Shown here in pieces: positions 1 to 64,000 of a stretch of DNA of 64,000 bases. The DNA is from Phymorhynchus buccinoides (taxonomy: Eukaryota > Mollusca > Gastropoda > Neogastropoda > Raphitomidae): assembly GCA_017654935.2 (NCBI GenBank), contig CM065693.1, positions 17,606,071 to 17,670,070 on the forward strand, read 5' to 3'. How positions within the stretch are numbered: position 1 is the stretch's first letter; every line of letters begins with the position of its first letter. The notes under the pieces were generated by a model. The model had not been told where the DNA came from and did no database searches. It was given only the letters and a program-made list of their open reading frames with translations. Made by a program: the position numbers and the translations under genes.

Positions 1-52
1 CGTGTGTGAATCACATTTTTGTGGGCTTGTTTTTAACTTTTTATTGTTTTTG

Positions 53-112
53 TAAAGCGCATTGAGCTTTAAGGCTATGGGGTGTATACGTTTTTTAAAA
101 TAAATAAATAAA
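53..112 (+). mobile_element. Retroposon 3' tail (GTAAAGCGCATTGAGC type)
   Basis: GTAAAGCGCATTGAGCTTTA followed by an AAATAAATAAATAAG simple tail. Related minus-strand tails are at about 7124-7180 and 22786-22836 (TATATAGCG...GGCGCTTTAC). Only the 3' ends are visible; the parent SINE/LINE is not identified. Confidence 0.5.
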
Positions 113-113
113 T

Positions 114-170
<57 letters not shown>

Positions 171-171
171 A
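113..171 (+). repeat. AGT microsatellite
   Basis: About 19 AGT triplets. A degenerate AGT/GGT block follows at 337-470, inside a partly duplicated flank (compare 256-330 with 541-620). Confidence 0.9.
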
Positions 172-385
172 TGAAGAAAATCAGTTGTGGTGGAAGTAAT
201 TTTTGTTGTTTTTTTCTCTTTTTTTCATTAATTTTATGTCTTTGTTTGGTCGGTTGGTTTCTGTTTTGCTTGTCCTTATTATTGATGGTGATGTTCTGCG
301 TACCATGTCATTGGTATATTATTGTGGCACTGTATTAGTAGTAGTGGTAGTGGTAGCGGTAGTAGTAGTAATGGTGGTGATGGAG

Positions 386-427
<42 letters not shown>

Positions 428-752
428 TGGTGGTAGTAATAATAGTAGGAGTAATAATGGTAGTAGGAGAAGTAATTTGTAGTGACAGAGGTGTTTTTCA
501 TTTACTTATTTGCTTGTTTGTTTATTTGGTTGGTTAATTTTCAGTTTTGTTTTGTTTTTATTGCTGATGTTGATGCTCTGCCTACCGTGTCGTTGCTATA
601 TTACTGTCAGTTGTTGTTTCTGTTGGCGATGTTCCTATATTCCAATGTTCATTTATAGTAGTAGTTATGCATTGCATGCTTAGAACCAAGGACAGAATGG
701 AAGAATAGACCCAGCCTAAATTAATATCCTTGTAAAATAAAGTATCTGAGTC

Positions 753-760
753 TGAGTCTG

Positions 761-819
<59 letters not shown>
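753..819 (+). repeat. GAGTCT / TC microsatellite
   Basis: TCTGAGTCTGAGTCTGAG passing into a long TC dinucleotide run, after TAAAATAAAG. Confidence 0.9.
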
Positions 820-822
<3 letters not shown>

Positions 823-910
823 CCTTATTTTACCATTCTCTGTCCAATTCTCTATCTCTCTATATTAATTACACTGTCTCTATCCTTTTCCCTCTCTTTC
901 CGTCTCTTCA

Positions 911-1012
<102 letters not shown>

Positions 1013-1042
1013 ACCCACCCCTCCTTCTCTCGAGCCGCTCCT

Positions 1043-6812
<5,770 letters not shown>

Positions 6813-7097
6813 CGTCTTGTTAGCTAAAAACAATGATAGAAGCTGAATTTGTAAATAACCCGAGTCCTTAATGAGTGTCTGGTTGGAGAATGAAGCTTAC
6901 AAATTTTGTAGGTTTGTTAGTAGGTTTAGATCATAATTTTGTGGCCCCCCCCCCAAAAGGCCCAATTCGCCATCACCTGGAGACAGAGTGTAGCAAAAAC
7001 TTATGAAGAATTAGGCCTATAGCATGCTTGTCGAGTGATCGTAGCACACACTTAACAATTGTCAATATATATAAAAAAACACTGATAAAATAGCGCG

Positions 7098-7269
7098 ATA
7101 ATAATAATAATAATAATAATGAGGAAAATTTATATAGCGCCCATCCTACTATGTAGGCTACAGGGCGCTTTACACAAAATTGAAATGGAATAAAAACATG
7201 AAACAAAAATCCAATAACATCAGCAGACAAAAACAATACACATATCAATCAGCAACAACAACTGCTGTG

Positions 7270-7342
<73 letters not shown>

Positions 7343-7647
7343 GGCAGACAGGGTAAAAAGCGCATGGGCGGGTAAGAAGTCCACCCCAATTATCTCATGA
7401 AATAAAGAATATTTCAGTCAAATTTGCCCATGAGACGAATGCTAGACATTAACGCTCGTCTCATGGGCAAAATGAGACTGAAATGTGCTTAATTTCATGA
7501 GATAATTGGGGTGGGCTTCTTACCCGCCCATGCGCTTTTTACCCCGTCTTCCCCTACTAGGACTAATGCACGTATGCATTTTCACACAATTCACAAGCAT
7601 GAAGTAACAGCATAATATTCACAAAAACAACACGCACACCCAGCACA

Positions 7648-7693
<46 letters not shown>

Positions 7694-7812
7694 CATGCAC
7701 GCGCGCACACCCACACACCCACCATGCATACATACACTCATATAGGGCCTACATGAACGCATCACACTCACACAACACAAACATGCGCATACACACATAC
7801 ACCACACACACA
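7098..7812. repeat. Block of inserted repeats specific to the left arm
   Basis: Absent from the mirror position near 16765-16775. Contains an AAT microsatellite (7098-7121), a minus-strand GTAAAGCGC-type retroposon tail (7124-7180), an ACT microsatellite (about 7267-7342), the MITE at 7343-7554 and an AC microsatellite (about 7650-7691). No gene seen. Confidence 0.6.
7343..7554. mobile_element. Hairpin MITE, copy 2 (212 bp, TA target site)
   Basis: Same family as 3509-3722: similar ends (GGTAAAAAGCGCATGGGCGG at the left, its complement at the right), the same central GAGACGAATGCTA / GCTCGTCTC loop region, and flanking TA dinucleotides. It sits in the upstream flank of TLR gene A beside an ACT microsatellite. 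Confidence 0.8.
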
Positions 7813-7850
7813 CGGTTTATTTTTTCAACCTTCGATGGGCAAAGCACCAG

Positions 7851-7997
7851 ACGGTATTCATGTCGAGATAGTATGAGACTTAGCATGATGCTAACTTAGA
7901 AGCTCTTCCAAAAGTCCTATTAAATCCTATAGGACATTGGAAGAGCTTCTAAGTTAGCATCATGCTAAGTCTCATGCTATCTCGACATGAATACCGT
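7851..7997. mobile_element. Near-perfect 147-bp foldback element
   Basis: Arms 7851-7920 and 7929-7997 pair almost perfectly around an 8-nt loop; the ends are ACGGTATTCATGTCGAG and its complement. The mirror site in the right arm (about 16722-16745) reads continuously without it. The flanking CCAG on each side fits a 4-bp target duplication. Confidence 0.8.
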
Positions 7998-8733
7998 CCC
8001 AGGGGCAACGAAAACAGTCTTTAAAATACAGTGGTACACAATAATTTAAAAAAAGCATTATGATCAAAGCTCATAACAGCGAACACGGAGCAAACAAGCA
8101 AGGAAGGCGAGTTTTGCACAAGCTCTTCAAATTAAAAAAATATCACTGTGATTAAAAGCTAACCCACAAAACCAGAATTGGTATGAGATCGAGACTTAAA
8201 CATTGATAAGGAAACTCACGACGATTTCTAGCACAAGTGTATGACAGGTTGTCGCACAAACTTAAAACAGACGAAAAACATATCACAAACTGGCCACACA
8301 CATGGCTAGACTCTGCCTGCAATGCAATGCAGATTGACTGGCTATTTTGGCACATTTCCCGTGTATGTGTGTGTGTTCAGAATAAATTTTCACGAACCGG
8401 GTCTTAACTCGCAAGCAACGATTGTGGTAGAGGCCCAAAAAAGGTTCAGAGGGTCAAAAGTATGGATTTTGAGTTTTCACTTGAAATGGATTCTGCCACC
8501 ATTAAACTTCAACTTCATGCATTGGACTAAGTGAAATTCAAATTGTAAATGCATTAAAACACATTTTAAATGACATACCCCATGGCAATTATCCTATTTT
8601 AATCGCCTGTAAAGACTAAATTTTTGATTGAAAACTGTAAACTGAAACCCTGATCGGGCCCCATCATGTTATATATCTCTGGAAAGCTTGTGACCTTAAC
8701 CTGCTTCTGCTCGCGTGCTCGTTTTGAAATCTA

Positions 8734-8863
8734 ACCAATCAGAAGCATGGTATTGCAAAACATAGGCGTAAACACAGAGTGAGAGAGTTGAAAACTTCGA
8801 CCAATGAGAGGTTAGGATAGACTCTGTCTCTAGTTACCGAAAGGCAACGCGCAACGTGATTGG
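8734..8863 (+). promoter_or_regulatory. Cluster of three CCAAT motifs
   Basis: ACCAATCAG (8733-8741), ACCAATGAG (8800-8808) and the reverse form ATTGG (8859-8863) lie within 130 bp directly upstream of the ORF at 8905. Spacing and orientation resemble NF-Y-type promoters, but there is no transcript evidence. Confidence 0.35.
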
Positions 8864-8904
8864 TCGAGAGGGAAGCAACTTGCTGCTTGCAGTTTCGAAG
8901 CAAC

Positions 8905-9117
8905 ATGGATATGATGCAGACGATCTCTTTCGAAAGATTGACTTTTTTGCTCAATTCTCAGTCATTTACAACCCTACCAGTCGCAGATCAAGGAGAACTT
9001 GGAGCATTGTTAGTAAAATATTTCAACTCAACCGATTCCGACGAAACTGACCGTGACGATGACTACCTCAAAACTGTAAAACCTGCTTCGACTCCGACTC
9101 GGCGACTGCTACACTAG
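8905..9117 (+). CDS. Small ORF (70 aa) in the left-arm insertion, function unknown
   Basis: ATG 8905 to TAG 9115-9117. I do not recognise the protein: a hydrophobic N-terminal half (MDMMQTISFERLTFLLNSQ) is followed by an acidic stretch (NSTDSDETDRDDD). Upstream lie three CCAAT motifs (8734-8738, 8801-8805, and reverse at 8859-8863), an arrangement seen in eukaryotic promoters, and an AATAAA follows at about 9240. It could be the promoter plus first exon of a transposase whose remainder was deleted, or a chance ORF. Confidence 0.35.
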   Translation: MDMMQTISFERLTFLLNSQSFTTLPVADQGELGALLVKYFNSTDSDETDRDDDYLKTVKPASTPTRRLLH

Positions 9118-9505
9118 TCAGTGACTAGTGCTAGGCCTAGGATGGGTCAAAAATCTTTGAACCCCGTTTTCTCAAAACGGCCATCTGCTGGGTTACCCTC
9201 TTTAACACCCCATAACTTCCTCATTTTTTTGAGTAGAGCAATAAATCATATATCAAAAGAAAGGTAAGTGTCTGCAGATTATGTAAACGCTAATATATTA
9301 AAATCTGCCATTTTCACCTTAAGACCCACTTTGTGGTGATGGGTCACTGTAACCAGTTCCAGGCTTTGGTTACAGGAAGTTCAAACGCTTGGATTTTCTG
9401 GTACTCACAGACGCAGACACAAGTACAGACAGACAGACAGTTAAACATTATGCACGCACGAACGAACGCACGCACACATATGTACACATTGTCTCTTGGC
9501 TATAT

Positions 9506-9573
9506 GTGTGTCAAGTCAAGTCAAGTCAACTCAATAAAGATGATTTTGACTTGACTTGACTTGACACACACAT
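9506..9573. repeat. CAAGT hairpin with AATAAA loop
   Basis: GTCAAGTCAAGTCAAGTCAA is followed by CTCAATAAAGATGATTTT and then the complementary GACTTGACTTGACTTGAC. Retroposon-tail-like repeats inverted around a polyadenylation-type hexamer. Missing from the right arm at the equivalent place. Confidence 0.6.
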
Positions 9574-9690
9574 AAAAAATAAAATAAAAATAAATTATAG
9601 CCAAGAGGCAATACTGATTCAATTTGGTTGAAATCTTACCCCCCCCCCCCTACACACACCGTAGGAATACTGAGGGGGGGGGGGGGGGGG

Positions 9691-9828
9691 ATGGAAGTTC
9701 AGTTTAACGTCGCGTATCGGCTTTCGCCATGTACGACGGGCTGAACAAACCAACCAGGGTATAAACAAAAATTTATATTCCTGAATCACTGTCTTAGCCA
9801 AAAGGCCGAGAAGCGATCAGAATATATT
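9691..9828 (-). mobile_element. SINE-like repeat with a U2 snRNA-like 5' end
   Basis: On the minus strand, 9817-9792 is identical over 26 nt to the first 26 nt of U2 snRNA (starting ATCGCTTCTCGG). The next ~100 nt are unrelated to U2. The repeat is flanked by G homopolymers, is absent from the right arm, and has a corrupted second copy at about 36180-36335. This fits a SINE with a U2-derived head. Confidence 0.6.
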
Positions 9829-10097
9829 GGGGGGGGGGGGGGGGGGGGTCTTTTAGTATAAATACTCCAATGTTCTGGAAGTTCTGCGCTATCAAGTTCC
9901 TCTAGACTAATCCACCACTCTCTTTGACTGTTATTTTTTGCCCCCTTTCTTACTAACATCTATTGTGGTGGTGGTGGGTTTTTTTTTTTTATACTATCGT
10001 ATACTATTTTTCGGACTTATAATTGGCCCATGAATAATTGAATTTTCTCCGGCCTTTTTTCCCCCAATTTTTTTTTCAACCAAGAAATGGAAGAGCA

Positions 10098-11169
10098 CAA
10101 GGTTGTGCTTGTATGTATTATGGGGGGTGGGGCTTACGAAAGCGCTGATTTTCGGTTTTCCTTTTAAACACCAGATTTGAGGGTTCAGATCATTATTTAG
10201 TGGGCCTTGATATAGTACCTTTAATCGTCAATGTCATGAGAAAGAGAGCAGCACAAACTTATGACACATTATAACGAAGGTCTAATTAGGTTGTAGACTC
10301 TGCTTAAAAATCGCAGCACACATTCACGTCAATTTGCAGACACTGTTAGCTTAAATTCAAGCCGATTTATAATCCAAACGTAAGACAGGTTGTATGTATT
10401 ATAACCTAAAACAGGATGTGCAGCAGAGACTGGCAACATACATTTTTAGACTATAACCTTATTGTTCTGTGCAATACACTTTCGTTGGTATAATATAAAC
10501 TTCCTGACGTCACAAGTCACACATGTCAGTCAAGTCCGTTATGTCATGTTGCTCAGAATGTTTGCTAAAATTTATTTTATTGTTTCATTGCATTGGTTAT
10601 GATATCACAATCCTAACAATAGTGGGAGTCCACTTTTATTAACCGACTACCACCTTTAGGAATCCGTGAGGGTGGTGGTGTGTGTGTGGGGGGGGAAGCC
10701 TCATTTGCTTCCTATTTTAGCACAAATTAAACAGTACAAAATGTGAATTCAAACGATTCATATACAGGAAAGACGTTGATTAATTTGCGATGCTTAGCAC
10801 AACTAGTGCATCAACTTGACTCTCAAACAGGTAAAATAAAAGACAATTTTAAAACAAAGGAAATTGTTCATTTTAAACATGCAGAATGTTTGTATGGTTA
10901 ATTGCACGTGTGGACGTTTTATTGTTCAGATTTCCTGCCACAACTTTCGTTTTGTAATGCTCAAATTTGAGCTTTAATGTGACGTCAGTAACACCTTTTG
11001 TTCACTAAGGGATGTGTAATGAGAGACTTAGTGCGATTTTTCTCACACCAGAGGGCATGACGCTCGTGTGGGGCTAATCCTCTCTATATTATTAGTTGGG
11101 GATAAAGAAAGAGAGAGAGACAGTGAGTGGTCCTACCATCACTCTCTCTCTCACTACGCCCAAGTAAGA
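10098..11169. other. Spacer of the inverted duplication, unique part
   Basis: Between the inner arm ends. AT-rich, with short G/GT runs near 10670-10700 and an AG/CT microsatellite near 11110-11150. No ORF with protein-like composition and no RNA gene recognised. Confidence 0.4.
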
Positions 11170-12525
11170 CAAGAGGCAAAGCCTGCAAGGCTCACGTCTG
11201 ATTTTTATTACTATAGCAGGCATGGGAATTCCCATGACAATTCCCATGCCTGTATAGAGAGAATACTGTTATGTGGACACTTGTGCATCTGAAAACTGAA
11301 TTAATTTTTATTTTACTGTGTAAATTAAAATTATTTCTATGCACCCCTACCCCTTTCTTTAAAATTTAATTATATGTATGCGCATGTAACATAGTGGAGC
11401 CCTATTTTTATTTTTGGCAAACAAGTAAAATTGAAAAGCATATTGACCAAGCTTTCAGAAAAAACATTGTGACCAACCCCCCCTGATTGTTCAAGTGATG
11501 AAAACTTGTTCCACATCATCTACATTTCTGTAAGATATTTTATATTAGTCCTAATATTTTATTTTCGTTTCGTTAATTCCCCCCCCCCCTCTGCCACAAA
11601 GCAAAGGTCAAGGTCACAGCCAGCAAGCTCATCCATGTTTATCTTCCCCTGTACAGTCTTTGCTCATGGTGATCAATCGTCTAGGCCTAACAAAGGATTC
11701 GTACGTCGAAGGCAGTGAAATCGACGAACCCTGGATTTTCCGTATTTTTTTTTTCAAGACTGAAATGAATGTGGGCTAAATGTTAAGTACGTCGTCTTGA
11801 TTATGAGGTAAGGCATGGACTCTAGGCCTAGGCCTTGTTGCCGGAAGTGCGGTAGGCTAAGTTATGCGCAGAGATGATGTGCAAATGAACACGAACAACC
11901 GTTACTCAAAGGCGCAAATAAAGCTAAACAACCGGGCCGTCAACGCACACACTCGGTACATCCATTTGTTGACGACGTTAAAATGTACTTATTTGTACAC
12001 ACCTGAAGTCTTGTGTTTCTTTTTAAAGAGCGTTTTTGTATATCTAATGGAGAGTCTTCTTTCCAGTATGTATCTCCTACTCGGTACATCACAACAGTTA
12101 CAGTAATCTCTGCAACAAATGATTTTCTTTCTTTTGTTCCTTACTGATGTATCTGACTGCTTTGATCGCCATGACTTGAAGGCTCACGTCAAAATCAAGT
12201 ATCCTGCTAACTTTAACCCTCTAACATGTTATGTTGTTTTGAGAAAATGACAACGTTAAAGTTTCAGTGGACAGTGAGAGTCTTCTTTAGTTTGAAGAGT
12301 GTGACTGAGTCAAGGTTAAAGGTTGCACAACAGTAATCTCTGCAACAAATGATTATCTTTATTTTGTTCTTTATCAATGTATCTGACTGCTTTGATCGTC
12401 GTGACTTGAAGGCTCACGTCAAAATCAAGTATCCTGCTAACTTTAACCCTCTAACGCCTTATATGTTTAGAGAAAATGACAACGTTAAGGTTTGAGTTAA
12501 GGTTAAAGGTCGGGGCCATGGACGC

Positions 12526-12618
<93 letters not shown>

Positions 12619-12676
12619 ACAACCGAACATGTACGATACTATAGACTCACTTTGTTTTAAAAAACGACGTGAGCCA
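11170..12676 (+). repeat. ~1.5-kb dispersed repeat, copy 1
   Basis: Closely matches 44793-46496 in the same orientation. Landmarks in order: a GGCATGGGAATTCCCATG palindrome (about 11219), a C-homopolymer (11580), an AGGCCTAGGCC stretch (11826), two tandem ~230-bp units beginning with CAGTAATCTCTGCAAC (about 12097 and 12331), an AC microsatellite (12531-12613), and a CACTTTGTTTTAAAAAACG end. No coding capacity; class unknown. Confidence 0.7.
12531..12613 (+). repeat. AC microsatellite inside dispersed repeat copy 1
   Basis: About 41 AC dinucleotides; present at the same place in copy 2 (46363-46438). Confidence 0.95.
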
Positions 12677-13617
12677 AAAATCGCGTGATAAGCCCCTAGT
12701 GCATTGACTGCCCTCTGGCATGAAAAATATCGCCATAGGTTGACCATTCACAGCACCCGGGTCCAACTGCATTTAGTTCATGCCTAGAACTCATCACCAG
12801 TATATAGTTTTTATCCCTTCTTTTGTTTGTAGTGTATCGCTGGTAAGGTCTTTCCCTGTCCCCAACTACAATCATTGGAAAGAAGCACTGCCTATGTGAA
12901 AGGCAATGACTTGAAACACATAGCTCTCTGGGTAAAACTAAAAGCAGTCAGAATGTGGGGAATTTGTGTGCTGTGCATTCATTTTGAAATATTTACAACC
13001 ACATCTTCAACACGAAAACCTTCTACAAAAGGATTGATATTGCGAACGCATAATTTACTGGAATGTGGCTAGGGCAGTATCAAAAGTTACAAAGACCCCA
13101 GGACTTAGCACAGTCTAGGAGACAGAATATTTAAGCCTTAGATTTATCCAATAGTATTGGGCCATATAATCTATTGAAATAGAACAAAATCAAACAGTCA
13201 ATAACAATAATACTAAGCCAGATCCATTCTCTTGGCACAGTAGCCAAGTTAACCTTGTTTACAAACCCATTTAAGAGGTCCTCAAATAGAAAAGGTCGTC
13301 AGCACCTAGTTCCGGAACATTTTGAAGATATTATGAATATTCAAGACCACTAAAAACCAGCCTGAATTGGGTCCACCTAATGCAACAATAGGCAGGATCA
13401 CAAACAAACAGATTAACATTGGACTCTGTCCGATATAAGGTTTCCATAGCTAGGATCTACTGACGCCTACACCGAAGAGTGTAGGGGGCTACAGGGGCAG
13501 ATCTTGGTGAGTTCCAGGGTTTCCGACCCCCCCCCCCCCCCCCCCCCGAATAGTAGGAAACTCTGCCCCAAGCATGTGTAGGGCGAATAGTACAAGAAAC
13601 TTGCTCGATATTTGTTT
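12677..13617. other. Spacer DNA without recognised gene
   Basis: AT-rich sequence with a C-homopolymer at 13530-13547. Contains only short frames (for example 12875-13072) without recognisable motifs. No RNA gene seen. Confidence 0.35.
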
Positions 13618-14190
13618 GTCCATGCCTCATCTACCCATCAGCTTTGATTATGCAATCCACAAGATCAACAGCAACTTCTATATTTGTTTGTCCATGCCTC
13701 ATCTACCCATCAGCTTTGATTATGCAATTCACAAGATCAACAGCAACTTCTATATTTGTTTGTCCATGTCTCATCTACCCATCAGCTTTGATTATGCAAT
13801 CCACAAGATCAACAGCAACTTCTATATTTGTTTGTCCATGCCTCATCTACCCATCAGCTTTGATTATGCAATCCACAAGATCAACAGCAACTTCTATATT
13901 TGTTTGTCCATGCCTCATCTACCCATCAGCTTTGATTATGCAATTCACAAGATCAACAGCAACTTCTATATTTGTTTGTCCATGTCTCATCTACCCATCA
14001 GCTTTGATTATGCAATCCACAAGATCAACAGCAACTTCTATATTTGTTTGTCCATGCCTCATCTACCCATCAGCTTTGATTATGCAATCCACAAGATCAA
14101 CAGCAACTTCTATATTTGTTTGTCCATGTCTCATCTACCCATCAGCTTTGATTATGCAATCCACAAGATCAACTGCAACTTTACGTTTTT
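13618..14190 (+). repeat. 72-bp tandem array, 8 units with 3-unit higher-order pattern
   Basis: Units start at 13618, 13690, 13762, 13834, 13906, 13978, 14050 and 14122. Two diagnostic positions (GCCTC/GTCTC and AATCC/AATTC) give variants A, B and C in the order A-B-C-A-B-C-A-C, so blocks of three units were copied together. Because 72 is a multiple of three and the unit lacks stops in two frames, the array is open over long frames, but nothing else suggests it codes. Confidence 0.85.
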
Positions 14191-14263
14191 TGGCTCACGT
14201 CGTTTTTTAAAACAAAGCAACTTCTATATTTGTGAGTCTATTGTATCGTACATGTTCGGTTGT

Positions 14264-14297
<34 letters not shown>

Positions 14298-14669
14298 TGC
14301 GTTGCGTCCGTGGTCCAACCTTTAACCTTTATCCTTCGAATTTAAATACAAACTTTAACGTTGCCGTTTTCTCTAAAATTATAAGGCGTTGGAGGGTTAA
14401 AGTTAGCATGATGTTTGATTTTGACGTGTAAACCTTCAAGTCACGATGATCAAAGTAGTCAGACGCATCAATAAAGGACATAGGAACGACTATCATTTGT
14501 TGCAGAGATTACTGTTATGTGACCTTTAACCATGCATTAAGTTGCAATCTTCAAACTTTAACGTTGTCGTTTTCTCTAAAACTATAAGGCATTGGAGGGT
14601 TAAAGTTATTGGCTCACGTCGTTTTTTAAAACAAAGTGAGTCTGTTGTATCGTACATGTTCGGTTGTGT

Positions 14670-14724
<55 letters not shown>

Positions 14725-14760
14725 GCGTCCGTGGTCCAACCTTTAACCTTTAACCTGTTA
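14190..14760 (-). repeat. Inverted partial copies of the dispersed repeat's 3' part
   Basis: 14196-14345 and 14455-14760 are reverse-complement relatives of 12100-12676: GGCTCACGTCGTTTTTTAAA, the CATGTTCGG-GTGT microsatellite junction, CAACCTTTAACC, and the reverse of the CAGTAATCTCTGC motif. The first copy joins the 72-bp array and contains a scrap of it (CAACTTCTATATTTG at 14218-14232). Confidence 0.6.
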
Positions 14761-15802
14761 TGCATTTGAATAGGTATATAATTCTGAACTTAATGCCACA
14801 ATTTGATCTTTGCATTCCTGTTTTTACAAAAGCAGTAGAATCGCCAAGCTAAAGATTTTGGTGTCCGGTTCTGCGCACTGTGTCCGCCTCTCTGAAAGTC
14901 ACACTCAAGTCCATAATTCTGGTATGATGTTCTTGTTTATAATAACAGTATCACAATAGTGTACTACAGGCTGTATTTTGTTATTTTATTTCCTTCTCGT
15001 GTAAACTGTAATGACATTTTAAGAAGAGGTTTGTATCCATGCCTCAACTGCCCGGTGTCAAGCGGTCACATACTTTGACCCCCCTTGTTATGAAAACAGA
15101 AGGATGTTTTGTTCGGTTTTTTTCAGATTTAGTTGCACCACAGTCATGTTTATCAGGCATCCAGTTTTCAGCTTTCCTCTATGAACTTTATTTTCCAATG
15201 TCTGTGTCACGTATTTGGAAACCTTTTCTGAGAACGACCCTTTTATAATCACTATATTTTTTTTATAATAACTTAATTGCAAAACTTTCTGGCCGATTTA
15301 CCCCCTGGGCTCCCAGAAGAGCATTACCCCTTAAACCGGAACCTATGCACCTCCCTGGAGCCCCGGCGGACCCCCACCCCCTCCCCCTCTTACGAGTCAC
15401 TTGGTCCGCCCCTGGGCTAAATCTGAAATTGAACCCCATTTGCTTTAAGATTTCGGTACCCATGACCAATGCAACAAACCCATAACAATCCATTTACGCA
15501 TTTGCCTGTTCATTGAGGCTTGAGATTCAGGAAGTACTGGCGCTCGACTTTCCTGGGAAGAAAAAAGTTTCCTTCCCTCTCAGTACACACGTGATTTCAA
15601 TACACACACGCCGCGCGAGCGGGGGGACACGCACACTCATACGCATGCACACGCACGCGCACGCACACGCACACGCACACACACACGCAAGAATGAAACA
15701 AATTAACAGCAGAGAAAATAAATAAATCTTAAGCAACTAACACCACTCTTCGGTACCATTCAAAGGGGTTTTCACACTTTATTTTCTTGAAGATTAACAC
15801 CC
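14761..15802. other. Spacer DNA without recognised gene
   Basis: AT-rich, with a C-rich stretch at 15300-15420 and a CA/CG-rich microsatellite near 15635-15685. Short frames only. Ends where similarity to the left arm begins. Confidence 0.35.
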
Positions 15803-16147
15803 CCTCTTCCATTTCTTGGTTCTTTCTGTTGGTTGGAAGATTTGCTTGGAAAAAAGGCAGGAGAAAATTCAATTATTTATGGGCCAATAAGTCCGAAAAA
15901 TAGTACACGACAGTAAAAATAAAAAGATGTTAGTAAGAAAAGGGGAAAAAATAACAAGAGTCAAAGAGAGTGATGGATTAGAGGAAATTGCTAGCGCAGA
16001 ACTTCCAGAACATTGGAGAAGTATTTGTACTGAAAGCCCCCCCCCCCCTCAGTATTCCTACGGTGTGTGTAGGGGGGGGGGGGGGGGATACGATTTAAAC
16101 CAAATTGAATCAGTATTGTCTCTTGGCTATATGTGTGTACATATGTG

Positions 16148-16178
<31 letters not shown>

Positions 16179-16294
16179 TGCGTGCACAATGTTTAACTGT
16201 CTGTCTGTCTGTATTTGTGTCTGCGTCTGCGAGTACCAGGAAATCCAAGCGTTTGAACTTCCTGTAACCAAAGCCTGGAACTGGTAATTATATG

Positions 16295-16331
<37 letters not shown>

Positions 16332-17043
16332 GAAATGTGCCAAAATAGCCAGTCAATCTGCATTGCACTGCAGGCAGAGTCTAACAATGTGTGTGGCCAG
16401 TTTGTGCTATGTTTTTCGTCTGTTTTAAGTTTGTGCGACAACCTGTCATACACTTGTGCTAGAAATCGTCGCAAGTTTTCTTATCAATTTTTAAGTCTCG
16501 ATCTCATACCAATTCTGGTTTTTGTGGGTTAGCTTGTAATCACAGTGATATTTTTATTTTGAAGAGCTCGTGCAAAGCTCGCTAATCACAGTGATATTTT
16601 TATTTTGAAGAGCTCCTGCAAAGCTCGCCTTCCTTGCTTATTTGCTCCGTGTTCGCTTTTATGAGCTTTGATCATAATGGTGTTTTTTTAAATTGTGTAC
16701 CACTGTATATTAAAGGCTGTTTTCGTTGCCCTGGTGCTTTGCCCGTCGAAGGTTGAAACAAATAAACCGAAATATCGCGCTATTTTATCAGTGTTTAAAA
16801 AAGAATTATATTGACAATTTTTAAGTGTTTGCTACGATCACTCGACAAGCATGCTATAGGCCTAATTCTTCATACGGTTTTGCTACACTCTGTCTCAAGG
16901 TGATGGCAAATTGCGCCACAACATTTTGATCTAAGCCTACAAACCTACAAAATTGGTCAGCTTAATTCTACAACCAGACATTCATCAAGGACTCGGGTTA
17001 TTTACAAATTCAGCTTCTATCATTGTTTTTAGCTAACAAGACG

Positions 17044-24134
<7,091 letters not shown>

Positions 24135-24180
24135 GGAAGGCCCTGGCCTGATGGCCATTGTCAGAGAAGGCAGACACTGT

Positions 24181-25440
24181 GAGGAACAATGTCAATTGCG
24201 GGGCGGGAAGGGATTAACATGTTCCCCAATGAATAATGTTTTACGTCCTCTTGGACTTATAAAAACTCCATTATGGGACATTACTTTGGAAAGACTTTTG
24301 TTATAGAAAAGCAGGGAAAGCCGGTAAGTACAATTGAGCTTGAGGTTTGTTAAAATAATTGCCTTAAGATGTCAAAGTCTTAGGAAACTTGTAGAATGTA
24401 TTTTATATTTCGATTATGAGCTTGCCCCCTCCCGGATTAAAATGTTAAGGGCCACGAGTTAAAACACGATATGTAACGTAAAAATCGAAAATAGGCCTTT
24501 ATTTATTAAAACATATTTACATTTAGTCATCTTTATTGTTAAAAAGATCCGATATTAAGAAGCCTAAACAAAATTAGATGACGGCTCTATTATCAAGGGT
24601 CCCTATATACATGTTTATTTAAAAAGACCTGACAGCTGTTGCCTATGGCCTAACTAGAGGCGGCTTCGTTGTCTCAGGTCCCTAATTTACATTGCACTAG
24701 CGCAACGCCTAGTACTGGCAATGCACCGTACTGGTAACGCCTGGTACTGGTAATGCTGAGTACAGCAAACGCTGAGTACAGCAAATTTGAAGTTATTCGG
24801 TTAAGAAACGGTGGAGTTATAATGCCCCGTTTCGCGTTGGCGCTGCTCTAAGAGTGACACGATCTCCCGATTCTCTTCAAATTTGCTGACAGGCTTTGCC
24901 CCGGCCACAGGCAAGCCTGATAGCAAATTTGAAGTGATTCGGTTGAGAAACTGTGGAGTTATTCGTGAAAAGATGAAGCGGCATATAGCGCGCGCGTTTG
25001 TGAACCGATTCGCTTCCTGTTTGGTACACGGATAGGCACCGTCTCCAGTCATCTTTCTGCCAAATGCGAAGGCAATCGGTTCAGAAACGCCGGATATACG
25101 GGCGCCGAGAATGCCGGCGGATGCGCGTTTCGCGCATTTCGCGAACCGCGCAAATGACACGGCGCCCTGGTTCCCGTGGCCATAGCACCCGTTAGGGTTA
25201 ACAGCAAATTTGAAGCGATTCCGGTCGAAAAACGGCGAGTTATAAGCCCAGTTGTGGTTTCAAGACAGACAGATCAGACGGACACTTGCATTTTACTATA
25301 TGATGATGTTTAAAATCCACGCTCTAGTACATGTACAAGAAGAGCGGGTTCTGGTATAGATAAGAAAGAAAGAAACTCCCCCCCACTGTTTACAGGACCC
25401 TCTCATTCTACGAGGTATTAATATTAGTTAAGTTTAAAAG
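24181..25440. repeat. Old repeat region with recurring GCAAATTTGAAG motif
   Basis: A ~42-bp motif, GCAAATTTGAAG-(T/C)-(T/G)ATTCGGTT followed by AGAAAC and GGAGTTAT, occurs at 24780-24822, 24922-24962 and 25203-25242. Relatives lie at about 25059-25100 and, inverted, at 24869-24895. It ends with ACAGACAGATCAGACGG. No gene recognised; the motif resembles a common class of degenerate mollusc repeats. Confidence 0.5.
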
Positions 25441-25706
25441 GGATTTAAAACAAGTGTCCTACATATGGACTCTCCGGTTGCCACTCGAAGTCGATGGCCG
25501 ACATGCCTTTGTTTTCCTGATTCAATCACCGTGTAATCAACGTTCAACCCAAAACTTCCAAGTGTCTTTTCGTGTGTGCTGTGTCAGAGTAGATAAGTGG
25601 TTCGTTTCTCGGTTTAGTTTCAGGTAAATAGGCCCAGAAAAGTTGATAATCCCGAATCCAAAAGTTTTACACCACGTGCTGGGTGCCAGCCGGCCCGCCC
25701 GGCAGC

Positions 25707-25931
25707 ATGGCGGAAGCACAAACGATTGCTGAAGCCTGTGTTTTGGTCAACAAGAACCTGCAGCGGCAGGACCAAGTGCCTTATAACGTCGCAGAACTAG
25801 TGCGAGAATGCGAGACACATCTAGTGTGTAGAGGAAGTGTGGAAGAGGGCCCAAGAGGGGTGGACTTTGGCGAGTGTATGCCAGACATCAGCAGCTCGGG
25901 TCGCCCTCCTCACGAAAGGAATAACACTTAG
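25707..25931 (+). CDS. Candidate first coding exon of an unrecognised gene, cut by the assembly gap
   Basis: An ATG in a strong context (GGCAGCATGGCGGAAG) within a CpG-rich stretch, preceded by CACGTG (25674-25679), starts a protein-like segment beginning MAEAQTIAEACVLVNKN and containing VPYNVAELVRECE. About 45-50 residues look like real protein. The later part (after about 25850) may already be intron or low-quality sequence, so the exon 3' end is uncertain. I do not recognise the family. The continuation would lie in or beyond the 500-N gap. Confidence 0.4.
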   Translation: MAEAQTIAEACVLVNKNLQRQDQVPYNVAELVRECETHLVCRGSVEEGPRGVDFGECMPDISSSGRPPHERNNT

Positions 25932-26062
25932 GGGGTTCAGAATTCAACTCACGGGACTCCAACCTTTCACCACGCAAAGACAGTGACGGAATGTAAAGGG
26001 AAAGTACCATCAGTAAACTGATTATTGGGGGTCTTTCACTTTCTCGCCCCTGCAGATGCAGT

Positions 26063-26562
26063 NNNNNNNNNNNNNNNNNNNNNNNNNNNNNNNNNNNNNN
26101 NNNNNNNNNNNNNNNNNNNNNNNNNNNNNNNNNNNNNNNNNNNNNNNNNNNNNNNNNNNNNNNNNNNNNNNNNNNNNNNNNNNNNNNNNNNNNNNNNNNN
26201 NNNNNNNNNNNNNNNNNNNNNNNNNNNNNNNNNNNNNNNNNNNNNNNNNNNNNNNNNNNNNNNNNNNNNNNNNNNNNNNNNNNNNNNNNNNNNNNNNNNN
26301 NNNNNNNNNNNNNNNNNNNNNNNNNNNNNNNNNNNNNNNNNNNNNNNNNNNNNNNNNNNNNNNNNNNNNNNNNNNNNNNNNNNNNNNNNNNNNNNNNNNN
26401 NNNNNNNNNNNNNNNNNNNNNNNNNNNNNNNNNNNNNNNNNNNNNNNNNNNNNNNNNNNNNNNNNNNNNNNNNNNNNNNNNNNNNNNNNNNNNNNNNNNN
26501 NNNNNNNNNNNNNNNNNNNNNNNNNNNNNNNNNNNNNNNNNNNNNNNNNNNNNNNNNNNNNN
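26063..26562. other. Assembly gap of exactly 500 N
   Basis: 500 consecutive N. The round length indicates a placeholder of unknown true size, so order and distance across it are not proven. Confidence 0.99.
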
Positions 26563-29504
26563 TCCGAAATGACATATTGCTGTCAAAAAATTCTTAAGAA
26601 ATATTACAAAATTTCCTAGACGGAAAGAAAGTCGATTACAAATGGGGAACTGTATATTATATTTTTTACTTGACGTATGAGTTATAAAAACAAAACCCTC
26701 CATAATAGAGGCAGAGATCTTTTTTTTTTGGAACTATTCAATCCTAACCCGCAAACATAGTGTATTTTTAAACAGTAGTGAGTGACACGCGCTTGGAAAT
26801 TCAAAGATGGAAGGTCTGCTGAAAACTAATTTTTATCCATTTGAGCATAACAGCAATGAGGTCATGAAGCCTACAACTTTTTTTTCCTAATTTTGCGACA
26901 AGACACCACCGAGAAAACCAACTAAACAACCAAAAACAAAAACCCCCACAATATTGGCATTAGGTTGTTATAGCTGACAACCTCACCACGCACAGCACGC
27001 ACACACACACGCAACCCCCATACACACAAGAACACCACACACTCACGCACGCAACGCACACACACACACGCACGCATCACACGTTAACGGATTTCAAGAT
27101 AAAGGATCGTGTCTCTAACTGGTTTAAACAAAATAGATAGTACATAAACGAAGTTGATGTAGCAAGCAAAAAACCCAATAGTTCACGAAATAAAAGCTGG
27201 GGGGAAAATTACAATAGCCAAAGAAAGGAAAATTGCGGTATTCAAGGTCAAAGGTCAGACAGGGTTGATATAACGAAAGGAAAAGACTTCCTTTTCAAGC
27301 TGTTTACCCCTCTGCCAAATTTTTAATTCAAAGTTCCCCACAAAACTGTAGTTTTTAAGATAATCGATACAACAGACACACACACACACACACAAAACCG
27401 AATCGCAAACACCCACGGCCTTGGCGGGTATTTAAAAAACAGTATGAGAAGCACAAAGAGCTAAAATCATATCCCATGATACCTGTACTGAGCACCCCCC
27501 CACCTCTGTATTAAAGACCATTATTGGGGCTGATTTCGTTAAGTTGCTCTCTCTCTCCTCTCTCACTCTCTCTTCCGTCTCCTGTCTCTCTCTTCTGGCA
27601 ATCTACTGCTGTCTCTGTCCTCTGCCCCTCGAAAACACCGCCTACCAACACCCCCCCCCCCCCCCTATTCCTCTCTCATCTCTCTACGCCGGCCCCAGCT
27701 CTTGTCAGAGTAAATGTCTAGCTGCTGACTGCAAAGTATTCTTTCATCACATCTGTGAAAATACCTATTTCTGGCATTGTTAATAAATCAAATCGGGAAG
27801 GAACTTGTTCTGAGTGTTGCCACTGCCTCCGGGCGTTGCCCCCGGGATCGATTCCGCACCAATCTTTATTATCCACCAAAGTCCCACAATGCGGCGACAG
27901 TTCAGAGCCTGAGAGAACGTTTTAAAAAAGGATTTTCATTCATTATCATTTATAATCTTCCTACCTCCCTTCCTGCCCCAACACCGTCTCCACTGCTCCC
28001 GGACCCACCACCCCCACCCCCCCCAATTCCTAATGCCCCCCCACCATATATACTCACCACATATATCCATCACCCACCACACCCACACACAGACACAATT
28101 AACACATCCTTCTCAGGCACTGGACTGTAGGAGGTATACAGCAAAGACTTTCAGAGATAGGTACGCACTGGAAGTCGGCAATCTACGGGCTGGTTGATAA
28201 GAAAGCCATTCAAAAAGCCTGAGAGGAAAACCGGGCCATTCAGGTTGCGACAAGCTGGCCTGCCAGTGGTATTTCACCCTCCTAGCGCTCGGTGCCGACA
28301 AAAGGCAGGGGGGACGAAACCACAGTTTGTGGACCCCCTTAGGATTTAACAATGGAACACTTCGGGCCAAACCACCGTGGCACTCCAGTGGGTACAGGTA
28401 ACGTTCAGTTTATCCTGAGGTTTATGCTTGAACAGCCACGATGATATTTTTTATATGATCCGAGGGTGATAGTGAGTAGTATACAAGGGCGCAACCCTAT
28501 GGCGCACGCGCACGAACACACACGCGAACGTACGCGCACACGCACACGTACCACGATCCACGCACGTATACACAACACACCACACATAGACACACATAAC
28601 AAAAAGACACACACACAGAATACACACACAACACACGCACACGCGCAAACACACACGCCCACACACAACGCACACGCACACGCAATAGCACAGGACACAC
28701 ACCACACACACACACACCAAACCACAACAACTAAATCAAGGAGGGAATGAATTGAAAGAGGAAAACAAGAAAGGGTGGGTGTTTGAAAATAAAGAATAAT
28801 ACTTTAAAATCAAAATGATTAATTCAAAAGAGGATGAGGGCTGTATAAATTATTTCTAAACCGCAGTTCAAGTTTGAAGATCTCTGAAATAAGTGTGGTG
28901 TGCGTGAGTGCGTGCGATGAAAACTACACTTTACCGTTACATTTTACATGAATACGTCTCACAAAAAAATGTGCACATGCTCGTATTTAGTGTCGCTAGT
29001 TGATTTTGATTTTTGCGGCAAGGTCAATCTATAGTGTGTTTAGTGAAAACATAATGCCACAAGAAATTTAAACGATTTTTAAAAAAAAGATCATCCTAAA
29101 TGAATTCCCTCTAGAGAAGTTCGTTAGTTTAGGTTCAAATATTTGAAAACGCACAAAGGAGGGTATCTGCCTTTGGCTGTTTAGCACTACTTTAGTTTCC
29201 TGAATTGCTGAACCATCCATTTTGATTTTGATTTTAGCTACCAGCAAATGCTTGCTGAAAAAATAAGCCCTCAGGGCTCCCACGAACCCCCATGCAGGAA
29301 GAAACAGAGGAAATTAATCTTTAAAATTGAGAAGTTCAGGGATATAAAATTCCTCTAATAAAAAAGATGTATTATTATTTATATTTTGTATTGCACAAGT
29401 GGTTGGTATTTCGTCCGCCATTTTGGAAAAAATGACGAAACATAAAGTGGCAATGGCTTTGGACATCTGAATTCTCGGCAAAAAGAAAGATGTAAGATTT
29501 ACAC

Positions 29505-29800
29505 CTCCACAGTACACGAATTCCCCTCATTCTAGCTATTTCAGTTTTCCACAGGAGCTATTATGTTTCAAATATTTCTTTATAACAAGAGGGCAAATAT
29601 TCTTATTCATTGATTTTTATGGTTAGGGAATAGAGGGAAAAGACCTTAACAAGTGCTATGAACCTTGAATAAAAAACACGCTTTAAAAATTGGTTATTAG
29701 CTGATGACGAGAGAAAAGTTGAAAAAGTGTTAAACAAAAGGCATTGAATGAAAGGAGCTGAAAAAGCATACTGTGCCTACCGCCTCCAGTCTTGGTTCTT
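29505..29800 (+). repeat. Dispersed repeat, corrupted copy
   Basis: Same order of words as 54455-54720 (CACAGTACAC, TTCCCCTCATTCTAGCT, CAGTTTTCCACAG, GCAAATATTCTTATT, AAAAGACCTTA, AACAAAAGGCAT), with many extra bases in this copy. Confidence 0.7.
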
Positions 29801-30164
29801 TCCGGTAGAGTAGAGCACTTAAAAATCTCCAATAATTTTTAAATAACTAAAGTTGACTTTATTGATTCACATTCATGAAGATGAGAATGGTACTAGAAGC
29901 GCTTTTGAAGGGTACTTATATCACACAGGAGTACTTATTTCTCAATTGACAAACCGGTAATCCTCGCAGCACCCAGAAGGACACGATGAGCTGACCCGAG
30001 GCAGCTGTACAGTGGGCAGATATTAAAGGGCACGACACACACGGGTTCAAACTCGACGAAAAAATAAGCGGAACAATGACCCCAGTTCTTATATGACAAC
30101 CGCGAAATGACATGGGCACTGGTATGCATAACAAAAACAAACGGAGTCATCATTGGTTAAAGAG

Positions 30165-30640
30165 AGAGAGATGAGAGAGAGGAGAGGAAAGGAGAGATAA
30201 AAGAGAGAATGAGAAGAGAAGAGAACGAGAGAGAGAGAGAGAAAGAGAATGAAATGAAATGAAAAACATTTTAGTTCAGCTAGGCCAATGGTCTTCTAAA
30301 AGAGGAGAGGATGAGAATGAAATGAAATGAAAAACATATTTAATCAACTAGGCCATGGCTTCTAAAAAAGAAGAGAGAGAAGAGAGAGAGAGAAGAGAGG
30401 AATGATTAAATGAGAAATGACAAAAAACTTTTAATTTAATCTAGGCCATGGCATTCTAAAGAGAAAGAGAGAGGAAAGAGAAAAGCAGGGAAAGAGGTAG
30501 AAGAGAAAAGAGGGTATGAGGATTGAGAAGATGAGTGAAGAGATTGAGAATGGAAATGAAATTGAAAAAACATGTTATTCATCTGGCATGGCTTCTAAGA
30601 GAAGGGGAGAGGAGGAGTTAGAGAGAGACGGAGGGAAGAG
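30165..30640 (+). repeat. Imperfect tandem repeat with GAATGAAATGAAA and AGGCCATGGCTTCTAAA
   Basis: About four units of roughly 75-100 bp, each AG-rich tract + GAATGAAATGAAAAACAT + CTAGGCCATGGCTTCTAAA. Unit lengths vary, probably from sequencing errors. Confidence 0.6.
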
Positions 30641-32196
30641 AGAGAGAGAGAGACGCGGCCGATCGCACACCACGCCGCTACGCGGACAGGACAATACAAT
30701 GCACAAACCCTCACGTTCTCGTCATTCGCATGTACTCCAATTCTGTTATTAGACCTGGGGTACAACAAAAAGAAAGAGGGTTAGAGAGGCAGACTTACAG
30801 AGAGAGAGAGAGAGAGAGATGAGGACGAGAGAGAGGATTCGGACAGGCAGAGAGTGCAAGAAAAAATAGAGAGACGGGAACGGACAGGAGATGAGACAGA
30901 AGCGTGTGTTGAGGATCAGAAGCATGACGCAACGAAACGATATGAATCCTGTTAATGTTGGAAAAGTCATCAAAGGCCACAATAATGACCAGGCTTCTTT
31001 TCCATCTTGCCCCACACAAAACAATAATAAGAAACTGAGTAATGAAAAGAAACCACACACAAAAAAAAAACCACACTTTCATTTATTGTGACCTACTACT
31101 GCAAAACGTCTGTGAGACGACAATGCCAATAAGCCACTTTAAAACAATTATTGAAGCGATACACCATGTACCATACTAACTTTGAAGAATTGGTTTTGAA
31201 CCACTTTTATATATAATCTTTTTAATTAAACAATATTTTATGCCAAAAATAGTTCTAATGCTCAAAGACAATGGTTTTTTTTTAAACAACACAAAAAATA
31301 GACATTCTAATATAAACGGTAGTCATGCATAAATGTCTAGGATTTAGTTCATATAGCGTACCAATTTTAAGAAGGTTGCTTTTGCAAATGAATTGTTTTC
31401 ATTTATTATTTTTTCCCACTTGAGGCATATAGCCAGTTCTTACTTTCATCCATAACTAGTTGACATTGGAAGAATTCACACTAAAAGTCGAAAAAATATC
31501 TGCATTAAACCATGTAGAGCATTGTTGGTGGGGTTTTTATAACAAATTTTATTTATTCCACCCTCAAAGATTAGACTTCAGGTAATCCTTAATCGATGTT
31601 CAAGATTGCAAATCACACAATGTTATAATGTAAACTGTTGTAATGTTTCTAATAATTAATGGGGACGCCTGAACCGCACACGGAAAAACAGCGTAGCTTG
31701 TTGGTTTTGTTATTACATTTTTTCGGGGGGGGAGGGTTGGTTTTTTCAAAGTAGTATTTTGCTTGCCAATTTGCTGTGAAGTTTACTTTACCCCAGCAAA
31801 GGTGCTTCTTCGTATTTGGGGGATAATTAATGTCGTTTATTCTGAATGTTTATGATCAAAATCTCCAACAATTGTATGCTTTCTTCTACATTGTCAGTAT
31901 ATAGCAAGGGCTACCACCTGTGGTCTAACGTCAGACATATATATTAGACATAGTTTAATGTTGACACTGATCGGTATAACTGATGAGACGGTTTTGCTGT
32001 AAATATATTTAATCCTAAATAATTAATGAACCATTGAATTATAGCGGCTCTTATTTCTCCTTACGGTTGGGGGCTTTAAGCGCCTTCACAAAGAAGTAAA
32101 AAAATCGGAGCAAAACAAACAACAAAACAACGGACTATCATAAGGAACAACCCGAACGAAAATCAACAATGTAACACACTACATTTATACGTCCAC

Positions 32197-32400
32197 ATCA
32201 CCCCCCCAACACCCCTCACCACCCCCCCCTCCCACCCCCCCCCCCCCCCCCCCCCCACCCATCAGCCCCCCCCCCACCCCCCCCCCCCCCCCCCCCCACA
32301 CCCCGCCCCACCTCTCCACCCCGCCCCCCACGCCCCGGCCGCCCCACCAGAGGCGCCCCCGCCCCCGCCCGCCGCCCCCCCCGTTTCGACACCCCGCCCT
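32197..32400. repeat. C-rich low-complexity tract
   Basis: About 200 bp of nearly pure C with occasional A/G. Polypyrimidine sequence or a read-error homopolymer artefact. Confidence 0.85.
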
Positions 32401-33729
32401 GTTTTTTTCACCAAGAAATCACAAAAACCATTACAAGAATAGCAGTTTTCCACGCAAACAAGTGATTTTGTTTACACTTCCCGACCACGCACCTCTCAGG
32501 GCCCGCCCCCGCATGTCACCATCCCGCCTTCATAGGACCTCAAAGCTGACCCTACTTTTCATAGATCTCCCAGCAACCTGCACGGAGCAGGCGGCATTCA
32601 ATAAACGAATGCTAACAAAAAAGAAGGGCGGGGGAGGGGGGGGGGTAGTCTGGTCAAGACATCTCCATACAAAGTGTCTTGCCCCAACCCTGTATGATAC
32701 AACGCAGCTGCTTTTCGTTGATTTCTGGCAACCTAGGGACATCGCAGACGGACAGGACCAGATGGTCATGCAAACCCCACTCCATGTCTAGACGAACTCC
32801 AGATTACATTGAATTCACTGGTTAAATGAGGCTCTATACTAATGAATTATATGCCCCTCAGCGACCATACAGAGAAATAGTGTCACAGATAGGGGGCTTA
32901 GTACGGTGGGTCCTGAACAGGCTCTACTGAGATCTACACGAAGTGACTCAAGCCAGCAGTGCAGTGCTACCTCACGGTTGGTTGCCTCCTGCGGCCAAAT
33001 AGATTCGCTCCTCTTGGACACTGGTCCGGATTTTTCTGCGGACCTGAACGTGCGGGAGGTGTGGCTGCGGACACATTGTGGACGCGATTACGTGAGTATA
33101 TGGTTCTGTGTGGGAAGCAACGCCACTGTTAACGGTCCCAGAAGAAGGAGACAGCAAAAAAGAAATCAAAACAAACAAAGGGCGTCGCCGCAGCGGACAG
33201 ACAGGCCGTGCCAACCAGCAATGCCACGCACTTGCGACACCCGGTGTCGGAGTTGTCACGACACGATCCTGACACAAAATTAGCAAGAGGGATTCAGTCC
33301 TCTAGTACACGAGATACAGCTTGAAGATACAAAATACATAGCGAAAGAAGGAAATGTTCGGTGATTTCAACGGGTCCAAAACTTCCTACCACGGCCCACA
33401 GGTCAGCATGGCCGATAAATAAATGCTGGGATGTTTCTACTCTAGGGTATACAGTTACCACATACAATCGAAGAATTCACGCTTTCTGTCATAACGCACA
33501 TAAATGTGGAAAATAAAGACTTAAACACCCAGTTTGTATGACCGCCTACCCACTATCAAGGGCTAGCCAATCTCCCGGACCGTGACGTTGACCTTGATTC
33601 GGTATGCAAACCAATCAGAACTGGCATAAGCAAAGTAGATACGATACAAATTTGACCGGACTCTAACACCCCAAACGGCATGTGGGGTTATGTGCCCCTT
33701 TAAAGAGTTTTCGGGTTTAACACAGAGTC

Positions 33730-34990
33730 AGTGTAAGTCCAAGTCAAGGGTCACAGCGGACGGACGCACGAGAATATTTTGCCTGCGGATGCCTTACTCT
33801 CCATGGTGACACACCAGCAGACAAAATTTGGTACGTGCGATTTTCGGCAAGCGGTTCGGGAGAGTATCCTTGGGACAGACAGAAAATACAAAAAAACAAT
33901 AACCCCAGAAATGCCACGCCACTTGCGACAACACGAATTGCAGTGTACAATCCTGACACCACAAAATTGGAAGGGATTCTGTCTTCTAGTTCACGAGATA
34001 CAGCTTGAAGAAGAAACAATAGGCGCCGCAAAGAAAAGGAAATTTCGTTTCAAGGGGTACACTTCAATGTGAGGGCAGCACATGAGTAGGAGGGCGCAGG
34101 GAAATACTGAAGGAGAGGAGATAGATATTGGATTTTTGATAGAATTTTAATTTATGCGTCGGGATAGTTTTCTTCTTAGGGTATACTAGGTACCACACAC
34201 AATCGGACGCTGCTGTCTGTCACAGTAACCAAATGGGGAAAATATGGCTTAAAACCCAAGGTGTAGGACCCCTTACCACTTTCAACGGTCCTACTGGAGC
34301 GTCCCGTGACACCATACTGACATTGACCTTGATCACGGTGGTTTATGCCCACCATCAAGGAACGGGGAATAAGCCAAAGTACCTTTCCATGCCAAAATTT
34401 GAAGACTCTTAACACTAACGGCTGTGGGTAGTTATGGCCCCTGCAAAGATGTCGGTTCTCAAGGTCGGTTACGCCAACGGTCAAGGTTCCACGACGGCAA
34501 AAAATGGTTTGCGCGGATGCCGTCCCTCTCAATTGGTGGAGCGCCACACCAGCACACAAACATTTGACGTTAGATTCTGTCGGACCACGCGTTCGAATAT
34601 ATCTTGGGGTACAGAGACAGGAAAGCGAGTGCGCGCGAAACAAAAAAGACCCCCTCCGATTTTCAGGCTCCAACGATCCTTCTTTACCCTTGGACCTTGA
34701 CCCTTGATCACGGCTATTGCCATCTAAGAACGGGCAATCAAAGGCCAAAAACCACCTTCATGCCAAGTTTCAACACATTCCTATGTTGATCGGTGTCCGA
34801 GAATAGGGCTTAAAAATAGTAATTTTCGGTTTTCAAGGTCGTACGCAAGGTCAACGGTCACGACGGCAAAAATGGTTTGCGCTGATCTCTTCCTATTACA
34901 AAAGACGGGCCACACAATATCACACAAAACTTTGACGCGATTATGGTTCAAAGTCGGTTCGGGGGCAGATATCCTTGGGACAGACAGAAA
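33730..34990 (+). repeat. Degenerate tandem repeat ending ATCCTTGGGACAGACAGA
   Basis: Three related units near 33740-33890, 34490-34625 and 34850-34990 share GACGG(C)AAAAATGGTTTGCG-type words, CACACCAGCA, CAAAAT-TTGACG, a TCGGTTCGGG-type stretch and CCTTGGGACAGACAG. The units are too corrupted to define exactly. Confidence 0.45.
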
Positions 34991-36179
34991 GAAATCCCCC
35001 AACAAGCGCGAAATCCGCAGACGCAGTTTGGGGACTACGCAGGTCTAATTTTTACCCACATCAATATTTGATGTTACCTCCCTGGGCTTTTGCAAATAAT
35101 TTTTGATAAATCTGTAAGCCAGAAATGTCTATCTCTTGCACCATGTTTTCGTAACTGTTTTATGACATCTCTTGGAGAATATCATTCATAAAACTATGGT
35201 TATACATAGCTTTATAATCATCAAAAAGAAGACGGCCATACTCGGGCGTGTCGTTTTTTGTAGTGTGCAAGTTCATATGTTTATGTATTTTGTACGCTTT
35301 TAAAAAGTACATCATTCTTTAAAGAGCGGCGCAGAAGTGTGTCAGCCTAGATTTGAAGTGTGACGACCAATATTTTGTTCGCGCGTAAATTGTGCCGACA
35401 AATGTTTGGAACCCGACAGAACCGACAGCCTCACGCCGATCCCAAATCCGAATCGACCGACACACGACAAAGTGGAGTATAGGTTTGTGGCGTGAGCCCA
35501 CAAACAAAAAACAAAAGCAACAAACAAACAAAACACAAAGCCAAAACTACAAACCAGCCCATCGCAAAGCCGTTCACCTTCGGTGACGGAGCAAAAATCT
35601 GCGTGTCTCGATGAATTGAGATGCGTGCGCCGCCACATAAGAGTATCTGTTCGCTTAGTCCTGTCATGTGAAACAGTAGTATTCTTTTAGTAGTTCAAGC
35701 CACAAGAAAAATTATCGTGCCTCTGACTTCTTTCGCCTAGGTATCATCGGTTCCTAAAACCAACTCCTAATCAAATTATTGGCCGTTCAATCCATGTACC
35801 ACTGGTACAAGGAATAGTATGTGTAAAGCCGCCATTGTGGGTCACCATTGCTTCTCTTGTCCTTAGAGTGACCGAGATGACGTGCTACGTTAAAATTCCC
35901 CCCTCTTTTGATCTTCTTCTTCTTCGAATCGCTCCAGACAGTTTCCTGCCAATTATGAGCGCCTTAAGCTTGTTAATTTTCGCCGCTTATGCGGCCCAGA
36001 GTTAAGAAAAATAATTAGACCCAGCAGTCCGGACTTCGGGCTGGAGGAAATCTAGATTTAAAAAGTTTCTTGACAAAAAAGGCAGGAGAAGACGAGACAG
36101 ACAGTAGATGTGACAGCCACAGCCAGGGGGAGAGGAAAAGGCAGAGTCAAATGAGAGTACAGATTAGAGGAGGAACGTT

Positions 36180-36335
36180 CAGTTTAGCGTCTGCGTATCG
36201 GCTTTTCGCATGTACGACGGGCTGAATGAGGACACAACCATACCGACAGGGTTATTAAACCATAAAATTTAAAGTGTTCCGGAAATACACTGTTTTAGCC
36301 AAAAACAGAGCCGGAGAATTGGCGATCAGTGATGA
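36180..36335 (-). mobile_element. U2-like SINE, corrupted copy 2
   Basis: Shares TTCAGTTTAGCGTC, CGTATCGGCTTT, ATGTACGACGGGCTGAA and a corrupted GCCAAAA...GCGATCAG end with 9691-9828. Indels are consistent with the low quality of this block. Confidence 0.5.
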
Positions 36336-38954
36336 ATCGCTTCAGAGTATAAAGAGGAAGCTCGAGCGGTAAACTATTATATATCAAAATATTTAAGACC
36401 CACCCAAGCCCTTATAATCAATCTAGGCGGTGGAGAGGCGGCGGGACTTGATCTTGGCAACGCCGCTCTCTCTTTGGTGGTTTTATATCAGGGGCGGAGT
36501 TGACTCGTCCGCTAAGACCACCCACCCTTGAGCGCCCGTCTCAGCTGGTTTTCAACGGGCAGCACGTACACGCCCAGCCCCATGCGGCTGCTGGGCCTCG
36601 ATCGCTCAACGCGCTCGTGGCACATGGAAATATACGGGTCGAGCACAGGCAAAGGTTGACATGTGCGGGTGGCGTGTACCCGTTGGCTAGAAAAAGGGGC
36701 GTACTCGCAAGCGGCAAGTGGAATCAAAAAATTGCGCTTGGAGACCTGGCGATGGCTTATTGTCGCTAGGCAAATAGCTATTTCTTGCGCACTACTATAT
36801 CGAGTGACTGGCTTTCCATGACCAAGTTCCTCATCTCTCATTTCTTGTATAAAGGAGGAGGATAACTGATGAGCTAAACACACTTGCAAGTGTGAGGTTG
36901 GATCCACGGCTATGTAAGGGACAAGGAATAATGACATAGGTGAGAGTTGCGAGTTGGTGCGATTAATGGAAAGTCAAATACCTCACATTAACTCAGACTG
37001 TGTGAAATGCGCCTGTATTTTTTTATAGTTTAAAAGCACGTAACCCGCGTCGGACGCGCAGTTTTATCACAAAGTAACTGTGCTTCGGCCCATCTTGATG
37101 CCTGATTGGGTCGAATAGTTTTCTGGTGTCGGAGAATACCGTAAACGCCGCGCCGCTCACAAAAGTCCGGCGCAATTACTAAAAACTGAGGTCCGCAAAC
37201 TTTTGCCTGTTGAACATAAAAACTTACATCTAAAGTACTTGAAAACGGAATGTGTTTTATTAAAAAATGGACGCCTCAGGGTTATCCCTTTCACGCTGGA
37301 GCGGCCGTTTACGCGCGCCAATTACGGTAATCAAATAATGATGGCTCAGGGAAGAAAGATGCCTATTATTCTAGCAGGTCGCTTAGAAAGCAAACCTAAG
37401 ACAGATTGTGGAAAACCTGCTTGATGTCAGGTAAAACCGGGCAAGAATCAGGCGGGAAAGAGTCAGTCACGCTTAGAGACAAGAAAGTGTGCTTATCGAG
37501 CAACGTAACCAAGAACACTTACTCCGGTTTTTAAGCTTTTGATGTTCAACTTTTATTAAACAAATCAAGACAAAAAGTGAAAGACGGCGGGCAATGGGCA
37601 GGAACAAACGGTGGAAAACGCGCGCAGCGCCGTTCGTTTATAAAGAAATCCGCCGAGCGCGAATTTTTTACTCATTTGCGGCGGGAAGATTTCCAGGGCG
37701 CCCGCACTTTTAAAAGGGATTTGAACGGGTATTTGGTTTTCCATGAGGGCCGCTAAGCGTCCGTTATAGGTTGAGTAGGAAGGGCATACATGTACTTTAG
37801 AGGGAGACAAGAGAAGGCGTGGAGTAGTAGGAGAGGAGGAGACACGACGTAAACATCTGTTTTTATAGACGTCCCTGCCGGCCTGGAACAGACAATATAA
37901 TTTTAAGGGCCAAAAATAGTAGATGGCACAAGATGGAGTGGCGCAATGCCAAGAGAGGGCACAGTGCAAACCATCCAGGAAAGACACCGAATTAAAAAAC
38001 AAGCCAATACAGATGTAGAGGATACAGGAGACGGAAAGGGAGGAATCAATGTATTTATAATAATATTAATCAGGACTGCAAAATTTAAAACATGTATGTG
38101 CCACAGTTGAGTGCGTAATTCGGAGATCAAAAATGTTTTCGAGACCTTTGCTTGCGAGTAACAATCCATATTAGGCTAGCACTCTCTACTCTAACTAAAT
38201 TTGAGTTTTCATTTTTGCTTGATACAAAAGATACGTAACCAATAAGACGGCTAGATAAAATCGTTTACCATTAATTGGAGAACGTAAGCAGAAGAGAAAG
38301 GAAAAGAAGAAAATACAACTGCCAAGTAAAAACTTTGTTTAACAAACCCTTTTCATCGCCACGTGGTTCGCCTCCTTGCTATCGCAATTGATTTATAACA
38401 CCCATGGCGACTAAAAAGGCGAGCAAATGGAGGTCTGTTAACCAATGACCTTATGTTGCTAAGTTTGGAAGGTAATGGACAGGCCCTCTAGTTCATGCGA
38501 CGTCACAGAGGGACTCCCCAGTAAGGACTATGCCAGACGAGAGTTTTTTCTCACTACGCCGGGTAAAATCGTTTATATTATCGTAAAATATTGGCCTGAG
38601 CGGACAAATGGCTAGGCATTGAAGAGGGTTTAAAAAAAAATACAATACAGAAGCTGAGTACACCCCATTGTTATGACTTGTCTACGCAAATAAATTGATT
38701 GGAATTGACGATACCCGTAAAAGCATAAGGTTGAGCCATCTTGCTTTCTATCCGTTGCGTGAGAGTGTTCTTAACTTGTATAACGCGTTAATAGCAGATT
38801 TACCCGTTTCATATATGCAGTCAGTCATGTTGACAAATGGACTGCCAGGATCAGCCAGAGAGCAGGAGTGCTATCTGGTTGGGCTGGGCACGATAATTGG
38901 TTTTTATGAAGGAGTACTGTCCATTGTCTAGGTTATGAGCCCACTCTTCTCGGC

Positions 38955-39069
38955 GACAAAGGGATTTGCACCACACAGCTGGCGTTGAGGGAAGGTCAAC
39001 CACCAAGGCCCGGGCCCTCCTTTGGCTGCCAGCACACCAGAAGCCGGTTTCAAGGACCCCTTGGTTCGG
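38955..39069 (+). CDS. Possible ABCA exon (start of transmembrane domain 2) in low-accuracy sequence
   Basis: Allowing indels, the plus strand reads approximately GTTQLALR...RALL..QHTRSRFQGPL before a consensus donor (CGG|GTGAGT at 39070). This resembles the basic stretch that opens TMD2 in ABCA proteins (QFxALLxKRFxxxRRSxKG). It lies in the right place and strand for the ABCA exons downstream. Weak on its own. Confidence 0.3.
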
Positions 39070-41164
39070 GTGAGTCTACTAAGAGACGAAAAACTAGTAC
39101 CATAGAATTTCCATTACTGTACGAAAAATCATCTATGTGCACAAGTCTCATAGTTTCCTGTTGGCTCTCTACCTACTGTAATGTCAACCGATGATGAAAA
39201 TCCGATTTTGAGTCACACAATGATCGACTGTTCTCGCACATTTTGGAAGTCATGAGTCATAGTCGGACACAAATGCATTTTGCTCACACAACGCACGCCT
39301 GCACGCACGCACACCACACACTTATTGCGCGAGCGACGGCCCCACCGCACACAGCGCGCTCCACACGGACACTCCACACAAGCACACATTCTTGTTTACA
39401 TGATGTCTCTCCATTCACAATATTACTACTATGTCCCAACTTGTAGCTTAGGGCTACAACACCGCAACTCCTCCCAAGGAAAACTTCATGGATGGTAAGC
39501 CCTGCGACTCACTCACCCGTCAACAACAATTAACATAAGTGAATAGTCAGTGTTTAGACAGTGATACACAGCACTTGAAAAACACCTCCACCCTTTCAGC
39601 CTCCCTCCATTCTTCCTGGTAGGCTCTCCTTTCGGTCACTGTTTTTGCCGATCATGGAACAAATTCCAGGTTTTTAACCGTCCTCCGGTCTGAAAAAAAA
39701 GACACCTTATGGGACATTGTACAGAATATAAAGATGATGGGGAATCGTCCCTGTAGTACTGGACAATACCGATTGTGGAGTAATTGCACACTAGATAAAG
39801 GCAAGGGCCATACTGTTGGTCATCAGTCTGGGGACAATTCCGTCTGCCCCACTGTGAATTGGTCAGCCCCAGATTGTATTCTGAAGTGGCGATCCGCATA
39901 CCACAAAGGGTGCAAGATGTAGCTGGATGAGGGTTGCTTACCCAGCAGCATTTGCCCTTACTTTTGGCATCTTTATTCCCCCAGCCAGGTTGTGGAATCA
40001 TGTATTCTCCTTTATTCAGTTGTCTATGGGAAGAATAGATTCCACCACTGCTTCAGGTCGTCTTGCTTTGGTCCTCCGACCAAACGCTCCATCGTCATTT
40101 GTGATCAGATTTCCCGTCTTGTAGGCATCTTGTAGCCTCCAGTGGGGGGGCACTGCGACCAGGGTCTTTTTCCTGAGGCAAGTCCTCCGTACAGGTATTA
40201 AATCCTTAGCGTAATGACCAGCCATCTTCTATTGGGCGCCTATTCGTCACTCCACCAACAGGAACCAAGTGGAAAACACACTCCTGCAGTGGTTTACCAG
40301 TACCATAGTGCCCTTACAGCTGTTGTCGTAAAAATAACATTATACTTCTACATGTTAATTATCACAAACCCTTGGCCAAAATTTAACATAACGCAATGTG
40401 TCAAGAATAGCTGTCAAAAACTGTGGATTCATAACCTGTGACGCTTACAAATCAAGGAAAATATAAAATAGGAATTTCAAGAGCACGTAACACTATGTTT
40501 TAGGACAATCCATTGTCTATAAGAGGCTACGGCCTAATTAGACGATTTAAACCAACCCAGAGGGACGACAACACAAATAAATACACATTGTAACAATGCA
40601 GTTAAGAGGGGCCTGTTACACTGCATACGAATTCGCTGTGCAATGCGATGGTATTGTGGCGATGTTGAAGGGTACCATGATTATTTACGTGACACTTCAG
40701 GTTTATGGGTCTATCCTTCGGAAGTATACAGCCCGCGAAACACGCGTACAATTATTATGTTTCACGCACACGGACATAGTACTTACACACAGTTGAAATC
40801 ACAAGTGCATCGTCACACTCGCATCGGCATTGACAGCGAATCGGTTATTACTATGTAGCTTAAGCCCTTTGGATGTAGGCTACATTCAGCCGCAATTAGT
40901 TTTTATGTCTTACTAATTTTTTAGAAGTTGAAACATAACGCTTTTATTAGGATTGAGCACAAACCTAACTGGATGCCCCACCTCCAAATAGCCTCTCTGT
41001 CCTCTCTCTCTCCCGTCTCTCTCCCTCTCACATACTCTCATCTCAGTTCTCAGCCTACTCGTCTCTCTCTCTCTCTTGACATTTCCTCCTGTGCTCTGTC
41101 TCTCTCCCTTCCTCCTATCTCTAATCTTTTCTCCGCTCTTCCTTCGTCTGTCTTTCGCTGACTC

Positions 41165-41468
41165 TCAAACGGTGTTGTGAGCGGGGTGTGAAGTCCCTTA
41201 GGAGTCGTGGTGCTGTGTAACTGTTGTGGGACCTTTATATCAACACCTCCTGCCTGCTTTTGTGCTTGGTGCTGAGTGTTACTGGGGCACATATGGCACT
41301 GAGGCCCTATGTAAAGGATAACCGCGCTCGGGGCCCTAGGTGTTTCCTGTTGCTGGCGTCATGCACGAGTACTGGCCATTCTGCCCTTTGGTCTACCTCG
41401 TACATTTGTCTTCCGCCACCCATGCCACGCGGGCCATGGCTCATCGGGCCATCGTCTACAGCATGGTA
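41165..41468 (+). CDS. ABCA transporter exon (transmembrane domain 2) in low-accuracy sequence
   Basis: The frame breaks several times, but read across single-base indels the plus strand gives, in order, SGVKSL, NLLWDLIN, a leucine-rich helix, AxxPYVKDNRLGA, FLLLA and WPFCPLVYLV. These line up with the ABCA-family TMD2 order SGV...LLWDxxx...VRDxRLGAxxLLLLLYGWAxLPLxYLxS. A pyrimidine-rich tract (40990-41160) precedes it. It belongs with the clean NBD2 exons at 48551-55706. Exact boundaries cannot be set. Confidence 0.55.
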
Positions 41469-43989
41469 CTAGGTTAGGCTACGCTATATGTGTAGTTTTA
41501 GTCTATATATATCTCATTTTTTTACACTGGTGTATTCGATGTAATAAGTCCACCGGATATAGAATACCCACTGTATTTTCTCATGTGTGTAGAATTGAAA
41601 AAGAATATTGAATCGACGCATTTTTAACATAAAGTATATAAGTAAGTACGGGAGAGGGGGCCAATGGAGACACTTTTCAAAGTCCAGTAACAACAAAAGC
41701 AAGAGGAGAGTTTGAACAGTTTGTACATGGACTTTTATATTTAATATGTTCCATGCATGTTGTCAAACAAAAAAACAGTTTCGACATGACATAGAAACAT
41801 GGAGTGTTTAAGTGGGGCACACGTTTTGTGAAAACTTAAGAATGCTTGGGCTCAATATGAATACACCGGTAGGCCATATACTGAAACATAGACTGGGTGT
41901 TTAAGATGAAACAACCATTATGTTTACCTGTTCCCACTGCTACATCTCACATGTTGAGTAAGAATATGTTAGCTTGGCCGTTAAGTTACTTAATACAAAA
42001 TCACTAACAATTGTTCATAGACATTCAAATTATTTAATCAAAGAAAAACCAAGAAATTAAGAGTTGTAACATGAAGATTAATATATTAAAATAGAATAGA
42101 AAACGTGTTATAAACTCACAATGATCTAAAAAAAATCCTTGTTCAATATACCCTAGTTTGGCAGTGTAATTTGAAACATCAAAAAAGTCTCTTCTGTTTG
42201 GAATTTGCGGTGTCTAAGTTGGTTTGATGCCTGGCCTACCACTGTTTCTATGTGATGTGTTTGTGTCAATGCCACACCACAGGTCAAAGAAGTTAAAATT
42301 GTGACAGAAGCCACATCCAGTGCCATGTGTACTGATGGGGATACCATAGTATTCATATTTGCTTTACAATGGTGCTGTCACTATAAACCCTTTTCACCAT
42401 TGCTCTTTAATCCACATCTACCCACATTTAGCATTACAAACAAATTATTTTTTCTTTCTTTTCAGGGTTTCGAACAAGTTTATTTCAACTGCAAACACAT
42501 GGGCCACATCTTTTTTTTGTTTGCAAGTCGTTGTCTGATTGTACCACGGGCATTTCTAAAATACAGACAGTTAGAATGAGTCATCACCCCTGATGAAACA
42601 AGTTTGAAACTCACCTCTTCCGCACAGCAACCTTCTTCAAGCGCTTATTTCTTAGAGGTCTCGTAATTAGGGAAAAAGATAGCTTTAAAGCCAATCAGGA
42701 AACAGATCATGTTATCTCCAGTGTGACAATCAGGGCATGTTTCATTTTGCACCTCCCGTTTCATATTTGCTCCCCTCTCCCCTAGTCCTCTTTGTTCGTT
42801 CCGTACTCTTGTAAGCTGGCAATGTTGGGACTCGAAATTATCATTCCGGAGTTTAAAACCGTGTTTCCAATTTTAGGTACTGTAGGTTAAATGAATCCCG
42901 ACGTCGCATTTTTATAAATAATTATTATTTAAAGTAAAGCATTTTGATCTGTTCCAAAGATAAATTTCGCGAGGAACTGCTCTTATATTCATCTACAATG
43001 GCAAATAATAATGTGTTGTGTTGTTTTAGTCGCGATGACTAGTGTGCCCTTATGGTCTTGGAATATGCAATTGTTTCGCCCCCTTAGCTTGGCTTGTCTC
43101 TGATCATGGAGTGGCATTGAATGCCTGGTGTCTGTTTGTGGCAGTATGTTCAACCACAGTTCAGCAGTGACCATCAGTGGGCGATGGGTTCTGAAGACTG
43201 AGGAACTTTAGCGAGGACGTTAACCTTTTGGTTGTCCTCTAAGTCTGTCCCAAATTGACGGGCATGGCCAAGGGGGTCATGGGTGCATGTATGTGAACGA
43301 CGCCAAACACCTCCTCCTCTGCGCCACAAAGATTGCACCTACACGTGCACACCCTGCTCACTTCGTGCAAACACACCCGCCATTGCTGCCGTGCATGTGC
43401 ATATGAGTTGGCTACGGCGTATTTGTACGTGCACCTCGCCCACTTGGTGGCTCTGTCATGTCTGAATTCTGTCACTTGCTTCAGTCTGTTCCGTCTTTGT
43501 TCAGCAGTGTTTTTCAAAACCCTTGTACTGATCATAAACTAGGGTTTGTGTTTTTTGTCTTATTTTTTGCGTCCCGACGGTCAGGTTAAAAACCCCAACA
43601 ACAACCAGCTCTGTTGCGTGAGAAGGAGTAAGTAGTCTGTTGGTACTGTTTGTGTTGTTAGGTTGATCTGGCAAGGGGATGTCAAGCCCCATGGAAGTTC
43701 TTGCAACTAGCAACTTCCGTATGAATAAGTCTATCACTCTTTGACTCTATGCTATTTCCTACTTCTTTACCATCATCTACTATTTTTTCGAGCTTTCTAG
43801 CCTTTATTTAACACAAAAAACAAAGAAAAACTTTCCAAATAATGTTCTCCTTTGAGCTCCTCCGAAATCGTTTGCTCTGTCGGCTATAGATTGCATTGGG
43901 CCGGGGAGGGGACCAGTGAAAAGCTGAAAAGTGGACAACACACGTACCTTATCCATTAGTCCATCAGCTTGGAAATGAAGAAGGAAGTA

Positions 43990-44247
43990 GGCCGTACATG
44001 TAAAGCTCCAACGATAATATAAATGCGCAGTTTCAAGGGCTGGGGTGTACCGCGAAGCTGGGCTGTCTGCCTTGCACTCCTCGGACAGATACCTGTCGTG
44101 GGTCAGAGGGACGGCCATTGGCAAGAACAAGAACATGTTAGGCCCTGCTCGCTGCAAGGCCATGTCTTCTTCACGGCCACGCTCCTCGTGGACTTCGGCC
44201 TCTTCGCTGGCTCACCGCTGTTTCGCCCTGCCTTTTAGGGCCAGAGG
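43990..44247 (+). CDS. ABCA transporter exon (end of transmembrane domain 2) in low-accuracy sequence
   Basis: Read with indels allowed: RYLSW, IGKNML, QGHVFFTATLLVDFGLF. This matches the ABCA pattern GxGRNxxxMxxEGxVFFxxxxLIxYxxF that closes TMD2, just before the linker to NBD2. The next clean exon (48551) starts in that linker. The boundary is obscured by errors. Confidence 0.55.
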
Positions 44248-44371
44248 TACACTACTAGTATTGGTATATCCTTTTGTCTTGTTTTCAACACGTTTTTCCC
44301 TCGTGAGCCTACGCTCATTAACACAATACAGCTTCCAGCTTTCATATTTGGTACTTTTATTCACAAGAAAC

Positions 44372-44660
44372 TTCTCTGGAAAATCGATGCTCCCACCTGG
44401 AGAGCGCGTCCACAGCCAGAGGCGCGCCACCCATTCAAACATTATTTTCATTTGCATGCGATTTGTGTGTGACTGATGAGGAAGGAGAAAAGAGGGGGGG
44501 GGTGGGGGGGGGGGGAAGGGGGGGGGGGGGGTTGTTTGACCTTTGGACCAATTGGACAACTTTCATTGCCACTTAGCTTAACGTGTGCTAAGTGCATGGG
44601 CAACCGGACCTCGGGTTTATCGTCTCTTCCGAAAGACTCCGCGTTCAGACCATAAGCCCT
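44372..44660 (+). repeat. Dispersed repeat with GCTCCCACCTGGAGA, copy 1
   Basis: Shares GCTCCCACCTGGAGA, CACAGCCAGAGGCGCGCCAC, a G-homopolymer, GTGCTAAGTGCATGGGCA and TTTATCGTCTC-CCGAAAGACT with 49109-49305. The G-rich tract is 44496-44532. Confidence 0.7.
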
Positions 44661-44792
44661 AGTGCAGAATGAGAGGAAAAAATACCAGGTTCGACCCTTC
44701 GGGGTTCATTGTATGCGAGGCAAACGCGTTGCCTCTGTGCCTGCGCTCTACACACCTTGGCATGATCAGAGAAATAATGACTACAAATAAAC

Positions 44793-46375
44793 TAGAGGCA
44801 AATCCTTCAAGGCTCACGTATGATTTTTATTATTATAGCAGGCATGGGAATTCCCATGACTATTCCCATGCCTGTATAGAAAGAATAAAGTTACGTAGAC
44901 ACTTGTGCATCTCAAAACAGAATTAATTTTTATTTTTACTATGTAAATTAAAATTATTTCTATGCATTAAATTACCCCTACCCCTTTCTTTAAAATTTAA
45001 TTATATGTATGTTTATATATGCGCATGTAACATAGTGGAGCCCTATTTTTATTTTTGGCAAACAAGTAAAATTGAAAAGCATATTGACCAAGCTTTCAGA
45101 AAAACATAGTGACCAATCCCCCCCCCGCCGGGGTAAGGGGGGTTCTACGGACACCTGTAGTAGGCCTACAGCTCTTTGCCTGTAGGTCTAAGCCTCTTAC
45201 TATTAGAAAATTAATAATTGAAGTTGCGTTAATTCGTAAGGCCATACTCCTGATCTGTTACTGTTTTAAACTGATTGTTCATGCGATTAAAACTTGTTCC
45301 ACATCATCATTACATTTCTGTAAGATATTTTATATTAGTCCTAATATTTTATTTTCGTTTCGTTAATTTCCCCCCCCCCCCCCCTCTGCCCACAAAGCAA
45401 AGGTCAAGGGTCACAGCCAGCAAGCTCATCCATGTTTATCTTCCCCTGTACAGTCTTTGCACATGGTGATCAATCGTCTAGGCCTAACAAAGGATTCGTA
45501 CGTCGAAGGCAGTGAAATCGACGAACCCTGGATTTTCCGTATATTTTTTTTCAAGACTGAAATGAATGTGGGCTAAATGTTAAGTACGTCGTCTTGATTA
45601 TGAGGTAAGGCGTGATCTCTTATTCTCTAGGCCTAGGCCTTGTTGCCGGAAGTGCGGTAGGCTAAGTATTGCATGCGCAGAGATGATGTGCGAATGAACA
45701 CGAACAACCGTTGTCAAACTCAAAGGCTCAAACTCAAAGGCGCAAATAAAACGAAACAACCGGGCCGTCAACGCACACACTCGGTACATCCATTTGTTAC
45801 AGAAAATATAAGTTAACGACGTTAAAATGTACCTATTTGTACACACCTGAAGTCTTGTGTTTCTTTTTAAAGAGCGTTTTTGTATATCTAATGGAGAGTC
45901 TTCTTTCCAGTATCTCCTACTCGGTACAACACAACAGTAATCTCTGCAACAAATGATTTTCTTTATTTTGTTCCTTATCAATGTATCTGACTGCTTTGAT
46001 CGTCATGACTTGAAGGCTCACGTCAAAATCAAGTATCCTGCTAACTTTAACCCTCTAACATCTTATGTTTTTTTGAGAAAACGACAACGTTAAAGTTTCA
46101 GTGGAGAGTGAGAGTCTTCTTTAGTTTGAAGAGTGTGACTGAGTCAAGGTAAAAGGTTGCACAACAGTAATCTCTGCAAAAAAATGATTATCTTTATTTT
46201 GTTCTTTATCAATGTATCTGACTGCTTTGATCGTCATGACTTGAAGGCTCACGTCAAAAATCAAGTATCCTGCTAACTTTAACCCTCTAACATGTTATAT
46301 TTTTAGAGAAAATGACAACGTTAAAGTTTGAGTTAAGGTTAAAGGTCGGGGGCCACGGACGCAACACATACACAC

Positions 46376-46439
<64 letters not shown>

Positions 46440-46496
46440 CCAGAACATGTACGATACTATAGACTCAACTTTGTTTTTAAAAACGACGTGAGCCAA
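44793..46496 (+). repeat. ~1.7-kb dispersed repeat, copy 2
   Basis: Same landmarks as 11170-12676: palindrome at about 44841, C-homopolymer at 45370, AGGCCTAGGCC at 45629, two tandem units beginning at about 45935 and 46166, an AC microsatellite at 46363-46438, and the same terminal GACGTGAGCCA. About 150 bp near 45125-45285 are extra relative to copy 1. Lies upstream of the 27-bp minisatellite in an ABCA intron. Confidence 0.7.
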
Positions 46497-46621
46497 TAAA
46501 AGATATGCAGAGACAGAATGAGCGTGTTGGTAGGAAAGGTCTCTGGATCCCGGCAGCACCTTCGGGTCTCTCTTCGCCACTCTCTCGTTGACTCTTTCTC
46601 TCTTTTTCATTCTGTCTATGC

Positions 46622-48303
46622 TTATCTTTTACCTCTGTCTTTGTGTCTGTCAGGCTGGCCGTTGTCTTTGTGTCTGTCAGGCTGGCCGTTGTCTTTGTGT
46701 CTGTCAGGCTGGCCGTTGTCTTTGTGTCTGTCAGGCTGGCCGTTGTCTTTGTGTCTGTCAGGCTGGCCGTTGTCTTTGTGTCTGTCAGGCTGGCCGTTGT
46801 CTTTGTGTCTGTCAGGCTGGCCGTTGTCTTTGTGTCTGTCAGGCTGGCCGTTGTCTTTGTGTCTGTCAGGCTGGCCGTTGTCTTTGTGTCTGTCCAGGCT
46901 GGCCGTTGTCTTTGTGTCTGTCTGGCTGGCCGTTGTCTTTGTGTCTGTCAGGCTGGCCGTTGTCTTTGTGTCTGTCAGGCTGGCGTTGTCTTTGTGTCTG
47001 TCAGGCTGTCCGTTGTCTTTGTGTCTGTCAGGCTGGCCGTTGTACTTTGTGTCTGTCAGGCTGGCCGTTGTCTTTGTGTCTGTCAGGCTGGCCGTTGTCT
47101 GTGTGTCTGTCAGGCTGACCGTTGTCTTTGTGTCTGTCAGGCTGACCGTTGTCTTTGTGTCTGTCAGGCTGGCCGTTGTCTTTGTGTCTGTCAGGCTGGC
47201 CATTGTCTCTATGTCTGTCAGGCTGGCCGTTGTCTTTGTGTCTGTCAGGCTGACCGTTGTCTTTGTGTCTGTCAGGCTGGCCGTTGTCTTTGTGTCTGTC
47301 AGGCTGACCGTTGTCTTTGTGTCTGTCAGGCTGACCGTTGTCTTTGTGTCTGTCAGGCTGGCCGTTGTCTTTGTGTCTGTCAGGCTGACCGTTGTCTTTG
47401 TGTCTGTCAGGCTGGCCGTTGTCTGTGTGTCTGTCAGGCTGGCCGTTGTCTTTGTGTCTGTCAGGCTGACCGTTGTCTTTGTGTCTGTCAGGCTGGCCGT
47501 TGTCTTTGTGTCTGTCAGGCTGGCCGTTGTCTTTGTGTCTGTCAGGCTGGCCGTTGTCTTTGTGTCTGTCAGGCTGGCCGTTGTCTTTGTGTCTGTCAGG
47601 CTGACCGTTGTCTTTGTGTCTGTCAGGCTGGCCGTTGTCTTTGTGTCTTCAGGCTGGCCGTTGTCTTTGTGTCTGTCAGGCTGGCCGTTGTCTTTGTGTC
47701 TGTCAGGCTGGCCGTTGTCTTTGTGTCTGTCAGGCTGACCGTTGTCTTTGTGTCTGTCAGGCTGGCCGTTGTCTTTGTGTCTGTCAGGCTGTCCGTTGTC
47801 TTTGTGTCTGTCAGGCTGACCGTTGTCTTTGTGTCTGTCAGGCTGGCCGTTGTCTTTGTGTCTGTCAGGCTGGCCGTTGTCTTTGTGTCTGTCAGGCTGG
47901 CCGTTGTCTTTGTGTCTGTCAGGCTGGCCGTTGTCTTTGTGTCTGTCAGGCTGGCCGTTGTTTGTGTGTCTGTCAGGCTGGTCGTTGTCTTTGTGTCTGT
48001 CAGGCTGTTCGTTGTCTGTGAGTCTGTCTGACTGGCCGTTGTCTTTGTGTCTGTCAGGCTGGCCGTTGTCTTTGTGTCTGTCAGGCTGGCCGTTGTCTTT
48101 GTGTCTGTCAGGCTGGCCGTTGTCTTTGTGTCTGTCAGGCTGGCCGTTGTCTTTGTGTCTGTCTGGCTGTTCGTTGTCTGTGAGTCTGTCTGACTGGCCG
48201 TTGTCTTTGTGTGTCAGGCTGGCCGTTGTCTTTGTGTCTGTCTGGCTGGCCGTTGGCTTTGTGTGTCTATCAGGCTGTTCGTTGTCTGTGAGTCTGTCTG
48301 GCT
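46622..48303 (+). repeat. 27-bp minisatellite, about 62 units
   Basis: Unit GGCTGGCCGTTGTCTTTGTG + TCTGTCA. Variants (GGCTGACC, GGCTGTCC, GACTGGCC, TCTGTG) recur along the array, and a few units have 1-bp indels. Because the unit is 9 codons long and lacks stops in several frames, it is open on both strands: the minus strand reads repeats of TDTKTTASL or DRHKDNGQP. There is no start context, domain or splice evidence that any frame is used. It lies in an ABCA intron 0.25 kb before the Walker A exon. Confidence 0.92.
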
Positions 48304-48550
48304 GCATATGTTCGTGCACGCATGCGTGTGTACGTGCTTATGGGTATATATATATGTGTGTGTATGTGTGCGTGCGCGCGCGCGCGCGCGTGTGTGTGAT
48401 TATGATGGCGATACATTGCCCCATATTGCTCTCTCCTTTTGAGGAACACACAAATTGTAAACAAAATTTTTAACTACGTTTTGTGTTTTTCTTTATATCA
48501 AACCATAAACGCATTTACAACTCATTAATTGTCTGCTTTTTTTTAATCAG

Positions 48551-48848
48551 AAGAGGCGATGTGACGTCAGAAGACGATGACGTAGCTGCAGAGAAAGCTC
48601 GTGTGAATGAGTCACTGTCTTCGTCACAACGTGACCCTCTGCTGCTGGCCAACCTCTACAAACAGTACGGCAATTTCGTGGCCGTCGACCGCATTTGTAT
48701 CGGAGTCCCCGAAAAGGAATGTTTCGGCTTGCTGGGGCAGAATGGTGCGGGCAAAACCACCACCTTCAAAATGCTGACCGGTGACGTGCACGTCACCCAC
48801 GGCAACGCTTACCTCATGGGCTACGACGTCAACCACCATTTGAAAAAG
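48551..48848 (+). CDS. ABCA1/ABCA3-like transporter exon: linker and NBD2 Walker A
   Basis: Part of an ABC subfamily A full transporter, which moves lipids across or between membranes using ATP. The exon runs from a TTTTAATCAG acceptor to an AAAAAG|GTAAGA donor (entry phase: one base completes a codon; exit phase 0). It encodes an acidic linker (RGDVTSEDDDVAAEK), then YKQYGNFVAVDRICIGVPEKE, CFGLLG and the Walker A GQNGAGKTTTFKMLTGD, then a GNAYLMGYDV strand. FKMLTGD after Walker A is typical of the second NBD of ABCA proteins. Which vertebrate ABCA is closest cannot be settled by eye. Confidence 0.9.
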
Positions 48849-49091
48849 GTAAGAGTTGAACATTCGACGCGTTGAGGATAGTATTCCATGGGATTACGTA
48901 AAGATAGTAAACATGAAAGCAAAACACTACATAGACTTATGTATTGTATTTAGAGTTAGAGATGCCTAATTGTTAATTGTTAGCCAGCGTTTTCAAGGAT
49001 TTTTAAAATTTTGCAGCGGTTTCAATCAATCGTTTATTTTACTTTTATATTTATTATTTATTTATTAGGTACTTTATAGTCACAGAGGCAT

Positions 49092-49268
49092 CTCTGTGAA
49101 AATCGGGTTGCTCCCACCTGGAGATCGCGTCACAGCCAGAGGCGCGCCACCCATTTTTTTATGGGGTTTTTTTGCAGGGGGGGGGGGGGGGGGGGGGTAA
49201 CGTTTTGACCAAATGACAACTTTTTCGTTGCCACTGGGTTTAGCGTGTGCTAAGTGCATGGGCACACG

Positions 49269-49299
<31 letters not shown>

Positions 49300-49305
49300 T
49301 CAAAG
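49092..49305 (+). repeat. Dispersed repeat with GCTCCCACCTGGAGA, copy 2
   Basis: Partner of 44372-44660, with a pure G tract at about 49178-49197. Lies in the ABCA intron just upstream of the Q-loop exon. Confidence 0.7.
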
Positions 49306-49383
49306 TACTTTATATAGATATTGCTATAATTTTAACATTTTATGCAGAATGTAATCAGTCATTTAGTCCAATCTCTTTCACAG

Positions 49384-49571
49384 GTACAGGCCAACATGGG
49401 TTACTGCCCACAGTTCGACGCTCTCATTGACCAGATGACCGGGATAGAGACGTTGACCTTGTATGGCCGACTGCGAGGAGTGCCTGCCAGCCACCTCAAA
49501 GCCTGTGTGGATAAACTGATAGATGACTTGACCTTGAGACCCCATGCAAACGGCCTGACAAGAACATATAG
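49384..49571 (+). CDS. ABCA-like transporter exon: Q-loop region of NBD2
   Basis: Follows CTTTCACAG and ends TATAG|GTATTG. Encodes NMGYCPQFDALIDQMTG (Q-loop glutamine in CPQFDAL), LYGRLRGVP and PHANGLTRTY. The last two bases (AG) join T of the next exon to make the first Ser of the signature motif. Confidence 0.92.
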
Positions 49572-51142
49572 GTATTGTACATCAGCGGCATGGCTTGTAA
49601 TAGTACACTATTACATCATAATCGTATTATGGCTTTAAGAGGATTTCTAGTCACACTATACAATATTGCTCTGCACCAAGATCCTAATAGATGATTGGAT
49701 GCTGCAAATGGATTGACCAATAAATAACAGTACCATACAAGTCTAGGTATTTTATAATTTAAAAAAAAGCACTTTACATCATTGCACTGGCCTCAGTGAT
49801 GCTTTATAGTTGAGATTAGACCTACTGAACAACAATATTGGTAAGAAAATATACATGACATTAAATTAAAATTACATTATCCCTTTTTACCAGTGTACAT
49901 TCTAAAACGCATTGGATGATATTATCCGTTTTAACAGTGTACATTCCTAAACTGCATTAATCATATCTGATTATAAGACTAATAATGGCTTGGTCATTAT
50001 GTGTTGCGGCATGTGTAGTGGGGTGTTACTCTGCTTTTGTTATTGTGATGTGCACTTTGTTGTGTTGAGTTCTGTAATATGATAGTCTTTTGTAGTGTGT
50101 GGGTGCATTGTTAGTGCCATTCTAAATGTTACGATTTGTATTATAACCGTGCTGCGTATTTGAATTTTGGATTGCAGTGCATAGTGTACACTGAACTAGC
50201 GAGTGTGGAACAACAGCCTGCTGATGAGAAACATCAAGCTCTAACTGTCTAAGTCTATTAGTAACAGACTGTTATGGCAGTGAGTCATGGACAGTGGGCA
50301 GGAAAAGCAGCAACAACCAAATTCTTCTCTGCTGTGTTAAGATGCAATTTGACATCCATTGCAAGGTTGGAATCCTCAGCCATACATACCTCAGATTGCT
50401 GGGCCATTAAAACGCATGTCTAATCTAATCGTTCGCCCGTCCCGGGGGATGATAACCATGCTTCAACACTTCGTCCTTGTGAAAATTTAGGATGCTGGAT
50501 GAGTTCGCATATGGCTAGTGAGGCCAATGCCAGCCAGGAAGGATCTCTGACAGTGAGGACAGGAGAAAGAGTTGGGGCGATCTGTCAGGGTTGCAGAGCT
50601 GCGACTGTTTAGGCGGATAATGGAACTGTTGAATATGACTTGCACGTGAGTTGGATTAAAGTGAGGGAGAGTTGCGCAGGGTCGTCAACCTCACTCTCTC
50701 GTCCCAGCCCATCTGGGTCCAGTGGCAAGACATAGTCAAGACGACTGGAAATAAGCCAGGATGCAGTGGATGGCCAGCAGTGTCATTTGCGTGAACTTAG
50801 GTGGCATCCCAGGGGGATTCCTTGCACTCGGTTAACGACAGCTTTACTACAAAGTTGTCTGCAAAATATGACATGAAGCTGACACACACCACCCAAGTAC
50901 CTGGGCTGATGATGTATGCTGTTGATGAACAATCATGGGGGACAGCAAGGGCTGCCTCTGCTTGAAAACCACCCTCCTTCACCTGCAGCCTGTGTCATTG
51001 TGGAAGAGATTGCTACTGTAGAATTGGCCTCCGTAGCCACCCTAGGACATCATGTTCATCATGGCATTTCACTAGTGCATCTCTGGGTCCCATCAGCACC
51101 TCTGGGTGTTTCGTGCTCATTATGTAATTATAAATAAGATGT
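49572..51142 (+). other. ABCA intron without recognised gene
   Basis: AT-rich to about 50160, then about 1 kb of more GC-balanced sequence (50180-51130) that looks like an old transposon remnant; no motif is firm enough to name it. Confidence 0.35.
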
Positions 51143-51239
51143 GTGCATGGCACTGTGTTGTGTAGAGGGGGCAACAGATGCAAGCTGAGGATAGCCGACC
51201 ATAGCACTGATCGGGGACCCTCCATTCATCCTGCTGTGT
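51143..51239 (+). pseudogene. Degenerate duplicate of the ABCA signature exon
   Basis: TGGCACTGTGTTGTGTAG, GGGGGCAACA, GCAAGCTGAG, AGCACTGATCGGGGACCCTC and CATTCATCCTGCTG all recur from the exon at 51322. The copy has substitutions and an insertion that break the frame, and it stops before Walker B is complete. Probably a local tandem duplication. Confidence 0.75.
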
Positions 51240-51321
51240 AGTTTGTGTCATTGCATGTGTCATTCAATGCCATGTATCAGTCCATGCGATGTGTCATTGT
51301 CTATGGCACTGTGTTGTGTAG

Positions 51322-51492
51322 TGGGGGCAACAAACGCAAGCTGAGCACAGCCATAGCGCTGATCGGGGACCCTCCCTTCATCCTGCTGGACGAGCCTTCC
51401 ACTGGAATGGACCCTGCGTCCAAACGATATCTGTGGAACGTGCTGGATGATGTAAGGGCTAGTGGAAGGACACTGGTGCTTACTTCACATAG
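51322..51492 (+). CDS. ABCA-like transporter exon: signature motif and Walker B of NBD2
   Basis: After GTTGTGTAG. Completed across the junction it reads [17 protein letters not shown] (ABC signature in its ABCA form), [13 protein letters not shown] (Walker B plus D-loop) and TLVLTSH (H-loop histidine), ending CATAG|GTAAAT. All catalytic residues needed for ATP hydrolysis are present. A degenerate copy lies 85 bp upstream. Confidence 0.93.
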
Positions 51493-51934
51493 GTAAATTA
51501 TACTATGAGAATGAGTTCCAAAAGAATGGTCCTGAAAAAGAAAATGTGGTTTTGTGACAGTGAATTCGGATAAGTCGAAGTACCTAATTATTAGAACGAT
51601 ATATAACTGTTGAAGGAGTGAGGTGATTTTCTAGTTATTGTGGCGCCAGGTTTGAGTGAACCTTATACATGAAAACAGTTTTTTTATATACTGTACTTAC
51701 GCCTTGGCATGAGGCTGTGTCAGACCAGTTGACATAAGGTAGAACACCAAAGCTATATCAAAATGTTATGTTCTGCATGGTTGTGTGGGGATTGTCTTAA
51801 GCCATGATAAGCTCATAGCATAACATCATCAGTCTAAAATCCTCCGAAGTCGGATTAACTGATATTCTTCGTCGTCTTCTTCGTGATCACTCAGACAGGG
51901 ACTTTCATGTTAACTACACCACAGGGGCACAAAG

Positions 51935-54092
51935 GGGTGTCTTCAATGTGGAATTTTGTGAACATAATGATGCCTGAGTCTGGAGTGTCCAGTCCTTAGC
52001 AGGATCAGTTGGTCTTGTCTGGAGAGGTGGTAGTAAGCATCACTGGCACAATGGTTTGGGTGTTGCTGTATCCATCTTCTTTTCAGCTTCTCTTTCACAA
52101 TGGCTTTGGCTTCACCAAATGTGACTTCCTTGTTGTCTTGCTGCTGCTTTCCTCCTTGCTTTGCAAGTATGTCCGCTTCATTGCTTGCTATATTGCAATG
52201 TGAGGGGATCCACTTGCTGACTGCTTTCTCTGTGGATTGCTGCAATTTCTGCAAGGATGTGGAGAGACTGTTCAGCTTTGTGTTTAAAACAAAATTATTA
52301 TTGAGCGCCTGCAACACAGACAGAGCATCAGAAAAGATGGCTACTTTCTTTGGGTATTTTCTTTTTCTTGAGTGATCTGGTCACGTACCACCTTCCTTCA
52401 GACTTGTAGTTGGTGGATAATTTCTATGGACTGGCAGAAGGTGGTACCGTCATTTAGGTAGATCGCTACACCCCCCCCACCCCCCCACTACCCCACCGCC
52501 ACCATTTCTTGTTGCATCTTCTGCGGAGTCATCAGTATAAGCAAGTGTCCATTTTTCAGCTGGGAATGCCTCACTGCTGTGGCTGAGTGTCAGTGCTTTC
52601 CTTGCAATCGCTGACTGTTGCTCTTTTCGAAAGATTCCTGGAATGCTTTGTCTGATTTCAGGAAAGCTCTCCCTCTTCCATGACAGCAGAACTGATGGTG
52701 TAGGAATGGGCGCGCTTGTCTGCTCCAGCAGGTCATGGTCTTGTCTCTCCAACTGACGGGTTTGGTGCAGAAAGCTTTCCCTCTTCAGTCTGCATTTGGT
52801 TGGTTGTGCCATTTGACTGTGCACGGGGGTGGTCTGCCAGCCTTTTATACTTTGTAGCCTGCATAAGGATCTTGGCATCCCTTCTATTTTCCAGGGTCTG
52901 GAGTCCAGTTAATGTTTCCACAGCAGGGACTGGTGTTGATTTCATGGCCCCAGTTACGATCCTTGAGGCCTAGTTATGTACTGTGCTGGCCTTCTCAACG
53001 TTTGTCTTTGCTGTTGTGCCCCATGCTGCCATCCCATACTCCAGGACTGGCCTGATTCTGCCGGTATATAGTCTCCTTTGTATGGAAAAGTCTGCTCCCC
53101 ACGATAAGCCTGAGAGTTTCTACATCAAGGCAAGGCGCAGTCTGGCTTTTATGGTGCACCTGTCAACCTGATATTTCCAGGTCATCCTCGGGTCAAAGGT
53201 GACTCTGAGGTAGGTGAGAGCCTTGTCTTGGGGCAGGGTTTGGCCTCCTATCGTCAGGTTGGCTTTTTGTTCTCGCGTAGACAGAGCGAAGATGGTGTAA
53301 GATGTCTTTTGTGCGTTGAGGGTTACCAGCCATCTTTTGGTCCAGTCTTCAATCTTCCTGAGGGCTTCCTGGATTCTCACAGTGGCTATCGTCAAGTACT
53401 CTGCAGAGCACCAGATGACCAGGTCATCAGCGTAAATGGCCCAGTGGATCTATCTGGGACATTCCCTCATGATGTCGTTCATGAAGATGATGAAAAGTGT
53501 TGAAGATAGCACTCCAAGCTGCGGGGCTTCATGTTTCAGAGTCTTCTTTGTGCTCTTTTGACGTTTGTTCCGCACGCATGCTTTTCTGTTTGTGAGGTAC
53601 TGGCAGATCCATTAGTACACATGGCCTCTGATTCCACTGTTTTGCCATTTCAGCTTCAGACTTTTCTTCCAGACTTTATCAAAGCCTTTTTCTAGATCTA
53701 TGCAAACTGCGAGTGGTTGTTTCTTGTCTTGGAGTGCATCCTCAATTTCCTAAGTGATGTAGGTGACTTGGTCTTTGGTGGATCTATGGTGTTTGAATCC
53801 AGCCTGTTCTGGGGCGATAATTTTCTCTTTTCCAAGTACCACACCAGCCTGGTGTTTATGAGTCTCTCCATCAACTTTCCCACACAGCTGGAAAGATTGA
53901 TTGGTCTGTAGCTGTCTGCCTTTACCTTGTATATTCCCATTTTTGTGAATTGGGATCATTGTGGCTTCCCTCCATATTCGCGGCACTGATGCATTCTTCC
54001 ATCTGGCATTGTAGGTGTTCAGCAGGACTTCTTTTGCTTTGGGCCCTAATTTCTGTAAGAGCTCATTGGTGACCTCGTCAGGTCTTGGTGCT
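51935..54092 (-). mobile_element. Decayed non-LTR retrotransposon (jockey/I-type, with RNase H)
   Basis: On the minus strand, 5' to 3', one can read RT segments (APRPDEVTNELLQKLG at about 54085; IWREATMIPIHKNG; SYRPINLSSCVGKLMERLI at about 53920; EQAGF.HRSTKDQVTYI), the catalytic WAIYADDLVIW (YADD = 53434-53423), a thumb segment (NAQKTSYTIFALSTREQKA; TYLRVTFDPRMTWK), then an RNase H-type motif, WIPSHCNIASNEADILAKQG, near 52200. The frame is broken repeatedly. The 5' end (EN domain and upstream) is missing; the copy is truncated next to the palindrome cluster. Confidence 0.8.
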
Positions 54093-54097
54093 GTTAA

Positions 54098-54286
54098 CCG
54101 CCGTTTTGTCCAAATTCCGCCGTTTTGTCTATAGACAAAACGGCGGGGTTAGATCCGCCGTTTTGTCCAAATTTTCTATTATGATTTGGACAAAACGGCG
54201 GTTCAACAATCCGCCGTTTTGTCTATAGACATAACGGCGGGTTGGACAAAACGGCGCCCGATTTTGAACCGCCGTTTTGTCCAAAT
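54098..54286. repeat. Cluster of CCGCCGTTTTGTC palindromes
   Basis: The core CCGCCGTTTTGTC (either strand) occurs eight times in 189 bp. 54117-54146 is a perfect 30-bp palindrome centred on CTATAG; 54211-54240 is the same with one mismatch; 54155-54172 and 54184-54201 form a perfect 18-bp inverted pair around an 11-nt loop; single copies lie at 54098, 54242 and 54269. No coding capacity. Confidence 0.9.
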
Positions 54287-54454
54287 GAAAGTTCATGGTA
54301 ACATTCATGTTTTATATTTAATGTATTGCGTGTTATGCGTTGTGTGCCTATGCATATGAATTGAGTGTTTATTTATCGTGTTGAGCTGCGCAAGTTAGAT
54401 TTGACATTGGCAATGGTTAGGGAAGAACTTCCAAATATAACTTGCGTAGGCCAC

Positions 54455-54720
54455 AGTACACTAATTCCCCTCATTCTAGCTCCTTTCAGTTTTCCACAGA
54501 GAGCTATTTATTTCAAGTTATTTCTTTTAACAGAGGCAAATATTCTTATTTGATTTTGGTTAGGGATAGGAAAAGACCTTACAAGTGGTATGCCACCATA
54601 AAACAATGTAAGCCTAATGGATAAAACACTTTAAATTGGTTTATGCTGGTGATGAGTGTTAACAAAAGGCATGAACTGAAATGGGCTGAGAAAAGCTACT
54701 GTGAGGCATCTCCATAGCTC
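54455..54720 (+). repeat. Dispersed repeat, clean copy
   Basis: Partner of 29505-29800. Lies between the palindrome cluster (54098-54286) and a TC microsatellite (54724-54800). Confidence 0.7.
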
Positions 54721-54721
54721 C

Positions 54722-54723
<2 letters not shown>

Positions 54724-54800
<77 letters not shown>
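54724..54800 (+). repeat. TC microsatellite
   Basis: About 38 TC dinucleotides in the ABCA intron before the last visible exon. Confidence 0.95.
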
Positions 54801-54803
<3 letters not shown>

Positions 54804-54848
54804 CTCTCTCGCTCTCCCTGTCCTCACTCTTTTTGTCATTTCCTAAAT

Positions 54849-54983
54849 CTGCCATTGGCATTTTCATCGTCACGCTATCATCATTGCTGTTTTGCTGTTA
54901 TGGTCACAAGTCTTATTGCAATCTTCTTGTTATGATTATTACTTTTTCACATTTTTAATAATAGTAGAAGTAGCAGGAGAAGG

Positions 54984-55077
<94 letters not shown>

Positions 55078-55210
55078 CCATTGGCGTCCTCATCGTCAAT
55101 CATCACCTTCATTGTTCTTTTACTGTTCTGGTCATGAATGTGATTGTGATTTGTATGGTTACGATTTTTGGGGCATATATTTATTACTTTTAAACTTTTC
55201 TCATTTTCAA

Positions 55211-55276
<66 letters not shown>

Positions 55277-55300
55277 CAGCAGCAGCAGTAGTAGTAGCGG
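54849..55300 (+). repeat. Two ~225-bp tandem units ending in AGT microsatellites
   Basis: GCCATTGGC...TCATCGTCA...TGTT(A/C)TGGTCA...TTTT(C)ACATTTTTAATAGTAGTAG recurs at about 54849-55076 and 55077-55300, so the microsatellite and its flank were duplicated together. Confidence 0.65.
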
Positions 55301-55462
55301 TGATGGCAGTGGTGGTAGTATACGTAGTAATAGTAGTTGTTACTAAAATTGTTGTTACCACATGTCTAGATCCAAGGAATGAATGAAGGAATCAGCTCAA
55401 CCTCACCTCTCATCTTTGTAAAACAAAGTCTCTGAAGTCTGAGGTGTCTCTCTCTCTCTCAG

Positions 55463-55706
55463 CATGGAGGAGTGTGAAGCCCTGTGCACACGGATCGCCA
55501 TCATGGTCAATGGCCGGTTCGTCTGCCTGGGCAGCTCGCAGCACCTCAAGTCCAAGTTCGGCCAGGGCTACACTCTGGAGGCCAAGATGGACACTGAACC
55601 GGACACTGGAGACCCCGCCCCCATTGACCCCTTCGTCTCCTTCATCCAGGAAACCTTCCCTTCCGCTCACGTCTTCGACGCTCACCAGGGATATGCTCAC
55701 ATCCAG
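55463..55706 (+). CDS. ABCA-like transporter exon: end of NBD2
   Basis: After TCTCTCTCAG, ending ATCCAG|GTGCCT. The AG of the previous exon plus C gives Ser, then MEECEALCTRIAIMVNG, CLGSSQHLKSKFGQGYTLEAK and a region ending HVFDAHQGYAHIQ. This is the standard continuation of ABCA NBD2. Later exons are not in the window; the LTR element at 56749 sits downstream in the following intron or beyond. Confidence 0.92.
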
Positions 55707-56146
55707 GTGCCTGAACGTTTTTTTCTTGTTTGTTTGTTTTTCTTTGTTTTGCTCTATGAAAGGGAATTCAGATATTTACGTGTTGGTTCATTCTTTGAAC
55801 CCGCTGATTTTTGTAAACAGCTCTTGTTTTGGTTTCTTTTTTCTTATTTTTTTCCCTTTTCTTTCACTCTGCTTTGAATTTTGTTAAGAAGCTCACTCAC
55901 ATGAATTAAACATTCAGCAGGCATTTTTAGGCTGGAGCTGTTGCTACAATCTTCATTCCCGTCTCTCTTCAGGGTTACTTTTTCTGACTTTTTTTGCAAA
56001 GTGTAAGGCCCCAGTTTTTCATAATTACTGTAAGTCATTTTCTTAGTGTAGTGTAAGATCCATTTCCACCATTTACCTAATATTTTTATGGTGTAGCCAC
56101 TCTCTTCATATAAGGCATACTTTCTTAAAGGGGTACCCTGACGGAC
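55707..56146 (+). other. Intron-like sequence after the last visible ABCA exon
   Basis: T-rich stretch (55715-55880), then AT-rich DNA up to the hairpin element. No gene seen. Confidence 0.4.
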
Positions 56147-56655
56147 GGGTTTTTGTAAGAAACACGTCGAGATCACCAGGAAAACACCCTTAACAGAGAT
56201 TGCAACACTCACTTTGCTCTGGTTTCCCATAAATCAAACCGTAAAATCGGCGATTCCTCCTTGGTGGAGGTGCTGGAAGTCAAATTATTTTACCCAAAGA
56301 GAAGGCCTGTGTGTTCTCTTTTCAAATGGCCGCCAAATCGTTTGCACGAAATGTTCGCAATACAAGCCTTTTTATTTTTTTTAAAAAAAAATTTTATACA
56401 GTTCATCTAAAGGAGTTTCGCTCACAACAAAGGAAATAGCTCCAATTTTGTTTTTACTGCACTACAAAAAAGAAAACGCTTCAACGACAATGAGAGACCT
56501 CCACCCACCCCATCCAAAATGGCTACTCTCTCCGGCATCTCCGCAAAGGAGAAATCGCCGTTTTGATGGTTTAATTTATAGGAAACCAGAGCAAAGTGAG
56601 TGTTCCGATCCTTGCAAAGGCTGTCTTTCTGGTGATCTCGACGTGTTTCTTGCAA
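56147..56655. mobile_element. Long hairpin element (arms ~120 bp, loop ~270 bp)
   Basis: 56147-56266 and 56534-56655 are inverted copies: both contain AAGAAACACGTCGAGATCAC, CACTCACTTTGCTCTGGTTT and a GGCGATT end, in opposite orientation. Looks like a MITE or foldback unit. The downstream LTR retrotransposon starts 94 bp after the right arm. Confidence 0.7.
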
Positions 56656-57763
56656 AAACTCATGCACTTTCTTCTTTAATAAGCCACTCTTGCCTTACAT
56701 TGTAAGGTCCACTTTCTTCTTTATTAATCCACTCCTCTCAATGTATGGTGTCACGAGTTTGTGACATTGTTCTTCTGAACAGACAGAGAAAGGCACAGTC
56801 TACCACTCGATCGCAAAGGACCCCGAGATCTTTCCTTTTCTTTGAACCTAATCGAGACAACCTACTTGTGAAATCCGTGCAACCCGTGTTAGCTCTGACC
56901 TCTCGCGAGACTCCACATTCAACTGGCGACTTCGTGAGTTTTAGACCGGTCAAACGTCACTCCATATTTTTCCTTCAGTTAAGCAACATCGCTTCATCGC
57001 TTCATCCTCTCTCCTTTTCATCGTTCTGTCCACCTACGGCCGCCCAGTGCTGAGGTGTGGTGAGGGCCACGTCCCTGAAGGATCCTGTTATCAACTCTTT
57101 ATCCTGCACGAGTCCTAGACGTGAGGATAGCGAAGCTGTTGAGCTTCGGCTGAAATCATCTCTTCTCTTCATCCTCATCGCCATCTTCACCCCCTTTTTA
57201 TTTGGTTTCTCATCGTCCTCCCTTCCCCGTCATCGTCCCTGGCGTTCACTGGAGTCCTGGAAGAAAGCTGTGGCCGGTCCGGAACCCCTTCCACCTGCTC
57301 GCGCTTACCCCGAGCCCTTGGCGAGACCAGAGCTGCGACTGTCTTGTGGGGAGGATTCTTCTTCTTCATTCCGCCACTTGGAAGTTTGGTCAGTAGCTGC
57401 ATAAAATTAGTATTAATCCCGTTAAAACTCGTACAACAACGCGCGCGTAACAATGTAGAATAGCTAGTTATAGGTTTGCTAACATGTATATTTGTGTGCG
57501 TTTTCTTTGGTTCATTTTTCTTATTATTTTCTTGATTTTTGCATAAGGGGCTAAGGAACTGACTGGCTGGGTCATGACTTGTCAGTTGGATAGGTTTTTG
57601 CCGGTCGTAGAATTTGGTACTTGAACTCGGCACATATTTTTGAATCAATGTTTTGGCTCGCCATTGTGTGTTTAGGCCGTGCAAATCGTTTTTCGGTGCA
57701 AAGCGTATTTGAGTTCACAGAGATTCAGAATCCTAAATGCGTGCACGCGCGCGCATTATTCCT

Positions 57764-57865
57764 TGTTGCGGTATATGTTTAGCCTCGCGGCCTATGTTTA
57801 GCCTCGCGGCCTATGTTTAGCCTTGCGGTATATGTTTAGCCTTGCGACCTATGTTTAGCCTCGCG
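57764..57865 (+). repeat. GCGG-TATGTTTAGCCT tandem repeat in the LTR
   Basis: Five to six units of about 19-20 bp (GCGGCCTATGTTTAGCCTC and close variants). Confidence 0.8.
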
Positions 57866-58532
57866 GTCATCGTCCTAGCTTAATTAGGTATTAAGAGACT
57901 CTGCGGAGAGCTGGATAACAGAGGGTTATTCCAGTCGCGCTTCTAGCTATGCTGATAGGAGCTTTGTAAAGCGTTCATCCCCGTTTCTGTTTTTATTTTT
58001 GAGAGAAAGTGTAATTAGTGTTTTCAAGGCTTTTTGACCTTTTGAAGTACATTGTGAATGCCATTTTGGGGAAATACATTCTTTGCCTGTAGTTCGTCCG
58101 CCTTCTGGAAGAAATGATAATGAAGGGACATATTTTTGGTGGTGAAGTTCTATGTGATATTTTCAGAAGAATTTAAGTGTCCATTCTTGTACCTGAAAAG
58201 CTGTGAAATTTTCAGAAGAATGTAATTGTTAATTTTTGTATTTGAAAGGCTAGAATTTTCTAAATGTATGAAAGCCTTGTTGTTCCAGAAAAAGTGAAAC
58301 CTTTTAGTTAATCCTTTTTGATGAAATATTACCCCTAGACTGAGTCGTGTGAAAAGGATTGTAAAGAAAGTGTTGTTCAGCGTTTTGGGGTTCTTGGAGA
58401 GAACCAAGTTTAAAGAGGGTGGGTTTTTACATCCCTGAAGAGGACTGTTGGGGAATTAGTTTTTGGGTAAACACAAAACTGTTGTTACTCTGGGAGTTCA
58501 AAACTAGGTTTTTGTTTTGGTTTTTCATACAG

Positions 58533-58589
58533 TCCTGATCCTGATCCTGATCCTGATCCTGATCCTGAACCTGAACCTGACCTGACCTG
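58533..58589 (+). repeat. TCCTGA hexamer microsatellite in the LTR
   Basis: (TCCTGA)n grading into AACCTGA and CCTGA units. Confidence 0.9.
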
Positions 58590-59071
58590 TTGCTGCCTGG
58601 TTGACCGCCCGGTCAACCGCTCTTTTCTCCGTTTCCGGCTGTGGGAGGCCGCCCGCCTTTCAGTCTGGCCCCGGGTTAGGCCCGATCTGTCTGTGTGCGT
58701 TCGGGCCAGGCTTCGACGTTCCTGTTGAGGAGTCTGGGGGCGACCTCTGCCGTCTCTCTTCTTTTGTTTCTGCTGCTGTAGCCTGCCCCAGGAGGGGGAG
58801 CAGTTTTTCTACTGACTTTTGTTTTCCCCTTTTGTCTTCTTCTTCGGACGCTCTGCTGTTTTTGTTGGACTTCTTTTCTTCGTCTGCCCTTTCGTCGTTT
58901 TTCCCTTCAATTTTGTGTTTCTGCTTACAAACTCTCTTTTAGTTATTCAGTTAAGTTGCCGGCTTTAGTTTATTCTTTGGACAAACTTTTGAATGCCATG
59001 TAAATTGTGTAGATAATTTGTTGAACATTGAGTGTATTGAATTGTGTAAGTGTGTGTGTGTGCTTGCTTAT

Positions 59072-59077
59072 AATAAA
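59072..59077 (+). promoter_or_regulatory. Probable LTR polyadenylation signal AATAAA
   Basis: AATAAA followed within 30 nt by a GT-rich stretch (TCTTGTTTTGTATTG, TGGTGTGCGCGTGTG). Position near the LTR 3' end fits the R region. Confidence 0.5.
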
Positions 59078-59224
59078 TAGTCTTGTTTTGTATTGTACTT
59101 CTGGTGTGCGCGTGTGCCTTCTCCTGTGAGTTTGTCTGTCTGGGCGTGCGAGACTCTCCTCGGGGTTCGCGATTTCCCTCTCCCGATCTCTGATCAGGAT
59201 CGAGCGGGGGATTTCGTGACATCT

Positions 59225-59240
59225 TGGGCTCGTCCGGGAT
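59225..59240 (+). promoter_or_regulatory. tRNA primer-binding site
   Basis: TGGGCTCGTCCGGGAT follows the LTR end by 3 nt. GGGCTCGTCCGGGAT is complementary to the 3' end of tRNA-Pro (as in the tRNA-Pro-primed murine retroviruses), but the two extra G expected for a full TGGGGG start are missing. The exact primer is therefore uncertain. Confidence 0.6.
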
Positions 59241-60482
59241 AGTCTCGCATCTGTCCCAGGCCGGCAGGTTCGCTGGGATAAGGCAGTGAATGTTTGGGGT
59301 GTGAATGTAAGGGTGGTTGGTTGGGAGACCGTGTAGAGGCAAGGCGGTCCGATTTTCCCTCATTGCTTAGGTCTTTTGGCCGGTTGAGTGGAAAATTTGT
59401 TGTGTTCGTTTTGTTTACTTGTTTGTCGGAGAGCGTGTGAAATATAGTTATTTAAGACCACTTATAGTTTTCTTTGTGCGTGTTCTAAAGTTTTGAGCGC
59501 ACACGCGTTTATAAAACAAACTGAGATAAAGTTTGTTTAGGGTTTTTCTTAGTTTGTTTTGGGAATAGGGGGTTAAAAGAGGGGATTAGTTAGGAATAAA
59601 GGGGGGAAAGAACTGGGGAAAAGAAATAGTTCTAGTTCCTTCAACAACAAAAAAGATCTCGACTGGTTGAGCTTTGGCTTGTTCAGTCTGAGAAATGATT
59701 CCCTCCCTTGACACACTAGTTTGCATGCATTGACTGAGTGCTGGTGTGTGTTAGTCTTATTTAAAAATTCATTAATGTGTTGTTGTTTTTTGTGTTCATA
59801 TATATGTACGCGCATGTTTAATTAGCAAGCTAAACCCGGACTATTCACTTGGAACTATTATCGTGTCTGTGACTGGTTCTATTTTGCAAGACAATTCTTG
59901 GTTTTGATGCATTGAAGTTGATTTGCACTGAATTGCTGTGTTCCGTGCATTGGATTGTGTCTTGCATTGAGTTACCATTTTTTATTCCATCGCTTGGTTA
60001 TTTGTTGAGTTGCATGTGAACCTGTGCGCGCACGCGTTTATGCTTAGTGTAGCTTGTGCTATAGAGCAAACTTGCTGGGATAAACCGGAACGTTTTTGTG
60101 TAACACAAACCGTAGTTTTTTATAACGCTTTCAAACACTGGGGTGTGTTCGTAGCTACATCGTGTTGTTAGTTTTACCGCAGAAAGTTACCGCAGGAAGT
60201 TACTGTGCGCTGTTTGGCCGTTGAGGTAGTTCGTGCGACCGCCTCCCGTGGTGCGCAATAGGGTTTTTGTGCAAACGTGGTTGTTGTCCACGCGGGTCGT
60301 TTAGTCGCAGAAGCGTTCTACGCTGTGTAAATTAGCGCAATAGTGGTTAGTGTGGTAAAGCTTTATGCGGAGTAGTTTAGTTAGTGTTTGGTTTAGTGTG
60401 GTTTAATTCGACGTAGTTTGTGGGATTTCCTGCGCGCGTTGCATAACCGTTTGTGTTGAAAAAAAAAAAGAAGAAGAAAAAA
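59241..60482 (+). other. Untranslated leader of the LTR element
   Basis: 1.24 kb between primer-binding site and gag start codon. Includes recurring GCGC(G)CACGCGTTTAT words (about 59496-59512 and 60027-60040) and an A-rich stretch just before the ATG. No ORF of note. Confidence 0.5.
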
Positions 60483-63400
60483 ATGGCAAGTCACGAGTAT
60501 GATTTAAGGTCGCGCAGTGGGGCTATGTGGGACCTGTCGACGGATCCTTCTGTACCGACTACGCCCTCAGCTGTTTCTACCTCCGTCGTTACTACCGTTG
60601 TGCCCTCACCCCCATCTTCTTCCATGACTTCTGTGGCTACGGCCATGCACACTCCGGTCGTCCATGCTGCAGTTGACCATGGAGGAGCACGGTCTAGGGT
60701 TGGACCAGTTTCGACTCCCCTTAGCCTAAGTCGTGGTAGGGGAATCTTTCTTAAGTCAGGTGCCATGACAGAGGAGAAGCCTGGAGAGCACCATCCTTCC
60801 TCGAAAGGAAACAGCGAGTTTTCCATGTTCATGGCTGCCATGGCTCAGATGGAGCAGCAAAGAAGGGAAGAGATGGCTGAGGTTGAACAGCTTAGAAGAG
60901 AGGAAAAAGAAGAGCAGGAAAGACTTAGGAAGGAGGAGGAGGAAAAGAAAGAACAGCTTAGAAGAGAGGAAAAAGAAGAGCAGGAAAGACTTAGGAGAGA
61001 GGAGCGAGCTGAACAGAAGGAGGAAGAGGAAAAGAAAGAACAACGAAGGAGAGAGGAGCGAGCTGAACAGAAGGAGGAAGAAGAAAAGAAAGAACAGCTT
61101 AGAAGAGAGGAAAAAGAAGAGCAGGAAAGACTTAGGAAGGAAGAGGAAGAGAGGAAAGATCAGCGATGGAGAGAGGAAATGAAGCTGGAGAGGGAACTAA
61201 GAAAAGAGGAAAGAGAAGAGAAAGAACGCAGGTGGAGAGAAGAGAAAGAGGAACGTGAGGCGATTCGCCAAGAGGAAGTGAGAAGGAGAGAAAAGCTGGA
61301 ACAAGGACGTGAGTCAGGAAGCAAGTCTAAGGTGTCGACCCCTGTACTCAAGCTTCCAGAACTGAAACCCGGCGAAGATATTGACTTGTTCCTAGAACAT
61401 TTCGAGAAAATGGCTAAGATCTACCTCTTAACAGATGATGAGAAACTCATCCATCTGTCATCTTCCCTCACCGGCAGAGCCAAGGAAGCCTGTTTCAAGA
61501 TGGGAGAGGACGAGACCTATGATAATTTACAGAAGGTTCTTCGTCAACAGTTTCGCCTTTCGCCTGAGACCTATCGCCGGAAGTTCCGCAATAGTAAGAA
61601 GGAGTCCAGCGAAACCTTCTATCAGTTTGGGACAAGGCTTCGTCAGGCCCTGAAGCACTGGGAAGAGCTCTCTGAGGCCGAGCTGAAGGATTTAATCCTC
61701 ATTGAGCAACTCTACAACACCGTGTCCCCTGAGCTCCGAATACGGATGAGTGAGAAGAAGCCGACTACCTTCGATGCTGCCATCGAGATCGCAGAAACTT
61801 ACTCGGAGGCTAGGAGAACCGTCGCCTCCAGGGGATCTGCCAGAGATAGTCAGACCCCTGTCTCCACTCCTCTCCAGGAAACTACTCCTTCGTCTCCAAC
61901 AAAATCGCCAACGAGGGACCAAAAGGTGTGCTTCCAGTGCCGAACCCCAGGGCACATTAGGAGGTTCTGTCCCGATTTGCGGAGACCGTCCTTCCAGGAT
62001 AGCGGTCCTCGTAGTGGGAAAGCCACCGGAGGCCGAAGAGCCCTCGCTCAATTTGTCTCGTCACCACGCAGGGACGGATGTCCTGTCTTTCTCTCCAGAG
62101 TGGCTGGGAAGGTAGCTGACAGCGTCAGAGATACCGGCGCTACGGCCATCTTTATGGATGAGAACCTCATACCTTCTGGCGCACTCAAAGGACCAGAATG
62201 TGAAGTGTCGGGAATTGAGGCTCAGTTTGTGTGCCGTCGCCCCACCTACTTGGTCGAGATGTGTACCCCTTACTTCGAAGGCAAAGTATGGGCAGTGGCT
62301 CTTAAGCGGCCAGCATATTCATTGCTGCTAGGGAATACTGTGTGCTTTGGAGATGGGACGGAGCAGACTCTAGCGTCAATTCTGCCAGAGAAAGTCTACG
62401 TGGGCGCGGTTACTCGCGCCATGGCCAAGAAGGTGGATGAACTCCAACCCATTGTCCGGCCGGGACTGGAAGTGTTTGCGGAGGAAGTGACACCACAAGT
62501 GCTCCGCAAGCTTCAGTTGCAGGACAGCCAGCTGGATAGGGTGAGGGAGTTAGTGGACGCTGAGCCTAGGGCTACCAAGACCGGCACTATCTCTTTCAAA
62601 GAAGAGAAGGGTATCCTTTATCGCCACTACCAGAATGACAGGACAAACGCCAAGCAGATCGTTGTACCCCAGGGACTGGTCCCGTCGGTGCTGAAAGTAG
62701 CTCATGACGCACCCATGGCTGGACACATGGGCACCCGCCGGACTCAAGAAAGGGTACAACAGGATTTCTACTGGCCCCTAATGTCTAGAGACGTCAAGAC
62801 GTACTGTCGGACCTGCGACCCCTGCCAACGGACTATCCCGAGGGGAAAGAACCGTAGGGTGCCACTGGGATCTGTCCCGGTCGTGAAAGAACCCTTTGCG
62901 AAGGTGGGCGTCGATTTGATCGGACCCATTGCCCCCCCATCCGCCCGTGGCCACCGCTACGTCCTAGTGCAGGTGGACTACGCCACCCGCTACCCGGAAG
63001 CAGTTCCCCTTAAGAACATTGACGCTGTGACGGTAGCGGAAGCTCTTTGGAATATGTGGACGCGGACAGGGATTCCTAAGAAGGTGTTCACAGACCGAGG
63101 CACCCAATTCATGTCCGAGGTCATGAGAGAGGTCTACAAGTTATTGTCTGTTGACCGTCAGTCAACTACACCATATCATGCACAGTCAAACGGACTCGTC
63201 GAGAGATTCAACGGGACCTTGAAGCTCATGTTAAAGAGACTGTGCAGGGACAAACCTCGAGAGTGGGATCGCCTCATCCCAGCAGTTCTTTTCGCCTACC
63301 GTGAGGTACCACAGGAGAGCATGCGGTTCTCTCCGTTCGAACTGCTGTACGGACGAACGGTGCGGGGTCCTTCGTCTGTCTTGAGAGAACTGTGGGAGAG

Positions 63401-64000
63401 AGAGGACTTTGAACCAGAGGCTCGAGAAGAATGTGGCTATGTCATTAGCCTGCGAAACAAGATCGAGGATGTATGTGACTTGGCACAACAGCATCTGGAG
63501 AACGCTGCCAGGAAGTACAAGAAGTTGTACGACCGCTCGGCTAGAGACAAGTGCTTCCAACCCGGAGATGAAGTCTTGTTGCTCCTGCCACTGAAGAAGA
63601 ACAAGCTCCAGCTCGAGTGGCAGGGACCATTCAAGGTGATCCACCGAATTGGGAACTGCGACTATCGAATCAAAGTGCGAGGCAAGGAGAAGCTTTATCA
63701 CGCAAACCTGCTGAAGCAGTACTTCAGGAGGGAGCAGGTCAATGCGGGATCTACACCCATGGTTGTGGAAGAGGATGTGGAGGAGCCTTCTGTGGAGAGA
63801 ACTGACATCCCAGTGGTGCCCATCAAGTCGGAGGAAACGTGGAGAGATGTATCTGTGGCAGAAGATCTTTCTCCTCGCCAACAAGAAGAAGCTAGGGCGC
63901 TTTGTCAAGAGTTCTCCGACATCCTCTCTGACAAGCCATTGAGGTGTATTGTGGGAGGCTGCAGTCTCACCCTCTCTGAAGAAAAGCCGGTACGGGTGAA
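60483..64000 (+). CDS. Gag-Pol polyprotein of a Gmr1-like Ty3/Gypsy retrotransposon (partial, runs off window)
   Basis: One open frame of 1172 codons without stop or frameshift. In order: a Ser/Thr/Pro-rich start; a Glu/Lys/Arg-rich repetitive coiled coil (about 122-282); a Gag capsid-like region from about 287 (LKLPELKPGEDIDLFLEHFE); a zinc knuckle C483-x2-C486-x4-H491-x4-C496; a protease active site DTGA (550-553); an integrase HHCC zinc domain (H741, H748, C778, C781); an integrase core D811, D871, E907 (35 residues between the last two); a GPF motif (1048-1050) near the integrase C-terminus; then LSPRQQEEARALCQEFSDI (from 1129), which resembles the linker before Gypsy reverse transcriptase. 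No reverse transcriptase lies between protease and integrase, so the order is PR-INT-(RT), as in Gmr1. The frame looks recently active. Confidence 0.9.
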   Translation, partial: MASHEYDLRSRSGAMWDLSTDPSVPTTPSAVSTSVVTTVVPSPPSSSMTSVATAMHTPVVHAAVDHGGARSRVGPVSTPLSLSRGRGIFLKSGAMTEEKPGEHHPSSKGNSEFSMFMAAMAQMEQQRREEMAEVEQLRREEKEEQERLRKEEEEKKEQLRREEKEEQERLRREERAEQKEEEEKKEQRRREERAEQKEEEEKKEQLRREEKEEQERLRKEEEERKDQRWREEMKLERELRKEEREEKERRWREEKEEREAIRQEEVRRREKLEQGRESGSKSKVSTPVLKLPELKPGEDIDLFLEHFEKMAKIYLLTDDEKLIHLSSSLTGRAKEACFKMGEDETYDNLQKVLRQQFRLSPETYRRKFRNSKKESSETFYQFGTRLRQALKHWEELSEAELKDLILIEQLYNTVSPELRIRMSEKKPTTFDAAIEIAETYSEARRTVASRGSARDSQTPVSTPLQETTPSSPTKSPTRDQKVCFQCRTPGHIRRFCPDLRRPSFQDSGPRSGKATGGRRALAQFVSSPRRDGCPVFLSRVAGKVADSVRDTGATAIFMDENLIPSGALKGPECEVSGIEAQFVCRRPTYLVEMCTPYFEGKVWAVALKRPAYSLLLGNTVCFGDGTEQTLASILPEKVYVGAVTRAMAKKVDELQPIVRPGLEVFAEEVTPQVLRKLQLQDSQLDRVRELVDAEPRATKTGTISFKEEKGILYRHYQNDRTNAKQIVVPQGLVPSVLKVAHDAPMAGHMGTRRTQERVQQDFYWPLMSRDVKTYCRTCDPCQRTIPRGKNRRVPLGSVPVVKEPFAKVGVDLIGPIAPPSARGHRYVLVQVDYATRYPEAVPLKNIDAVTVAEALWNMWTRTGIPKKVFTDRGTQFMSEVMREVYKLLSVDRQSTTPYHAQSNGLVERFNGTLKLMLKRLCRDKPREWDRLIPAVLFAYREVPQESMRFSPFELLYGRTVRGPSSVLRELWEREDFEPEAREECGYVISLRNKIEDVCDLAQQHLENAARKYKKLYDRSARDKCFQPGDEVLLLLPLKKNKLQLEWQGPFKVIHRIGNCDYRIKVRGKEKLYHANLLKQYFRREQVNAGSTPMVVEEDVEEPSVERTDIPVVPIKSEETWRDVSVAEDLSPRQQEEARALCQEFSDILSDKPLRCIVGGCSLTLSEEKPVRV

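Follow-up and report, generated by a model that had tools for sequence, protein, structure and literature searches.

A stop-free Gag-Pol frame in a snail as the probable 5' part of a Gmr1-like Ty3/Gypsy retrotransposon

The open frame at the downstream end of the window, i.e. of the whole stretch of 64,000 nucleotides analysed here, very probably belongs to the 5' part of a Gmr1-like Ty3/Gypsy LTR retrotransposon of a caenogastropod snail, in which Gag, protease, integrase, reverse transcriptase (RT) and RNase H follow one another in a single frame and RT, RNase H and the 3' LTR lie beyond the window. The frame and its capsid, protease and integrase anatomy are seen in the window and the domain order is seen in relatives. 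The features, all on the + strand, are:

59072..59077, +: AATAAA, possible polyadenylation signal in the 5' LTR (by eye)
59147..59249, +: 13-nt inverted arms (59147-59159 and 59237-59249) flanking the LTR end and primer site
59220..59221, +: ..GTGACA, putative 3' boundary of the 5' LTR (by eye)
59225..59240, +: putative primer-binding site TGGGCTCGTCCGGGAT (sequence read)
60483..63998, +: Gag-Pol frame, ATG start, 1172 codons, stop-free, running off the window end
60852..61245, +: R/E/K/Q-rich charged repeats in Gag (repeat family D3), probable coiled coil, fold predicted
61326..61850, +: capsid part of Gag, its SCAN-type C-terminal lobe spanning 61563-61814 (residues 361-444)
61926..61973, +: zinc knuckle of CCHC type at residues 482-497 (E 0.067, under the curated cut-off)
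62085..62381, +: aspartic protease with its RDTGA motif (residues 549-553; structure model)
62664..62834, +: integrase H2C2 zinc domain, residues 728-784 (Pfam Integrase_H2C2, E 4.1e-21)
62889..63203, +: integrase catalytic core (Pfam rve at 62889-63179, residues 803-899, E 5.2e-9)
63588..63722, +: integrase C-terminal SH3-like domain, GPF at 63624-63632 (residues 1048-1050)
63864..63998, +: linker into RT, clipped by the window end (alignment to relatives)

The undamaged frame described in the initial annotation was confirmed as far as the window reaches, as no stop interrupts 60483-63998 and the catalytic residues of both protease and integrase are all kept. Judged from the sequence, such a stop-free frame is compatible with recent activity. 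In the alignment to the nearest relative, P0001, the last window residue (1172) corresponds to residue 1078, and the window ends ~ 40 residues short of the RVT_1 domain of that protein, which starts at residue 1118 (Pfam). Within Gag, the charged repeats recur at spacings of 33, 33, 33, 75, 66 and 66, and the capsid is of the SCAN type, a feature tied to the Gmr1 clade; in Foldseek nothing matched the capsid at E < 0.001. In the structure model of residues 516-709, a retropepsin leads into a short linker that is helical in part. No Pfam family matched these residues, protease included, in the window copy, and the 50 Foldseek rows shown for the protease model were HIV/FIV proteases or human DDI proteins, with a best E of 7.1e-5.

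Downstream of the protease, the full integrase that had been proposed was located residue by residue, with HHCC at H741, H748, C778 and C781, the DDE triad at D811, D871 and E907 (E907 codon at 63201-63203) and the GPF motif, and the Pfam and PDB matches agree with it. Indeed, the Integrase_H2C2 and rve matches both exceed the curated cut-off, and the C-terminus matches SH3_Tf2-1 (3.2e-5) and Integrase_p58_C (7.9e-5), both under it. In the PDB search, foamy-virus integrase was found over residues 723-963 (2.7e-28) as well as Ty3 integrase (5.4e-24). Hence, the H2C2, DDE and GPF hallmarks of Ty3/Gypsy (Metaviridae) integrases are all present in the window frame.

Upstream of the frame, TGGGCTCGTCCGGGAT at 59225-59240 resembles what we take to be the complement of the 3' end of tRNA-Pro. 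The RNA fold of 59100-59290, the region holding the inverted arms, is very stable (z = -4.36 vs 200 shuffles), and the arms could form a U5-leader stem. A search for the LTR start through the inverted counterpart of the LTR end gave 62 matches, itself included, vs 74 expected, and so did not locate it. No second copy of 58000-64000 was found within the window (blastn, 1e-5), and neither were tRNA genes (bacterial settings) or Rfam families.

Elsewhere in the window, two similar TLR-like leucine-rich-repeat frames lie in opposite orientation at 4743-6896 (-) and 16966-19104 (+); no TIR part was seen by eye in either, and the one that was searched had its best matches in Babylonia areolata proteins, at 55%, in line with the mollusc host supposed in the initial annotation and making a caenogastropod likely. 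A run of N occupies 26063-26562, a long tandem array open in several frames extends over 46500-48340, and clustered copies of CCGCCGTTTTGTC.. in both orientations, resembling a small inverted-repeat element, are found at 54090-54290.

The domain order was examined in the window and in its relatives. From D550 to D811 there are 261 residues in the window, too few for RT and RNase H, so neither lies between protease and integrase. In a first search, 7982 candidates were scored and the best 120 of 2411 matches were listed, the best sharing 66% identity across the part searched, while those named by organism come from the snails Babylonia areolata, Littorina saxatilis and Batillaria attramentaria. 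The protease-integrase spacing could be measured in 110 relatives and its median is also 261 residues (range 222-430). According to profiles built from these first-search relatives, integrase precedes RT/RNase H in 115 of the 120 best matches and RT goes unmatched in the remaining five; the RT-first order does not occur among them. Under stricter motif criteria, the integrase E is followed by an RT xDD motif in 107 of the 120 listed, and in no case does an RT motif fall between the protease and the integrase. Furthermore, a second search, for which 12 divergent members served as queries, listed the best 120 of 149 matches, of which 109 were new: 74 integrase-first, 26 with integrase only, three with RT only and six RT-first, the latter surfacing in this search alone. 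Since both match lists stem from integrase-first queries, these counts are skewed towards that order.

Pfam scans gave the same picture. All six complete relatives scanned from the first search are integrase-first, and the six second-search proteins from amphioxus, sea cucumber, goby, coral, tick and scallop each display SCAN, H2C2, rve, RVT_1 and RNase H in this order (6/6). No SCAN match was obtained in the three RT-first proteins, out of six, that were scanned. P0001, P0002 and P0004 are 1497, 1517 and 1551 aa long, similar to the combined Gag and Pol of fish Gmr1-4, given as 1506-1634 aa, with LTRs of 337-518 bp, in the passages of PMC11117352 used here. The tail after the window integrase, which had been read as the N-terminal linker of RT, does align to the stretch preceding the RT core in relatives (residues 1090-1172; median identity of 32.5% to 116 of the 120 listed); a Pfam scan of 63864..63998 matched no family. 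The claim that integrase comes before RT thus stands in two parts, as the direct passage from protease to integrase is seen in the window and RT after integrase is seen in the relatives, not in the window itself. In one pattern scan of viral contigs, eight matches were obtained and none was a relative.

Additional domains were observed in some of these proteins. A Macro domain ends the integrase-first Gag-Pol P0247 (residues 1729-1830, after RNase H) and the Littorina saxatilis Gag-Pol P0088 (residues 991-1092, after integrase), and P0086 also carries one (precomputed Pfam); a captured domain of Macro type would be unusual for LTR elements. In Mugilogobius chulae, the integrase-first Gag-Pol P0303 is joined to a Ricin_B lectin domain (residues 1787-1912), maybe by fusion of gene models.

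Phylogeny had been suggested as a check, and trees were built from chosen subsets of the 229 listed retroelement proteins and the window. In a careful RT tree with 39 chosen rows, the four RT-first rows are set apart (97/93) from the 35 that are integrase-first, which come from snails, scallop, tick, coral, amphioxus, fish and sea cucumber. Eleven rows had been left out of this tree, as long branches (P0342, P0348, P0320), as near-copies (P0014, P0268, P0287, P0298), by thinning (P0274, P0288) or for too short an RT match (P0282, P0302). On the integrase-first side, 13 rows, among them those of amphioxus, two fish and sea cucumber, form one branch (98/95); the other 22, which include the coral, tick, scallop and snail elements, form a second (100/96). 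In a quick RT tree of 50 rows, long branches included, the split by order has a support of only 58 and the amphioxus/fish/sea-cucumber branch also held an oyster element, hence it is not purely deuterostome. The closest relatives are placed by their RT among the integrase-first rows (support of 97/93, and of 58 in the quick analysis), in a tree composed without Gmr1-labelled sequences.

The window integrase itself falls with the integrase-first elements. Indeed, it groups with P0001-P0003 (100/97), then with Babylonia P0004 (97/93) and, beyond Babylonia, with Littorina (98/91). In the integrase tree of 44 rows, built without P0348 or the short matches, Pimephales P0293 and Crassostrea P0302 among them, and including five of the six RT-first proteins, the order label changes twice, owing to the long-branch P0339. 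When P0339 was dropped, 39 integrase-first rows of the 43 stood on one side (95/94) vs four RT-first. A mantis-shrimp element is placed beside sea cucumber in the integrase tree, and neither the 44-row nor the 43-row tree resolves the two branches of the RT tree. Integrase and RT distances among the 110 relatives are correlated (r = 0.71, 5995 pairs), as expected from joint descent.

Could the odd order be only apparent, in a Gypsy element of the usual order that had lost RT and RNase H between protease and integrase? We hold this to be highly improbable: no RT lies inside the window and five listed relatives are without an RT match, as a deletion would have it, but the spacing equals the median of the relatives, RT follows integrase in 115 of the 120 listed and the post-integrase tail aligns to their RT linker. 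A Gmr1-like copy with an intact front, in which RT or the 3' LTR is missing or broken past the window, is unlikely in our view, since against the fact that the sequence read stops at 64000 there is a stop-free frame of 3.5 kb in which the catalytic residues of integrase and protease are all kept.

Elements of Ty1/Copia are integrase-first by default, and the order alone would suit them. However, the integrase matches H2C2/rve and GPF-type C-terminal profiles as well as foamy-virus and Ty3 integrases, the RT of the closest relative matches RVT_1 with Ty3 as its best solved structure (7.1e-102), the Gag is SCAN-type, and Pfam scans of the window frame and six relatives found no Copia-type families; we give this assignment practically no credence. 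It is also extremely improbable that domestication has made the frame a host gene carrying SCAN or integrase parts. Such a gene would keep its frame intact and host genes can carry SCAN domains, but a complete Gag-protease-integrase in a single frame, a putative LTR end and primer site upstream and many full-length Gag-Pol relatives speak for a retrotransposon. The Gmr1-like assignment of the initial annotation is instead supported by the domain order of the relatives, the trees and the SCAN-type Gag, and the frame with its domains and the capsid and protease folds speak for it as well.

For the window copy we infer RT and RNase H, an LTR and primer site, proteolysis and mobility. In a Gmr1-like element of this kind, the transcript would be translated as a single polyprotein, the capsid would assemble particles and the protease would release the enzymes from the polyprotein. 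Starting at a tRNA primer, RT/RNase H would then copy the RNA, and the integrase would insert the cDNA through its HHCC, DDE and GPF parts.

Deuterostomes provided the first description of the Gmr1 group, and Goodwin and Poulter reportedly treated this clade of Ty3/Gypsy retrotransposons in 2002. The snail element resembles this clade by its SCAN-type Gag, its single Gag-Pol frame, its Gypsy-type integrase and the position of integrase upstream of RT seen in its relatives. It differs by its snail host, by a protease without TIHG-like flap and, through the RT of its snail relatives, by a branch shared with scallop, tick and coral, apart from that of amphioxus, fish and sea cucumber. Ty3 has an integrase related to that of the window and an RT/RNase H related to those of the closest relative; in usual-order Gypsy elements such as Ty3, however, integrase comes last. 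The name Gmr1-like rests on the order, the SCAN domain and the company of integrase-first elements of deuterostomes, since no Gmr1-labelled reference was among the sequences compared.

The TIHG flap of Gmr-1 proteases is mentioned in PMC2577118 in a passing remark, with data not shown there. Of the 210 proteins in which a D[TS]G motif was present, none has the exact flap, and neither has the window frame. Nine proteins, one of them without usable motif, were compared by eye: the flap place reads CIHG in amphioxus P0278 and CVHG in fish P0293, both close to TIHG, and no TIHG-like flap was seen in the window, P0001, sea cucumber, coral, tick or scallop proteases. This contrast between amphioxus/fish and snail/coral/tick/scallop is a possible marker of two integrase-first lineages, and as a pattern of residues it hints that the snail lineage may be distinct from classical Gmr1. 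Because the TIHG-type flap is absent we name the element Gmr1-like and not Gmr1, without treating the flap as defining.

A mollusc copy had been thought notable, a view that is weakened by precedents in other protostomes. Indeed, passages of PMC3587641 (2013) present four crustacean elements, GyRex4, Gychoro2, GyMaja1 and GyLiva4, as the first Gmr1-like elements in protostomes, with a Gmr1 placement in print, and PMC8220671 (2021) is quoted as assigning the annelid family LGF3, from another phylum, to Gmr1; both likenesses are by description only. In the part of PMC8556966 used here, Gmr1 is among clades of several phyla and the annelid Gmr1 clade is absent from its polychaete set. What remains of that view is that the 2018 mollusc survey (PMC6238403) tabulates 21 Gypsy clades without Gmr1 among them, as far as the portion drawn on here goes. 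Its mollusc elements, MolGy1-16, were classified by RT/RNase H, and snail Gmr1-like elements may thus hide under the MolGy name. In the titles and abstract openings of the literature searched, which left most subscription journals outside its coverage, no Gmr1 elements in molluscs are reported. On the side of Gag, excerpts of PMC3424704 derive SCAN from Gmr1-like Gag, and those of PMC4131045 place SCAN, among frog LTR elements, in Gmr only.

The snail element is a further member of the already known Gmr1-like type, which has many snail relatives in the databases, and possibly comes from a lineage apart from classical Gmr1. We also put forward, as a scenario that is plausible but falls slightly short of probable, that the integrase-first order arose once, early in animals, and left two old RT lineages: one of amphioxus, fish and sea cucumber (with oyster and mantis shrimp in other trees), and one of coral, tick, scallop and snail. 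The latter, which would include the window element, would be the sister of classical Gmr1; it would differ in its protease flap, be widespread among snails and have gone unrecognised as integrase-first in the mollusc survey.

The window copy itself is ordinary and its relatives are more informative. Through it, a group whose first description came from deuterostomes gains a clear example from a snail, and there is a gap between a mollusc survey based on RT/RNase H, without Gmr1, and databases that are yet rich in snail elements of integrase-first order. Together, the relatives suggest a single origin of the odd domain order and a spread of it from corals to fish.
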